From the NCBI RefSeq assembly GCF_000016525.1, contig NC_009515.1, positions 1,514,501 through 1,578,500 of the forward strand: 64,000 nt of DNA. Direction: 5' to 3'. A program made the position numbers and the translations under genes. The notes under the pieces were generated by a model that searched no databases, had not been told where the DNA came from, and saw only the letters and a program-made list of their open reading frames with translations. Source of the DNA: Methanobrevibacter smithii ATCC 35061 (GTDB taxonomy: Archaea; Methanobacteriota; Methanobacteria; Methanobacteriales; Methanobacteriaceae). Of this stretch, positions 1 through 64,000 are shown one piece after another; the stretch's first letter is position 1; each line of letters starts with the position of its first letter.

Positions 1-999
1 ATTCAAAAAACTTTTATGCCTGACCAAAATTGGAATAGTATTCAATCTATTGCAAATGCATGGAAATCAAATCCTAATTTTGATCAAATAATGGCTTTTT
101 TATACCATAATCATGTTTGTCCTGGTGTACAACCTGGATTTTTCATAACTGATTATATTCAACAGAATCATCCGTTAGGTGAAAATGAATCATATAATTA
201 CATTGCATCTAGTACTTATTGTAAAGATGACAGTTTGACTTATCTGTTAGGTGTATCTCCAGGTATGGGAACTTATTTTGTTCAGAAATTACCTGATTCT
301 GATGTAACTTCTACATATGTAGATGGGGCTACTGATGAAGGTGCTTTAGTTATTTGGGATAATAACTTAAATATTGGTCGTGTTGTTATTGTTTCATTTA
401 AATGGCCTACAATAGATACTAGTATGTATGCTACTTCTGAAGCAAAACGTGCTGCTCAAATTCAAGCATTCATTGATTTATATAAGGGAATCAATAATCC
501 AAATGTTTTAGAAAATTTTGTTGTTAAAACCAGTGAGGAAAAATGGATTACTGCTGAGCAATTTAATTTATTAAAGTCAGGATCTGGTGAATTAAACACT
601 ATGGATTATATTAAGAGTCTTGACGGTTCAGTAACTAAAGAAGATTTGTTAAAACAATTAGAAAAGAATAACAATTCAAACACTAATACTAATACTAACA
701 CTAATACTAACTCTAATTCCAACTCTAATGTTAATGAAAACTCTCATTCATCAGCAAGCAGTGCAGGTGTTTCTAATAATCGTAACATGCCACAAAGCAG
801 CAATTCTAATGTTGGTGATTCAAATAATGCATTAGATTCAAGCAGTGCTGATTTAGGTTCTGATGATGGTAAATCTTACGAAGTTTCTAAAAAATCTCCA
901 GCTAAATCCATTAATCCAGATTATATGCCATATGTAGTAATTGTCATATTAATTGTCGGAATATTAGTTGGTGTAGGTTATATGAAACATAGAAAATAG
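1..999 (+). CDS. Membrane-anchored FmdE-like protein, C-terminal part (cut by left edge)
   Basis: The frame is open to base 1, so the ATG at 16 is probably internal. The protein is a near copy of the C-terminal half of the gene at 2007-4826. It holds an FmdE-type domain with an H-x-H-x-C-P-G motif (HNHVCPG) and a second cluster (YCKDDSL...GVSPGMG) matching the C-x-D...G-x-G part of FmdE. A low-complexity Asn/Thr/Ser stalk follows (around 661-740), then a C-terminal membrane helix ending in a basic tail (MKHRK). FmdE-family domains are known from formylmethanofuran dehydrogenase gene clusters. Here the anchor and stalk place the domain outside the cell, so a cytoplasmic methanogenesis role is unlikely. 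The substrate is unknown. The last ~120 nt are almost identical to the paralogue, which suggests recent duplication or gene conversion. Confidence 0.85.
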   Translation: MQKTFMPDQNWNSIQSIANAWKSNPNFDQIMAFLYHNHVCPGVQPGFFITDYIQQNHPLGENESYNYIASSTYCKDDSLTYLLGVSPGMGTYFVQKLPDSDVTSTYVDGATDEGALVIWDNNLNIGRVVIVSFKWPTIDTSMYATSEAKRAAQIQAFIDLYKGINNPNVLENFVVKTSEEKWITAEQFNLLKSGSGELNTMDYIKSLDGSVTKEDLLKQLEKNNNSNTNTNTNTNTNSNSNSNVNENSHSSASSAGVSNNRNMPQSSNSNVGDSNNALDSSSADLGSDDGKSYEVSKKSPAKSINPDYMPYVVIVILIVGILVGVGYMKHRK

Positions 1000-1017
1000 G
1001 AATTTTTGTATTTATGG

Positions 1018-1062
1018 ATTGCATATTAATTTTTTAGTATGCAATTCTTTTAATATTTTTTT
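1018..1062 (+). terminator. Hairpin plus T-run after first FmdE-like gene
   Basis: A perfect 8-bp stem, ATTGCATA (1018-1025) with TATGCAAT (1038-1045), is followed by a T-rich tract. It lies 19 bases after the stop codon and recurs in related form after the paralogous gene at 4841. Confidence 0.6.
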
Positions 1063-1070
1063 TGATTTAA

Positions 1071-1556
1071 ATGAATTTTAAAAATATATTATTGTTAATC
1101 TCAATAATTTCTCTAATATTTGTTTGTGTAGGTGGAGTAGCTGCACATCCTGGACATGGACATGAGTATATTGAAGAGGTTTCTTCATCTTCAGATTCTC
1201 CCCAGTCAGCTCCTTCACATTCAGGTTCATATCAACAGTCACATTCTTCAGGTGGTTCTTCTGCTTCTCACACTTACCAATCTAAAAGTTCTCAGGGAGT
1301 AGCTGAAAAAACACATAGTTCTACTGGCGGGAAATCTGCAGGATCTGGTGTTGATTCACAGAATGATGTGTCTGATTCTGGAGATATGAATGTTGATGAG
1401 GTTAATAATTCAAATACAACAGATAACAGTACTGCAGAGGAGGTAGTTGAAGAAACTAATCCTTTATTCAGCACATCTAATATTTTTATTTACATAGTGG
1501 TTTTTTTAGCAGGTTTGTTCGGTTCAATAATTTTAATGAAGATATTTTCTAAATGA
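1071..1556 (+). CDS. Small exported His/Ser-rich membrane protein
   Basis: A 161-aa protein. It has an N-terminal signal peptide or membrane segment (residues ~5-24, ending near VAA), then a short His/Gly-rich stretch (HPGHGHE) that could bind a metal. A long Ser/Gln/His low-complexity region follows, then an acidic Asn/Asp/Glu-rich linker and a C-terminal membrane helix (~135-158). The layout (signal, stalk, anchor) resembles its two FmdE-like neighbours without a recognisable domain. No good ribosome site precedes the ATG, and the start lies just 9 bases past a terminator-like hairpin. Translation may therefore be leaderless or depend on read-through from the upstream gene. I do not recognise a family. 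A metal-binding accessory to the FmdE-like proteins is conjecture. Confidence 0.65.
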   Translation: MNFKNILLLISIISLIFVCVGGVAAHPGHGHEYIEEVSSSSDSPQSAPSHSGSYQQSHSSGGSSASHTYQSKSSQGVAEKTHSSTGGKSAGSGVDSQNDVSDSGDMNVDEVNNSNTTDNSTAEEVVEETNPLFSTSNIFIYIVVFLAGLFGSIILMKIFSK

Positions 1557-1997
1557 AATGAGATTATAAAATAATTATATTGTTTGGATGTTTGATATTA
1601 TTTAAAATAATTGAATGGATTCTTAAAAATCATTTTTTTATTTCTTTTTTTTCTACATTTGTCAAAACTGATTTTTTTTATTACTTTTTATTGAAATGTA
1701 ATACTTTTAAAATATTTTAACTAAATGGCGTATTAATTAAATTGCCTTTGTTTTAAGTAATTTTTTAAAATATTGCTTTATTGATATCTATTTAAAATTA
1801 ATTTGCTGTTTTTAAATAGTTTAATATTGATATTCAGCTATTTTGTGTAGATTATTTTTAAAATTATTTTTTAGAAAGTAATAATATTTTTAGTTTTTTC
1901 TCAAAATTCGTAATAATTATGTTTATATATGTATTACTTTTTATAATGATATAGTATTCATTTATTATGGATACGTGTTTTATTAATTAAAAGGAGG
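1557..1997. other. AT-rich intergenic region with promoter of the 2007 gene
   Basis: No gene is visible on either strand. The right part has TATA-like elements (TTTATATAT at 1922-1930 and a second TATAAT-like stretch near 1942). It ends in a strong ribosome site, AAGGAGGT, at 1991-1998. Confidence 0.5.
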
Positions 1998-2006
1998 TTG
2001 AATTTA

Positions 2007-4826
2007 ATGGTTGTCAAAGATATTGGGAAGCGATTCGTGTTTATAGTGTTGGCTGTGACATTAATTGCTTTAATGGCCGGTAATGTTTGTGCAGAAGAGG
2101 TTAATAATACAAATGTTGATACCGTAACACCAGTTAAATCAGTCAATGTTGAAGTTAATTATGAGTATACAGGCGATAATGCTAAGGTTATGCCTGATTT
2201 TTATATTTACTCAGGTGAAGATAAAATTGAATATAATAAAGAGCTGATTAACTCAAACAGTTATGTTCTCACATTTAATGATACTTTTTCTAAGGAATAT
2301 AATATAACTGCTATGACTGCAGGTTATGTTTCTCAAAGTCAAATCATTCTTAGTGATTCTATTATTTTTAATTTAAAGGCAAGTGATGCATATAAACTTG
2401 GTTATGATGTAACTGCCGATGCAGATAAGATATTGGATTTTAAAACTGCTGATGATATTCTTGTTATAACATCTGCAGGTGTTCCTAAATATAATAGCAG
2501 GACAAGTGAAGATGCTGTAGAAGCTATTTATAATTATCAGTATAAATATGGGCAGTCTATTCCGTATAATAATGTTTTAATGTTACGTCAGACTGCAGTT
2601 GACAATATTGATTTTGCATTTATTGTTAAAAGAGGAAACGAATTAAAAGCAGTAATTTATGAAAAGGCTTCTAAAACTCCTGTATATGTCGGAACTATTT
2701 CTGAAAACATGACTAGAGTTCAATGGAACAATTACTTCAATTCACTTTCCGGTGAAAATGCATGGGCTTTTGCTAGTTTAACTAACGCATGGGTTGCAGG
2801 TGCATCAAATATTATTCTTCAGGAAGCTGCATTCCACGGACATGTCTGTGAAGGTACTCTTGGAGGATACAGTATTGTACAGGCTTTATTAAAATATTAT
2901 TCTCCTGTCGGGGCTTCTGATTACTATGATATTTTAGGAGTTCCTGGAGGATCTGACGACGATGCAGTTATATACTTTTTAGATGCAACACCTGGTAAAA
3001 TAGGGGATGTTGGAATCAATATGAGATTAAATGGATATATTGGATTTAACACCACTTCTACTGGAGTGTCTGAAAATATGATTGGATTTATCAGATGGGG
3101 TGCTTCAAGCGGAACTTTAATTATTATGGAATATAATAAAAGTAAAATCACTGCCCTTTTTGAAAAAGAAACAGGTATTAATCCGAAAAGCGGAAGTTTG
3201 GAAGAGCTGAAATACAATACCTGGTGGGTTAAAAATATTAAAAATAATCCTGAAAAAATGGCAGATATTATTTATGAATTCGATAACTTAACCAGAGCTC
3301 AGTATTTTGAACTTATTGGTGACGGTAAAACTGTTGAAGCTCGCGGTTTAGATTTGGATTATATTCTTTATTTAAATTTACCTAAAGCTACCCGTAATAG
3401 CGCAAGTGGTTTGGATATTAGCTTGTCTGATAAGCAAATAGAACAAATTGGTGTTGATGCTACAAATTTAGCTATTTCAATTTTTAAAAATCAAAAAGGA
3501 ATTGATATTACTAAAGACATGGTGGATCTTTCTGTATTGACTTCTGCAGGTTATGTTTATTTGGGATCTTCTGATACTGTTTTAGCTAGAAATGGTATTA
3601 ATAAGGTTTTAGGTGCTACTTTAACCAGTGCTACTTTATTGCCAATACATACTCCGGCATACAAACCGTTATGGTTTGCTTATGTTTTGCGTTCACCTGA
3701 TTCTGATATTTTAGATACTGTATTTATCAAATATAATCCTGACGGAACTTTCTTTGTTGGCGAATTTAACGGCAGCAATGTGGCAGATGTTGGTATAAAT
3801 TCAATTAACAATTCTGCAACTGTTAAAGCTTTGTCTTCAAAATTTGCAATTGATGAAAGTTTCTTTGGTGTACAAAGTATTGGAAATGTTTGGATGTCTC
3901 ATCCGGAATTTGATCAATTGCTGTCTTTCCTATTCCACAGTCATGCATGTCCAGGTGTACAGCCAGGTTTCTTTATAACTGATTTTATTCAGGAAAATTT
4001 CCCGTTAGGTGAAAATGAATCTTATAAATATATAGGTTCAAGTATTTACTGTAAAGACGACAGTTTAATTTATTTGTTAGGTATTTCTCCAGGTATGGGT
4101 GATTATTTCCTACAAAAATTACCTGGTAATGAAACTGATTCCACTTATGCAGACGGTGCAAAAGATGAAGGAGTTCTTATTGTTTGGGACAGTAATTTAA
4201 ATATAGGCAGAGCAGTTATTATTACTTATACTTCTGCCAAACTTAAAAAAGTTGCTGTAAATACTCAAGATGCAAACAGACATGTTCAAATTCAGACATA
4301 TCTTGATATTTATGCTAAAAAAGATAATTCGTTGGTTATTTCTAAACCTACAGTTGAATCTAACGAAGAAAAATGGATTACTTATGAACAGTATTTGGAA
4401 TTGACTTCAGGTTCTAAAGACCTTAATGCATTATCTTATCTTAAGGGCCTTCCTAGTGTATCTAAAGAAGATTTATTAAACTCAATGAAAAACAACTCAG
4501 AAAGTAACTCTAATTCTAACACTAACACCAATTCCAATTCAGATTCAAATGCTAATGAAAATTCTCATTCATCAGCTAATGTGAATAATGTTGGTGTTTC
4601 CAGCAATTATAATAATATGCCGCAAAGCAGCAGTTATGATGTAGGCAACTCAAATGATGTGTTAGGATCAGATTCTGAAGTTTCTGAAGATGAGGGTAAA
4701 TCTTACGAAGTTTCTAAAAAATCCCCAGCTAAATCCATTAATCCGGATTATATGCCCTATGTAGTAATTGTCATATTAATTGTCGGAATATTAGTTGGTG
4801 CAGGTTATATGAAACACAGAAAATAG
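2007..4826 (+). CDS. Exported, membrane-anchored protein with two FmdE-like domains
   Basis: A 939-aa protein. The ATG at 2007 is chosen because AAGGAGGT (1991-1998) sits 8 bases upstream; the TTG at 1998 overlaps that site. A signal peptide covers residues ~1-30 (ending at NVCAEE). A first FmdE-like domain has HGHVCEG near residue 276 and a SDDDAVIYFLDATPGKIG segment, but it lacks the second Cys. A second domain near residue 643 has HSHACPG and YCKDDSLIYLLGISPGMG, so both metal-ligand clusters are kept. A Ser/Asn stalk and a C-terminal helix with MKHRK tail follow. Each domain is preceded by a segment like HypE-era cell-surface linkers of unknown fold. The arrangement suggests an extracellular metal- or pterin-binding protein. 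Strong paralogue of the gene at the left edge; the substrate is unknown. Confidence 0.85.
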   Translation: MVVKDIGKRFVFIVLAVTLIALMAGNVCAEEVNNTNVDTVTPVKSVNVEVNYEYTGDNAKVMPDFYIYSGEDKIEYNKELINSNSYVLTFNDTFSKEYNITAMTAGYVSQSQIILSDSIIFNLKASDAYKLGYDVTADADKILDFKTADDILVITSAGVPKYNSRTSEDAVEAIYNYQYKYGQSIPYNNVLMLRQTAVDNIDFAFIVKRGNELKAVIYEKASKTPVYVGTISENMTRVQWNNYFNSLSGENAWAFASLTNAWVAGASNIILQEAAFHGHVCEGTLGGYSIVQALLKYYSPVGASDYYDILGVPGGSDDDAVIYFLDATPGKIGDVGINMRLNGYIGFNTTSTGVSENMIGFIRWGASSGTLIIMEYNKSKITALFEKETGINPKSGSLEELKYNTWWVKNIKNNPEKMADIIYEFDNLTRAQYFELIGDGKTVEARGLDLDYILYLNLPKATRNSASGLDISLSDKQIEQIGVDATNLAISIFKNQKGIDITKDMVDLSVLTSAGYVYLGSSDTVLARNGINKVLGATLTSATLLPIHTPAYKPLWFAYVLRSPDSDILDTVFIKYNPDGTFFVGEFNGSNVADVGINSINNSATVKALSSKFAIDESFFGVQSIGNVWMSHPEFDQLLSFLFHSHACPGVQPGFFITDFIQENFPLGENESYKYIGSSIYCKDDSLIYLLGISPGMGDYFLQKLPGNETDSTYADGAKDEGVLIVWDSNLNIGRAVIITYTSAKLKKVAVNTQDANRHVQIQTYLDIYAKKDNSLVISKPTVESNEEKWITYEQYLELTSGSKDLNALSYLKGLPSVSKEDLLNSMKNNSESNSNSNTNTNSNSDSNANENSHSSANVNNVGVSSNYNNMPQSSSYDVGNSNDVLGSDSEVSEDEGKSYEVSKKSPAKSINPDYMPYVVIVILIVGILVGAGYMKHRK

Positions 4827-4840
4827 GAATTTTTGTATTT

Positions 4841-4890
4841 AAGAATTGTATATTAATTTTTTAGTATGCAATTCTTTTAATATTCTTTTT
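4841..4890 (+). terminator. Hairpin plus T-run after second FmdE-like gene
   Basis: AAGAATTG (4841-4848) pairs with CAATTCTT (4869-4876), followed by a T-rich tract. It is closely related in sequence to the terminator at 1018-1062, so the duplicated unit includes the 3' flank. Confidence 0.6.
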
Positions 4891-5038
4891 TTTACAAATT
4901 TGTCATTTAAACAGACATGGTTCAATATTTTAACTGGCATAATATTTCAAAAATATATTTGTAATATAACAACTATAATTAAATAGTTGATATTACAGAC
5001 AATATAACTATAACTTTAATTATTTTTTAGGAGATAAA

Positions 5039-6058
5039 ATGTCAGAAGATAAAATTAGTATGAATCATGGTGCTGGTGGAGAAGTAATGGCTAATTTAAT
5101 CTCCAGTGCTGTTTTGGATAATATCACTAAAAAAAGTGTTAATGGTGGTATTAGCTTAGACGCTTTAGATGATGGTGCAACTATTCCAATAGGTGACTAT
5201 GAGATTGTTGTAACTACTGATGGCCATACTATCGACCCGTTATTCTTCCCTGGTGGAGATATTGGTAGGATTTCCGCAGCAGGAACTATTAATGATGTTT
5301 CTGTTATGGGTGCTAAACCGCTAGCTATTTCTAATGCGATTATTATGCAAGAGGGTTTCCCTATTGCTGATTTGGACAGGATAATGAAATCCTTAAATGA
5401 AACTTGTGAAGAAGTTGATGTTGCTGTTATTACTGGTGATACCAAGGTAATGGAGCAGGGTAAGATTGACGGTATTGTAATGGTAACAACTGGTATTGGA
5501 ATAGCTAAAAAAGGAGAAATTATTCGCGATTCTACTTTGGAAGTTGGTGATAAAATAATTGTCACAGGTTCTTTAGGTGATCATGGAATGAGTCTCATGT
5601 CTTTTAGGGAAGGTTTCGGTTTTGAAACTGATTTGAAATCTGATACTGCTCCGATGTGGAATGTTGTTAAAAAAGCACTTGATGTAGGGGGAGTTACTGC
5701 TATGAAAGACCCTACTCGTGGTGGTTTTGCAAATGCAATTAATGAAATGGCTTCAAAATCTGGAAAAGGTGTTTTACTTCATCAGGAAGCAATTCCAATT
5801 AAAAAAGAAGTTCATGCAGTTTCTGAAATGTTAGGTATTGATCCCTTTGAAGTGGCTAACGAAGGAAAAGTCGTTATGGGTGTTAAAGCTGATAAGGCTG
5901 AAGAAGTTCTTGAAGCAATTAAAACTGAAGAATATGGAAAAGATGCAGCTATTATTGGTGAAGTTATTGAAGGAGATTATGTTGTTGTTGAAACTCCAAT
6001 TGGTGGGGAAAGAATACTTGAAGCTCCAATAGCTGATCCTGTTCCAAGAGTATGTTAA
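5039..6058 (+). CDS. hypE: [NiFe]-hydrogenase maturation protein HypE
   Basis: A 339-aa protein of the usual HypE length. HypE takes a carbamoyl group from HypF onto its C-terminal Cys and dehydrates it with ATP to a thiocyanate, the source of the CN ligands of the NiFe site. Visible are the N-terminal GAGGEVM and DDGA motifs, the AIR-synthase-like ATP-binding core (GGDIGRISAAGTINDVSVMG; PTRGGFANAINEMA) and the diagnostic C-terminus PRVC. The ATG at 5039 has AGGAGAT at 5029-5035. It is followed after 12 bases by the RDD gene, which has its own AGGTGAT site, so the two are probably co-transcribed. It would serve the F420-reducing, Mvh, Ech or Eha/Ehb hydrogenases expected in a hydrogenotrophic methanogen. 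Confidence 0.97.
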   Translation: MSEDKISMNHGAGGEVMANLISSAVLDNITKKSVNGGISLDALDDGATIPIGDYEIVVTTDGHTIDPLFFPGGDIGRISAAGTINDVSVMGAKPLAISNAIIMQEGFPIADLDRIMKSLNETCEEVDVAVITGDTKVMEQGKIDGIVMVTTGIGIAKKGEIIRDSTLEVGDKIIVTGSLGDHGMSLMSFREGFGFETDLKSDTAPMWNVVKKALDVGGVTAMKDPTRGGFANAINEMASKSGKGVLLHQEAIPIKKEVHAVSEMLGIDPFEVANEGKVVMGVKADKAEEVLEAIKTEEYGKDAAIIGEVIEGDYVVVETPIGGERILEAPIADPVPRVC

Positions 6059-6070
6059 TTAGGTGATATT

Positions 6071-6475
6071 ATGGCAAGTTTATTTACAAAAAGGATTGCA
6101 GCATATCTTGCTGATTTTTTTGTAGTTTCAGCATTTATGTGGATTGTATCTTTTGTATTGTACCTTCTGGCAAATCCTTACAGTATGAATTCGCTTTATT
6201 CATATTTCCCGTATGTAGTGCCTGTTTTGATAATGGTTTATTTTGTTGTATGTGAAAAGTATAAGGGGGCTACTGTCGGTAAGGCTTTATTATATTTGCA
6301 GGTCAGGTCAAACAACGGAGAATATGTTTCATGGCAGCAGGCTATTGTCCGTAATTTAACTAAAATATATTGGTTCCCAATAATATTTGATTGGGCAATT
6401 GGTAAAATATTAGGTAAAAATGATAGAATTTTAAATTCAATTACTAAAACAAGGGTTTTTGATGAATTAAGATAA
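6071..6475 (+). CDS. RDD-family membrane protein
   Basis: A 134-aa integral membrane protein with about three membrane segments (~12-32, ~43-60, ~100-115). It shows the RDD pattern: R-I-A-A-Y-L-A-D near the N-terminus and GATVGKALLYLQVRS with the following loop. AGGTGAT stands directly before the ATG. It lies 12 bases after hypE and is probably transcribed with it. RDD proteins are mostly of unknown function, some linked to ion transport. There is no obvious link to hydrogenase maturation. Confidence 0.85.
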   Translation: MASLFTKRIAAYLADFFVVSAFMWIVSFVLYLLANPYSMNSLYSYFPYVVPVLIMVYFVVCEKYKGATVGKALLYLQVRSNNGEYVSWQQAIVRNLTKIYWFPIIFDWAIGKILGKNDRILNSITKTRVFDELR

Positions 6476-6508
6476 AACTCTTTTACTTTTCTTTTTTTGG
6501 TGTTTTTT

Positions 6509-7150
6509 ATGATTAATCGGGTGCAGGTTTTATGGTATTTAAATAAAGATGATCTGGAAAATTATTGCTTGGACTTCAAACCTTATAAATCCCACAAGCT
6601 TGAAGGATATGAAATTTGTGATGTGGATGAAGACCTGATTTTTGATTTATGTGATAGGGATCCTGACAGATTGCAGCCTGTTGATTATTTTAAAAACAGA
6701 ACAGAAGTTGAGAATTATCTGACTGATTATATTACAAATGAGGAATATGAATTGGCTGCGGATTCTGTTGAACTTAAGGATAAAATTAATAAAGCTATTG
6801 AAACTGTTGAGTTTTCAGATGAAGGCTATTATATCAGTGTCGGCTCCGGTGATGTAGGAGGCAGTGAAAATAAGATTGTTCATTGGTATGAAGCTCTTAA
6901 AAAAGAGTATAACAGTTCTTCAAAGGATAATATGTGGGTTTTAATGGTTACTGGTTATGACCCTTATGATTTAAAACCGAGCGGTAAAGTTTTAACCTAT
7001 GTACTGGCTGATATTTTAAATTTACATGAATCTTATTTTGATGATATTATTCCTGATAAAGGTCTTTTGGAAATTTCCGAGTGGAATGATATTTTAGATG
7101 AAGTTTACAAGAAAAATAAATTGTATTTGGGCCTTTACAGGGCAGTTTAA
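6509..7150 (+). CDS. Uncharacterised acidic soluble protein
   Basis: A 213-aa protein without signal peptide or membrane helix, rich in Asp, Glu and Tyr. The ATG at 6509 is preferred because GGTG at 6499-6502 can serve as ribosome site; in-frame TTG 6497 and GTG 6500 overlap it. I do not recognise a domain. The middle has a glycine-rich ISVGSGDVGGSENK stretch, and the rest looks alpha/beta. It stands alone between the hypE unit and a convergent nuclease gene whose stop is 20 bases away. Regular codon use and length support a real gene. Confidence 0.7.
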   Translation: MINRVQVLWYLNKDDLENYCLDFKPYKSHKLEGYEICDVDEDLIFDLCDRDPDRLQPVDYFKNRTEVENYLTDYITNEEYELAADSVELKDKINKAIETVEFSDEGYYISVGSGDVGGSENKIVHWYEALKKEYNSSSKDNMWVLMVTGYDPYDLKPSGKVLTYVLADILNLHESYFDDIIPDKGLLEISEWNDILDEVYKKNKLYLGLYRAV

Positions 7151-7169
7151 AAAAATAAAAAGTGAGAAA

Positions 7170-7655
7170 TTATACAGTGCCTTTAGCGAACTCGCTTGGA
7201 GGTATGTACATAATTTCTGCAAGGTTTTCATTTAATAATTCTCTGTTTATATCCAAATTTTCAGTATAAACAATAGCTAATGTTCTGTTGTATTTGTCGT
7301 AGTGTTTTTTATCATCAATGTCTAAGTAAACTGTTTTTCCAAGGCATTTTTCTTTAACATAGTCTTTTGCTTCGTGGTATCCTGGTTCTCCTCTTTCAGG
7401 AGTGTTTACCTGTACAAATCTGATTTTTCCAATACCTTCTACCCAGATTGTATCTCCGTCTACGACTTTGTAACATTTCCCGCTAGCTTCATAGTGTACG
7501 CTTCGTACTTCATGAGTTTTAGAATCCTCAATATTAAGTGTTCCTTGTGAAGGTGCAGCTGCCACTTCATTATCCATGAAATTCACAGCAGTTGAAACTG
7601 CAAGTACTCCAACAAATAATATTAGCAATATTAATGAGATGTTTCTAGATTTCAT
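7170..7655 (-). CDS. Secreted staphylococcal-nuclease-like (thermonuclease) protein
   Basis: A 161-aa protein with an N-terminal hydrophobic signal or anchor (residues ~7-25), then one SNase fold. Visible SNase marks are VVDGDT, the I-R-F-V-Q-V-N-T-P-E-R-G block carrying the first catalytic Arg and Glu, EAKDYVKEKCLGK, and DKYNRTLA carrying the second catalytic Arg. The family cleaves single- and double-stranded nucleic acids using Ca2+. The signal suggests action outside the membrane, for example on environmental DNA. It is convergent with the unknown gene ending at 7150 and lies 41 bases downstream of the Cas4-like gene on the same strand. Confidence 0.88.
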   Translation of the reverse strand: MKSRNISLILLILFVGVLAVSTAVNFMDNEVAAAPSQGTLNIEDSKTHEVRSVHYEASGKCYKVVDGDTIWVEGIGKIRFVQVNTPERGEPGYHEAKDYVKEKCLGKTVYLDIDDKKHYDKYNRTLAIVYTENLDINRELLNENLAEIMYIPPSEFAKGTV

Positions 7656-7696
7656 TGTTTTTTATATGGTATTTTAACTTAAATAAATGTTGTGTT

Positions 7697-8380
7697 TTAA
7701 TCGTGTATACAGTAGCTTTGGAATCTGCAGCTTTTGCATTTGTTGGGATTTTTTGTTTTTATAAATGGTTTTTCTCCTTTGAACAATCCGTCCATTCTGT
7801 CAATCAGGAATTTAATTGATTTTTGAGCATCTTCGTCAAATTCTTCACTCCAGAATATGTTGTCAGTTCCTCTTTGTCTTAGGGCACCTACAATTTTTCT
7901 TTTGTCATTAATCATATTTTTAAATGCAAGACAATATGCTCTGACCTGGTTTATTGTTGAGCCGTATGCTTGGTTTCCGGGTTTGTCATCAATTATTACA
8001 AATTCATCAGGAGTCATCCATATTTCATCTATAAATCCTCTGATTCCATATTCCGGCGAAATTACAAACATTTCTCTGGTTACTGTTTTTTCAGTTTTTG
8101 AAAATTCAAGTACTTCGTCAAAGGTTGCAGGTGTTGCACTTTCCTGAAACTTCTCTTCCAGCTGGTTGTGCACTTTGGTTCCTGTAGTCATGGCCGGGGT
8201 TTCTCCTACTTTTACTCCCTGGAAGTACTGCAGATATAGCTGATACTCACAATATCCCTGTTGATTTAACCAGCTAATGGGGAAATTGTTTTTACCTTCT
8301 ATAATTTGGACACCTTTAATATTTGGATGGTATTTAATGTCCAGATTTTTGTTTAAATCAGTGATAATTTTGTTTTCCAT
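7697..8380 (-). CDS. Cas4-like PD-(D/E)XK nuclease with Fe-S cysteines, not near a CRISPR
   Basis: A 227-aa RecB/Cas4-family protein. It has an early Cys (GYCEYQLYLQY, ~42), the nuclease core with GFIDEIWMTPDEFVIIDDKPG (catalytic Asp and Asp/Lys, ~115-135) and a C-terminal CKSCRFQSYC triad (~216-225). Those four Cys are placed as the [4Fe-4S] ligands of Cas4. Cas4 trims protospacers with Cas1-Cas2, but no cas gene or repeat array is in the window, so this is one of the stand-alone Cas4-like nucleases, perhaps in DNA repair. It is transcribed away from the SPASM gene at 8482; the 101 bases between hold both promoters. Confidence 0.85.
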   Translation of the reverse strand: MENKIITDLNKNLDIKYHPNIKGVQIIEGKNNFPISWLNQQGYCEYQLYLQYFQGVKVGETPAMTTGTKVHNQLEEKFQESATPATFDEVLEFSKTEKTVTREMFVISPEYGIRGFIDEIWMTPDEFVIIDDKPGNQAYGSTINQVRAYCLAFKNMINDKRKIVGALRQRGTDNIFWSEEFDEDAQKSIKFLIDRMDGLFKGEKPFIKTKNPNKCKSCRFQSYCIHD

Positions 8381-8481
8381 ATGCAGTATTTTGTTGTTTT
8401 TAAAATATAATTCTTTAGTTAAATTTAAATATTATTATAACTTAATTTTATCTTGATTAATGAAATTTACATTTTGGAGAG

Positions 8482-9822
8482 ATGAAATTGAGTTTTACCA
8501 AAAATAATGATGTTGACAGTGAAGACATTGCAAATAAAGTACAGACTTTTGAAAATATAGTAGGTAGTTCTCTTGTTCAAAAATTAATCAAAGCAGCAAC
8601 TGTAAAATGTAAAAAGTGTGGAAAAAATCGTTTGGAAGTTGCAATTGATTATTATTTAGGTAAAAGGTCAGATATCTGTTTAAAATGTAGATTGCTTGTT
8701 CCTGTAATTAAAACAGTTGTCGGAAACAGCATCAGTATTTTTGGGATGTCAGAAAAAGAATTGATTGATTTGATGCAGGATTCATACTGGACTAAAGGAC
8801 TGGTCAGTGTAATAAAAGGGCTTGGAGAAACAGGAATTGAAAAGCCGTTTGTTCCTGCAGCACCTCTTCAGGTTCAGTGGGATTTAACAGACAGTGAACT
8901 GTGCTTTGAGCAGATACATGATGAAATAGATAAATTAGCTGATTTTGGAGTTGCACACATTACATTTATCGGAGAAGTTGATTCAACATTCATTAAACAT
9001 GCAGATGATGTTGGAATGTATCCCTGCTTAACAGGCAATGGATTTAATCTGGAAAAAATTGATAAATATGTTGATGCAGGAGTTAAATTTGTAGACATTT
9101 CTCTGGAAAGCGTTAATCCCCAAACTCATAATGAAAAATTGGGAATTGATAATTTATGGGAAAATGCAGTTGAATCCATTAAAAAGTACAATGAAAAGGA
9201 TGTTTATGTGGAGGTTTCAACAGAAGTGACTCAGGATAATCTTTTGGAAATTCCTCAAATAATCGAGCTTTTAAAGCAGTTAGGTGTCGGATGGTATAAA
9301 CTGGATGTTGTCAATGGAGATTTGACTGATAATCAGAGACTGGAACTATTTAAGCTAATTTATATGGAAAATATTAACGGGGATATGCAGATACTAACCA
9401 ATGATCCTCAGTTGGGGGATGTTGCCTCAACAATCATGTGCAATGGAATGAATATGATTCCAACTCATTTTTTTAATTTGGACTATGACAAACAAGCAAT
9501 GAAAGAACTTGGAAATTATATTGGAAGCTGCGGAGCTGGAAGATTTTACATGGCAATAGATGGAAAAGGGAATATTTATCCATGCGAATATTTCCGTGAT
9601 TTGAAAATAGCCAATATCCGTGATGATTTGGACACTATGTGGCTAAATAATGATATCTTATTGAAGCTTAGAAATAGAAGCCTTTTAAAAGGAAAGTGCG
9701 GATGCTGTGAATCCAAATATATATGTGGGGGATGTCGTAAAAGAGCATTTGCGGAAAATAATGATTATTTGGCTGAAGATAAGAACTGTTTAAAAGATAT
9801 TAAGGAAAATCTTTTGGATTAA
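8482..9822 (+). CDS. SPASM-domain radical-SAM homologue lacking the CX3CX2C cluster motif
   Basis: A 446-aa protein. Residues 43-69 carry a four-Cys metal site (CxxC...CxxC). At 129-145 the protein reads LQVQWDLTDSELCFEQ, where radical-SAM enzymes have W-x-L-T-x-x-C-N-x-x-C-x-x-C. Only the last Cys (141) remains; the segment is shortened without breaking the frame. The TIM-barrel pattern continues (HITFIG-E in place of the usual GGEP; FVDISLES). The C-terminal SPASM domain is complete (~345-440): CGAGRFYMAIDGKGNIYPCEYF then GKCGCCESKYICGGCRKR...KNC. Such proteins usually modify peptides or cofactors; without the SAM cluster this one may be inactive or a binding protein. GGAGAG lies only 0-2 bases before the ATG but 6-8 before an in-frame TTG at 8488, which may be the true start. 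Confidence 0.8.
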   Translation: MKLSFTKNNDVDSEDIANKVQTFENIVGSSLVQKLIKAATVKCKKCGKNRLEVAIDYYLGKRSDICLKCRLLVPVIKTVVGNSISIFGMSEKELIDLMQDSYWTKGLVSVIKGLGETGIEKPFVPAAPLQVQWDLTDSELCFEQIHDEIDKLADFGVAHITFIGEVDSTFIKHADDVGMYPCLTGNGFNLEKIDKYVDAGVKFVDISLESVNPQTHNEKLGIDNLWENAVESIKKYNEKDVYVEVSTEVTQDNLLEIPQIIELLKQLGVGWYKLDVVNGDLTDNQRLELFKLIYMENINGDMQILTNDPQLGDVASTIMCNGMNMIPTHFFNLDYDKQAMKELGNYIGSCGAGRFYMAIDGKGNIYPCEYFRDLKIANIRDDLDTMWLNNDILLKLRNRSLLKGKCGCCESKYICGGCRKRAFAENNDYLAEDKNCLKDIKENLLD

Positions 9823-9840
9823 ACAATTTTTATTTAATCA

Positions 9841-9876
9841 ATATATTATAAATAGTTAGTTTAACAAATACTAACT
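9841..9876 (+). promoter_or_regulatory. TATA box and 7-bp inverted repeat before the DEAD-box helicase
   Basis: A TATATTATAAATA-like box (9842-9853) is followed by AGTTAGT (9854-9860) and its exact inverse ACTAACT (9870-9876). The repeat ends 3 bases before the ATG at 9880. No ribosome site is visible, so the mRNA is probably leaderless or nearly so. The inverted repeat could be an operator or a start-site hairpin. Confidence 0.5.
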
Positions 9877-9879
9877 GTA

Positions 9880-11169
9880 ATGAGTGATATAACATTTGAT
9901 GATTTTGAAATTTTAGCAGAAATTAAAAAATCAATAAAAGAAATGGGTTTTGAAGAGCCAAGTCCAATACAAGAATTAACTATTCCTGAGGCTCTTAAAG
10001 GAATTGATATAATAGGACAAGCACAAACAGGTACTGGAAAGACCCTGGCATTTACTGTTCCTTTGCTTCAAAAGATTTTTATTCCTGATAATTCTCCCCA
10101 GGCTATTGTTTTATGCCCTACAAGGGAGTTATGTATTCAGGTAGCTGGTGAAATTGGTAAAATAGGTTCACACATGAAAAAACTTAAAATTTTGCCGGTT
10201 TATGGTGGTCAGCCTATTGGAAGACAAATTAGAGTATTAAATAAAGGTGTTCATGTAGTTATCGGAACTCCAGGTCGTGTTTTGGATCATATTGAACGTA
10301 AAACTTTAGACTTAAAAGGAATTTCAACTGTAGTATTGGATGAAGCAGATGAAATGTTGGATATGGGTTTCAGAGAGGATATTGAAAAAATATTAAGACA
10401 CACTCCAAAGCAAAGGCAAACACTGCTTTTCTCAGCTACAATGCCTAAGGAAATTAAAAGAATTACTAAATTCTATCAGAAAAAGCCTAAACATTTAAAG
10501 GTAGCTCAAAGCCAGATGACTGTTCCGGAAATAACTCAGTACTATTTTGAAACAAAGGAAAAAGACAAACTTGAAAATTTAACTCGTTTGATTGATGTTT
10601 ATGATGTTAATTTAGGTTTGGTATTTTGTAACACTAAAAAAAGAGTTGACTGGGTTGCTAAAAACTTGAGAAACAGAGGATATGCAGCTGAGGGAATTCA
10701 TGGAGACATGAATCAGAAATCCCGTGATAAGGTTATGAACAAATTCCGTAACGGAAATATTGAAATTCTGATAGCTACTGATGTTGCTGCACGTGGAATC
10801 GATGTACCTAATGTTGAAGTGGTTGTTAACTATGATGTTCCTCAAAATCCTGAATACTATGTTCATAGAATCGGAAGGACAGGCAGGGCAGGTAATATGG
10901 GGTATGCATTTACCTTTGTTGCAGGTAAAGAAATCTATAGTTTAAGAACCATTAAAAAAGTAACCAAATCCAAAATCAAACAAAGAAAAATTCCGTCATA
11001 TAAGGAAATGGAATCTATTAAAAATACTCAGCTAATGAACAGCGTTAAAAACTCTATTGAAAAGGATAATTTGGAAAAATACGTAAAATTAGTTGAAGGA
11101 GCTATGGAAGAAGATTTTGATTCTGTAGACATAGCTGCTGCATTATTAAAAATGGTTAAGGAAAATTAA
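9880..11169 (+). CDS. DEAD-box RNA helicase
   Basis: A 429-aa ATP-dependent RNA helicase with all core motifs in order: the Q-motif region (FDDFEI...GFEEPSPIQ), Walker A AQTGTGKT (~46-53), PTRELC, TPGRVLDH, DEADEMLDMGF (~150), SAT, then in the second RecA domain LVFCNTKKR, ATDVAARGID and HRIGRTGRAG. The C-terminus adds about 70 residues without an RGG tail. Relatives (DeaD/CshA type) act in ribosome assembly and mRNA turnover, often raised in the cold. It is monocistronic and convergent with the HTH gene: its stop codon abuts that of the minus-strand gene with no bases between. Confidence 0.95.
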   Translation: MSDITFDDFEILAEIKKSIKEMGFEEPSPIQELTIPEALKGIDIIGQAQTGTGKTLAFTVPLLQKIFIPDNSPQAIVLCPTRELCIQVAGEIGKIGSHMKKLKILPVYGGQPIGRQIRVLNKGVHVVIGTPGRVLDHIERKTLDLKGISTVVLDEADEMLDMGFREDIEKILRHTPKQRQTLLFSATMPKEIKRITKFYQKKPKHLKVAQSQMTVPEITQYYFETKEKDKLENLTRLIDVYDVNLGLVFCNTKKRVDWVAKNLRNRGYAAEGIHGDMNQKSRDKVMNKFRNGNIEILIATDVAARGIDVPNVEVVVNYDVPQNPEYYVHRIGRTGRAGNMGYAFTFVAGKEIYSLRTIKKVTKSKIKQRKIPSYKEMESIKNTQLMNSVKNSIEKDNLEKYVKLVEGAMEEDFDSVDIAAALLKMVKEN

Positions 11170-11973
11170 TTATTTTCCACCATCAATAATATCGAATTTT
11201 ATTTTTTGTTCTTCAAGTTCACGGGTAAAAGCTTTGGTCATATCTCCGACACATAATGCCAAAACGTTTAATCCTTTACGGGCAGCATTAGCTGTAGCTT
11301 GAGGAGCGGCATATTCAATGGTAACCGGGAGATTTAACATATTGGCTACTGCTCTGGAAACAGTTCCTGCAATAGCTACTCTGTCTATTTTTTTACCTGT
11401 AGTTGTTCCCTGTTCATAAACACTTTTAATTAATTCCAGGTTAACTTTATCGGATCCACCTTCTTTAATGGTAGGCAAATTAATAACAACAGCTTCTCCA
11501 ATGGTCATGTCGATTAAACCGGTAAGATTACTTAATGCCACATCACAGCCTTTTGCAGCATCTCCTAAAACAACACCAGTTGCATCTTCTTCTTTTTTAT
11601 GAGCATATAAAACACCAGAGTCCATATAAAGACCAACAATTTCATCTTTTTTAAGATCTTCTTTTGCAATAGCCGGCCAAACAGTTTTATAATGATTCAT
11701 GGTTTCCAAAACAGAATCAGAGTATTTTCTAAGAGAAATAGCATCTCTTTTAACTTTGTCAATACCTTTTTGAGTAATTTTATATGGTGATCTGCCATCT
11801 TTAGATGTTATATACTCTTGTTCAATAAGTGTCTTAATATTTTCTGAAACAGCCTGAATGGTGATACCTAAAGTTTCAGCCAAATCCTTTTGTTTGAGAT
11901 GTGGGTTTTGCTTTGAGATTTCACTTAAAATTTGAAAATGTGTTAAGGCACCTCTTTTTTTAAATGCTTTCAT
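11170..11973 (-). CDS. Winged-helix transcriptional regulator with C-terminal ligand-type domain
   Basis: A 267-aa protein. Residues ~8-75 form a winged helix (LKQKDLAETLGITIQAVSENIKTLIEQEYI then a SPYKITQKG wing). The remaining ~190 residues form an alpha/beta domain rich in Gly and Val with no enzyme motif I recognise. The architecture is found in a conserved archaeal family of predicted regulators; the target and ligand are unknown. GAGGA lies upstream of the ATG. It is the last gene of the hemD-to-recJ minus-strand run, 56 bases after the DHH gene. Confidence 0.75.
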   Translation of the reverse strand: MKAFKKRGALTHFQILSEISKQNPHLKQKDLAETLGITIQAVSENIKTLIEQEYITSKDGRSPYKITQKGIDKVKRDAISLRKYSDSVLETMNHYKTVWPAIAKEDLKKDEIVGLYMDSGVLYAHKKEEDATGVVLGDAAKGCDVALSNLTGLIDMTIGEAVVINLPTIKEGGSDKVNLELIKSVYEQGTTTGKKIDRVAIAGTVSRAVANMLNLPVTIEYAAPQATANAARKGLNVLALCVGDMTKAFTRELEEQKIKFDIIDGGK

Positions 11974-12029
11974 TTTTTTTCATTCCTCAATTTTTTTCAA
12001 TGATAATTAATTTTGATTTAATGTTATAT

Positions 12030-13451
12030 TTAATTTGCTATTTTTCCTTGTAATTTTCTATTAAATTTATCAAGGAATTCTGATTTTTTTTCATTTGGAA
12101 TGTAAGCACCGCAAGCTATTGCATGGCCTCCTCCGGTACCTCCAACTTCTTTTGCGATTTCACGCATCATGTTACCGAAATGAATTCCGTCATAGGCAAG
12201 GAGTTTGGAGCATCTAAGTGAGACTTTGATTTGGTTATTTTTAGGTTTGCTAAATCCTAAAATAGGTTTTTTCCAATTACAGTAACCTAAAACCCTACCT
12301 GTTATTGTACCGATGATATTGGAAGCTATGTCTTCATCAAAGTCACTGCAGTCAAAATATTGAAAATTGTCAAGTTCAATAATTTCGGAATGATAATTGT
12401 CTGCAACTTTGCTGATGGAAGTGGCCAGATTATACTTGTGTGTTTTGCTGACTTCTTCTAAGGCATCAAGAGCAACAAGTCGGTCTCCTTTAATAATATC
12501 TACTCCAATAGCTTCTTTTCGGTTTCTGCCGCAGGCATTCATAGCTGTTGAAAACTCAGAACCGTCTCTTAAAAAGCTTCCTTCCTCTTCATTTAAAAAA
12601 GTGTATGCATCTCCCACAATCAATTTTGGAACATATTTGAGGTATTTTGGAGGAACTCTTTTGGAAATCATTCTGCTTAAAAATTTTTTGATTTCCATTT
12701 TATCCTCTTCAGTTACCTCAGATAATGTTTTTCTGTTGTGTTTTTCATCAACTCCCAATTCTTCCAAAACAACTTTAGCTTCCTGCTGATTGTTAGTTAT
12801 CGGTAACTTGACATCACTGAAATAGGATAGTGCAACATATAGCGGTCTGGTACTGCGTCCGTAGATGTTCAAATCATTTTTAGTCACTTTTAGAAGACCT
12901 TCATTAATTGCATCTTCCTGGATAATTTCATTTAATCCTTCGAAATGTCCTGTTTTATTGTTTTGCATATCTCCGATAGCTGACAGAACACCGATCCAGC
13001 TTAAATCCTTAAAGCCAAATGTTTTAGCTAAAAAATAACATAATCCTCCACCGCAGACATAATATGATCCGTCAATACCGTAGAACATTGGATTGATTTC
13101 TAAATAAGTATATGCTTTGTCATTTTTATAGTTGATGTCTCTTAATGGCGGGTGGTGGTCTAAAATTAAGATTTTCTGGTCGTCTTTTGCATTTTTGTCA
13201 ACTCCCTGACCTGAACCCAAATCTGAAAAAATTGTCAGTTTATGGTCTAAATCTAGGTCTTCTATTTCATCAAGATTGACAAATTCAATTTCATAATCCT
13301 TGTTTAAACGGTCCAATATTATAGATAGGATTGCACCGGAGCAGATTCCGTCGCAGTCAGTGTGTGTATAAATTTTAATGTCATTGCTGGATTCAATTAA
13401 CTCTTTGGCTTCAAGAAACTGCTCCTGCATTCCGCATGGTATTTCCATCAT
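12030..13451 (-). CDS. Archaeal RecJ-like DHH phosphoesterase/exonuclease
   Basis: A 473-aa DHH/DHHA1 protein. The motifs are THTDCDGICSGAIL (motif I, ~30), IFSDLGSGQG, LDHHPP (the DHH triad, ~96) and SAIGDM, with a C-terminal DHHA1 GGTGGGHAIACGAYIP (~445). These Asp and His residues bind the two metals of RecJ-type nucleases. Archaeal relatives act as single-strand nucleases, some of them bound to the GINS replication complex. Its ATG at 13451 overlaps the srp19 stop as ATGA, which indicates translational coupling; a second Met follows one codon later. Confidence 0.88.
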   Translation of the reverse strand: MMEIPCGMQEQFLEAKELIESSNDIKIYTHTDCDGICSGAILSIILDRLNKDYEIEFVNLDEIEDLDLDHKLTIFSDLGSGQGVDKNAKDDQKILILDHHPPLRDINYKNDKAYTYLEINPMFYGIDGSYYVCGGGLCYFLAKTFGFKDLSWIGVLSAIGDMQNNKTGHFEGLNEIIQEDAINEGLLKVTKNDLNIYGRSTRPLYVALSYFSDVKLPITNNQQEAKVVLEELGVDEKHNRKTLSEVTEEDKMEIKKFLSRMISKRVPPKYLKYVPKLIVGDAYTFLNEEEGSFLRDGSEFSTAMNACGRNRKEAIGVDIIKGDRLVALDALEEVSKTHKYNLATSISKVADNYHSEIIELDNFQYFDCSDFDEDIASNIIGTITGRVLGYCNWKKPILGFSKPKNNQIKVSLRCSKLLAYDGIHFGNMMREIAKEVGGTGGGHAIACGAYIPNEKKSEFLDKFNRKLQGKIAN

Positions 13452-13717
13452 TGTTTTATTTCCTGTAGTTTTAAACTAATTTCCTTTAAAAGCTCTAATT
13501 TAGGTTTGTCACTTTCAACTAAGATACGTCCTGATTTTTCATACCATTTGCCAGGATATGACCTTTCTTTTTGAGTGCTGTAAGGTAAATTAAGTCTTTT
13601 TAGAGCTTTTTCAATATCCTGTAATTTTGGTTCTTCTACAGCTATTTCTTTTGATACCTTTCTGCCCTCATTTAAAGAGAGGTTTTTATCCAAGTACTGT
13701 GGCCATACTGTAATCAT
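13448..13717 (-). CDS. srp19: Signal recognition particle protein SRP19
   Basis: An 89-aa basic protein matching archaeal SRP19. It has the N-terminal VWPQYLDKNLSLNEGRKV block, a LPYSTQKERSYPGKWYEKSGR loop and a helical C-terminus. SRP19 binds SRP RNA helices 6 and 8 so that SRP54 can bind, for co-translational membrane targeting. AAGGTGAA at 13723-13730 precedes the ATG. It follows glf after 18 bases and overlaps the recJ-like gene by 4. Confidence 0.95.
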   Translation of the reverse strand: MITVWPQYLDKNLSLNEGRKVSKEIAVEEPKLQDIEKALKRLNLPYSTQKERSYPGKWYEKSGRILVESDKPKLELLKEISLKLQEIKQ

Positions 13718-13735
13718 ATTAATTCACCTTCAAAT

Positions 13736-14830
13736 TTAATGATTCTTTTTTATTTGTGTTTCAAATATTTCTAAAGCGTTTTTAACAACTAAATCCATAT
13801 TGTAGTATTTGTATTGAGCTAGACGTCCTGCAAATATTACATTTTCCTCATTATCCATTTCTTTTTTGTATTGCTGGAATTTGTCAAGGTATTCTTGGGT
13901 AGGATATGGGTAGCATAATTCTCCGTTGAATCCAGGATATTCCTTCATAATTGCAGTTTTGCCTTCAACATCCTGCATTGTTAATTTTTTAAACTCTGTA
14001 ATACGTGTAAAGTATGGATGATTTGGATAATTAACAACACCAACTTCCTGATAGGAATCTTCGTCTAAAACTTCATATACAAAGTTCAGACATCTGTATA
14101 ATAATTCCCCGTATTTGTAATTGTAGAAATAGTCAATAGGTCCTGTGTAGATTAATGTATCATATTCTATGTCTTTTAAATAATCCTTATAGTCAGTATT
14201 CAGAACCACCTTGATTTTATCATTGTCAATCATTTTTTCACACATTTTGGTAAATCCCTCTTTCGGCATTCCCTGATATGTGTCTTCAAAGTATCTTGTG
14301 TCGTGATTGAACCTGAAGGGGATTCTTGAAATTACTGAAGGGTCAAGATTGGCTGCTGAAGTTCCCCACTGTTTTTGAGTGTAGTTTTTAAAAAGCTTAT
14401 TGTAAATGTCACGACCTGCATTTTTTAAAACAACATCTTCACTTGATTTGATTTCATCAATATCTTCTTTATGCTCTTCAATCCATTTTTTCATAGATTC
14501 TTCATCTAAATCAAGACCATATAAAGCATTTAAAGTATCAATACAAATAGGCATAGGTACTAATTTTCCACCTACATTACTTAAAACGTGATGTTCATAG
14601 TCTAACCATTCAGTAAATTCGGACAGGTATTCGTAAACGATTTTTTCATTGGTATGGAAGATATGAGGTCCGTATTTTTGTATTAAAATGCCGTCTTCAT
14701 AGAAATCATAAATATTTCCTCCGATATGATTTCTTTTTTCAATAATCAGAACTTCTTCATTAAGCTGGTTAGCTATTCTTTCAGCGATTGTTAAACCGGA
14801 AAGGCCAGCTCCAACAATTACATATTTCAT
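13736..14830 (-). CDS. glf: UDP-galactopyranose mutase
   Basis: A 364-aa flavoenzyme of typical length. It converts UDP-galactopyranose to UDP-galactofuranose for surface glycans. The N-terminal FAD-binding motif is VGAGLSGLTIAER, then EKRNHIGGNIYD and YGPHIFHTN. Further conserved segments are KQWGTSAANLDPSVISRIPFRF, RYFEDTYQGMPKEGF and the C-terminal FAGRLAQYKYYNMDLVVKNAL. It lies six bases downstream of a family-2 glycosyltransferase, which may use its product or extend the same glycan. Confidence 0.96.
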   Translation of the reverse strand: MKYVIVGAGLSGLTIAERIANQLNEEVLIIEKRNHIGGNIYDFYEDGILIQKYGPHIFHTNEKIVYEYLSEFTEWLDYEHHVLSNVGGKLVPMPICIDTLNALYGLDLDEESMKKWIEEHKEDIDEIKSSEDVVLKNAGRDIYNKLFKNYTQKQWGTSAANLDPSVISRIPFRFNHDTRYFEDTYQGMPKEGFTKMCEKMIDNDKIKVVLNTDYKDYLKDIEYDTLIYTGPIDYFYNYKYGELLYRCLNFVYEVLDEDSYQEVGVVNYPNHPYFTRITEFKKLTMQDVEGKTAIMKEYPGFNGELCYPYPTQEYLDKFQQYKKEMDNEENVIFAGRLAQYKYYNMDLVVKNALEIFETQIKKNH

Positions 14831-14836
14831 TAATAT

Positions 14837-15940
14837 TTACTCCTTGTGTATTTTAATTGCAGATTCAATAGCTGTTGTCATGGAAGATAATAACATTTTG
14901 GTTTTCAGATCGCTTTTATGAATCCTTTTAAGTTTTTCCACTTTGCTTAACAGTAATTTGTTTTCACTTTTGGTAAACGGTGAATTTTTCCATGTATGCA
15001 TCCAGTAAATTAAGTGAGGGTTAACTGAAATTGTTTGAATATCTTTGGAAAACCTTTCAGTACACTGTCTGGCATAAATATAGGAGTCCATTAAATCACT
15101 GAGGAATCTGACATTTACATTATTGGTAATGGACTTGTCATCAGGCAAATCACGTACATAATAGTCATAGCACATGAAATTATTCAAATATACAATTCCG
15201 TCAGCTTTAAGGAGAGTTTCTAAGGTAAATGCTAAATCGTCCCCGGAAACAAATGGCTGATAACGGATATTTTTATCCATAATTAGTTCTCTTTTAAATA
15301 TTTTACTCCATACAGAAGGCGCCATTTTCAATAAATCAGGTTCTTCCTTTATGCTTTTGACATGGATAACATCAACGGGACTGTTTCTTTCATATTTTCC
15401 CTGAATCTTTTTACCGTATAGTGCATGTTCCAGAATGTGGTCCCAAACATAATCAGGAACATTTAAAGGATTTGCTGTTTCAAATGTTTCATCAGGATAT
15501 GCACTTTTTAAATCATCCAAATAAGGGGAATATGATTTTTGAATAGTTTCACCATAAGTATAGATTCTTCTGAATCTTCCAAAAGCCATATCTGCATCAT
15601 ACTTGGTTACTGCATTGTATAATACTTCACAGGCATCTAATGTGTATCTGTCATCTGGATCTAAAAACATAATGTAATCGCCGCTGCACTCTTCAATACC
15701 TCTGTTACGGGGACCATTGGCTGCACCGGTATTTTTTTCCAGGTGGATGGCTTTGCAGCAGTCGTATTTCTCATCATATTCATCAATAATCTTTCCACTT
15801 TCATCAGTAGAACAGTCGTCTACCATAATGATTTCTAAATTTTCATTTCCTATTGTTTGGTTGATTAAAGAATCAATTCCTCCTCTTAAATGAGGGCCGA
15901 CATTAAAAATAGGTAGAATAATACTTATTTTATCTTCCAT
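14837..15940 (-). CDS. Family 2 glycosyltransferase
   Basis: A 367-aa GT-A glycosyltransferase. It begins ISIILPIFNVGPHLRGGIDSLINQ, then has IIMVDDCSTDESG (nucleotide binding), NRGIEECSGDYIMFLDPDDRY (the DxD-type metal site, ~95) and a FVSGDDLAFTLETL acceptor-side segment (~235). No membrane helix is seen. It overlaps the end of hemD by 11 bases and is followed directly by glf, so it probably works on a galactofuranose-containing surface glycan. Donor and acceptor cannot be told from sequence. Confidence 0.92.
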   Translation of the reverse strand: MEDKISIILPIFNVGPHLRGGIDSLINQTIGNENLEIIMVDDCSTDESGKIIDEYDEKYDCCKAIHLEKNTGAANGPRNRGIEECSGDYIMFLDPDDRYTLDACEVLYNAVTKYDADMAFGRFRRIYTYGETIQKSYSPYLDDLKSAYPDETFETANPLNVPDYVWDHILEHALYGKKIQGKYERNSPVDVIHVKSIKEEPDLLKMAPSVWSKIFKRELIMDKNIRYQPFVSGDDLAFTLETLLKADGIVYLNNFMCYDYYVRDLPDDKSITNNVNVRFLSDLMDSYIYARQCTERFSKDIQTISVNPHLIYWMHTWKNSPFTKSENKLLLSKVEKLKRIHKSDLKTKMLLSSMTTAIESAIKIHKE

Positions 15941-16703
15941 GTGAATTTCTCCAGGTTTTGAATAATAACTCCATCATATCACGAACAGTGTAAGTATCAG
16001 GATATATATAATTAATATTGTACTGGTCTAAAATTTTACCGGTAATGGGACCAATACAGACAGTTAATAAATTATTGGAAAGTAAATCAGCTAATTTTTC
16101 TTTGTTTTTAGATATTTTAAAGAAATTAGTAACAGTTAAAGGACTGGTAAAAGTAATTGCGTCAATTTCATTATTTTCTATTTTAGCTATCAAATCATTG
16201 ATTTTATCTTCATCCATTGGGAATAATGATTTGTAAGCTTCAGCAACTATAACTTTATTGTTAAGTTTTTCTAAGCCTTCAGGCAGAACAGGTCTTGCAG
16301 AAGCAGTTCTTGGAATTCCAATGGTCTGATTTGTAATATTTCTTTTTTCAAATTCCTCTAAAAGACCTTCTGCTGTAAAATCTTCAGGTATTAAATCAAC
16401 TTTAACGCCTTGTTCGCCGGCTATTTTTCCGGTTTTATTTCCAATTACAGCTACTTTGCAATCTAAATTTTTTAAAAAATCAGGATAAAAAAGATTTAGG
16501 GAAGTAATTGTAGTTGGAGAGGTAAAAACAATCCAATCCAGCAAATCTTTATTAGCTATTAAATTCTTTAAAGATTCGCTATTTACCGGTTTTAAATCTA
16601 AAGTAGGAGCTAGAACATATTGACCTCCTAACTCTTCAACAATCTTGCAGGCTGCTTTAGATCTGTCAGCAGGCCTTGTAATTGCAACAATGGGTCTTGA
16701 CAT
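15930..16703 (-). CDS. hemD: Uroporphyrinogen-III synthase
   Basis: A 257-aa protein. HemD closes hydroxymethylbilane to uroporphyrinogen III, which leads to F430, cobamides and siroheme in methanogens. Sequence marks: ITRPADRSKAACKIVEELGG at the N-terminus, DWIVFTSPTTITSL (~65), VIGNKTGKIAGEQG, IPRTASARPVLPEGL, AITFTSPLTVTNF and CIGPITGKIL. The family is poorly conserved but this two-lobed pattern with paired TSP segments is clear. It is the first gene of the minus-strand run; the promoter lies in 16704-16800. Confidence 0.93.
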   Translation of the reverse strand: MSRPIVAITRPADRSKAACKIVEELGGQYVLAPTLDLKPVNSESLKNLIANKDLLDWIVFTSPTTITSLNLFYPDFLKNLDCKVAVIGNKTGKIAGEQGVKVDLIPEDFTAEGLLEEFEKRNITNQTIGIPRTASARPVLPEGLEKLNNKVIVAEAYKSLFPMDEDKINDLIAKIENNEIDAITFTSPLTVTNFFKISKNKEKLADLLSNNLLTVCIGPITGKILDQYNINYIYPDTYTVRDMMELLFKTWRNSHGR

Positions 16704-16802
16704 TTAATTTACTCCAAATAATTTAATAATATTATAATTTTTGATTTTATTAGTTAATATTATTTATGTATTATTTGTTGTTAATAATTAAAAATTACAA
16801 AA

Positions 16803-16843
16803 TAGTAAAGTGAATTGCTACAAAGTAGTAAAGTAAACTGCTA
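16803..16843. repeat. Two 18-bp direct repeats, 23-bp period
   Basis: TAGTAAAGTGAATTGCTA (16803-16820) and TAGTAAAGTAAACTGCTA (16826-16843) match at 16 of 18 positions. A degraded third unit may follow near 16860-16880. They lie upstream of hemD and beside the broken GNAT fragment, so they could be operators of the lost toxin module or of hemD. Confidence 0.6.
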
Positions 16844-16879
16844 GAAAAAATTCATAGATTAGTCTATTGCTGTAGTAAC

Positions 16880-17119
16880 ATGGGGTTTAACTTCAAAATT
16901 GTTAATAAATGTTTTAAACACTTTGAAAACTTATGCATAATTGTCGTTTTATGTTTAGAATTGAGAAAATATATATGTATCAGATTTATATCAATAGATG
17001 CATACAATCATGAAAAAACAATAAATTTTAATACTAAAAATTTATTCGAAGTTTTACAATACTCTAAAAACAAGAATAAACTAACATTACTCATGTATCG
17101 GGATTTATGCCAAAAATAA
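16880..17119 (+). pseudogene. C-terminal remnant of a GNAT acetyltransferase (toxin type)
   Basis: The 79-codon frame has no plausible start signal. Its second half reads like the end of a GNAT protein: IRFISIDAYNHEKTINF-N-TKN-L-FEVLQ then LTLLMYRDL, matching the common R-F-I-x-V-D-A-Y-N...F-Y-x-K-N-G-F...M-Y-x-D-L pattern with two key positions changed (Y to N, G to L). The N-terminal half of such a GNAT is found on the opposite strand at 17269-17445. The two pieces flank an intact antitoxin-like gene, so a GNAT module was broken and rearranged here. Confidence 0.6.
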
Positions 17120-17129
17120 TTAAAAAAAA

Positions 17130-17279
17130 TTATCTTTTAAATTCAATTTGTTCAAAAGTTTTTTTTGCTCTTTTTAAAGCTTTAATTTCCTCTTCAGTTG
17201 AAGGAATATTTAATTTTTGAATAAATCTATCTGCATCATCACCTGTTAATGTTGGAGTTGGTTCTACTTTAGTTGCCAT
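17130..17279 (-). CDS. Small antitoxin-like protein
   Basis: A 49-aa protein, MATKVEPTPTLTGDDADRF then QKLNIPSTEEEIKALKRAKKTFEQ. The ATG at 17279 has a strong AAGGAGA site at 17288-17294. Short proteins with a TPTL-x-G-x-D-A-x-R-F start and a charged helical tail occur as presumed antitoxins in archaea and bacteria. The GNAT fragments on both sides support that reading. No complete toxin partner is left. The gene itself looks intact, so it may persist as an orphan antitoxin. Confidence 0.6.
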   Translation of the reverse strand: MATKVEPTPTLTGDDADRFIQKLNIPSTEEEIKALKRAKKTFEQIEFKR

Positions 17280-17445
17280 AATTAAATCTCCTTATGATAT
17301 TTTTAATAAATATTATATAGATTATTATTTTAGATAAACTATTTTCTAAGTTTTTAAAAGAATCTTTTAATAAGAATTCATTAAGATCATTATCACCACA
17401 ATCAAACTGTATTGTTGATAAAATTTGTTTATTTGCTTTTATCAT
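17269..17445 (-). pseudogene. N-terminal remnant of a GNAT acetyltransferase (toxin type)
   Basis: A 58-codon frame starting MIKANKQILSTIQFDCGDND then LNEFLLKDSFKNLENSLSK. The F-D-C-G-x-x-D-L-N-x-F-L-x-x-D-(A/S) pattern is the N-terminus of GNAT-type toxins paired with small antitoxins. Similarity stops after ~42 residues; the frame then runs into and overlaps the antitoxin-like start. The acetyl-CoA-binding part is absent here, and the C-terminal end lies inverted at 16880-17119. Confidence 0.6.
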
Positions 17446-17640
17446 CTTTAATTTACTTCAATTAATTCTATTCATAATTGTATTATTAAGTTAGTAATTT
17501 ATAATTTTTTTCTTTACAATTAAATCAATATTTCGTAATTACTACAATAATTGGAAGTTTTTATCTATTTTTTTCATTGATTATAATAAAATTAATAAGA
17601 TACAAAAATTAATAATAAATTATAAAGATGGGGACTGGCT

Positions 17641-18663
17641 ATGTACAAAATATCTATGATTATACCTGTTTATAATGCGGAAAAATACCTGAAAAGAACA
17701 ATAAATTCAATTATTAATCAGAGTATAGGTTTTGAAAATATTGAACTTATTTTGGTAGATGATAATTCTCAGGATAACTCAAAAAGCATTATAGAAGAAT
17801 ATGTAGCTAAATATGATAATGTAATTGGCATTTACTCTAATGAAAACCACGGATTTCCTGGATTTGGAAGAAATAAGGGTATTGAAATAGCCAGCGCTCA
17901 GTATATCATGTTTTCAGACAATGATGATGAACATGACAAAGATTTATGTCTGAAATTGTACGAAGCCATTGTTTCAGAAGATGCTGACATTGCTTCCTGT
18001 GATAAAGTTAAAAGAGATAATATTAAGGATATTCCAGTATCTGAAAAGTATGTTGGCGGAAAGTTAAGTTCCAATGGGAATATTATAGTCTCAAATGATG
18101 ATCTGGCATATTTTGAAGATATAACTATCTGGAATAAGATTTTTAAAAAAGAAATCATTGCAGATAATAATATAAGATTTGTAGAAAACATGCTGGCTGA
18201 AGACTTGCTTTTTTGTCTGGAAGTATTTTTCAACTCATCTAAATTACTTTATTTGGAAAAATATTACGGATACTTTTGGGATATGCATGAAGAATCATTA
18301 TCTCATGAATGCAGTCCGAAACATGTGGAAAACTTACTTAATTCAATTCCTGAAATGTTTAAAATTTTAGGTAAGTATAATAAAAAAGATTTAGCTAGTT
18401 TTTATTTTAAATTCTACTTACGTAATTTGCTCAGATTTTTCATTGATGTAAATACAACTGAAAGTAATTTGAAATCAATGATTAAAAAGTTGTATAATTA
18501 TGAAAAAGAAGCTGGATTTGGATGCAAGGCTAATGAAGGATGGGCAAATATAATTAACTTTTTTATAGTTCACAGATTCTTTAATTTAGCTATTTTAATT
18601 ATTAAGATTATGAAAGCTTCAAAGGGATCTGCTTTTTTAAGAAAGATTTTCAGATCTGTTTAA
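17641..18663 (+). CDS. Family 2 glycosyltransferase
   Basis: A 340-aa GT-A enzyme. It opens ISMIIPVYNAEKYLKRTINS, then ELILVDDNSQDNSK, GFGRNKGIEIASAQYIMFSDNDDEHD (DxD-type site, ~100) and MLAEDLLFCLEVFFNS (~185). The C-terminal ~60 residues are basic with a hydrophobic stretch that could touch the membrane. GGGGA precedes the ATG by about 6 bases. It stands alone after a 200-base AT-rich region and resembles the GT2 at 14837. The substrate is unknown; a surface-glycan role fits the neighbourhood. Confidence 0.9.
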   Translation: MYKISMIIPVYNAEKYLKRTINSIINQSIGFENIELILVDDNSQDNSKSIIEEYVAKYDNVIGIYSNENHGFPGFGRNKGIEIASAQYIMFSDNDDEHDKDLCLKLYEAIVSEDADIASCDKVKRDNIKDIPVSEKYVGGKLSSNGNIIVSNDDLAYFEDITIWNKIFKKEIIADNNIRFVENMLAEDLLFCLEVFFNSSKLLYLEKYYGYFWDMHEESLSHECSPKHVENLLNSIPEMFKILGKYNKKDLASFYFKFYLRNLLRFFIDVNTTESNLKSMIKKLYNYEKEAGFGCKANEGWANIINFFIVHRFFNLAILIIKIMKASKGSAFLRKIFRSV

Positions 18664-18793
18664 TTGTTCATGTTGGATATTGTGCTAAATAAGGAATATT
18701 GTTTTTATTTTGAATAATTGAAGTGATGTGCAACATTAATTTTTTATATTAACATTTTTAATATATTTATTGTTCATTATAAGGAGGTAATAA

Positions 18794-19003
18794 ATGATAA
18801 ATTTTAATATTGAAGATGTTCAAAATATTTTAAGAAAGTGTAATGTTAATGATTTGGTGGTTCATCCACACATTTTAGATAATTGGTTTGAACGAGATTA
18901 TAATTTAAATTATGTTGCAAATTGTTTAGTTAATGAAGTGCCTTTAAGTATTTCAAAAACTTGTGAAAATCGTTTTAAACTTATTTATCCACATGAAAAA
19001 TAA
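18794..19003 (+). CDS. Small uncharacterised protein, possibly a truncated toxin-like protein
   Basis: A 69-aa protein behind a very strong site (AAGGAGGT, ~18780-18787). The segment VVHPHILDNWFERDYNLNYV followed by ...RFKLIYPHEK resembles the H-x-x-x-R...Y layout of short DUF4258/BrnT-like mRNA-interferase proteins. The family match is weak and the C-terminus stops just where such proteins usually continue, so it may be truncated. It overlaps or abuts the next small gene. Confidence 0.5.
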   Translation: MINFNIEDVQNILRKCNVNDLVVHPHILDNWFERDYNLNYVANCLVNEVPLSISKTCENRFKLIYPHEK

Positions 19004-19403
19004 AAATGATGAGTTTATGGATTTAAGTAAAAAAGCGATTGTTATAGTTTGTTTGGTTATAGCTGTTTTATGCGGAGGAATTATTGCAGCTACATTATTC
19101 AGTGAACCTGAAAGTATTGATGAGGTAAATATTACAAATAATAACACAACTGAAGCTGACAATTATGTTGCTGAAAGCAGTGATGGGGCCAAAACAGAAA
19201 AATCATACGGATACTGTGCAGTTTGTGGAAAAGCCCTTTCAGCTAGTGAAGCTAATAATGAGTACACTCAGGGAAAAGTATGTCACAGCTGTGCAAACAA
19301 CCCTCCAGGAGGACCTGATTATGCCAATCAGAAACTAAAAGAGGCATATCCTGATGAATATTATTGGTTAGAAACAGGTTATGAGGATAGCTACGGGGAG
19401 TAG
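18993..19403 (+). CDS. Membrane-anchored small zinc-ribbon-like protein
   Basis: A 136-aa protein with a charged N-terminus, one membrane helix (residues ~16-38) and an Asn/Thr/Ser-rich linker. The outer domain has two CxxC pairs, CAVCGKALSASEANNEY and VCHSCANNPPGG, likely binding one zinc. The C-terminus is acidic and Tyr-rich. The start is uncertain: ATG 18993 overlaps the previous gene, and ATG 19017 is also possible; neither has a good ribosome site, so coupling with the upstream gene is likely. The topology suggests the zinc domain faces outwards. The function is unknown. Confidence 0.65.
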   Translation: MKNKNDEFMDLSKKAIVIVCLVIAVLCGGIIAATLFSEPESIDEVNITNNNTTEADNYVAESSDGAKTEKSYGYCAVCGKALSASEANNEYTQGKVCHSCANNPPGGPDYANQKLKEAYPDEYYWLETGYEDSYGE

Positions 19404-19419
19404 CTATTTATACTTATAA

Positions 19420-20139
19420 TTAATTTACAGATTTAATTAAAAAGTATTTATATCCAGTTTCAGTGAAATTTTTTAATTCATCAAATATTTCACCAGTTTC
19501 AATGGTTATATTTCCATCAATTCCTTTTATAAAGTCTAAAAATTCATCATCAGTTCTGTAAATTGCATTATAATCAGCTTCCAGATTTTCAGAAAAGAAA
19601 TCCTTTAAAGTAAGTCTGGTTTCTAAAAATGAAAGAGTTTCTCTTATGTAAATTGTTTTATTGGAAGCACATAAGCTATTTAAATCTTTAATCATTTTTT
19701 TAATAGTATCATCATTAAAATAGATTAATACCCCAGTAATTATAACGATATCAAAAGGAGCACTAACTAGTAAATCTGCAGTATCTAATTGGGAAGCAGA
19801 TAAAACCTGGAAATGGCAGTTATCATAATTATAATTTTCCTTAGCTATTTCAATTAGATCTTCAGAATAATCAATACCTAAATAACTGTCGCACTTGTCA
19901 TGGAAAACTTCAGCCCATCTGCCAATTCAGCAGCCAATTTCTAAAATTTTTTTATTTTCAAAATCAATTTTATTTAATAGTAATTCACTTTCTTCTTTGT
20001 GACGTTTTTCAACATTTTCTTTGTCTGAAAATTCAGTTTTAACAAGCAGTGCTTCTTCATCTTTTTTAGCCCGATTATTGAAAAATTTTTTAATTTTCTC
20101 AGAGTCTACTTCTTCAATGTTTCCATAAATTCTACTCAT
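19420..20139 (-). pseudogene. SAM-dependent methyltransferase stopped by one in-frame TGA
   Basis: One continuous frame runs from ATG 20139 (GTG 20148 is an alternative) to the stop at 19420, broken only by TGA at 19929-19927. Around it the protein reads KILEIGC-stop-IGRWAEVFH...YLGIDYSEDLIEIAKEN, the class I SAM-binding motif E-I-G-C-G-I-G. A GGA-to-TGA change removes the central Gly of motif I. Downstream, FDIVIITGVLIYFNDDTI is motif IV-like. Everything else is intact at ~240 aa, so the mutation is recent, or it is a base-call error. The substrate is unknown. Confidence 0.8.
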
Positions 20140-20319
20140 GTTGACCACTTAATATTGAATTAGTTCAAATACTTTAAATATTTTTAGTTTATCAGCTTTA
20201 AAAATTAAAGTTTAATTATACATTTTTTAAAATTTTGATATTAATAAATTATTTATATTTATATTGACATAGTGTTAATTTAATTAGTGTGTTTTTCAAT
20301 AAACATTGGATCGATTTTT

Positions 20320-21360
20320 ATGGATTTTGAAAAAATTTATGCAAAGTTGCCTGATTCTATTAAATATAATAATTATATTCTAGATTTCTTTTTAAAGATT
20401 CCTAAAAAGTTACAAAATTTAAATAAAAAATCTAATCAGTTAAATTCACAAAATCAGTTATTGGATTTATTGTTTACTAGTTGTGATATAAAAATAAAAG
20501 GTAATTTGAGAAATGTTCAGTTATTGTATATTGAATTGCTTCGTTTTGTAGATAATGTCTGTAAAAAGCATGATATTGATTATTGGCTTGAAGGAGGCAC
20601 ATTAATTGGCGCAGTTCGTCATGGCGGTTTTATTCCATGGGATGATGACATAGATTTGTCTATTATGAGAAAAGACTATGAAAAACTAATTAAAGTTCTT
20701 CCAGAAGAAATTTCTAAATATGAATACTTCAAAGAAAACTGTGGTTTGTCTTTGCTAATTGAAAATCAAAAAAACTATTTTGAAGGATTTAGAAGTGTTT
20801 ATGATGTTGATGATGAAAATGGTTTTTTAGATGATAATAAATTTTCATTTTTACAAATTGCCTGGCTAAAACCTTATGTTAAGATTGATCTATTTCCGAA
20901 AGATTACCTTTTAGAAGAAAAGTTGGAATCTTTCAAAAAAGATTATGTATCAACTAAATATAAGTTTAATCAGGATGTTAAAAATGGTAAAAAAGTTTTT
21001 TGGAACGAATTTAATGTAGTAAAAAAAGAATTGGGGTTAGTTAATACTAAGACAAAGTATTTTGCAGATTCAATTGATGTTTTACAGTTAACTTCTGATT
21101 TAATTTATGAAACTGATAAAATATTTCCATTGAAAACAATAAAATTTGAGGGATATGAATTTAAATGTCCTAAAGATATTGAACATACATTGGAAGTTCA
21201 ATTTGGTAAGAATTTCATGCATATTCCAAATGTTATTGAAAATCATAGTTTAGTTCCATTTATAGAACATCAATTTAGTTCATTTGAGGAAATGGATAAA
21301 TCATTTTCAAAATCTATTAGTTATTTAAAAGAAATTAATGATAATTTTGATTTTGAATAA
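20320..21360 (+). CDS. LicD-family phosphotransferase
   Basis: A 346-aa protein with the LicD signature EGGTLIGAVRHGGFIPWDDDIDLSI (~75-100), including the Asp cluster that binds metal. The later parts FEGYEFKCPKDIEHTLEVQFG and the KIDLFPKDYL segment also fit LicD. LicD enzymes move phosphocholine or similar groups from a CDP-activated donor onto surface sugars. The ATG at 20320 is preferred to GTG 20287; its ribosome site is poor. It begins a cluster (20.3-27.7 kb) holding a second LicD and two nucleotidyltransferase fusions, which are plausible makers of the CDP donor. Confidence 0.9.
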   Translation: MDFEKIYAKLPDSIKYNNYILDFFLKIPKKLQNLNKKSNQLNSQNQLLDLLFTSCDIKIKGNLRNVQLLYIELLRFVDNVCKKHDIDYWLEGGTLIGAVRHGGFIPWDDDIDLSIMRKDYEKLIKVLPEEISKYEYFKENCGLSLLIENQKNYFEGFRSVYDVDDENGFLDDNKFSFLQIAWLKPYVKIDLFPKDYLLEEKLESFKKDYVSTKYKFNQDVKNGKKVFWNEFNVVKKELGLVNTKTKYFADSIDVLQLTSDLIYETDKIFPLKTIKFEGYEFKCPKDIEHTLEVQFGKNFMHIPNVIENHSLVPFIEHQFSSFEEMDKSFSKSISYLKEINDNFDFE

Positions 21361-21417
21361 ATGAAGTTATTTTGAGTTTTATTAATAATGTTAATTTAAT
21401 ATTTAATAGGTGATATT

Positions 21418-22494
21418 GTGTTGAATTTTGCTTTAGGTCCAGTTATGAGTAGTGATTTAGTTTTAAAAATTGGAAGTGAACAAACTCCTTATTTTAGAAC
21501 TCCTGAATTTTCCAAAATCACTCTTGAGAATGAAAAATTAATGAAAGAAATGCTTTTTGCAGATGAAGATTCCAAAGTCATATTTTTAACGGGATCTGGA
21601 ACTTCTGGTATGGAAGCTACTGTAATGAATGTTTTTACAGAAAATGATAAAGTATTGATTGTCAATGGTGGAGGATTTGGTCAAAGATTTGTAGATTTAT
21701 GTAAACTCCATAATATTGACTGTGATGATATTAAAATAGATTTTGGATCATGTCTTACTTCTCAAATGTTAGAGGAGTATGATAATAAGGGATATACTGC
21801 ATTTATGGTTAATATTTGTGAAACAAGTTCTGGAGTTCATTATGACATTGATTTAATAAGTGATTTCTGTAGAAGGAATAATCTATTTTTAGTTGTCGAT
21901 GCCGTTAGTTCTTTTTTAGCTGATTATATTAATATGAGCGAGCACGGAGTGGATGTTGTAATAACTGGTTCTCAAAAAGCATTGGCATGCCCTCCTGGAA
22001 TTGCTATTATAACTTTATCCGGACGTGCTGTGGATAGGGTGAACAATAATTCATGTAAATCAATGTATTTTGATTTAAAAGATATGTTGTTAAATGCTAA
22101 GAGAGGTCAAACACCATATACTCCAGCTATTACTATTTTGTTACAGATTAATGCGAGATTGAATCAAATTAAAAATGATGGTGGAGTTAAAGTTGAAATT
22201 GAGCGAACTACAAATTTGGCTAATGATTTTAGAAATAAAATTAAAGAATTTCCATTTGAAGTTAGATGTAAATGTTTATCTAATGCAGTTACTACAGTTC
22301 ACTCTAAAGAAATTCTTGATGTAAATCTTGTTGAAATATTAAAAAATGAATATGATATATGGGTTAGTACAGCAAGGGATGATTTATCAAAAGACATGAT
22401 TTTTAGAGTTGGACATATGGGTGATTTATCTACTGAAGATAATGATACCTTGATTGATGCACTTAGAGATATTCAAAAAAGAGGATTATTCTAA
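21418..22494 (+). CDS. Class V aminotransferase (PhnW / alanine-glyoxylate type)
   Basis: A 358-aa PLP enzyme of fold type I. GTG at 21418 is the start, with AGGTGAT at 21409-21415. It has FLTGSGTSGMEATVMNVF (~55), VNGGGFGQRF, NICETSSGV, FLVVDAVSSF (PLP Asp) and GSQKALACPPG (the Lys that holds PLP, ~190). The C-terminus carries FRVGHMGD. This subfamily includes 2-aminoethylphosphonate-pyruvate and serine- or alanine-glyoxylate transaminases. Its stop overlaps the next start (TAATG), so product and next enzyme are probably linked. No phosphonate-forming PEP mutase is in the window, so an amino-phosphonate product is unproven. Confidence 0.88.
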   Translation: MLNFALGPVMSSDLVLKIGSEQTPYFRTPEFSKITLENEKLMKEMLFADEDSKVIFLTGSGTSGMEATVMNVFTENDKVLIVNGGGFGQRFVDLCKLHNIDCDDIKIDFGSCLTSQMLEEYDNKGYTAFMVNICETSSGVHYDIDLISDFCRRNNLFLVVDAVSSFLADYINMSEHGVDVVITGSQKALACPPGIAIITLSGRAVDRVNNNSCKSMYFDLKDMLLNAKRGQTPYTPAITILLQINARLNQIKNDGGVKVEIERTTNLANDFRNKIKEFPFEVRCKCLSNAVTTVHSKEILDVNLVEILKNEYDIWVSTARDDLSKDMIFRVGHMGDLSTEDNDTLIDALRDIQKRGLF

Positions 22495-23810
22495 TGATTA
22501 AAGTTATAACATATGGTACATATGATTTATTTCATTATGGTCATCAAAGATTACTGGAAAGGGCAAAAGCACTTGGAGACTATCTGATTGTAGGGGTTAC
22601 TGCTGATGACTTTGATAAAAACAGGGGAAAAATCAATGTACAGCAGTCATTAATGGAAAGGATAGAGTCAGTAAGAGCAACAGGGCTGGCTGATGAAATC
22701 ATTATAGAAGAATATGAAGGTCAAAAGATAGATGATATCAAAAGATATGATATTGATATTTTTACTGTAGGATCTGATTGGGTTGGTGAATTTGATTATC
22801 TTAGAGAGTACTGTGATGTTGTTTATTTGGAGAGAACTGAAGGAGTTTCAAGTACTGATATACGATCCAAAGATAGGCAGGTTACATTAGGTTTAGTTGG
22901 TGAAGGTTTAGTTTTAAACAAATTTTACAATGAAAGCCAATATGTTAACGGATTGACTGTTGGAGGAATATGTTCAGGTGATGAAAACCAACTTAAAGAC
23001 TTTGATGATGATTTAATTTTGACTCAGGACTTTGATGAATTACTAAATAATGTTGATGCAATATTTATTGTATCTCATCCATCAAAACATTACAAACAAG
23101 CAAAAAAGGCACTTGAAAATGGAGTCCATGTTTTATGTGAATCGCCAATTGCTCTTAAAGAAGAGGAACTCTGTGAATTATTCAAACTGGCTAAAAAGAA
23201 TAATCTGATTTTAATGGATTCAATTAAAACAGCATATTCAACTGCTTATAACAGATTGTTGTTACTGGCTAAAAAAGGAAAAATTGGAGATGTAATATCA
23301 GTTGATGCAACATGTACCAGTTTAGCAGATGGGTCTGGTGATGACTGGAACAGTATAACTGCATGGGGTCCAACAGCTTTATTGCCGGTTTTCCAATTGC
23401 TTGGAACTGACTATAAAGATAAAAACATTAATTCTCTTTTGTTAGACAGTGCAGAGAATTTTGATTTGTTTACAAAAATAGATTTCACATATCCAAATGC
23501 AGTAGCTTCTATAAAAGTTGGAAAAGGAGTTAAATCTGAAGGGGAATTAATAATCTCTGGAACAAAAGGATATATTTATGTTCCTGCTCCGTGGTGGAAA
23601 ACAGACTATTTTGAAATACGTTTTGAAAATCAAAATGAAAATAAGAAATATTTCTATCAGTTAGATGGTGAAGGAATAAGATATGAACTTGTAGCATTTA
23701 TAAAATCAATTGAATTAAATAAAACAGGTTCATATATTGATATTAATATTTCTAAAGAAATATCTTCAGTAATGGAAGATTTTAATAATAATAAATTTAA
23801 TAATTTATGA
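22494..23810 (+). CDS. Fusion: cytidylyltransferase (TagD-like) + Gfo/Idh/MocA oxidoreductase
   Basis: A 438-aa two-domain protein. Residues 1-~130 are a glycerol-3-phosphate/ethanolamine-phosphate-type cytidylyltransferase: TYGTYDLFHYGHQRLLERAK (H-x-G-H), then VGSDW and RTEGVSSTDIR. Residues ~135-438 form a Gfo/Idh/MocA dehydrogenase: VTLGLVGEGLV (degenerate Rossmann), AIFIVSHPSKHYKQAKKALENG, VLCESPIAL (usual E-K-P-x-A, with Ser for Lys) and MDSIKTAYS. The catalytic Lys of E-K-P is replaced, so the second domain may be altered. Translation is coupled to the aminotransferase. Likely job: activate a small phosphate as its CDP derivative for the LicD proteins. Confidence 0.85.
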   Translation: MIKVITYGTYDLFHYGHQRLLERAKALGDYLIVGVTADDFDKNRGKINVQQSLMERIESVRATGLADEIIIEEYEGQKIDDIKRYDIDIFTVGSDWVGEFDYLREYCDVVYLERTEGVSSTDIRSKDRQVTLGLVGEGLVLNKFYNESQYVNGLTVGGICSGDENQLKDFDDDLILTQDFDELLNNVDAIFIVSHPSKHYKQAKKALENGVHVLCESPIALKEEELCELFKLAKKNNLILMDSIKTAYSTAYNRLLLLAKKGKIGDVISVDATCTSLADGSGDDWNSITAWGPTALLPVFQLLGTDYKDKNINSLLLDSAENFDLFTKIDFTYPNAVASIKVGKGVKSEGELIISGTKGYIYVPAPWWKTDYFEIRFENQNENKKYFYQLDGEGIRYELVAFIKSIELNKTGSYIDINISKEISSVMEDFNNNKFNNL

Positions 23811-23815
23811 TGAAC

Positions 23816-24682
23816 TTATTCATAAGGTCCAAAATCGACAGTATTATAAATATGATTGTATCTTTCATTTTCTGGGGGCAATTCCATATAATTTTTATCA
23901 TATAATAAAGTTAAATATGTGTCATAATCATTTGGAACATTAATTTCAATATTTTCAAATTTGACTTTTTTAGCAGGTCTTAATGAAGATTTAGGTATTA
24001 TTCTTGGGGTATTGTAAGTTGTACTAAGATTGCATACGCAGTCACATTTTTCATTAAGATATTTATCCACAAAGTTGGTTCCATATTTTTTTATTTTTTG
24101 AAAATTTATTCTAAATAATTTAAAAATAATTTTAATAACTTTTCCAATTCTTTCTTTATTTTTAGATATGTATGCTTCACTGTTTGTTATTTCATAAATC
24201 CAAATTAATTTTCTTAAAAGTTTCCATTTAAATAAGAATTTTTTTCTTTTATTTGTATCATCAGGGATGTTGTCTAATACGAATATATCTAAACTTAAAC
24301 CTAGGGTAAAATCAGTATTATTGTCATAATATTCTTCAGTTTTTGTTCCTTTTAAGTTCCATTGTGAATAAAGTCTACAGTAACCTTTTTTATTTCTAGG
24401 ACTTAATAATTCATATTTATCTTGAGGTGATTTCTCCAATATGTCCAATAATTTTTCGTACTGATCCCTTAATAGAATTAAATCAACATCATCATCCCAA
24501 GGAATAAATCCATTATGTCTTATAGCTCCAATTAGTGTACCTGAATCTGCAAAGTATTCTATATCATTTTCTTCACATATTTTAATAAAATCAGTTAACA
24601 TCATTAAATTTAAATCTTGAACGTGTTTTAAGATTTGGGGGTCATATTTATTGAATTTTTCAGGTATTTTTATAATCGCCAT
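23816..24682 (-). CDS. LicD-family phosphotransferase, second copy
   Basis: A 288-aa LicD protein on the opposite strand to its neighbours. Signature: DSGTLIGAIRHNGFIPWDDDVDLILL (~45-70), then LSLDIFVLDNIPDD and the C-terminal FENIEINVPNDYDTYLTLLYDKNYMELPP. It is shorter than the LicD at 20320 and only moderately similar to it, so the two may use different acceptors. It is convergent with the fusion gene ending at 23810 (five bases apart) and divergent from the fusion at 24816. Confidence 0.92.
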   Translation of the reverse strand: MAIIKIPEKFNKYDPQILKHVQDLNLMMLTDFIKICEENDIEYFADSGTLIGAIRHNGFIPWDDDVDLILLRDQYEKLLDILEKSPQDKYELLSPRNKKGYCRLYSQWNLKGTKTEEYYDNNTDFTLGLSLDIFVLDNIPDDTNKRKKFLFKWKLLRKLIWIYEITNSEAYISKNKERIGKVIKIIFKLFRINFQKIKKYGTNFVDKYLNEKCDCVCNLSTTYNTPRIIPKSSLRPAKKVKFENIEINVPNDYDTYLTLLYDKNYMELPPENERYNHIYNTVDFGPYE

Positions 24683-24815
24683 TGTTTCCCTCTAATTATT
24701 AATTTTAATTTATATATAATTAATTACATAAATATTATGGTATTTAATTAATGGATTTAAAATTGATTATTTATTTTATAAAATTATTAACATAATATTC
24801 ATGGGGATAGTAGTA

Positions 24816-26639
24816 ATGCAAGCAATTATTTTAGCAGCAGGAATGGGAAAACGTTTAAAAGAGTTAACAAATGATGTTACTAAATGTATGGTTAAAATAA
24901 ATGATGTTACTATGATTGAAAGAATGTTATCACAATTAGATAACTTAAATTTAAATAAAATTATTATAGTAATTGGATATAAAGGAAATAAATTAAAAGA
25001 TTTCATTAAAACATTAAATGTTAATACTCCGATTGATTTTGTTGAAAATAAAATTTATGATAAAACAAATAATATTTATTCTCTTTTTTTAGCTAAAGAT
25101 TATTTATTAAATGAAGATTCTTTAATTTTAGAGTCAGATTTAATTTTTGAAAATGGAATATTAGAAGATTTGGTTAATGACCCATATCCTAATTTAGCAT
25201 TAGTAGCTAAATTTGAAAGTTGGATGGATGGAACAGTTGTTACAATTGATAATCAAAATAATATTATGAATTTTTTATCTAAAAATCAATTTTCATTTGA
25301 AAATATTCCTAATTATTATAAAACAGTTAATATTTATAAGTTTAGCAAAGATTTTTCAAATCATTATTATGTCCCCTTTTTGGAAGCATATATTCAGGCT
25401 TTAGGTACTAATGAATATTATGAACAAGTTTTAAAAGTAATTAGTAATTTAGATGAATCTCACATTAAAGTTAAAAAACTTGTTAATAAAAATTGGTATG
25501 AAATAGATGATATTCAAGATTTGAATATTGCAGAATCAATTTTTGCGTCAGATGATGAAAAATTATCTAATTTTAACTCTAGATATGGAGGATATTGGAG
25601 ATATCCACATATGCTTGATTTTTGTTATTTAGTGAATCCATATTTCCCTCCACAATCTTTAATCGATGAATTAAAATCTAATTTTGAGATTTTACTTGAA
25701 AGTTATCCTTCAGGAATTGAAATTAATAGTTTACTTGCTGCTAAATATTTTGGTGTTCATCAAAATCAAATCTGTGTAGGTAATGGTGCTTCAGAATTAA
25801 TTAAATCATTAATTGAAAAAGTTTCTAATCCAAATGATAATTTAGGAATTGTAATTCCAACATTTGAGGAATATTCTCACAGAAAAAATCCAGATAATAT
25901 TATTGCATTTACACCAACTAATAATAATTTTAAATATGGTGTTAATGACCTTATCTCATTTTTTTCAGATAAAAACATTGGAATGTTAATTTTAATAAAT
26001 CCAGATAATCCTTCAGGTAATTATATTTGTAAAAATGATGTTTTAAGATTGGCAAAATGGGCGGATAATAATGATATTACTTTAATCGTTGATGAATCCT
26101 TTGTTGATTTTGAAGATATAGAAGAAAATCCTTCGTTTTTAAATCAAGAAATTTTAACTAATTATCCTAATTTAATCATTGTTAAAAGTATTTCAAAATC
26201 ATTTGGGGTTCCAGGTTTAAGATTAGGTATTTTGGCATCAAATAATTTAAAATTAGTGGATTATATTAAAAAAGATGTAGCTATTTGGAATATTAACTCA
26301 TTTGGAGAGTTTTATTTACAGATATTTGAAAAATATAAATCAGATTATGAAAATGGAATTGTTAAATTTAAACGGAGTAGGGACAAGTTAGAAAAAGAAT
26401 TAAATTCTATTAAAAATTTACGGGTAATTCCATCTCAAGCTAATTATTTTATGTGTGAAGTTTTTGGAGAAATTAACAGTAGTAAACTATCTGAAATACT
26501 ATTGAATGAGTATGATATTTTAATAAAAGATTTATCTTCTAAAATTGGATGTGATGGTAAATCTTATATTAGATTAGCAGTTCATGATGAAAAAGATAAT
26601 TCTGTTTTAATTAATGCATTAAAAGAAATTTTAGGTTGA
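24816..26639 (+). CDS. Fusion: LicC-like nucleotidyltransferase + class I/II aminotransferase
   Basis: A 607-aa protein. The ATG at 24816 is preferred because GGGGAT (24803-24808) precedes it. Residues 1-~235 are a sugar/choline-phosphate nucleotidyltransferase: AIILAAGMGKRL (nucleotide loop), K-x-MVKIN, YDKTNNIYSL and LILESDLIFE. From ~245 it is a HisC/CobD-like PLP enzyme: VGNGASELIKSL, INPDNPSGNYI, LIVDESFVDF, and VKSISKSFGVPGLRLG with the PLP Lys. Similar transferase-aminotransferase fusions occur in surface-phosphonate and phosphoamine pathways (the PntC arrangement, though PntC has a class V partner). It may make and activate an amino-alcohol phosphate or phosphonate for LicD. Confidence 0.88.
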   Translation: MQAIILAAGMGKRLKELTNDVTKCMVKINDVTMIERMLSQLDNLNLNKIIIVIGYKGNKLKDFIKTLNVNTPIDFVENKIYDKTNNIYSLFLAKDYLLNEDSLILESDLIFENGILEDLVNDPYPNLALVAKFESWMDGTVVTIDNQNNIMNFLSKNQFSFENIPNYYKTVNIYKFSKDFSNHYYVPFLEAYIQALGTNEYYEQVLKVISNLDESHIKVKKLVNKNWYEIDDIQDLNIAESIFASDDEKLSNFNSRYGGYWRYPHMLDFCYLVNPYFPPQSLIDELKSNFEILLESYPSGIEINSLLAAKYFGVHQNQICVGNGASELIKSLIEKVSNPNDNLGIVIPTFEEYSHRKNPDNIIAFTPTNNNFKYGVNDLISFFSDKNIGMLILINPDNPSGNYICKNDVLRLAKWADNNDITLIVDESFVDFEDIEENPSFLNQEILTNYPNLIIVKSISKSFGVPGLRLGILASNNLKLVDYIKKDVAIWNINSFGEFYLQIFEKYKSDYENGIVKFKRSRDKLEKELNSIKNLRVIPSQANYFMCEVFGEINSSKLSEILLNEYDILIKDLSSKIGCDGKSYIRLAVHDEKDNSVLINALKEILG

Positions 26640-26750
26640 AGATATTGACAACTTTTTAATAGTTTTAAAAGAAGCATTAAAAAGTAATAATGTCACAATT
26701 CCAGTTCAATATTAAGTTATATTAAATTTAAAGATTTTAGAGGTGTTTAA

Positions 26751-27698
26751 ATGAAAATAATAACATTTGAAGATATTAAAAAATTAAATATGTCTCCATT
26801 AGATTGTTATGAATGGGCAAAGGAAGTAGTTCAAAATAAAAATACTACATTGCTGCCTCCTAAAATTAGTATGAAACCAGATATTGATGGTGTTTTTTAT
26901 AATATTATGCCGTCAGTTATTCCAACACTTAATAGGGCAGGAGTTAAAATTGTAACAAGATATCCTAAAAGAAAACCAAGTTTAGATAGTAATTTGTTAT
27001 TGTATGATTTAACAGATGGATCTACATTAGCATTGATGGATGCAAATTTCATCACTGCTGTAAGAACTGGTGCAGTTGCAGCTCTTTCAATAAAATTATT
27101 AGCTACTGATGATTTTAAAGAGATAGGAATAATTGGGCTTGGAAATACAGCAAGAGCAACATTAAAAATTTTACTTGCTTTGTTTCCTGAAAGAAATTTT
27201 AAAATAAAATTATTAAAATACAAAAATCAGCATCAACTTTTCAAAGAAGATTTTAATCAATTTAACAATATTGATTTCTGTTATGAAGATAATGCTGATG
27301 AGGTAGTTAAAAATAGTGATGTAATAATTTCGGCAGTTACCACAATTAAAGAAGATGTTTGTTCTGATGACTGCTTTAAAGAAGGTTGTTTAGTTGTACC
27401 TATACATACTTTAGGCTTTACAAATTGTGATTTATTTTTTGATAAAGTATTTGTTGATGACATAGGCCATGTAAAACATTTTAAATATTTTGATAAATTC
27501 AAAGAATGTCATGAAGTCACAGATATTTTAACTGGTGAATCTAAAGGTAGAACAAACGATAAACAAAGAATTATTGCATATAATATTGGTATTTCCATAC
27601 ATGATATTTATTTTGCAAGTAAAATCTATGAAATGGCTGAAACTACTGAAGAAATAGATTTAAAAGCTCCTAGTGAAAAGTTTTGGTTTGATTTTTAG
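26751..27698 (+). CDS. Ornithine cyclodeaminase / mu-crystallin family protein
   Basis: A 315-aa NAD(P)-binding protein of the OCD family. Marks: PPKISMKPDIDGVFYNIMPS, GVKIVTRYPKRKPSLDS, LYDLTDGSTLALMDANFITAVRTGAVAALS (substrate-binding and catalytic region) and IGIIGLGNTARATLKILL (Rossmann, ~125). The family includes ornithine cyclodeaminase, alanine and lysine dehydrogenases and siderophore-amino-acid synthases. A GAGGTG site precedes the ATG. As the last gene of the LicD cluster it may supply or process an amino-acid precursor of the surface substituent. The actual reaction is not predictable. Confidence 0.85.
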   Translation: MKIITFEDIKKLNMSPLDCYEWAKEVVQNKNTTLLPPKISMKPDIDGVFYNIMPSVIPTLNRAGVKIVTRYPKRKPSLDSNLLLYDLTDGSTLALMDANFITAVRTGAVAALSIKLLATDDFKEIGIIGLGNTARATLKILLALFPERNFKIKLLKYKNQHQLFKEDFNQFNNIDFCYEDNADEVVKNSDVIISAVTTIKEDVCSDDCFKEGCLVVPIHTLGFTNCDLFFDKVFVDDIGHVKHFKYFDKFKECHEVTDILTGESKGRTNDKQRIIAYNIGISIHDIYFASKIYEMAETTEEIDLKAPSEKFWFDF

Positions 27699-27753
27699 TA
27701 TTTATATAATATTATTGGGAATAATCTGTTTTTTCTACAAATTCTTTTTTTTA

Positions 27754-27821
27754 AAACAAAACAGGATTTTTCAGACTTTTTTTAGCTTTCAGTTGATAAA
27801 GTATAGAAATCTTCAATTAAA
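27754..27821 (-). repeat. Orphan 3' gene tail plus flank, copy A
   Basis: Read on the minus strand it ends a frame in ...FYTLSTES-stop followed by a shared A-rich and GTCTG-containing flank. A second copy at 34349-34450 ends ...LYNLSTES-stop with nearly the same flank. They look like the 3' end of two copies of a lost gene, probably a transposase. Copy A is cut by the insertion element starting at 27822. Confidence 0.5.
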
Positions 27822-29166
27822 GAGTCTGTAAAATTTTATAGGTTTATTTGATTTTAATGTGTTTTTTAGTCCAATTTTGCATTTGATAGTCTAAAAATGT
27901 TGGAATTCCATTTTTGGTTTTGTATATTTTCTTTATTTTTTCTGGATTGGTTTGTCTGTAGTAATTTTCAATTTTATTTGATGTTTTTTCTTTATTTTCA
28001 TCATCAAGATGTTCTATGTATATGTGGAAGTGATTTATGATGTGTTTTATTATGAAATCTTTTAAAACAACTGGTATGGCTGTATATTTTTGTAAATATT
28101 GTTTAAATTGTTCTATTGCTTCTTTTTTTGAGTTTTATCTGAAACAGTTTTTTAATTCTTGTGTATTTTCGTAAAATATGGTATATTTGTTTTTATATTA
28201 ATCTTGTTTCTTCTACAATATACTTTTAATTTATGATTCATTGTTTAAAACAAATGAAATATGCACAATTGATGTTTTACTCCTATTTTCATCTGCTACA
28301 TTACGATACATTGGGAATAAATCGGTTGTTAGGCAAATGAATGGTTTATTTTCTGTTGAATCTAAGATAAATTTTTTCGTATTTTTTGGTATTCTGCGAC
28401 ATATTATTCGTTCTGAGACGGGAATATTGAGTATTGCATCAAATAAAGTTAATCTATAGTGTCTAGTTCTATTAAGTCTTAAAAATTGCTCATCATACAA
28501 ATAATAACTGGAATATTCAAATTTTTTTTTTATTGTTGATTGTTTTTTCGTGATTTTTGTTGGAATCAGTTCTTGTTTGATGATATATTTTGATTCTAAG
28601 GAATATTTCAAAGTATTTACTTATTTTTACGAAGTGATTGATATCCTATTTTTATTATTCCTGAAATTTTATCCATTATTTCTTGTAAGAATTGTTTATT
28701 TTTACCAATTAATGGATTATTGTATATTCCAAATTTTTTCCCACATTTTTGCATTGATATTGTTGTTCTTTGAATTCTGTTGTTTTTTTATTGTGCCTTT
28801 TTTGATTATTTTATGGCTTCCACAAACTGGATAAATATGATTATCATATTTAAAAGTATTATTTTCATCTAAAAATAGTTTATGATTAGTATTTTCAAAA
28901 TTAGGTGTTTTATTCAATCTTTTTGAAATGATTTTTTCTGGATTAATTTTTTCATCAGAAAAATCATAAAGTTTAAGTTGTATGAAGCCTATATTACTAT
29001 TGAGGACAGATTTGTTTTGTTTGGTTATAAAACATTATTTGTACTCACTTATTAAAGTAATTTACTATTTTTAAATCATTTATATTAAAATTGAAGAAAA
29101 GTTAGAGTGAAATTTCATCTGTATAAAAATTCAAAATCAAATAAACCTATAAAATTTTACGGACTC
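27822..29166 (-). mobile_element. Decayed insertion sequence with 34-bp terminal inverted repeats
   Basis: The left end (27822-27855, beginning GAGTCTGTAAAATTTT) and the right end (29133-29166, ending in the inverse with GGACTC) match at 33 of 34 positions. Length 1,345 bp. Inside, on the minus strand, is a DDE transposase broken into several frames. No clean target duplication is visible. ISM1, the known M. smithii element, is a candidate relative but was not compared. Confidence 0.8.
27844..28917 (-). pseudogene. Broken DDE transposase of the 1.3-kb element
   Basis: Pieces in order on the minus strand: a zinc-ribbon start (YPVCGSHKIIKKGTI, near 28810); a helix-turn-helix part readable in another frame (GYQSLRKISKYFE); a DDE core (FILDSTENKPFICLTTDLFPMYRNVADE, ~28260-28420); and the C-terminal IENYYRQTNPEKIKKIYKTK...DYQMQNWTKKHIKIK, which stops at 27844 inside the terminal repeat. 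At least two frameshifts and stops separate them, so no active enzyme is made. Confidence 0.8.
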
Positions 29167-29228
29167 AAAAAAATTAAAGAAATAAATAAAGATATAAAAC
29201 CAAATAACTGTTAAAATTTATTAAATAG

Positions 29229-29760
29229 GTGTTTAAATACTCAAAAATTGTGTTAAATAAATATTCAAGCGATTTTTCAAAGCATAATTTTACACAACTA
29301 GCATTATTCACACTTTTAGTCATGAAATTCTACACACGAATCACACATGGCCAAATAATTGATTTATTAGAATTATCTGATAAAATACAGAAATATTTGC
29401 ACTTAAAAAAGATTCTACATTACATAACACTCCAGAAATTCTTTCAAAGACTACCAACATCAATATTACATGAATTAAATGATGAAATATTAAATGATAA
29501 TAAAATTAATGGAAAAATAATTGTTTTAGATGGCAGTGGATTCATTAACGATTATAAAGACAAATATTACACAATAATAAGACATAAACAACGAAAAAAT
29601 CATGTAAAAAACCATATTTCATTGATGTAGAAACAAGATTAATATTTCATTTTACAGCTTAAAGAAATCCAAAATTCGACACAAAATTTGTAATACCTGT
29701 ATAAGACATATAAAGAAATATAACACAAATTCAATAAAAATCATGATTTCTACAAAGCCA
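29229..29760 (+). pseudogene. IS5/IS4-type transposase remnant
   Basis: The first 133 codons (GTG start) read ...NFTQLALFTLLVMKFYTRITHGQIIDLLELSD...KIIVLDGSGFIND..., including the first DDE Asp (V-L-D-G-S-G-F). The frame then breaks near 29625. The continuation (FIDVETRLIFHFTA, then NPKFDTKFVIPV) is in another frame with stops where CAA-like codons are expected. No catalytic C-terminal part remains and no ends were found. Confidence 0.7.
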
Positions 29761-30432
29761 AAAATTAAACATCTATTATAGAGCACTCCCCTTTAAATAA
29801 TTTTATTTATATATGATAACATAAAGTATGGTGATAATAATAAAAATATAGTTGGATAAGATTATTGTTTTGCCATTAATGAAAATTTAATTAATTTGTA
29901 GGTATTGATTTAGTATTAATTCTGATATTATGAAGTTAAATGAAATTAAAAATATTATAAAAAATTTTCATGAAAATTGCAATTTAGCTGATGAATATTG
30001 TTTTGAAGATATTTTGGAATTTTTAATAAATTCTCAATTTGAATCAGTTCCAATAATTTTATATGATGATGGCATTTTTTTAAATTCATTAATTGTTTCA
30101 AAAGATTTTTTGGAAAATGATTTTGTTGAGGAGTTATTGGATTGGAATTTTAGAGTATCTTCTTATGGTTATTCTGTGTCTTCTAAGGAAGAGTATAAAC
30201 TATCTAATCCGTGTGATTCATATAGTCCTAGAAAAATTTTGAAAGATGCAACACCATTATTTCTTGAGAGGTATGTTTTTAATGATACGAAGTCCATAAT
30301 TGAGTTTAATCAAAAAATTTCACATAGATTAGGTGTTGCAGAGTTAAATAATAAAAATCAATTTTACAGAATGGATGAATATGGTGACATAATGGAAGTA
30401 GCTTCAGGGTGTCCGCCAAAATTAAATTTTGG

Positions 30433-32177
30433 TTGACTTGTTGATTTTTTTAAAATATTGTTACATCGAGTTTTAATTGATTTTTAATGGATGTGCTTTC
30501 GCAGAAATCTTCTAAATCTTCGGTTGTGTTTTCTATTTCTTGTTTAATATTATATAATCGTATTAAATTGTATGCTAGTGCGTCTAAGTTTATTCTTTCT
30601 TCTGTTTTTACCATTCCGATGACTACTTCTTTTTCTATTTGGAATTGTTCTTTGAATATTCCAAATGGTCCTTCAACACTTGATCTTTTGGCATATTCGT
30701 CTTTATATTCTTGTTTTTCCATTTTTTGGTTCATTGCTTTTTGCATTTCTGAACCGTATTCTGTGATGGTTTTGTGTGTTTGTGAGGATGAACAGCATTT
30801 ATTTCTTGCAGGACAGTGTTTACATGCTTCATAATTATTGTAGAGTCTTTTTATTTTGTCTGGTTTTTCTGGGTCTTTGTGTGGTTCTATATATTTTGCA
30901 AAAAAGTGTAAGTAGTTTCCTTCTGGGCATTTGAATGCGTCTAATTCATAATCATATTCAAAATGGTCTTTATGATATGGATTTGGGTTTAATTTTCCTA
31001 TTTTTTCTTTGGATTGTTTTCTATTTGGTATTAATCCATCTATTTTTTTATCCGCCAAGTATGATAGACTTATTTGGTTTAAGTAGATTGTGTCTGCACT
31101 TATGTATTTTGGTTTGGTGTTAATGTTTCGTATTGCTCTTTCTGCGATATTTGGTAGTTCATAATGGTCTGTAGGATTTTGTGTGACGTTTATTGCACAG
31201 ATTAATTTGGTATCGTAATCGAATGCAGATTGGATATTATAGGCAACCATGTAGTTTCCTTTCTTTCCTTTCATAAATCTTGCTTCAATATCGTTTACTG
31301 GTATTCTGTCTTGTCCTGTGAATGTGAATTGTGTTTCTATTCCATATAATAGTTCTAATTTGTCTTCGTCATCCATGTCTTTCTTTTCGAGTAATCTTTG
31401 GGCTGGTTTATGGAGTTTTTCAAGAGATTCTGGGTCAATTGGTCGTCCTTCGTAGTAATCGACCAATATTTGTGTTTCTTTTTTGGTGATGGTGTTGTTG
31501 TTGGAATTGTATGCTTTTTTGATGGTTCCATCAATGGCAACGTGATTAAATTCAGTGAATCCTTCATCAAAGGCCTTTTTTAAGGTCATTTGCAATAATA
31601 CTTCAAAATAATGACCGTATTCTCTTCTGTATCTTTGTATTGATCTTTCAGAAGGTCGAATATCATCACACACGTATTTAAATATGTCATGGTATCTTGC
31701 CATGTCTGCGATTATTGATGTTCGGTCGATATGTTGTATTTTAGCATAAATAAGTAATTTTAGCATTGAATCTACTGGAAGGGAGCCTCTTCCTTTCTTT
31801 TTCTTAGGCTCTTTGATATTTAAAAGTGGAAAAACTTCTTCAACAAATTCTACGACAAAACGAGAAATATGATTGGCTGGAACATTCCAATCAAGTGTCT
31901 TTATACCTAGTTTTGCTTGATTCTTATCAAACTTTCTTTTAACCATAAATAACAACACCAAAATAACTTATACTTAATATAAAATATGTACAATCAAGTA
32001 TATAAATTTAACTATCTTAAAATCATTTAAAACAAAAAATAAAAATCAAATAAACTTAAATATCAATTTATAAAATAATTAAATAGAATAAAATGAAATA
32101 AATAAAAATTTACAATAATATAAGAAAAATAATAAAAATTAGGCTAAAAAATTATTTGACGAAAAATCAAAAATCAA
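30433..32177 (-). mobile_element. IS1182-type insertion sequence, apparently complete
   Basis: A 1,745-bp element flanked by TTTTGG on both sides (30427-30432 and 32178-32183). Both ends start TTGA and share an imperfect inverted repeat (TTGACTTGTTGATTTTT against TTGATTTTTGATTTTT). It holds one uninterrupted 498-codon transposase, so it may still move. The exact end of the repeat and a possible 8-bp target (AATTTTGG) cannot be settled by eye. Confidence 0.85.
30450..31946 (-). CDS. IS1182-family transposase
   Basis: A 498-aa transposase of full length. The N-terminus has the family's KTLDWNVPANHISRFV and RGSLPVDSMLKLLIYAKIQ...RSIQRYRREYG blocks. The DDE site is visible as H-V-A-I-D-G-T-I-K (~145), ISADTIYLN (~285) and KRSSVEGPFGIFKEQF (~430), with a zinc-like CKHCPARNKC segment before the last. 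ATG 31946 is preferred (GGTG upstream); an in-frame TTG lies at 31961. The element sits inside the 560-aa gene. Confidence 0.95.
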   Translation of the reverse strand: MVKRKFDKNQAKLGIKTLDWNVPANHISRFVVEFVEEVFPLLNIKEPKKKKGRGSLPVDSMLKLLIYAKIQHIDRTSIIADMARYHDIFKYVCDDIRPSERSIQRYRREYGHYFEVLLQMTLKKAFDEGFTEFNHVAIDGTIKKAYNSNNNTITKKETQILVDYYEGRPIDPESLEKLHKPAQRLLEKKDMDDEDKLELLYGIETQFTFTGQDRIPVNDIEARFMKGKKGNYMVAYNIQSAFDYDTKLICAINVTQNPTDHYELPNIAERAIRNINTKPKYISADTIYLNQISLSYLADKKIDGLIPNRKQSKEKIGKLNPNPYHKDHFEYDYELDAFKCPEGNYLHFFAKYIEPHKDPEKPDKIKRLYNNYEACKHCPARNKCCSSSQTHKTITEYGSEMQKAMNQKMEKQEYKDEYAKRSSVEGPFGIFKEQFQIEKEVVIGMVKTEERINLDALAYNLIRLYNIKQEIENTTEDLEDFCESTSIKNQLKLDVTIF

Positions 32178-33407
32178 TTTTGGCGAACACTCTTCAATAA
32201 TAAAAAAAGATAATCTTACATTATGTTTATTAGATAAGAAGGAATTAGATAAATATTTACATATTTCTAATTCTGTTTTAGTGAGATTTTTTGATATCTA
32301 TATTTTAGATAAAGCAAATCCATGGAATTCTTCAGAAGAAATTATTCGATTAGATGATAAAGATATTTATTATAAAAATGTTGTTCAACATTCTAAGGAT
32401 GATATGATTACTCTTAAAGAAATTAGGGGATTTCAGATTATAAAGCCTATTTCTGAATTTAAGAATAATTATGATGAGGTTAATTACCAAGAATTTAAAG
32501 TATTAGATTTAAGATTAGGCAGTGTAGTAACTAATTCATGTGACCCTAGTAAATTGGGCAATATTGTTAATAAATTTGATGGAGTTCCTGAGATTAGTCC
32601 AGTATTTTTTAGAACGGAAGTTTTTAATAAATATAATGATAGTGAAAAATATGATGTGGATAATAGATATATTGAGTGTAAAGGTATTTGGTCATTAAGA
32701 TATTCGATGTCTGATGATAAAACTCAAGTTATTGTATATATTAGGGATTTGGGAAAATTACCTGAGTTTGAGCAGATATATTGGAAGTCTTTTAATGTGG
32801 AACCTAAATCTAATATTGCAGAGCATATATTTAAAACTGATTTTTTAGGGGAATGGGATGATGTTTTAGACCCATTAATTTCACTTAAACAGTGTTTATC
32901 AGATTTTCCTTCATGTTATATAGGTGAAGTTGAAATAAAAATTTGGGTTGAAAAAAATAAAGGAAATATACGAAAATTGGGCAATTTACACTATATTAAA
33001 CATCCTACTAAAGAAAATTGGGATTTTGAAGTTAAAAAATTACATCAAATTGTTGTTGAGGGATTTTGTGGGAAAAATATTGATAAAATTGCAAAAAACT
33101 TAGATTGTTATGATGAGAAATTAAGATCATTAAAACAACTAAAAAAATGTATAATAAAATTATATGATGAGAATACTGCTAATGTTATTATTGATCCATT
33201 ATTGCAGTTAAATGATGATAGAAATAGTAGTGGGCATGCTAAAAATGGTGAAATTTATCCTAAAGATGTAATTCAAGATTATAATAGCAAAATTAAGGCA
33301 TGTTTTTTATCAATGAAGTGGTTGTCAGATAAGATAAATGAGGGTAAATTTAATTTTAAGTAATTTTTTTAGTTGATAATGAAAGTTATATAGTACTTGG
33401 TGAGAAT

Positions 33408-34148
33408 ATGGTTGATAATTTAAAATTATGTTCTATTGATATTGGAAGAATAATTGTAGATAATGAAAGTAATAATGAAAATAATATTAGTTGGACAAAT
33501 ATTTTAGAAGCATTTGATTTTGAATGTTTGTTAGAAGAGAACAGGTTAGTAAGAAGTCAATATTGGGGGGATAGTGATTATGAATTTTGTGTTATAGAAA
33601 CTCTTTCAGATGCTCTTCATGTTGATAAAAATGAAGCTTGTAAAATGATTGAGTATATTTTAACTAATTTTACTGATGTATCTAAAGAAGAAATAAATAA
33701 TATTATGAGCAATCTTAATGATAATAATTATATTGTTAATAATACATCAGATAATAATATTGATGATTTAATAAATGATATAAATAATTCTATATCTGAA
33801 GGAAAACCTGTTTTTGCATTAGATAGATTACACACACTAATGATTAAATATATAAAAGAGCTATGTTTAAGACATGGCGTGGAAATTGAAGAAAAAATTA
33901 AATTAGATGCTGTATTAAAGAAATATTTAAAGTGTATTGATGAATTTATAGATTCGGAGATGACTAAATCTATATTGAAGTCAAATATATCATTATTTTC
34001 TAAATTTAATCATGTTAGGAATAATTATACTTATACGCATGATAATAATATTTTAAATGATATTGAGGGTAAATTAATATTTAAAAATATTGTCAATGTT
34101 AAAGAATTTATCGATGATATTGAATTAAAAATAGTTAATCAGGGATAA
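33408..34148 (+). CDS. Abortive-infection C-terminal (Abi-C) domain protein, HEPN-like
   Basis: A 246-aa protein. The N-terminal ~110 residues are acidic and unrecognised. From ~135 it matches the Abi-C pattern: ALDRLHTLMIKYIKELCLRHG, then LFSKFNHVRNNYTYTHDNNIL. The R204-N-N-Y-T-Y-T-H211 motif is an R-x6-H as in HEPN ribonucleases, which act as toxins in abortive infection by cutting RNA. The gene itself is intact. It starts 44 bases after the stop of the interrupted 560-aa gene, which bears its own R-x4-H motif; the two were probably one operon. Confidence 0.8.
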   Translation: MVDNLKLCSIDIGRIIVDNESNNENNISWTNILEAFDFECLLEENRLVRSQYWGDSDYEFCVIETLSDALHVDKNEACKMIEYILTNFTDVSKEEINNIMSNLNDNNYIVNNTSDNNIDDLINDINNSISEGKPVFALDRLHTLMIKYIKELCLRHGVEIEEKIKLDAVLKKYLKCIDEFIDSEMTKSILKSNISLFSKFNHVRNNYTYTHDNNILNDIEGKLIFKNIVNVKEFIDDIELKIVNQG

Positions 34149-34981
34149 AAATAGTTAAAGATATTATTTAATTAATTTTTTAATTTTCATAAAAATAAAA
34201 TTGGTTAACAAGTGTTAAAAATGAAATTTCGGCAAAAATTAAAAATAAACATTTATGAATAAGTATAAATAAAATAAAGAACTGTTTAGTATTAAAATAA
34301 GAAAAATAAAATTATTTATTAAATTATATATTTATTGGCAATAATATTAAACAAAACAGGATTTTTCAGACTTTTTTTTAGCTTTCAGTTGATAAATTAT
34401 ATAAATTCTCAAATAAGTAAAAAAACTCACTATCAATTAGCTGATCCATAAAAAAAGAATAAGTGGATGGGGCTACACAACCTATCATTTTTACAAAACC
34501 CCATCCAACATGGAAAAAGTGGAAGAATTTTCCTGCACAATTATCCACCTAATCAATACAAAGCTTTTATAAAATATTTTTTTGAAGCAGTTCAGAATTT
34601 AACTTCAATTGTATATATTTTACTATTACTTAATATATTTTACCTTTTTATTTTCATAAAATCCTTTAATATGCAATACATTATAAAAAATCAGTAAATT
34701 TTTCTGGTGATTTCATAAATTAGGTAATTTGGATGTTTTGGTGCAGTAATGTTGTATAATAATTTATAATTTATTTTGTGCTTTTTTTTTGTTTGTTAAC
34801 GATAACCACACAGATTAATAGTTTATTCTATTTAATTTTCTTTTGTTATAATGCTATTTTTCCAAAACAGATATTTTTCTATGTGCAGATATCAGAATTT
34901 TACATTATCTAATCATATGCAGGTTTGGTAATATGTTGATGAACTAAAACTACATTAACACCACCAAATAAATATCATAAT
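34149..34981. other. Gene-free region with IS-like debris
   Basis: No credible gene. It contains copy B of the repeated gene tail (34349-34450) and an inverted repeat GGATGGGG (34465-34472) / CCCCATCC (34499-34506). A 76-codon plus-strand frame at 34467 has no ribosome site or family features and is probably debris. The right end leads to the SpoIIM promoter. Confidence 0.5.
34349..34450 (-). repeat. Orphan 3' gene tail plus flank, copy B
   Basis: Minus-strand frame ...FFYLFENLYNLSTES-stop, then a flank that matches copy A (27754-27821) for about 45 bases apart from the length of one T-run (8 against 6). See copy A. Confidence 0.5.
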
Positions 34982-35644
34982 ATGAACAGATATTTTTCAA
35001 TAGCTAAAAGGGAAGTTAAAAGTTCCATTGCAGATAATAGGCGTCTGATTTGTTTGATGTTTTCATTATATGTTATTTCAGCGGTTCTGGCCTGGATTTT
35101 TCATGCTCAGTTACTTGAAATTTTAAATCCGTTTTTAGGTGAAATTAAAGCAGAGATGTCAAGGGAGTTTACAATGGATCCTGCTTTGGAACTGTTTATT
35201 AACAATGAAACTGCAGGTCTTACAACATATTTTTCATCTGTTTTCTTTGGAATAATGTCATTTGTCAGTGTTATTGTTAATGGAATGGCTATAGGTATTG
35301 TTGGCGGAAAAGTAGTAAGTATGGATCCTTTTCGCATGAGTCTGATGTTTATTGCTTTAATTGTTCCTCATGGAATATTTGAAATTCCTGCTTTGATTTT
35401 TGAATCAGTAGCAGGTGTTTTGCTGTTTTTGTTTATCTGGAGATTTTTAAAAACAATTGACACTACCAGAAATGATGTTCCCGGTTTTAAATTAAGGGCT
35501 AAAAATTCATGGAAGTTAAATAGGATTTATTTAAAACAGTCCATTGTTCTTATGGTATTTTCCTGTTTTCTGCTGATTATTGCAGCACTTATTGAAGGCC
35601 ATGTTACCGAACATGTAGGTATGTGGGTTGATTCATTTTTCTGA
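34982..35644 (+). CDS. SpoIIM / DUF95-family membrane protein
   Basis: A 220-aa protein with about five membrane segments. After the cytoplasmic KREVKSSIADNRR it shows LCLMFSLYVISAVLAWIF, FSSVFFGIMSFVSVIVNGMAIGIVGG and the diagnostic LIVPHGIFEIPALIFES. The family is named after the Bacillus sporulation protein SpoIIM, but in archaea it has other, unknown functions, possibly in membrane remodelling or transport. It is monocistronic and has no clear ribosome site, so translation may be leaderless. Confidence 0.9.
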   Translation: MNRYFSIAKREVKSSIADNRRLICLMFSLYVISAVLAWIFHAQLLEILNPFLGEIKAEMSREFTMDPALELFINNETAGLTTYFSSVFFGIMSFVSVIVNGMAIGIVGGKVVSMDPFRMSLMFIALIVPHGIFEIPALIFESVAGVLLFLFIWRFLKTIDTTRNDVPGFKLRAKNSWKLNRIYLKQSIVLMVFSCFLLIIAALIEGHVTEHVGMWVDSFF

Positions 35645-35839
35645 TTGATTCTATCTTTTAAATTAGCTAAAAACTTTTATATAGCCTTATATTTTGCCGA
35701 AAATGATTTTATTGGGCAAATTGCTTATTTTAAATCGTCATAAGTTTCACAGTTTTAATGTGTATTGATGAAAAGTATAAAATAAATCTAATGAAAAGTA
35801 TAAAATAAATTAGATGAAAAGTATAAAAAAGGGATTGTC

Positions 35840-37126
35840 ATGAAAAAATATCTGCCGAGATACACTGATTACGAATTAAAAGAATCGTTAGAATACATGG
35901 GTGCAGTATTAATAACTGGTCCAAAGTGGTGTGGAAAGACTACAACAGCTAAACAGCAATGTAATAGCTTAAAAGAGTTACAGCATCCTGTTTATGGAAA
36001 ATCTTATTTAAAACTTGCAGACACAAATCCTATAGAATTATTAAAAGGTGAAAAACCGATGCTAATTGATGAATGGCAAATGGCACCGGAACTGTGGGAT
36101 GCAGTAAGATATTTGGTAGATGAATCAGATGAAGACGGACTTTATATTCTAACAGGTTCAACAATAGTTGATGAAAGTAAAATTATGCATTCAGGAGCAG
36201 GCAGAATAAAAAGAATCGTAATGCGACCAATGAGTTTATATGAAAGCGGCGAATCTACGGGAGCAATATCACTGATGGATTTATTTAATGATGAAGATTT
36301 AAACATCGACGGCATAACTTCAAATTTATCAATATCTGATTTGATATTTGCTGCCTGCAGAGGTGGCTGGCCGGAGTCACTAAACAAAAAAACAAAAAAA
36401 CAGCAATTAGCTATTGTAGCAAATTATATTGATATAATATGCAATAGTGATGTTTCCAAGATAGACGGAGTTAGACGAAATCCTCAAAAGGTAAAAGCTA
36501 TTTTAAAATCTTATTCCAGAAATATTTCAACACTGGCAACTAAAAAAACACTTATGAAAGATATAAAAACAGAGTATGGGGATATATCAGCACCTACATA
36601 TAATTCGTATATTGATGCTCTTGAAAGATTATATATTATTCAAAATATTCATGGATGGTCACCAAATATCAGACCAGCAAATACCATTAGAAAATCCTGC
36701 AAAAAGGAATTCATAGATCCATCAATAGCTGTAGCAAGTCTTAATTTAACTCCTGAAAAATTATTAAAGGACTTTGAAACCTTTGGATTCATATTTGAAA
36801 ACTTATGCATACGTGATTTATTGGTTTATTCAAGTTCAGTTAATGGAGAAGTATTGTATTACAATGATGACAGCGGTCTTGAAGCGAATTGTGTAGTATA
36901 TTTAAGTGATGGAAGATATGCATTAATAGAATTTAAATTAGGAAACAGGGAAATTGATAAGGGAGCAGAAAATTTACTTAAATTAAAAAAATTAATTAAA
37001 AATAGTGTTAAAAACAAAAAAATTGATTTGGAAGAACCAAGTTTTTTAGCTGTTATAACTGGTGGTGAAATGGCATACACTAGAGATGACGGTGTAAAAG
37101 TTATACCGATTGGATGTTTGCGATAA
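35840..37126 (+). CDS. AAA-type ATPase with C-terminal DUF4143 (nuclease-like) domain
   Basis: A 428-aa protein. Walker A is GPKWCGKTTTAKQ (~32), Walker B MLIDEWQMAPELWDAVR (~76), then LYILTGSTI (sensor 1). The middle is helical (IVANYIDIICNSDV). The C-terminal DUF4143 part has FGFIFENLCIRDLLVYS, NGEVLYYNDDSG-LEANCVVY and YALIEFKLG, a PD-(D/E)XK-like end (E-A...E-x-K). This family is common in gut archaea and bacteria and is suspected of toxin or mobile-element links; its function is unproven. It is preceded by three copies of a short AAAGTATAAAAT-like unit at 35769-35827 that may hold the TATA boxes. Confidence 0.9.
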   Translation: MKKYLPRYTDYELKESLEYMGAVLITGPKWCGKTTTAKQQCNSLKELQHPVYGKSYLKLADTNPIELLKGEKPMLIDEWQMAPELWDAVRYLVDESDEDGLYILTGSTIVDESKIMHSGAGRIKRIVMRPMSLYESGESTGAISLMDLFNDEDLNIDGITSNLSISDLIFAACRGGWPESLNKKTKKQQLAIVANYIDIICNSDVSKIDGVRRNPQKVKAILKSYSRNISTLATKKTLMKDIKTEYGDISAPTYNSYIDALERLYIIQNIHGWSPNIRPANTIRKSCKKEFIDPSIAVASLNLTPEKLLKDFETFGFIFENLCIRDLLVYSSSVNGEVLYYNDDSGLEANCVVYLSDGRYALIEFKLGNREIDKGAENLLKLKKLIKNSVKNKKIDLEEPSFLAVITGGEMAYTRDDGVKVIPIGCLR

Positions 37127-37660
37127 ATGTTTTTCTGGATTAATTGGTGAGATATATTATTTGAATATGCTTTTGTTAATTATTGCAGCGGTTACGAATG
37201 TCTATTAGGGCATGGTTTTTTGATTAACCTATCTTTTTTTTTAAATCACTACAATTTTATTATTTCGTATCAATTTTTCAAAATCACTTAAACAAACTAT
37301 ATATACTTATTGAACTTAATATTAAAATGTTTAGTGTGATGATATATATTTTAAAAATAAATCTTGAGGAATGTTTAGATGGAAATTTAGATAGGTTTAA
37401 CTGCAAATAAAATTATTTAAGTTAGGATAATGAATTTTGAGTAATATTTTATTATTTATTCAGCAATATCTTTATCAAAAATATATTTTTGATTTTAATT
37501 AAATATTATAGGTATTATTTATAAATTTAGTTTAATTTAAATTTGTTATCTGTAATTTAACTATTTTTTATTCTTTTTAATATTTTTTGCAATAAAAAAT
37601 AAAAAAATTTATATTATTTTTATTACAAAATATTATTAGATATTTATAGGAGGCATAAAT
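37127..37660. other. AT-rich intergenic region
   Basis: No gene supported on either strand. The right end holds the promoter of the Xre-ImmA-PIN unit (a TTTATATTATTTTT stretch near 37608) and its AGGAGG site at 37649-37654. Confidence 0.5.
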
Positions 37661-38008
37661 ATGGTGGTTGATAATAAAATTGTTGGAGAAAGGATGGAAT
37701 TTTTAAGGGAGAATATGGGAGTAAGTCAAAAAAATTTAGCAGAATATTTAGACATATCTCAACCATATTTATCTCAAATAGCTGCTGGAAAAAGACCAAT
37801 GTCTTTAACAATTTTAGATAAACTTTGTGCATTATTTGGATGTAGTGAACAGTATCTTTTGGGTTTAGATGATAGCTTTCATCCAAAGTCTTATGCATTT
37901 CGTAGTAAAAAGATTGATGTTGCGGATTTAAAATGTATTGCATCAATAAATAAGCTATATAAAAATTTGAAATATTTACATAAAAAACAAAAAGAATTGG
38001 GGGGTTAA
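37661..38008 (+). CDS. Xre-family HTH regulator (antitoxin-like)
   Basis: A 115-aa protein. The helix-turn-helix covers residues ~8-62: GERMEFLRENMGVSQKNLAEYLDISQPYLSQIAAGKRPMS-LTILDKLCALFGCSEQYLLG. The C-terminal 50 residues are charged and helical. GGAGG precedes the ATG by 7 bases. It is the first of three tightly packed genes; the next starts one base after its stop. In such units the Xre protein usually represses the operon and neutralises or is cleaved with the help of the ImmA-type peptidase. Confidence 0.9.
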   Translation: MVVDNKIVGERMEFLRENMGVSQKNLAEYLDISQPYLSQIAAGKRPMSLTILDKLCALFGCSEQYLLGLDDSFHPKSYAFRSKKIDVADLKCIASINKLYKNLKYLHKKQKELGG

Positions 38009-38009
38009 C

Positions 38010-38738
38010 TTGAAATCTGATTTGGAATTAAATTCTTTGGCTGTTGATTTAAGAAAAGATTGGGAAATTGATGCTTATGGGCCTTTAGATATTTTTTCAA
38101 TTGTTTTGTCTAAATTTTCTAAATTATCAATATTGATTTATCCTATGTCTAAAAATACGAGTGGTTTGTGTATTAATGAAGAAAATATACCTATTATTGG
38201 AATTAATTCAAATCATTCTAAAGGTAGACAAAAGTTTACATTAGCTCATGAATTATATCATTTATTATTTGAGGATATTAAGGATATTATTATTTGTAAT
38301 GATGATAAAAATGATTCTGAAGTTGAAGCAGATTCTTTTGCATCATTTTTATTAATGACTGATGAAGGATTAAGGAGATACATGAAAATCAATGAGATTA
38401 ATCATTGGAATTTGAATAATATTATTGCTGCTGAACAATATTTTCAAATTAGTCATCAAGCATTTTTATTTCGCATTAATAAATTAGGATTTTCAGTAGA
38501 TGAATATAATAACATAAATTTAAGTAATGAATCTAAAAAAAGAGGTTTTTTGAATGATTTATATAAACCTGCTTTTAAAGAGGATATTCCTTTTGTTTTA
38601 GGCAATTATCTTAAGATGATTAATCATGTTGATGAATTAGGTGGACTTTCTGATGGTAAAAAGAGGGAATTATTACTTGATGGTTGCAGGGGTGATCTGG
38701 TTTTTAACAAATGTGGGAGACAAGATTTAAATGAATAA
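38010..38738 (+). CDS. ImmA/IrrE-family metallopeptidase
   Basis: A 242-aa protein. The zinc-peptidase motif is H80-E-L-Y-H84 in RQKFTLAHELYHLLFED, with a downstream EVEADSFASFLLM that supplies the third ligand. TTG at 38010 is the start; the GGGGGG run at the end of the Xre gene is the ribosome site. ImmA/IrrE peptidases cleave Xre-type repressors to relieve repression. It overlaps the PIN gene by 8 bases, so all three are translated together. Confidence 0.92.
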   Translation: MKSDLELNSLAVDLRKDWEIDAYGPLDIFSIVLSKFSKLSILIYPMSKNTSGLCINEENIPIIGINSNHSKGRQKFTLAHELYHLLFEDIKDIIICNDDKNDSEVEADSFASFLLMTDEGLRRYMKINEINHWNLNNIIAAEQYFQISHQAFLFRINKLGFSVDEYNNINLSNESKKRGFLNDLYKPAFKEDIPFVLGNYLKMINHVDELGGLSDGKKRELLLDGCRGDLVFNKCGRQDLNE

Positions 38739-39267
38739 TAAACCAGTTTTTTATGATACTGATTGTTTGTCTTCTTTTTTAGTAGTAGATAGAATTGATT
38801 TATTAAAAAAGGAATTTTCCAGCATAATTGTTTCAGCACAAGTAAATATAGAATTTTTAAATGATAAAACTCCAAAGTGTATATATGAAAGATTTAGTAA
38901 TTTGGTAGATGAAGGTTTTGTCATTGTTAAAGATATTGATGTGGATGATGAAGTTATGGAATATTATATTACATTTATCACTGAAGATGATGATGGAGGT
39001 AAAGGTGAACTAAGTTCTATAGCATTTGCAATAGTTAATAATGGAATTCTTGCAAGTAATAATTTTAGAGATATTTGTAAATATGTAAAGAAGTATAATT
39101 TGCACCATATTACAACTGCAACTATTTTATTGGATTGTTTTAAAAAAGAATATGTTTCTAGTGATGAAGTTGAAAAAATTTGGCAGGACATGTTAAAAAA
39201 ATATGTTAAACTTCCAAAAAAATCATTTATAGAGTATTACAAATGGGACGATCCATTATGCAGTTAA
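38731..39267 (+). CDS. PIN-like nuclease domain protein (probable toxin)
   Basis: A 178-aa protein with the PIN acidic set: D9 (FYDTDCLSSF), E41 (QVNIEF), the GGKGELSSIA block with E93, and ASNNFRD with D114. These bind the metal of PIN ribonucleases, the toxins of VapBC-like systems. The C-terminal ~50 residues form a helical extension. As third gene after Xre and ImmA it is the likely effector. The closest named family I can suggest is DUF4411-like. Confidence 0.8.
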   Translation: MNNKPVFYDTDCLSSFLVVDRIDLLKKEFSSIIVSAQVNIEFLNDKTPKCIYERFSNLVDEGFVIVKDIDVDDEVMEYYITFITEDDDGGKGELSSIAFAIVNNGILASNNFRDICKYVKKYNLHHITTATILLDCFKKEYVSSDEVEKIWQDMLKKYVKLPKKSFIEYYKWDDPLCS

Positions 39268-39498
39268 TCATTAACTTAAACTTTTTTTATTAAAATTTCC
39301 AGAATCATATTTTTCCAAATTCTTTTTATATAATCTGTTATTTTTTCATAAAATTTTATTCAACTTATTTTAAATTTTAACTAATTTTTATTCACTTAAT
39401 CTCTGAATTAAATGTATATAATTAATATTGTATTTTTTACTAAAGTAATAATGTTGAATTAATAACAATAAATTTAATTTTATCGCAGTTGATTTTTT

Positions 39499-40995
39499 AT
39501 GGCGAAAACGAAAGATAAAAACGAATGGGGAAGTAACCTGTCATTTCTGTTGGCTATGATAGGTTCGGCAGTTGGACTTGGAAATATTTGGCGATATCCT
39601 TATGTTTTGTACAGTAATGGTGGTGGAGCATTTTTCATACCATATATTGTTGCAATTTTGATTATGGGGATTCCCTTTTTAATTTTGGAATATGGTGTCG
39701 GATATAATTTTAAATCTTCTTTTCCAAAAGCGGTTAAAAGCATTTCAAAGAAATGGGAGTATTTAGGTTGGTTTTTACCAGTAGCTGTTTTCATGATTCT
39801 TATTTATTATTCAGCTATTCTTGGTTGGGACGGATTTTATGTAATTATCTCAGCATTTAAAGGCTGGGGAGCTGATCCAAATGCCTATTTCACAGGCAGT
39901 TTCCTTCAGGCAAATGATACTTTAGGTGGTCTTGGTACTTTTGTGCCTTTTGTAGCTATTGCAATGCTTGTAGGATGGGTTATAATGTGGGTCATTTCCC
40001 ATACTGACTTGGAAAAAGGTTTAGGTAGGGTTTCTAAAGTTTTAGTACCTTTATTATTTGCTATAATGATTTTTATTGTACTTTTCTCTTTAACATTACC
40101 TGGAGCAGGTATCGGACTTGCAGAGCTGTACAATCCTGACTGGAGTCTGTTGCTTAACTTCAATATTTGGATGGCTGCATTTGGTCAGATGATATTTTCA
40201 TTAAGTTTAGGTATGTCTATTGCATTTACCTATGCAAGCTATACCAAGGATGATTCAGATTTGGTTTCCAATGCATTATGGGTAACTGTAGCTAACTGCG
40301 GTTTTGAAAACTTTGCAGCTATTGGTGTGTTTTCAATTCTCGGATATATGTCACTTCAAAGCGGTGTGGCAGTGCCTGATTTGGTAACTCAGGGAACTGG
40401 ATTGGTATTTATTGTATATCCTACTGTATTTAATGTTCTTGGTGATTGGGCTTCTGTAATTGGACCGCTATTCTTCTTTACAGTATATTTGGCCGGTCTG
40501 ACAAGTATTTTATCAACAATTGAACCTTTATCATTTTCCATCCAAAACAAATTCGGATGGTCACGTAATAAAACCATGACTATTTTATGCGTCTTCGGTG
40601 CAGCTGTTTCAATGATTTATGCAACGGCTATGGGTTCATATATTCTGGGAATAGCCGATACATTTGTTAATCAGATAGCTATTTTAATTGGTGTTATATT
40701 TGAATGTATTATATTTGCCTGGATATTTAAAGCAGAAAACATTATTCCTAAACTCAATGCAAAAAGCAAATCAATTAAATTAGGTAAATGGTGGCTTGTT
40801 GTAGTTAAATATGTATTGCCGATTTTCATTGCAATTGTATGGGTTGGAGGAATTTTGGAAGTTATCTCCTCAGGATCCATGTTGGAATTGGCTATTCTGG
40901 CTATTTTAACAGTAATATTACTTGGTGCCACATTTATATTTACTAAACTGCCTGCAAAATCAGGGGAATGGGATGAAGTCAAACAGAGACTTTAA
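39499..40995 (+). CDS. Na+-dependent transporter, neurotransmitter:sodium symporter (SNF) family
   Basis: A 498-aa membrane protein with about 12 helices. Helix 1 carries GSAVGLGNIWRYPYVLYSNGG, the sodium- and substrate-binding stretch of LeuT-fold carriers. FSLSLGMSIAFTYASY (helix 6 region) and NCGFENFAAIGVFSILGYM are also characteristic. Relatives import amino acids with Na+. The substrate is unknown. A closely similar paralogue follows 32 bases later, in probable operon. Ribosome site weak. Confidence 0.94.
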   Translation: MAKTKDKNEWGSNLSFLLAMIGSAVGLGNIWRYPYVLYSNGGGAFFIPYIVAILIMGIPFLILEYGVGYNFKSSFPKAVKSISKKWEYLGWFLPVAVFMILIYYSAILGWDGFYVIISAFKGWGADPNAYFTGSFLQANDTLGGLGTFVPFVAIAMLVGWVIMWVISHTDLEKGLGRVSKVLVPLLFAIMIFIVLFSLTLPGAGIGLAELYNPDWSLLLNFNIWMAAFGQMIFSLSLGMSIAFTYASYTKDDSDLVSNALWVTVANCGFENFAAIGVFSILGYMSLQSGVAVPDLVTQGTGLVFIVYPTVFNVLGDWASVIGPLFFFTVYLAGLTSILSTIEPLSFSIQNKFGWSRNKTMTILCVFGAAVSMIYATAMGSYILGIADTFVNQIAILIGVIFECIIFAWIFKAENIIPKLNAKSKSIKLGKWWLVVVKYVLPIFIAIVWVGGILEVISSGSMLELAILAILTVILLGATFIFTKLPAKSGEWDEVKQRL

Positions 40996-41027
40996 TCCTA
41001 TTTTAATTTTTTATTGAATGTGATATT

Positions 41028-42518
41028 ATGGCAAATGAAAAAAATGAATGGGGAAGCAATATCTCATTTCTGCTGGCTATGATAGGTTCTGCAGTTGGAC
41101 TTGGTAATATCTGGAGATTTCCTTATGTTCTCTATAGCAATGGTGGAGGAGCATTTTACATTCCATATATTACAGCAGTACTGATTTTAGGTATTCCGTT
41201 TCTGATTTTGGAATATGGCGTAGGATATAATTTTAAATCTTCTTTTCCAAAGGCAATTAGAAGCATTTCAAAGAAATGGGAATATTTAGGCTGGTTTTTA
41301 CCTGTAGCTATTTTTATGATTCTGGTTTACTATATTTCAATTCTCGGATGGGACGGATTTTATGTAATCCTGTCTGCATTTAAGGGATGGGGAGCAGATC
41401 CGAACAATTACTTTACAAATACCTTTTTGCAATCAACAGAATCTGTCAGCGGTATTGCAACGATTGTGCCGATAATAGCTATATCAATTCTTGCAGGATG
41501 GTTTATATTGTGGTTTATTTCACACAGAAACCTGGAAGACGGAATAGGCAGGGTTTCAAAAGCATTAGTGCCATTGTTATTTATCATAATGATTGGTATT
41601 GTAATATTTTCTCTAACATTACCTGGAGCAGGTATCGGACTTTCACAGCTCTTTAATCCTGACTGGAGTTTGTTAGGTGACTTCAATATTTGGATGGCTG
41701 CATTTGGTCAGATTATATTCTCCCTAAGTTTGGGAATGTGTATTGCATTTACCTATGCCAGCTATGCTCAGGATGACTCTGATCTGGTTTCAAATGTTTT
41801 GTATGTTGCAGTGGCAAACTGCGGTTTTGAAAACTTTGCAGCTATTGGTGTGTTTTCAATTCTCGGATATATGTCACTTCAAAGCGGTGTGGCAGTGCCT
41901 GATTTGGTAACTCAGGGAACCGGTTTGGTATTTATTGTATATCCTGAAGTATTTAATGTGCTTGGTGGCATAGCTAATATTATCGGACCGTTATTCTTCT
42001 TTACAGTATATTTAGCTGGTATAACAAGTGTTTTAGCATTGCTTGAACCGGTATCCGTATCTATTCAGAATAAGTTTGATTGGACCCGTAATAAAACAGT
42101 AACTGTTTTATGTATTGTTGGAGGAGCCTGTTCAATGATTTATGCAACGGCTATGGGTTCATATATTCTGGGAATAGCCGATACATTTTTAAATCAGATA
42201 GCTCTGCTGATTGGGGTTATATGTGAATGTATACTATTTGCATGGATATTTGATGCAGGTAAAATCATCCCGTCACTTAATAAGAATAGTAAAACCTTAA
42301 AAATTGGCAAATGGTGGATAGTTGCAGTTAAATATATTATTCCGATTGTTTTAGGATTTGTATGGATTGGAGGACTGTTTGGAGTTATATCTTCCGGTTC
42401 ATTTGTGGAATTAAGTATTTTAGCTATTTTGACTGTTATTCTAATTGGCTTTACTGTTATACTTAAGAAATTACCTGCAAAATCCAAAGATTGGGATGAA
42501 ACACAGCAAAGACTTTAA
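41028..42518 (+). CDS. Na+-dependent transporter, SNF family, tandem paralogue
   Basis: A 496-aa paralogue of the gene before it, roughly three-quarters identical over the whole length and with long identical DNA blocks (for example around 41820-41930 against 40290-40400). Helix 1 is GSAVGLGNIWRFPYVLYSNGG. Differences are clustered in the loop after SAFKGWGADPN and in the C-terminal helices, which may change substrate range. GTGATATTATG gives a typical methanogen ribosome site. Tandem duplication is evident. Confidence 0.94.
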   Translation: MANEKNEWGSNISFLLAMIGSAVGLGNIWRFPYVLYSNGGGAFYIPYITAVLILGIPFLILEYGVGYNFKSSFPKAIRSISKKWEYLGWFLPVAIFMILVYYISILGWDGFYVILSAFKGWGADPNNYFTNTFLQSTESVSGIATIVPIIAISILAGWFILWFISHRNLEDGIGRVSKALVPLLFIIMIGIVIFSLTLPGAGIGLSQLFNPDWSLLGDFNIWMAAFGQIIFSLSLGMCIAFTYASYAQDDSDLVSNVLYVAVANCGFENFAAIGVFSILGYMSLQSGVAVPDLVTQGTGLVFIVYPEVFNVLGGIANIIGPLFFFTVYLAGITSVLALLEPVSVSIQNKFDWTRNKTVTVLCIVGGACSMIYATAMGSYILGIADTFLNQIALLIGVICECILFAWIFDAGKIIPSLNKNSKTLKIGKWWIVAVKYIIPIVLGFVWIGGLFGVISSGSFVELSILAILTVILIGFTVILKKLPAKSKDWDETQQRL

Positions 42519-42830
42519 TGTCTTTCTTTTTTATTTTATTTTTTTAAACTTTCTGTTTTATAGTTTGAAGCATTATTTTTTGGCTTTACATAATTTTTAA
42601 TAATTAATAATTCTGATTTTTCAAAATTAGCTAATTCAGCTTTGTTTTATAAGTTATTGTAACTGACTTATTGTTTTGGCATTTTAAACTTCCGGGATTT
42701 TCTGTTCCGGATAAAATGAATGAATAACTAAAATGTTAATTTTAATATGTAAAATAATGAACATTAATTAAAATTAACTTTAATTTTTGTACAGTTAACT
42801 ATAAATAAAAAAAGTTATTAAATAATTACT

Positions 42831-42866
42831 GTGAAACTGCAGCGGCAGTTTGGCTGTAAGTTTCAC
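42831..42866 (+). ncRNA. Strong hairpin leader upstream of a 22-aa ORF
   Basis: GTGAAACT (42831-42838) pairs with AGTTTCAC (42859-42866), with an inner CAGC/GCTG pair. GC content is well above the surrounding AT-rich DNA. It lies 47 bases before the ribosome site of a tiny ORF. It could be a structured leader or part of a small RNA. No known riboswitch class is recognised. Confidence 0.45.
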
Positions 42867-42912
42867 AAAAATCTAAACATTTAAAAAAATCTATTATATG
42901 GAGGCAAATTCA

Positions 42913-42981
42913 ATGGATATAGAATTTGAATTTAGCTTTGAAGAGGATGGATTTATGATTTATGTTAAAAAAATCAATTAA
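42913..42981 (+). CDS. Possible 22-aa acidic peptide with good ribosome site
   Basis: MDIEFEFSFEEDGFMIYVKK-IN, with ATGGAGG (42898-42904) 8 bases before the ATG at 42913. An in-frame ATG at 42898 would add five residues but destroys the ribosome site. It is followed by a terminator-like hairpin, and preceded by the hairpin at 42831. The compact hairpin-ORF-terminator layout is the main support. The function is unknown. Confidence 0.4.
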   Translation: MDIEFEFSFEEDGFMIYVKKIN

Positions 42982-43042
42982 TTTAATTTAATGGCTGTTT
43001 AAAATAATTAAATATCAAATTCACCTGTTGTATTTAATTGGA

Positions 43043-43078
43043 TGATGGTAATATCTCTTTACCATTATTATCTTCTCT
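43043..43078 (+). terminator. Hairpin with T-rich tail
   Basis: TGATGGTAA (43043-43051) pairs with TTACCATTA (43059-43067) over a 7-base loop, followed by a pyrimidine-rich stretch. It probably ends the short transcript with the 22-aa ORF. Confidence 0.5.
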
Positions 43079-46000
43079 TTTCATCACTTATTGCTATTAT
43101 TTATATACTACTTGTTTAATGTTTTAAGTAATTGTTAAACGAATTTCTTTTTTTATATGCAAGTTATTATAAAATTATATATACTATAAAGATGTAATAT
43201 ATAATTCGTAATTATCAAAACAAAATTTTATATTGGTGTAATTAATGAATTATTTGAAAGTATTAGCAATACTTAGTTTATTGTTTATATTTTGTGGTTC
43301 AGTTTATGGTGCAGGTGAAGCTGATTCTCCAGATATTAACGGAGTTAATGCAGTTATTGACGATACAATTACTGTTGAAAACGCTAGCTTAACCTATGAT
43401 AAACTTATCACAAGCAATAACTGTGAGGAAGTTGTTATTGGAGATAATTCTATTTGGGATGTTCCGATTAGGGAAGGTCCTATTGTAGAAAATGATAACA
43501 CGTCTATTCCGGATATTACTTTAAAAGGCGAAAATGGCAATAATATGTCTTTTAATAATCCTGCAGATGTTTTTATCAATGAATCATTCAACTTCCAAAT
43601 GGTATTTAAGAATTTGGGGGACGCTACTGGATTCCAACCTTATATTCAGTTAATAGCTCCTAAAGAACTAACACATTTTACTGTTTCATATTCTAATAGG
43701 AAGATAGTCCCGATAAAAGTTGGAATATTTAATGAAAGTACTTATGACAATACAACGGGTTTATACACCTTAAGGGATCCATTTACTAAAAAAGAAGTGC
43801 ATGGTCCGGCAAACAGTACTTTTTATATTCTTCAGTATCCTTTAGGTAGTTTTACTGTTAATGCTCCTGATGCGGTTTTAAATATTACTTCAGGTATCGG
43901 AGTATTGAAAATAGGAAAATTACTTAATTTTACTGTTACTCCTGTTTTTAGATATGGGAACAGTCCTATTGATGATCCGGTGAATTATCCTCCAATTTAT
44001 GGAGAAACTGTTACAGGATGGGTAAATCCTGTTGTTGTTAAAATAGATAAAAGTTCAAGTCTTAATGAACATGAAACTGCTACAGGTTCAAATTTCCCAT
44101 TTAGCTATTCTGTAAATATTAACATAGCTAATGGTGCAAAAATTGAAAATATTACTATTACAGATGTAATTCCGTCTGATGTAATGTATTTGGGAAGTCC
44201 GGTTTTATATGATTCTAAAGGAAGAGTTATAGACTCTGGTTTATATACTATTGAAGAACCTGCTGGTAATAAAACAGGCGGAAAACTAATTTTAAAATTA
44301 AAGGAAGCTGTTGGAGATTTAAGCACCACAAGTATCACTTTAAAGTATAAGGCTTATGCTCCGGAATTTGATAACAGTACTGGTGACAACATAACCATTA
44401 TCAATTCTGAAACTGGTGAATGTGTTGCTGCTGCAAGTACTGTGGATATGAATTATACTTATGTTAATGATACTTACAATGCTTCAAATAGTTATAGCAT
44501 ATATTTAAAATCATTAGCTACTCAAAAATATTCAGAAATTTTAACAGGATCAGGTAAGTTACATCCTGTTGTTCCTCATAATTTAATTGTGTATAAAATT
44601 GATTTTGAGATTTCTGATTACTTTGCTTTTGATGATTTGGTAATTTATGATAAATTTGACACCCATAAAGTAGGTTCAGCTCAAAAATTCTTAACTGAAT
44701 ATGAACCTGTCCTATCAATTTATGGAAAAACATATGAATTAAATGAAAGTTATTACAGTGTTGTTTCTTTAGGAGATATTGATGAATCAGTTACATTTTA
44801 TATTTCAAAATTCTTAAAGGATAACAATATAAGTACAAGCTTAAAAGGCGGATATTATACAAATAGAAGCGTTAATCAGGGTGCAATGGTAGGGTCTTTA
44901 AATTTTGTTGCAAAAGTTATTATTCATTATTCAAACGGATCTTCTGTTGTATCAAATGATTTGGTTATTAATTATATTAAAACATCAGCTACTGTTTTAA
45001 ATACATTTAATACGGTTTCTGATAACAGTTACACACAATTAAGAGTTCCAAGTGTTACACTTAAGAAAGATATTATTGCAGTTGATGGTGAAATCATAAA
45101 TGATACTGACTTTTATAAAGTTTATCCTGGTCAGAATATAACTTTTGTATTGGATATTCATTTTCCTACAGGTTCTGTAAACGATTTTATTGTCACTGAC
45201 TTTTTACCAATTCCATTATTTAACTTAAAAGGATTTAATCTGGTTAATTCCACTACTGGAGTAATTCCTAAATGCGGATATTGGGCTTATGCAAATGACA
45301 GCGGATTTTTATATGATGAAAATACAGGTAAGGTTATTGTTCCTAAAATTGGTATAGATACTTTTAATAATGCACTTTCATTTAATTTTGGAAATACATT
45401 AGATAACCTGGCTCATCCTGTTGATGTTAGATTGTGGTTTACATTTCAGGTATCTTCAGAACCTATGGCAGACCAGCTTAATTTGGCTAATCTTGCTGAA
45501 ATGAAGTTTAAGGATTCCATTGATGTTGTATATGCAAGCTCAAATATTGTACTGATGCTTACTAATGAACCTGAATTAAAAATTACAAAATATGTAAATG
45601 ACACAAAAATTTTAGAAAATATTGAAAATGCAACTGAAGTTGAATATAATATAACTATAACTAACACAGGTCATTCTGCTGCTTATGATATAATTGTAGC
45701 TGATGATTTTGTTAACAGAACAACTTCAAATGGAATTACAAAAGCTGATGTTAAATCTGTTAGTTTGGTTTACTCAAACGGAACTGTTGTTGATATTACT
45801 GCATTTAAAGATGACTTATTTACAAAAGGATATATGATAGCTCAGTTAGCTCAAAACACTTCCTGCAGTATTATATATACTGTCAGGTTTAGTGAATATT
45901 TAATCCCAAAGGAAAGTATTGTTAACAATGTATGGATTACAAACTTTGCAGCATATCCTAATAGTACAAACTTTGCAACCAACAAAGATAAGTATAGGGA

Positions 46001-47759
46001 TAATGCAACTATTATAGCTAAAGGGTTAAACATTACAAAAGAGTTCATTGGATCTAATGTTACTGACAATACTGAAATACTGTTTGTTGGTGAAGTGGGG
46101 ATTTATAAAATAACTGTAAACTTCCCAGACTTAAGAGTTCCAAACTTAGTTATTAAAGATGAGTCATATGGAATTAAGTATACTAACTTTACAATAACTA
46201 CCAGTGATGGTGTTACTGTTCCTGAATATGCATATACAGTAACTTATACTTCAAGTGCTACTCATCCTGAAAAAAGTTATTTGACTATTGACTTTAATGG
46301 TGACCTTGTACCTGCTTATGCTAAGAATAACCAATTAATTGTTAATGCATATTATACTGTTGTTAATAATGAAAATGTTATTCCAACTGGTGCAGACAGT
46401 GCAACAACCAGTAATCATGCAAGTATTAGTTGGACTAATAATACCTTAAATTCTGATACTGTTTATGTTGATATATATCAGCCTAAAATAGACATAAATA
46501 AGGTATTTGGACCTAATATAGTTCAGGGTAATGATGAGGCTAGTTTCACAATTACTGTAACTAACAGCGGTAAAGGTACTGCTTATAATACTACTATTAC
46601 GGATGATTTAACAGAATTTATCAAAACCTTTGTAAATAGTAGGAGTGATATAGGTGTAACTATACTAAAAGGTAATGAAACAGGTAAAGTTATTTTTAAT
46701 TGAAATAATGATGTAGCTACTTTGAATGTTGGTGAACTTTTAGCCGGTCAAAGTGTCAGTGCTAAATTTACATTCAATGTAAAAAATGATGTTGTTATTG
46801 GAAAAGAATTTAAGAATATAGCTAAAGTAGATTATTATTCTATTTTTAATGAAACAAAATTCGATGAAAAAAGAAATTACTCTAACCAGGCAAGCAGTAC
46901 CCTACACACTTACGATGCTAAAGTAAATAAAACTGTATTTAACACAACTATTGTAAATGGTAAGGATAAGGTAACTGTTGGTGAAAATGTAACCTACAAT
47001 ATAACTGTAATATTGCCTGTTGGAAAATACAATATTTTAAAAGTTACAGACACTCTTCCGGAAGGTTTAAAATACATTGACGGTTCAATTGTAGTTTACA
47101 AAGGAAATACTCAAAATAAAGCTGTTGAAGGTAAGGATTATACTGTAACTGTAAATGGCAATATTGTAGAATTAACATTTGCTTCTGAATTTGCAGATGA
47201 AATTATTAAGGAATATGGCGGTAAATTCCAGGCATTTTTAAATGCTACAGTATTAAATGTTAACAATAACAAAGCAGGTGCTGTTAAAACTAATAAAGCA
47301 GTACTTACCTGGAATACTCATGAATCCACATCTGATGCAGCTGTCGGCATTGTTGAACCGGCCATAGATATTACTAAAAACTTCAATGTAGACAATGTTA
47401 TCGGTGGGGATGTAATATACTTTGATATTACTGTAACTAACAGAGGTCAGTCTCCATTATTTAATGTAACACTTAGTGACGATTTAAGTGATTTAATTAG
47501 TAAATTTGTCAGTGGAGGCATTAATATTACATCTGGTGGTGCTGTTGTAACTCCGACATGGGATAACAATATTGTAAGCATAAATATTGCTGAACTTGGT
47601 ATAGGCAAATCATTAACTTACAGATTTACATTTAAAATAAGAGAAGATGTAGTTATAAGTAGTAGTTATACTAACACAGCTAATGCAATAGGTTACTCTG
47701 CACCGTCTAACGGTAGAAATTACACTGATGCTGCAAAAGACAGTTTTACCACCAAACTT

Positions 47760-49475
47760 CCGGTAATTACTAAATGGGTTGTTGATTCAGAGATTGATAA
47801 TGGTAGGGATAAGGTAACTATTGGTGAAAAGGTAATTTATGGTGTTAATGTAACTTTGCCTGTTGGTAATTATACTAAATTGGTGATTAAGGATACTTTG
47901 CCTCAGGGATTTGAGTATATTGGTGCAGATGCATTTTATGCAAATGGTACAAAATTAGTAAATGGCAAAGATTGGACTGTAAATGTAAATAATTATGATA
48001 TAACTATTACAGTCAATAATGTTCATTCTAGTAACTTTGCAAATGGTGTTTTGTCTATTAATTTGACTGCCAGACCTACAATATTTGATCCGTCCAATAA
48101 GGAAGGTGCGGTTAAAGTTAATAATGTGGAATTGTTCTTAAATGATGAAACTATGGGTAAGTCTAGTGCAAAGGTTACAATTGTAGAACCTACGGCAGAC
48201 ATTACTAAAAAATTCAATGTAACTGAAGTTGAAGGCTTAGATCATGTTTCATTTGATGTAATTGTTAAAAACAACGGTAAAACCCCATTATTTGAAGTGA
48301 CTATTATTGATGATTTGGAAGACCTTGCTTCATTTATTGGTCAAACACCTGGTGAAGATAATGTGGTTATTAAAGTAACTGGTGCTGATGGAAATCCAAT
48401 TGATGCTAAAATCAAATGGATTGGTTCTCATGTTGAAATTGATGTGGCTCAGTTAAATCCTGGAGATATAATTCATGCAAAATATTCATTTGTTATAAGG
48501 TCAGATATCCAAATTGGAAGCCAATATGTAAATATGGCTAATGTTGTCGGATATTCCGCACCTGATCATGGTAGAAATTACTATAATTATGATGAGGACA
48601 CTTTAAAAACTAAACTTCCTGCAATTACTAAGTGGGTTGTTGATTCAGAGATTGATAATGGTAGGGATAAGGTAACTATTGGTGAAAAGGTAATTTATGG
48701 TGTTAATGTAACTTTGCCTGTTGGTAATTATACTAAATTGGTGATTAAGGATACTTTGCCTCAGGGATTTGAGTATATTGGTGCAGGTGCATTTTATGCA
48801 AATGGTACAAAATTAGTAAATGGCAAAGATTGGACTGTAAATGTAAATAATTATGATATAACTATTACAATTAATAATGTTCATTCTAGTAGCTTTGCAA
48901 ACGGTATTTTGTCTATTAATTTGACTGCCAGACCTACAATATTTGATCCGTCCAATAAGGAAGGTGCGGTTAAAGTTAATAATGTGGAATTGTTCTTAAA
49001 TGATAAGACTATGGGCAGGTCTAGTGCAAAGGTTACAATTGTAGAACCTACGGCAGACATTACTAAAAAATTCAATGTAACTGAAGTTGAAGGCTTAGAT
49101 CATGTTTCATTTGATGTAATTGTTAAAAACAACGGTAAAACCCCATTATTTGAAGTGACTATTATTGATGATTTGGAAGACCTTGCTTCATTTATTGGTC
49201 AAACACCTGGTGAAGATAATGTGGTTGTCAAAGTAACTGGTGCTGATGGAAATCCAATTGATGCTAAAATCAAATGGATTGGTTCTCATGTTGAAATTGA
49301 TGTGGCTCAGTTAAATCCTGGAGATATAATTCATGCAAAATATTCATTTGTTATAAGGTCAGATATCCAAATTGGAAGCCAATATGTAAATATGGCTAAT
49401 GTTGTCGGATATTCCGCACCTGATTACGGTAGAAATTACTATAATGAAAGTAAGGATACTTTAAAAACTAAAATG
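47760..49475 (+). repeat. Two near-identical 858-bp tandem repeats (286 aa) in the adhesin
   Basis: 47760-48617 and 48618-49475 differ at only a handful of bases (for example GCAGATGC against GCAGGTGC). Each holds two DUF11 domains. The closeness points to recent duplication or ongoing homogenisation. Confidence 0.85.
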
Positions 49476-51829
49476 CCAAGTATTACTAAATTAGTAATTG
49501 GAACTACACTTGGCAATAAAGAAGGCAACATTTTTACACCAAATATTGGTGAAAATGTAACTTATCAAATTATGGTAAAGTTACCTAAAGGTAATTACAC
49601 TAATTTGCAGGTTAAAGATATCCTTCCACAAGGATTTGAATATCTTGAAAATTCAGTTATTTTATCAAATGGTACTTTAATCAGTGATGTCAGTGTAAAT
49701 GGAAACCTTGTAACTATAAACTTTGGAAATACTACATCTTACAAATATTCTGACAACATTATATTTAATTTATCTGCTGTTGTCTTAAATGATCAATCTA
49801 ACAAAGCACAATCTATTAAATCTAATAATGTTGAATTATATTTAAATGATGATAAAATAGATAATTCTAATGCACAAGTTAAAATAGCTGAACCTAATAT
49901 AAGTGTTGTTAAAACATCAGATAAACAAAAATATGAATATTATGAAAATGCAACTTATTCAATTGTAATTACAAATAATGGAAACGGAATAGCATATAAT
50001 ATCACAATTAAAGATGTGCTGCCATTAGGTTTAAAATACACTGGTATTAATTCAACTTCCAAGTCAAATGGATGGGTTGTTGAATTTGATGAAAATACAC
50101 GAACATTTACAGTTAATGGTCTTAATTTAACTGTTGGTGACAAATTCACATTCACATATAAAGTTTCATTTGATGAATGGGAAATAGATGGTGTAAAATA
50201 CTCACCAATTGGCCAAAACTTTATAAACTCAGTTAATGTAGCTTATGTTTCAATTAATGGAACAAATCCAAATAATAGGACATACACTACTCAAACAACC
50301 AAAGAAGTTCATGTTACTGAAGCTGATCTTAATGTAGTTAAAAACTGTAATAATGAAGTAGTTATAGCTGGTGAAGATATTTACTACACAATTATAATTA
50401 CAAATAACGGACTAGATACTGCTCAAAATGTTAAATTAAATGAATATTATCATTCAGAATATTTAACTAATTTAGAATACTCTTTAGACGGTAAAACATG
50501 GAATGTTTACAATAAGCCTATTGATTTAGGAAATATCAATTCTAAAGCTTCTAAAACTGTCTATATCAGAGGACATTTGGATGCAGGTATTGTTGATGAT
50601 ACAATATTAAACAATACTGTCAGAGTCAACACCACTACAGGAGAATTAAAACTTGAGGATAATGAAGCTACAAACATTAAAAATGTTACTACATTAGCTG
50701 AATTGCATGTTACTAAAGTTAATATTACTGAAGCAATTGCAGGTAAAATTATTAAATACGAAATAGTAATTACCAATAATGGACCTTCATATGCACGTGA
50801 TATTATTTTAAAAGATATTTATAATGATTCTGAATTAACAAATATGTTGTATTCTTTAGATGGTCAATCATGGACTCGTTATGATGCTTCTATTAATATT
50901 GGAACATTAGCTAATGGTCAAAATAAAACAATATTATTTGAAGGATTCATTAAAACAACTGTTCGTGGAAATGTAATAAATAAAGCGGTTATTGGCTCTT
51001 CAACAAAATTAAGAGAAAATAGTACTTTAGAAGATGATGTTGCTGTAAATGTTAAAGGAGATACTACATTGGACATTACAAAAGTAGCTAATACCACTCT
51101 TGTAAATCCTGGAGATGTAATTAAGTATACTGTTCAAATAACTGCAGGAGGATTGTCAGATTCTTTAGATGTTATTTTAACTGATAATTTAAGTGAAATG
51201 TTCTTTGATGTTAGTAAGGCAACTTATTCTGTAAACGGAATAGACAAAGGTGTTTGGATAGGAAATGCAAACCTTGGAACCATTTCTTCAGGAATGACTG
51301 TTAATGTAGTAATTACAGTTCCAGTTAAAGCATATGTTGATGTTGGAAAATTAAACAGCATTACAAACTTTGCATCTGTAATTAATTCAGATAAAAAAGC
51401 AGCTAATGATACAAACATTGTTCCAATTAATGTAATTGATTTGGCAGTTAACAAAACAGCTAATCATCAAAATAAAACATATAATTATGGAGATAATGTT
51501 GAGTATGTTATTGAAATTGTTAACAATGGTCCTGGAATAGCTACTGATATTATAGCTACTGACAACTTACCAGAAGGATTGAAATTTATTAATGCTAATG
51601 TTCCGGGTGGTTGGACTCTTAGTATATCCAATAATAAAATCACAATAAATGGTGAAAAATTAGCTAATGGTGAAAAAGTTTTAATTACTATTATAGCAAA
51701 AGCTGCAAAATCAAATACAACCCTTATAAATAATATTAAAGTTAATGGTACTGGATTTGATTCAAACATCTCAAATAATAATGATTCTGAAACAATTAAA
51801 ATAACTCCTTTAGTTGATTTGGCTATTAC

Positions 51830-53989
51830 AAAAGTAGTTGATAATGCAAATCCATTATTTGACTCAATAATAACTTACACAATCACTGTTGTTAATAATG
51901 GTCCTGATAAGTCATTTAATGTTACTGTTGGTGATTTATTGCCTGATGGTGTTAAATTCATCAGCTCTGATGGCCGATACGATCCAGTTACTGGTGTTTG
52001 GTTTGTTGGTGATTTAGATGCTAATGAAAGTGTAACTTTAAAGATTGTTGTTCAGGTTATTAAGGTTGGAAATATTACTAATAATGTTAATGTTACTGGT
52101 ACTGGTCATGATACTAATTTAACTAATAATAATGATTCTGTTAGTGTTAGTGTTCCTGATTGTGTTATTTTGGATATTTCTAAAGTAGCTAATTCTACTG
52201 TTATTGTAGCTGGTGAAAATGTAGGTTATACTGTTGTTATAAACAATTACGGTCCTTCTGTAGCTAATGATGTTGTTCTAAAAGATGTTTATAATGTTAA
52301 AGAGTTATTTGGATTACAATATTCATTAAACGGTAAAGATTGGTTCAATTACAATGAAGCTATTAATTTAGGTAATATTGATGTTGGTGCTAGTGTAACT
52401 GTTTACTTTAGGGCTAAAGTTAATGCTTCTGTTCGTGGTGATGTTTTAAACATTGTTAATATTATTACCAGTGTTGATGATGCTAGAGGTAACTTTACAG
52501 ATAATGAAACAGTTAATGTAATTGCTAACACTACTTTGGTTGTAATTAAGGATGCTGAAATTAAGGAGTTAAATCCTGGTGATACAGTTCATTTCATTGT
52601 TACTGTTATTGCTGGTGGATCTTCAGATTCATTGAATGTAAACTTAAATGATATTTTGGATAATAAGTTGTTAGATATTAATTCAGCTAAATACTCTATT
52701 AACGGTGGTATTTTAAGTGACTTTAATGGAAATATTTATTTAGGCAATATGCTTACAGGTACTACTGTGACTGTTGATATTTGGGCTAAAGTATTGGATA
52801 TTGCTGATAGGGACATTTTCAATTTAGTTAATGTTACTAGTGATGAGCATCCTGAGGGTAATACTTCTAATGTCAGTGTTCATGTTAGGATTGTTGATTT
52901 GGCTGTTGATAAGCTGGTAAATAATTCTGTTCCTAAGTATTTGGATATGATTGAGTATACTATTGTTGTTGTTAATAATGGTCCTGATAAGTCATTTAAT
53001 GTTACTGTTGGTGATTTATTGCCTGATGGTGTTAAATTCATTAGTTCTAATGGTCAGTACAACCCAGTTACTGGTGTTTGGTTTGTTGGTGATTTAGATG
53101 CTAATGAAAGTGTAACTTTAAAGATTGTTGTTCAGGTTATTAAGGTTGGAAATATTACTAATAATGTTAATGTTACTGGTACTGGTCATGATACTAATTT
53201 AACTAATAATAATGATTCTGTTAGTGTTAGTGTTCCTGAATCAGTATTGTTAAACATTACAAAAGTTGCAAATTCAACAATAATTGTTGCTGGTGAAAAT
53301 GTAGGTTATACAGTTGTTATAAACAATTACGGCCCTTCTGTTGCTAGTGATGTTGTTCTAAAAGATATATTCAGCAGTAATGAATTGCTTAACTTACAAT
53401 ATTCATTAAATGGTGTAGATTGGTTAGATTACAATGAGGCTATTAATTTAGGTAATATTGATGTTGGTGCTAGTGTAACGGTTTACTTTAGAGCTAAGGT
53501 TAATGGTTCTGTTCGTGGTGATGTTTTAAACATTGTTAATATTACTACTGGTGTTGATGATGCTAGAGGTAACTTTACAGATAATGAAACAGTTAATGTA
53601 ATTGCTAACACTACTTTGGTTGTAATTAAGGATGCTGAAATCAAAGCACTTAACCCTGGAGACACAGCACACTTTGTCATTACTGTTATTGCTGGCGGGT
53701 CTTCAGATTCATTAAATGTTAAATTGGAAGATATTTTAGATGCTGGATTGTTGGATGTTAAATCTGCAACCTACAGAATAAATGGAGGTAATTTAACTGA
53801 TTACACTCAAATTATTTCATTAGGAAATATGCATACTGGCAGTAAGATAGTTGTAGATATTTATGCTGCAATATTAGGTACAACCGGTCAGGATATCTTC
53901 AATTGTGTAAATGTCACTAGTGATGAGCATCCTGAAGGAAACACTTCAAATACTACAATACATGTAAATATTGCTGATTTAGAAATTAT
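51830..53989 (+). repeat. Two 1,080-bp tandem repeats (360 aa) in the adhesin
   Basis: 51830-52909 and 52910-53989 share long identical blocks (such as 52021-52156 with 53101-53236) between more diverged parts. The period equals three domains. The patchwork of identity suggests gene conversion. Confidence 0.8.
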
Positions 53990-55081
53990 TAAAATAGTAA
54001 ATAATGCTACTCCAAATTACGGAGACGAAATAACTTACACAATAACTGTAAGAAACAACGGTCCGGATAACTCAACCAATATTAAAGTATCTGAAGTATT
54101 GGCAGATAATTTCAAATTCATTTCAGCTAATGCTTCTAAAGGATATTATGATTTAACAAATGGTGTTTGGGCAGTCGGTAATTTAACTAATAATGAAACA
54201 GCTAAATTAGTTATTACTGTAAAAATAGTTAAAACAGGATTTATTCAAAACAATGTAAGTGTAAATGGAACAGGTTTTGATCCTAACGTAACTAACAACA
54301 ATGCTACTGTGAATATTACTGTTCCTCAAACAGCAGATTTGTCTGTTGTAAAAATAGTTAATGTTGATAGGGTAAGTGTTGGAAATAGAATCACATACAC
54401 TATTGTTGTTAAAAATAATGGTCCTGACACAGCATTAGATGTTTATGCAGTAGATAAATTATCAGATGCTCTTAAATTTGTTTCATATAAAGCAAGTGTA
54501 GGAGTATATGATCCGGCAACTGGTATTTGGACAATCGGTAATTTAACTAACAAAAGCAATGCTACATTGGAAATTACATGTATTGTTTTAAAAACCGGCG
54601 TAATATCTAATGAAGTATTTGTAAATGGAAGTACAGTTGACTTGAATATGACTAACAATTATGGTAATGTTTCAGTTACTGTAATTCCGGCTCCTGCTCC
54701 AGTACATCCTGCTGATAAAGATATTATGGATTCTGATGAAGTTGCAATGGGTGTTGATGCAATGGCAAAAACAGGAAATCCAATACTTGCTTTATTGGTT
54801 GTTTTAATCTTCGGAATATTTGGATTTGGAGTTTCCAGAAGGAAAAAATAAATTTAAGGGATTTTTATAAATCCTTCTTTTTTCTTTTTTTATTTTAAAC
54901 TAATTTTAAATAGTTATTTTTTTATTTTAAATTAATTTTGTCATCAAATAAAAAATTAACAATTATATAATCTTCTATTTATCAAATACAATTTTCCTGT
55001 AAAGATATAAACTTGCTTCTAACAATATTTATATATTTTCAAAAATAAATTTATAAATAATTTAATATCGGAGTTTTGTTT

Positions 55082-56077
55082 ATGTTAAATGATAAAACTA
55101 TTTTAATTACTGGAGGAACAGGTTCTTTTGGTAAAAAGTTTACAAAAAGAGTATTGGAACAGTACAATCCTAAAAAAATTATTATATATTCAAGAGATGA
55201 ATACAAGCAATATTTAATGCAAAGACAATTTGCCCAACATAAAAAAGTAATGCGTTACTTTATTGGGGACGTTAGAGACAAAGAAAGATTTGCACGTGCT
55301 TGTGATGGTGTAGATATTATTGTTCATGCAGCTGCATTAAAACAAGTTCCGGCTGCTGAATACAATCCGTTGGAAGCTATTAAAACCAATATTGATGGTG
55401 CTAGAAACATTGTGGATGTTGCTATTGACAAGCATGTTGAAAAGGTAGTGGCATTATCCACTGACAAGGCAGTTAATCCGGTTAACTTGTATGGTGCTAC
55501 TAAAATGGTTTCAGATAAATTGTTCATAGCAGCAAATGCTTATGTGGGTGCTAAAAACACTCAGTTTTCAGTAGTTCGTTATGGTAATGTTTCAGGCAGT
55601 CGTGGATCTGTAATTCCATTTTTCAAAACTTTAATTGATGAAGGTCAAACTAAAATACCAATTACTGACATGAGAATGACAAGATTTTGGATTACTCTTG
55701 ATGAGGCTGTTGATTTGGTAATTAAGGCTATTGGTGATGCTAAAGGTGGGGAATTATTTATCCATAAATGTCCTTCATTTAAAGTAACTGATTTGGCAAA
55801 AGCCATGCTTCCGGATTGTGAATTTGAAGATGTGGGTATCAGGCCAGGTGAAAAGCTCCATGAAGTAATGATAACCAAAGAAGATTCAAGGTCAGCTTAT
55901 GAATATGATGATTATTATATAATTTACCCTGATTTGGAATGGTGGGAAGATGTTAATATAAAAGAAGGTGGAAAAAAGGTAGAAGACAGATTCTACTATG
56001 CATCTGACAATAATCCGGTTTGGTTATCTGTTGAAGAGATTAGGGAAGCTTTAAAAGATATAGATATTGTATACTAG
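55082..56077 (+). CDS. pseB: UDP-N-acetylglucosamine 4,6-dehydratase (inverting)
   Basis: A 331-aa short-chain dehydrogenase. First step of pseudaminic acid synthesis: UDP-GlcNAc to UDP-2-acetamido-2,6-dideoxy-L-arabino-hexos-4-ulose. It has ILITGGTGSFGKKF (~6), YSRDEYKQYLMQRQF, VDIIVHAAALKQVPAAEYNP, LSTDKAVNPVNLYGATKMVSDKL (Y-x-x-x-K) and GSRGSVIPFF, all typical of PseB. ATG 55082 has CGGAG 8 bases upstream; the TTG at 55076 overlaps that spacing. First gene of a five-gene run in the usual order of the pathway. Confidence 0.96.
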   Translation: MLNDKTILITGGTGSFGKKFTKRVLEQYNPKKIIIYSRDEYKQYLMQRQFAQHKKVMRYFIGDVRDKERFARACDGVDIIVHAAALKQVPAAEYNPLEAIKTNIDGARNIVDVAIDKHVEKVVALSTDKAVNPVNLYGATKMVSDKLFIAANAYVGAKNTQFSVVRYGNVSGSRGSVIPFFKTLIDEGQTKIPITDMRMTRFWITLDEAVDLVIKAIGDAKGGELFIHKCPSFKVTDLAKAMLPDCEFEDVGIRPGEKLHEVMITKEDSRSAYEYDDYYIIYPDLEWWEDVNIKEGGKKVEDRFYYASDNNPVWLSVEEIREALKDIDIVY

Positions 56078-57229
56078 GTGATTTTTATTTCTAAATTTTT
56101 ACCCTATGGAAAACAATGTATAGATCAGGAAGATATTGATGCAGTTGCTGATGTTTTAAGTGAGGATTTTATTACTCAGGGGCCAAAAATAACAGAATTT
56201 GAAGAAGAAATAGCTAAATATGTTGGGGCTAAATATGGAGTTGCCTTCAATTCCGGAACTTCAGCTCTGCATGGTGCTTATTTTGCATTAGGTCTTGATA
56301 AGGGAGATGAAATGATTACAACTCCTAATACTTTTGTAGCTACTGCTAACGCTGGGCTATATTTGGGAGCTAAAGTTAATTTCTGTGATGTGGAAAAACA
56401 AACCGGAAATATTGATGCATCCAAATTGGAGGCTAATGAAAATACTAAGTTAATAACTCCTGTACATTATAGCGGAAATCCTGTTAACTTAAAGGAAATA
56501 GCTGATATTGCTGAGGATAATGATGCCAGAATTATTGAAGACGGAGCACATGCACTTGGTGCAAAGTATAACGGCAAAAAAATAGGCTCTTTAAAATACT
56601 CTGAAATGGCAATGTTTAGTTTTCATCCTGTTAAACATATTACAACAGGTGAAGGTGGAATTATTGTTACAAATGATGAGGAGTACTATGAAAGACTTCA
56701 GTTATTCAGATCCCATGGAATTACTAAAAATAACTTGGTAAATCCTCGTGACGGCGACTGGTATTATGAAATGCAGCATTTAGGATTTAATTACAGAATA
56801 ACTGATATTCAATGTGCTTTAGGTTTATCACAGCTTAAAAAATTAGATTCCTTTGTTGAAAACAGAAGAAAAATAGCTGAAAAATATAATGGAATGTTTG
56901 AAGACAATCCATATTTTGATGTTGTTAAAGAAAATCCGGACGGTGAGTCTGCATATCATTTATATCCGATTTTGTTAAAAGAAAAATATGCAAATCATAA
57001 AAAGGAAATATTTTCAAAATTACGCTCTGAAGGATTAGGTGTTCAGGTGCATTATATACCTGTTTATTTACAACCTTACTATCAAAACCTTGGATTTAAT
57101 AAAGGACTTTGTCCAGTAGATGAAGAGTTTTACAAAAGAGAACTTAGTATACCAATGTATCCTACATTAACTGATGAAGATTTAGAGTTTGTACAAGAAA
57201 AACTTTACAAAGTGTTTAGTGAGTATTAG
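56078..57229 (+). CDS. pseC: UDP-4-amino-4,6-dideoxy-N-acetyl-beta-L-altrosamine transaminase
   Basis: A 383-aa DegT/DnrJ/EryC1-type PLP enzyme acting on the PseB product. Marks: LPYGKQCIDQEDIDAV, FNSGTSALHGAYFALG, TPNTFVATANAGLYLGA, IEDGAHALGAKY, MFSFHPVKHITTGEGG (PLP Lys, ~185), FNYRITDIQCALG. The start is unclear: the GTG at 56078 directly follows the pseB stop and lies inside an AGGTGAT ribosome-site-like sequence, while an ATT at 56087 stands at the spacing seen for other genes here. Confidence 0.95.
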   Translation: MIFISKFLPYGKQCIDQEDIDAVADVLSEDFITQGPKITEFEEEIAKYVGAKYGVAFNSGTSALHGAYFALGLDKGDEMITTPNTFVATANAGLYLGAKVNFCDVEKQTGNIDASKLEANENTKLITPVHYSGNPVNLKEIADIAEDNDARIIEDGAHALGAKYNGKKIGSLKYSEMAMFSFHPVKHITTGEGGIIVTNDEEYYERLQLFRSHGITKNNLVNPRDGDWYYEMQHLGFNYRITDIQCALGLSQLKKLDSFVENRRKIAEKYNGMFEDNPYFDVVKENPDGESAYHLYPILLKEKYANHKKEIFSKLRSEGLGVQVHYIPVYLQPYYQNLGFNKGLCPVDEEFYKRELSIPMYPTLTDEDLEFVQEKLYKVFSEY

Positions 57230-57233
57230 GAAA

Positions 57234-58064
57234 ATGAAAATTGGAGCAATTATTCAGGCCAGAACCTCTTCAACAAGACTTCCGCAAAAAGTTTTAAAAC
57301 CACTACCTTTCAATAGCAAAACCAATGTATTGCAGCAGGTTATAAGAAGAGTATCCAAATCTGAACTTATTGATGAAATAATAATAGCTACAACAATACA
57401 TGATGAAGATGAAAAAATAGTTGAAGTAGCTAAAAAAGAAAACATTAAGTTTTACAAAGGCAGTCTGGAAAATGTTCTGGAACGATATTATAATGCTGCT
57501 TTGGAAAACAGTTTGGATGTTGTTGTCAGGATAACCAGTGACTGTCCATGTGCCGATGCAAATATAATTGATGAAATTATTAAAAAACATATAGACTCCG
57601 ATGCAGATTATACTTCCAATACATTAACTAGAGGATTTCCAAGAGGAATCGATGCTGAAGTAATTAATTTCAGTGTTTTGGAAAAGGCATATGAAAATGC
57701 CACTGACAAATTTGAAAAGGAACATGTAACTCCATTTATCTACAAAACACATCCTGAAGACTTTAAAATAGTGCAATATGAAACAAAAAACGACAACTCT
57801 GATATTAGGATTACTTTAGATACTCCTCAGGATTATGCTCTGCTCTGCAGTGTTTATGATAATTTATATGATAAAAATGAATTCTTCTCTCTGGAGGATA
57901 TTATAGAATTATTTAACAATAAACCTTATTTAAAAGATATAAACTCCGAAATTACTCAAAAAAAGGTTTGCAATAGTTTGGAAGAGGAATTGGCTGAAGT
58001 TATAAATTTATGCAAAAAACAGGATTTGGACAGAGCCAAACAATACATTGAAAAGATAATATGA
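57234..58064 (+). CDS. SpsF-like cytidylyltransferase (CMP-pseudaminic acid synthase candidate)
   Basis: A 276-aa protein. Nucleotide-binding start MKIGAIIQARTSSTRLPQKVL, then RITSDCPCADANIIDEII and DIRITLDTPQDYALL. This is the SpsF family, which takes the place of PseF in many pse clusters. The gene position between pseC and pseG supports that role. ATG 57234 follows the pseC stop by four bases; the in-frame extension to 57189 overlaps pseC and is unlikely. The C-terminal ~40 residues are a helical extension. Its stop overlaps the next ATG (ATGA). Confidence 0.85.
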   Translation: MKIGAIIQARTSSTRLPQKVLKPLPFNSKTNVLQQVIRRVSKSELIDEIIIATTIHDEDEKIVEVAKKENIKFYKGSLENVLERYYNAALENSLDVVVRITSDCPCADANIIDEIIKKHIDSDADYTSNTLTRGFPRGIDAEVINFSVLEKAYENATDKFEKEHVTPFIYKTHPEDFKIVQYETKNDNSDIRITLDTPQDYALLCSVYDNLYDKNEFFSLEDIIELFNNKPYLKDINSEITQKKVCNSLEEELAEVINLCKKQDLDRAKQYIEKII

Positions 58065-59458
58065 ATGTAATAATATTAACTGAAGGTGGAAAAGACTACG
58101 GTTTTGGTCATGTAGCAAGATGCAGCTCAATATATCAGGCTTTTAGAAAATTCTGCATAACACCTCAATTTATTGTTAATGGAGACAAATCAATTGATGC
58201 GATTTTGCAAAATATTGATTATACTATTTATGACTGGCAGAATATGGAATTTGCTGATGATGATATTGTTATTATAGATTCATATCATGCACCACTCGAA
58301 TTTTACCAGAAAATAGCTAAAACAACTGCACTGGCTATTTATATTGATGACAATAATCGTATAGATTATCCTGACGGAACAGTTGTAAACGGAACAATCC
58401 TTGCAACAACCAAAAGAAAAGATGCACTGTACGGTTCAAAATACATTCCGCTTAGACAGGATTTCTGGAACACAAAAATAATTGATGTTAATGATGAAAT
58501 AAGAAATGTTTTAATTACTTTAGGTGGAAATGATTTAAGAAATCTGACTCCGAAAATCCTAAATTTGCTGAAAAATGAGGATTTTACAAAAAAGGTCATT
58601 ATAGGAAATAGCTTTGATAATGTTGGTGAAATCGAGGAGTTTGATGATGAACTGATTTATTCTCCAGACAGCAGGCAAATGCTTGAGGCTATGGAAAGCA
58701 CAGATTTGGCTATTTCATCAGCAGGTCAGACATTATATGAACTTGCAAGAGTAGGTGTTCCGACAATTGCTGTCGGGGTTGTTGATAATCAGATAAACAA
58801 TATTAAAAACTGGCAGAAGCAGGGTTTCATTGAGTTTGCAGGATTTTGGGATGATGAAGATTTGGGGGAAAATATTTTAGCCAAACTCGAGTTGCTTAAA
58901 GATTTTGATTTAAGAAAAGAAAAACAGAATAGAGCAATAAGTGCCGTTGATGGTAAAGGTTCACTGAGAATAGCTAAAACTGCTCTAAACAAGTATTACA
59001 GGAAAAATTCTGTTTTTAGAGAAATTAAAAAAGAGGATTGTCTTAAAATATTTGAAATAGCTAATGATGAGGAAGTAAGAAAAAGCTCATTTAATTGTGA
59101 TAAAATAGATTTGGAAACTCATAAAAAATGGTTCAATAGGATATTAAATGATGATACAACAGGATTTATGGTTTTGGAATACGGTCAGGATATTATAGGT
59201 CAGCTGAGATTTGATTTTGATGAAAAGTATCCTGTTATCAGCATCAGCCTAAATAAAAAATATAGAGGCTTGGGATTATCCAAATATCTGTTGAATAATG
59301 GAATAAATTATATTAAAGAGAATTATAATCAGAATACTTTAATTGCTGACATTAAAAAAAGCAATGCAAGGTCAATTTCATTTTTTGAGGCTATGGGATT
59401 TAAAAAAGAATATGAAATCAGAAACGGCAGTGCTTTAAGATTTATTTACAGAGGCTAA
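58061..59458 (+). CDS. PseG-PseH fusion (UDP-sugar hydrolase + N-acetyltransferase)
   Basis: A 465-aa two-domain enzyme. Residues 1-~305 are PseG: TEGGKDYGFGHVARCSSIYQAF, VIIDSYHAP, LITLGGNDLRN, DLAISSAGQTLYELARVGVP; it removes UDP from UDP-diacetamido-trideoxy-altrose. Residues ~320-465 are a GNAT of PseH type: FREIKKEDCLKIFEIANDEEVRK, ISLNKKYRGLGLSKYLLN (acetyl-CoA loop), ARSISFFEAMGFKKE; PseH acetylates the 4-amino group before the PseG step. Fusing them joins two consecutive reactions. Translationally coupled to the cytidylyltransferase gene. Confidence 0.93.
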   Translation: MNVIILTEGGKDYGFGHVARCSSIYQAFRKFCITPQFIVNGDKSIDAILQNIDYTIYDWQNMEFADDDIVIIDSYHAPLEFYQKIAKTTALAIYIDDNNRIDYPDGTVVNGTILATTKRKDALYGSKYIPLRQDFWNTKIIDVNDEIRNVLITLGGNDLRNLTPKILNLLKNEDFTKKVIIGNSFDNVGEIEEFDDELIYSPDSRQMLEAMESTDLAISSAGQTLYELARVGVPTIAVGVVDNQINNIKNWQKQGFIEFAGFWDDEDLGENILAKLELLKDFDLRKEKQNRAISAVDGKGSLRIAKTALNKYYRKNSVFREIKKEDCLKIFEIANDEEVRKSSFNCDKIDLETHKKWFNRILNDDTTGFMVLEYGQDIIGQLRFDFDEKYPVISISLNKKYRGLGLSKYLLNNGINYIKENYNQNTLIADIKKSNARSISFFEAMGFKKEYEIRNGSALRFIYRG

Positions 59459-59461
59459 ATT

Positions 59462-60511
59462 ATGGAATTTAAAATTGAAGACAGATTAATTGGTGATGGA
59501 CATCCTGCATTTATAATAGCTGAGCTTTCAGCAAACCATATGAATGATTATGACATAGCTGTTAAAACTATAGAAGCAATGGCAAAATCTGGTGCAGATG
59601 CAGTTAAATTTCAGACCTACACTCCGGATACCATAACTTTAGACTGTGACAATGAGTATTTTCAGATAAAACAGGGAACAATATGGGACGGTCAGGTATT
59701 GTATAACCTCTATGAGGATGCATTTATGCCATGGGATTGGCAGCCTAAACTGAAAAAGGTAGCTGAAGATTTGGGGTTAATTGTATTTTCTTCACCCTTT
59801 GATGAAACTTCAGTTGATTTTTTAGAAGATATGGATATGGGAGCATATAAAATTGCATCTTTTGAAATTACAGATATTCCATTAATTGAATATGTAGCAA
59901 GCAAAAACAAACCGGTTATAATCTCAACAGGAATAGCTTCAAAAGAAGACATTGATTTGGCCATTAAAACATGTAAGGATGCAGGTAATGATAAAATAGC
60001 TGTTTTAAAATGCACTTCATCTTATCCTGCTCCATTGGAAGAAATAAATCTTAAGACAATTCCTGATTTAAAAGAAAACTTCAAAACAGTTGTCGGACTT
60101 TCAGACCATACTTTAGGCAGTGATGTAGCTGTTGCATCTGTAGCTATGGGAGTTAAAATAATTGAAAAACACTTTATTTTAGACAGAACTATGGAAGGTC
60201 CTGATTCAGACTTTTCAATGGAACCTGATGAATTTAAGCAGATGGTTGATTCAATAAGAAATGTTGAAAAAGCTCTGGGCAAAGTTAGCTATGAATTGTC
60301 TGATAAAATGAAGGCAAACAGGGAGTTTTCAAGATCATTATTTGCAGTTAAAGACATTAAAAAAGGAGAACTCATAACAAAAGACAATGTCAAATCAATC
60401 AGGCCAGGCTTTGGATTGCATCCTAAATATCTCTCAGAAATTATCGGATGCAGGGCTTCTGAAGATATTGACAGAGGAACTCCTTTTAAACTGGAATTTG
60501 TAAACAAATAA
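59462..60511 (+). CDS. pseI: Pseudaminic acid synthase
   Basis: A 349-aa NeuB-family enzyme. It condenses PEP with the hexose released by PseG. Marks: FIIAELSANHMNDYDIAVKTI, GADAVKFQTYTPDTITLD, VFSSPFDETSVDFLEDMDMGAYKIASFEI, VGLSDHTLGSDVAVASVAMGVKIIEKHFILDRTMEGPDSDFS. The C-terminal SAF (antifreeze-like) domain covers ~285-349 (SRSLFAVKDIKKGELIT...RPGFGLHP). Whether the product is pseudaminic rather than legionaminic acid is inferred from pseB and pseC. Last gene of the coupled run. Confidence 0.93.
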   Translation: MEFKIEDRLIGDGHPAFIIAELSANHMNDYDIAVKTIEAMAKSGADAVKFQTYTPDTITLDCDNEYFQIKQGTIWDGQVLYNLYEDAFMPWDWQPKLKKVAEDLGLIVFSSPFDETSVDFLEDMDMGAYKIASFEITDIPLIEYVASKNKPVIISTGIASKEDIDLAIKTCKDAGNDKIAVLKCTSSYPAPLEEINLKTIPDLKENFKTVVGLSDHTLGSDVAVASVAMGVKIIEKHFILDRTMEGPDSDFSMEPDEFKQMVDSIRNVEKALGKVSYELSDKMKANREFSRSLFAVKDIKKGELITKDNVKSIRPGFGLHPKYLSEIIGCRASEDIDRGTPFKLEFVNK

Positions 60512-60556
60512 ATTTAAATTAAAAAAGGGTTAATATATAATTTTAAGAGGTGCTTA

Positions 60557-61522
60557 ATGTCATTGAATGTTGGAGTTATAGGTGCTGGAGCAATGGGAAC
60601 AGCTATTTCTCAGTGTATTGCACCAAATACTAATAAATTGTTATTGTATGCCAGAAGAAAAGAAATCTGTGATGATATAAATGAAGGACATATTAACTGC
60701 GAGTATCATCCAAGTGTTAAACTGCATGAAAATATTAGGGCTGTCAATGATTTATGTGATCTGAAGGATGTTGATGTTATATTTTTATGTATTCCTTCAT
60801 CAGTTATGCGCCAGACAATGGTTCAGTTAAATGAAATAGTTTCAGATAAGTGTATTTTTGTAAGCACAGCTAAAGGAATTGAAAACAAGACAAATAAAAG
60901 AATGAGTGAAGTTATTAAAGAGGAAACCGGAAGATCTGCAGTAGTGTTATCCGGACCGAACATAGCTTCTGAAATGATGAAAAACCTGCCTTCTGCAACT
61001 ACAATAGCCAGTATAAAGAAAAAAGATCTGGAAATAGTCAAAAGTGTATTGTCAACTTCCAAACTTAAAGTTAACACTAATCATGATGTTATCGGAACTG
61101 AATTTTGCGGTATCATTAAAAATATTTTAGCTATTTCTCAGGGAATCTGTAAAGGAATGGGCATTAATGACAATGCTAAATTTGCAGTTTTCACCAAAAG
61201 TTATAATGAAACTAAATGTATTATTGAGAAATTAGGTGGAAACAGATCAACAGTAGATGATTACTGTGGATTTGGAGATATTATAACAGCATCTACATTA
61301 AATGTAAGTAGAAATCATACTTTAGGTATCTGGTACGGTCAGGGTGTATATCTGGATGAGCAGACAGGAGTTCTTTTTGAAGGGAAAAACACAGCTATTG
61401 TTCTTAAGGAAATCTGTGATAAGTTAAATATTGAATGTTTAACTGTTAATTTTGTTTATGATGTTATTATTTTGAAAAAAAGTCCTAAAAAAGCATTTTA
61501 TGCATTATGGGAAAAATTATAA
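60557..61522 (+). CDS. GpsA-like NAD(P)-dependent glycerol-3-phosphate dehydrogenase homologue
   Basis: A 321-aa protein with N-terminal VGVIGAGAMGTAI, FLCIPSSVMRQTM, VSTAKGIENKTNKRMSEV, VLSGPNIASEMM and the catalytic CGIIKNILAISQGI. GpsA makes sn-glycerol-3-phosphate, but archaeal lipids need the 1-phosphate, so this is unlikely to serve lipids. Near a TarI-like cytidylyltransferase and surface-glycan genes it may supply glycerol-3-phosphate, or a related polyol phosphate, for a wall or glycan substituent. AGAGGTG precedes the ATG. It follows pseI by 45 bases. Confidence 0.88.
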   Translation: MSLNVGVIGAGAMGTAISQCIAPNTNKLLLYARRKEICDDINEGHINCEYHPSVKLHENIRAVNDLCDLKDVDVIFLCIPSSVMRQTMVQLNEIVSDKCIFVSTAKGIENKTNKRMSEVIKEETGRSAVVLSGPNIASEMMKNLPSATTIASIKKKDLEIVKSVLSTSKLKVNTNHDVIGTEFCGIIKNILAISQGICKGMGINDNAKFAVFTKSYNETKCIIEKLGGNRSTVDDYCGFGDIITASTLNVSRNHTLGIWYGQGVYLDEQTGVLFEGKNTAIVLKEICDKLNIECLTVNFVYDVIILKKSPKKAFYALWEKL

Positions 61523-61550
61523 TTAATCTCATAATATGTCTATTTTATAT

Positions 61551-61606
61551 TTATTTTTTCAGTTTTAAAGCAATTTTTCTATTTTAAGTCAATTTAAGAT
61601 TAAACT
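61551..61606. repeat. Direct repeat, left copy (right copy at 62676-62732)
   Basis: The two ~56-bp copies start TTATTTTTTCAGTTT and match at about 50 positions with one inserted base. They bracket the region of small ORFs and hairpins and lie after a gene stop and before the next gene's promoter respectively. Confidence 0.6.
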
Positions 61607-61769
61607 GTTTTTTATAGCTATTTTTAATGTGTAATCAACAGATTTATATATTTTAAACATATATTGCTGGTTGTAGAATATGTTTTTATATGTGTTCGTC
61701 AGTGTTAAATAGGATATGTTATTATTTTATTTCTAAATTAATGGCAGTAAAATAGTTTTTCAATAGCTA

Positions 61770-61942
61770 ATGGGTGATGTTAATGTAAAAAAAGAGTTAA
61801 TATTAACTGCTGTACAAATCTGTGAATATCCAATTGTTAATCGTAGGCTATGAGATATCCGTCTTCACAATCGATGGATCAGATATTGTCTGAAGTTGTA
61901 TCTGCTACTGTAGCAGATTTTTCTGTTAATTTGGAGTTATAA
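61770..61942 (+). other. Two overlapping very small ORFs, doubtful
   Basis: 61770-61853 encodes 27 residues (MGDVNVKKELILTAVQICEY...) and 61850-61942 encodes 30 (MRYPSSQSMDQILSEVVSAT...). They overlap as ATGA, as coupled genes do, or they could be one frameshifted gene. Ribosome sites are weak and nothing is recognised. Confidence 0.25.
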
Positions 61943-62075
61943 TTCTAAAATCTTTATATAGTATATTTTAATGGCTACAATTTTTTAAAATGTCTTCAAC
62001 AAGCTTTAAATAATATTTAAACAATATTTTCCAAGTAAAAGCCTCAATTCTAATCAATAAGGGAGGTGGATAAAC

Positions 62076-62186
62076 ATGAAATTATTATTTTTAAGTAGTG
62101 TTTATTTAATTATCAGTTCAGTTTTTTCCGCATACTGCATTGGTGTTCTTTCCATTTTTCCTTGGGAGGTGAGATGGTGGAGTTAA
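62076..62186 (+). CDS. 36-aa membrane protein, first of a coupled pair
   Basis: MKLLFLSSVYLIISSVFSAY then CIGVLSIFPWEVRWWS. One membrane helix (residues ~3-27) with a Trp-rich C-terminus. It has a near-perfect GGGAGGTG site at 62061-62068, among the best in the window. The second small gene starts inside its end. Function unknown; candidates are a membrane toxin-type peptide or a small subunit of a membrane complex. Confidence 0.55.
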   Translation: MKLLFLSSVYLIISSVFSAYCIGVLSIFPWEVRWWS

Positions 62187-62269
62187 TTATCTTCATAATT
62201 GGAACATATTGGTTTAATATTGATTCATTTATTAAATCATTAATGATTCTGATTAATGGTGAAAGATAA
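62174..62269 (+). CDS. 31-aa membrane protein, second of a coupled pair
   Basis: MVELIIFIIGTYWFNIDSFI then KSLMILINGER. It is hydrophobic at residues ~2-14 and ~19-28. It has its own GGGAGGTGAG site (62164-62173) inside the end of the preceding gene, which it overlaps by 13 bases in another frame. Two strong sites in a row on such short frames argue that both are translated. Confidence 0.55.
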   Translation: MVELIIFIIGTYWFNIDSFIKSLMILINGER

Positions 62270-62296
62270 TAGCTCAATTTTCACTTCCATTTAACG

Positions 62297-62392
62297 GGTA
62301 ATTAAATATAAACAATTCAATGATGGGCTTTGAAAATTTAGTTTTCGTGAGGTCTTTTCCTTGAGATGGAAACTGTTTAATTACCTATTTTT
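62297..62392 (+). ncRNA. Long-range hairpin ending in a T-run
   Basis: GGTAATTAAA (62297-62306) pairs with TTTAATTACC (62376-62385), closing a ~70-base interior that holds a small GAAAA/TTTTC stem. ATTTTTTT follows. It could be a small structured RNA or the terminator of the small-ORF transcript. Confidence 0.45.
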
Positions 62393-62493
62393 TTAAATTA
62401 ATAGTTAAGTTTATATAATATTTTAATAATATGATAAATACAAGAGAATTACTTTTGAAGTAAGTCTCTATGGGAAAATAAATTTGATTAGAA

Positions 62494-62566
62494 TTTTAAT
62501 GTCTAATGCGGAATATTGTGGAGATTTTTCTCTGCAATAAGACATTAAATTTGATTTTTTTTTATC
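62494..62566 (+). ncRNA. Stable stem-loop with long T-run
   Basis: TTTAATGTCT (62494-62503) pairs with AGACATTAAA (62540-62549), continued by GC/GC and GGAGA/TCTC-type inner pairs. A run of 9 T's follows shortly after. Either a strong terminator or an independent small RNA; no gene ends nearby except the tiny pair 225 bases before. Confidence 0.5.
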
Positions 62567-62850
62567 ATTGATTTTTACTAATTTTTGAATATTTTTATTT
62601 AAATAATAATAAATAATGGATGTCATGTTTTTCAGTAATTTTTAAATTTTATTTCTTAATAACTCATTATTATCTTTATTTTTTCAGTTTCAATGCAATT
62701 TTTCTATTTTAAATCAATTTTAAGATTAGACATTGATTTTCAGATGTAATTTATAGTTTTGCATATTTTAAAGCTTGATCTTGTTAATTTTAGAATGAAT
62801 GTTTAGAAATACATTATTATAAATATAAAAAATAACAAAATCTAACTTTA

Positions 62851-63546
62851 ATGATATGTGCTGCACTACTTGCTGGAGGTATAGGAACCCGTTTGGATGT
62901 TGGAATGCCTAAGCAATTTTATTTAATAGCTGGTAAACCGATTTTAATACATTCTCTGGAAGCTTTCTTAAAAGTTGAAGAAATGGATGAAATTATAGTA
63001 TCTTCACCGAAAGAATGTGTTAATAAAACTAAAGATGTAATAAAAGAATATGACTTAACAGACCCAAGAATCACTGTTATAGAAGGTGGAAAAAGACGTA
63101 GTGATACAATTTTAAATTCCATTAACTACACTCTTGAAAATGATTATCCTAAAGATTCAATAATGGTTACTCATGATGCTGCAAGGATATTTGTAACTCC
63201 AAAATTAATTAAAGACAGTATAAGATATGCAAAACAGTATGGTGCAGCCAGTGCAGTTATTCCGGCTACAGATGTCATATTTGAATCTAAAAAAGACGGA
63301 ATATTAACTGACGTTCCAGACAGACAGTATTTGCTGCAGTCTCAAACACCCCAATCATTTAACATAAATCATTACATTGAAATTTACAGTGATTTGTCCG
63401 ATGAGGAAATTGACAAATTAGATGAAGCTATGATTTTGTTTCACATGAGGGGTCATGAAATTGGTTTATTTGAAGGAGATAGAACTAATTTTAAAGTTAC
63501 AAGACCATCAGATATTAAAATAGCTAATGCGATGTTAAGGGGATAA
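62851..63546 (+). CDS. IspD/TarI-family cytidylyltransferase
   Basis: A 231-aa protein with CAALLAGGIGTRLDVGMPKQF (nucleotide loop), VIEGGKRRSDTILNSINY, MVTHDAARIFVTP and a C-terminal FKVTRPSDIKIANAML. These fit 2-C-methylerythritol-4-phosphate and ribitol-5-phosphate cytidylyltransferases. Archaea make isoprenoids by mevalonate, so a TarI-like role (CDP-ribitol or another CDP-polyol for surface polymers) is more likely. It is followed three bases later by a surface-carbohydrate gene. No strong ribosome site. Confidence 0.88.
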   Translation: MICAALLAGGIGTRLDVGMPKQFYLIAGKPILIHSLEAFLKVEEMDEIIVSSPKECVNKTKDVIKEYDLTDPRITVIEGGKRRSDTILNSINYTLENDYPKDSIMVTHDAARIFVTPKLIKDSIRYAKQYGAASAVIPATDVIFESKKDGILTDVPDRQYLLQSQTPQSFNINHYIEIYSDLSDEEIDKLDEAMILFHMRGHEIGLFEGDRTNFKVTRPSDIKIANAMLRG

Positions 63547-63549
63547 ATA

Positions 63550-64000
63550 ATGGCTGATATTGTAATCTTTTATGAACTTCCGGAAAGGGAATTAAATAAT
63601 GCTAATCTTTTAAAAGCAGAATTTGAAAAAAGAGGATATTCTGTTGATATATTAGGTTATTATAATTACAGGGAACTTATTTTTCCAAGAAAATATAAAC
63701 CTAAATTATTGATTGGTCAGGCAGGTTATAACAATAATGACATTGAAAGATATACTGTCAGATTCAAACCTAAAATCGATAAGATACTTAATTTAAGATA
63801 TGAACAGGTAATAGCTAAAAGAATTCTTGATTCTAAAGCTCATTATCCAAAAGAGTATATGAAAAAAGCCAGTCATGTTTGCTGGAGTGAAAATATAAAA
63901 CAGGATATGATGGCTGAAGGAATTGATGAAAAAAATTTACCTGTTACTGGTGATATTAAAACAGATTTCTCAAATCACCGCTTTGATTCATTTTTCAAAA
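63550..64000 (+). CDS. Surface carbohydrate biosynthesis protein, N-terminal part (cut by right edge)
   Basis: 150 codons to the window end. It starts MADIVIFYELPERELNNANL then LKAEFEKRGYSVDILGYYNY, the pattern of a glycosyltransferase-B-like family in polysaccharide clusters (V-I-F-Y-E...L-L-x-A-E-L-E-x-R-G-Y). Later ...KPKLLIGQAGYNN and KASHVCWSENIKQDMMAEGI look like the second Rossmann-type part. It directly follows the TarI-like gene and may use its CDP-activated product. ATG 63550; the family is tentative. Confidence 0.7.
   Translation, partial: MADIVIFYELPERELNNANLLKAEFEKRGYSVDILGYYNYRELIFPRKYKPKLLIGQAGYNNNDIERYTVRFKPKIDKILNLRYEQVIAKRILDSKAHYPKEYMKKASHVCWSENIKQDMMAEGIDEKNLPVTGDIKTDFSNHRFDSFFK

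Follow-up and report, generated by a model that had tools for sequence, protein, structure and literature searches.

A probable pseudoenzyme of Methanobrevibacter smithii descended from the lipid-cross-linking radical SAM enzyme Gms

Methanobrevibacter smithii is the principal methanogenic archaeon of the human gut. GMGT lipids serve as biomarkers, and their producers are predicted from the presence of gms homologues. The GMGT synthase (Gms) of Methanothermococcus okinawensis, METOK_RS04425, converts GDGT-0 into GMGT-0 by cross-linking, both in vivo and in vitro, and its N-terminal domain and bridging region have been proposed to bind the substrate (PMC11186832). M. thermautotrophicus is likewise a GMGT maker with a Gms homologue (PMC11186832). 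In the published census, gms homologues were called at thresholds of E<1e-50, >30% and >420 aa. Tetraether synthase (Tes/GDGT-MAS; 7tol, 7tom), also a radical SAM enzyme, acts in this lipid pathway as well and has other auxiliary domains.

The window analyzed here, a 64,000-nucleotide stretch of the M. smithii genome, carries on its plus strand an open reading frame (ORF) of 446 aa at 8482-9822, present as a single copy in the genome (one contig, 1,853,160 bases). Its product is a direct homologue of the M. okinawensis enzyme (31% identity, E=1e-57 by BLASTP), with the helical N-terminal domain, barrel, bridging hairpin and SPASM Cys residues in the same order. Unlike that enzyme, it is without the CX3CX2C, GGEP and NFIPTG motifs, and SAM cleavage is not expected. 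The ORF very probably encodes a Gms-derived protein that is catalytically dead. The features of the locus are as follows.

7697..8380, minus strand: Cas4/PD-(D/E)XK-like nuclease, divergent neighbor and marker of the conserved gms slot (synteny)
8381..8481, plus strand: upstream region with an AT-rich TATA-like stretch and GGAG ahead of the ATG (98/101 identical to the sister species)
8482..9822, plus strand: very probable Gms-derived pseudoenzyme, 446 aa, with a radical SAM/SPASM fold and no radical-SAM cluster site (search, tree, synteny, model)
8482..8853, plus strand: N-terminal helical domain, aa 1-124, with C43/C46/C66/C69; 12/13 family-conserved residues kept (alignment, model)
8854..9396, plus strand: degenerate radical SAM barrel, aa 125-305; 25/62 conserved residues kept, 15 deleted (alignment, model)
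8889..8890, plus strand: site of an 18-residue in-frame deletion between T136 and D137, CX3CX2C lost; gap placement approximate (alignment)
8988..8989, plus strand: site of a 6-residue deletion after the GGEP position, IGEVDST/FIK (alignment)
9045..9046, plus strand: site of a 3-residue deletion after TNG, GNGF/NLEK (alignment)
9303..9304, plus strand: site of a 10-residue deletion, YNFIPTG lost, YKL/DVV (alignment)
9397..9522, plus strand: bridging region/hairpin, aa 306-347; 11/14 conserved residues kept, with IPTHFFN (alignment)
9523..9819, plus strand: SPASM domain, aa 348-446; C350, C368, C406, C409, C415, C418 and C436 kept (Pfam, alignment)
9880..11169, plus strand: DEAD-box helicase, downstream neighbor and marker of the gms slot (synteny; also in G108)

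Pseudo SPASM proteins are already known, NCBIfam holding at least one such family (TIGR04347); the present one is derived from a lipid-modifying member. By its family name, the haloarchaeal TIGR04347 pseudo-SAM/SPASM family is also made up of archaeal SPASM proteins without a working radical SAM site. However, at 85.8 bits the M. smithii protein falls short of the family's cut-off of 525, and it belongs to a separate lineage, which implies an independent loss. The nearest curated NCBIfam models are AhbD, NirJ2 and TIGR04053; the SPASM region aligns with these, but the scores (104-107 bits) are far below the cut-offs of 395-500 and the matches leave the Gms-type N-terminal domain uncovered. A literature search of limited phrasing found no papers on pseudo-radical-SAM proteins.

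Profile and protein searches recovered intact Gms-like relatives across archaea, those within Methanobacteriales being 38-52% identical to the 446-aa protein. The matches spread over Euryarchaeota, TACK, DPANN and Asgard, in line with the published range of Gms, and the match in a putative M. thermautotrophicus genome falls in the same family. Intact Methanobrevibacter proteins are 42-44% identical to the M. okinawensis enzyme over their full length and have the same order of N-terminal domain, barrel, bridge and SPASM domain. One of the intact relatives recovered (L163) fits M. okinawensis Gms by its published residues, with C123, C127, C370, C372, C438, F326, N351 and S334 in agreement and C130 as the third motif Cys; published E346, which corresponds to Ala, is the sole disagreement (PMC11186832).

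In the tree, the M. smithii form and that of a sister species (genome G011) cluster with intact genes of two related Methanobrevibacter genomes, G030 and G108, at a UFBoot of 100; the stem of the two pseudo forms is long (0.77 vs 0.13-0.14). In a wider tree with other SPASM proteins, the M. smithii protein stays among Gms-like sequences, the deepest node being weakly supported. Intact gms holds the same slot in G030 and G108, which confirms orthology. The divergent Cas4-like nuclease adjoins the gene in the window, G011, G030 and G108, and the DEAD helicase lies 3′ of it in the window, G011 and G108; in G030, the interval from gms to the next shared gene showed no such ORF. Further neighbors are common to the locus in the window genome, G030 and G108. 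On homology, tree and gene order together, the ORF is the syntenic, vertically inherited orthologue of gms in the M. smithii lineage. By descent the protein thus belongs to the Gms lineage, and by its motifs it is neither a Gms enzyme nor a radical SAM enzyme. The neighboring genes do not point to lipid metabolism. A single-sequence scan of genome contigs gave no match, its patterns probably having come from stretches specific to the pseudo form, whereas an alignment-based scan did match. No gms relative was found in viral contigs, and carriage of gms by a virus is not supported.

The preliminary description of this DNA had reported the ORF, its WDLTDSELCFE sequence, the replacement of GGEP by IGEV and a full SPASM Cys set, all of which the ORF call, alignment and Pfam search bear out. 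It had put the loss at about five residues and two Cys, which is too low: 18 residues and all three cluster Cys are missing, so that CX3CX2C is absent, and three further deletions follow. Pfam Radical_SAM matches only profile positions 31-144, against 2-165 in the nearest intact relative. The GGEP-type SAM-binding motif reads IGEV here and IGKT in the sister species and is followed by the 6-residue deletion. Together with GGEP, the TNG and NFIPTG motifs, the conserved Arg of the FRG motif (R246, L045 numbering) and the cluster loop are gone or changed, and 37 of the 62 barrel residues conserved among 60 intact relatives are lost. A comparison of two predicted models places each of the four deletions between a barrel strand and the next helix, positions that, from the known fold, would make up the catalytic face. 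With the cluster, GGEP, TNG and NFIPTG loops lost, the protein is therefore expected to hold no SAM-cleaving cluster, and it is strongly inferred from the sequence that it neither cleaves SAM nor forms GMGT.

All four deletions are common to the sister species (89.5% protein identity) in the same gene neighborhood, which rules out an assembly error or a local mutation. The motif is kept in 79/79 full-length named relatives and, besides two contig fragments, is missing from only two of 183 distinct Gms-like ORFs, those of M. smithii and its sister. The refuting observation named at the outset, that other strains keep CX3CX2C, thus applies at this locus to the more distant species, whereas the sister lacks the motif as well, a pattern indicating a fixed, lineage-specific loss.

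What survives lies outside the barrel. The SPASM domain scores above the PF13186 cut-off and has 7/7 family-invariant Cys in the seven-Cys pattern. It keeps 29 of the 44 residues conserved in the 60 intact relatives; since the other 15 are lost, its clusters may not assemble. At the N-terminus, the four Cys noticed earlier are indeed present at 43, 46, 66 and 69, yet they were not added: C43, C66 and C69 are invariant in 60/60 intact relatives, and the C46 column is Cys in 24 and Asp in 36. The site is thus ancestral. The same columns (C, C or D, C, C) in these 60 Gms-like proteins are absent from the tested M. okinawensis Gms, and may represent an undescribed metal site of a large Gms subgroup. 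The AlphaFold model of the 446-aa protein (pLDDT 86.8, pTM 0.87) retains a partial TIM-barrel fold, and its best PDB matches by Foldseek are PqqE and SuiB.

Several measures indicate that the gene has been selected since the loss. Between M. smithii and its sister, the one species pair available, NG86 gives a dN/dS of 0.149 (bootstrap 0.097-0.222) and YN00 one of 0.111, values comparable to the 0.08-0.18 of intact gms pairs. A simple neutral simulation at the same nucleotide divergence predicted 4.4 stops and a protein identity of 81%; the observed values are 0 and 89.5%. The 101 upstream bases are 97% identical between the species, compared with 91% for the gene. Within the pseudo pair, the barrel, with a dN/dS of 0.24, is under the weakest constraint of all domains, and aa 50-116 of the N-terminal domain show zero changes. 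The N-terminal domain evolves at least as fast as the barrel in most intact pairs and more slowly in the pseudo pair: N-terminal and barrel changes number 6:24 in the latter and 106:116 in pooled intact pairs (Fisher p=0.005, on 30 changes in the pseudo pair). The pseudo form occurs in two species only, so dN/dS rests on a single pair and the domain shift on those 30 changes. Taken together, dN/dS, simulation, upstream identity and domain shift indicate a protein that is under purifying selection and not a dying gene, in which the barrel is no longer the most constrained part and constraint appears to have moved to the N-terminal domain.

It is proposed that in-frame deletions shaved the catalytic face of the barrel before M. 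smithii and its sister split, turning gms into a pseudoenzyme that consists of the N-terminal helical domain with its Cys site, the bridging hairpin, the full SPASM Cys set and what is left of the barrel. The protein would still fold, with the N-terminal and SPASM Cys carrying metal or Fe-S clusters, and the retained N-terminal domain and bridge may bind either a partner protein or a lipid (tetraether or isoprenoid) without reacting with it. Its role might then be that of a scaffold, sensor, carrier or electron-transfer protein in membrane-lipid (tetraether) metabolism. The reading that a gms orthologue became a pseudoenzyme, fixed before the species split and kept for lipid binding and/or Fe-S or metal scaffolding, is probably correct. 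The narrower reading, that a lipid-cross-linking radical SAM enzyme was exapted into a non-catalytic Fe-S and lipid-binding sensor, carrier or scaffold, is put forward tentatively. A pseudoenzyme that binds peptide or metal had been suggested from the start; the fixed lesions, purifying selection and missing SAM and cluster motifs agree with the pseudoenzyme, but a lipid is the likelier ligand than a peptide because the parent enzyme is a GMGT synthase.

If the gene were a relict, its gms function lost and its open frame decaying slowly with no present role, the long stem branch, the 37 lost barrel residues and a protein that evolves faster than most of its neighbors would all be accounted for. 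This is unlikely given dN/dS of 0.11-0.15 with an upper bootstrap bound of 0.22, zero stops where about four would arise under neutral change, deletions that are all in frame and the near-identical upstream region. A protein kept by selection might instead still be an active radical SAM enzyme with relocated cluster ligands, as also raised in the preliminary description, or with another cofactor. The Cys that are new against the family consensus are few (C141, C182 in barrel strand 3, C320 and C408), and the last three are common to both species. C141 falls in a column where relatives have T/S/N and the sister has Ser; as aligned, it is not a remnant of a cluster Cys. With the SAM-binding motifs and the entire cluster loop also gone or changed and the barrel the least constrained domain, such an enzyme is very improbable.

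Retention of the substrate-side domains could also mean that the protein serves an active Gms as its dedicated regulator or as a decoy subunit, and the sister species does have, beside the pseudo form, an intact gms at another locus. However, the M. smithii reference genome keeps the pseudo form without an intact gms; a protein search listed other radical SAM matches and no second, intact copy. A regulatory role is thus possible in the sister, because it also has an intact gms, but M. smithii PS offers no such possibility. In the tree, that intact copy falls with another genus, and a phage-type integrase is encoded in the region around it, so the copy is probably a later arrival and the pair did not co-evolve; as a general account, the regulator is also unlikely. 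The lipid reading itself would be wrong if the intact relatives were a different SPASM family and not GMGT synthases. No curated family names them, all matches being below cut-off, and the tested M. okinawensis enzyme has no N-terminal Cys site. Against this stand their full-length identity and domain order shared with that enzyme, a spread across archaea as published for Gms, and the match in the family from M. thermautotrophicus, a GMGT maker (PMC11186832) whose genome is putatively identified here. A separate family is accordingly quite improbable, and the pseudoenzyme of Gms descent remains the preferred reading.

The published lipids of M. smithii PS comprise archaeol and some caldarchaeol, with no H-shaped caldarchaeol reported (PMC12281867). 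GDGT-1 or H-shaped caldarchaeol appeared in traces in strain ALI only, and H-shaped caldarchaeol was not reported for WWM1085 (M. intestini; PMC12281867). Tes is a separate, intact gene in M. smithii (L253 vs 7tol, E=4.9e-163), and the barrel of an intact relative of the pseudo form can be superposed on 7tom (2.8 A, 219 columns). This lipid profile, with tetraether synthase present, is consistent with PS having no working Gms. The M. smithii protein, at 446 aa, 31% and a pairwise BLASTP E of 1e-57, is at or near the census thresholds for gms, yet GMGT is not expected of it. The locus also offers a natural in-place series of intact orthologue, pseudo form, and pseudo form with a probably re-acquired intact copy. 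Through this series, the radical SAM/SPASM scaffold can be tested without radical chemistry in a species central to human gut methane.

The second gms of the sister species (L165, 8928-10367) is intact, adjoins a MarR gene and is closest to a gene of another genus (65%). Its flanks have counterparts in M. smithii, where both MarR and gms are missing from between them; later re-acquisition by the sister would be the simplest reading. In the putative M. thermautotrophicus dH genome (G047), gms (L170, 4470-5830) is split over two overlapping frames, through a frameshift or a sequencing error, and a B12-type radical SAM gene begins a few bases past it. TetR-type regulators adjoin intact gms in three genomes (L169, 7257-7901; L170, 5916-6527; L168, 7663-8244), which suggests regulated GMGT synthesis. 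M. smithii encodes, near 366030 (L254), a B12-type radical SAM protein that may be a lipid-modifying partner; it shares 74% identity with a protein encoded near gms in G133 and 38% with the one 3′ of gms in L170. Elsewhere in the window, the proteins of 16-999 and 1998-4826 both match a single 947-aa protein in the sister species, the former 95% identical to part of it and the latter about 62% over its length; a cell-surface gene seems to have been duplicated or recombined here.
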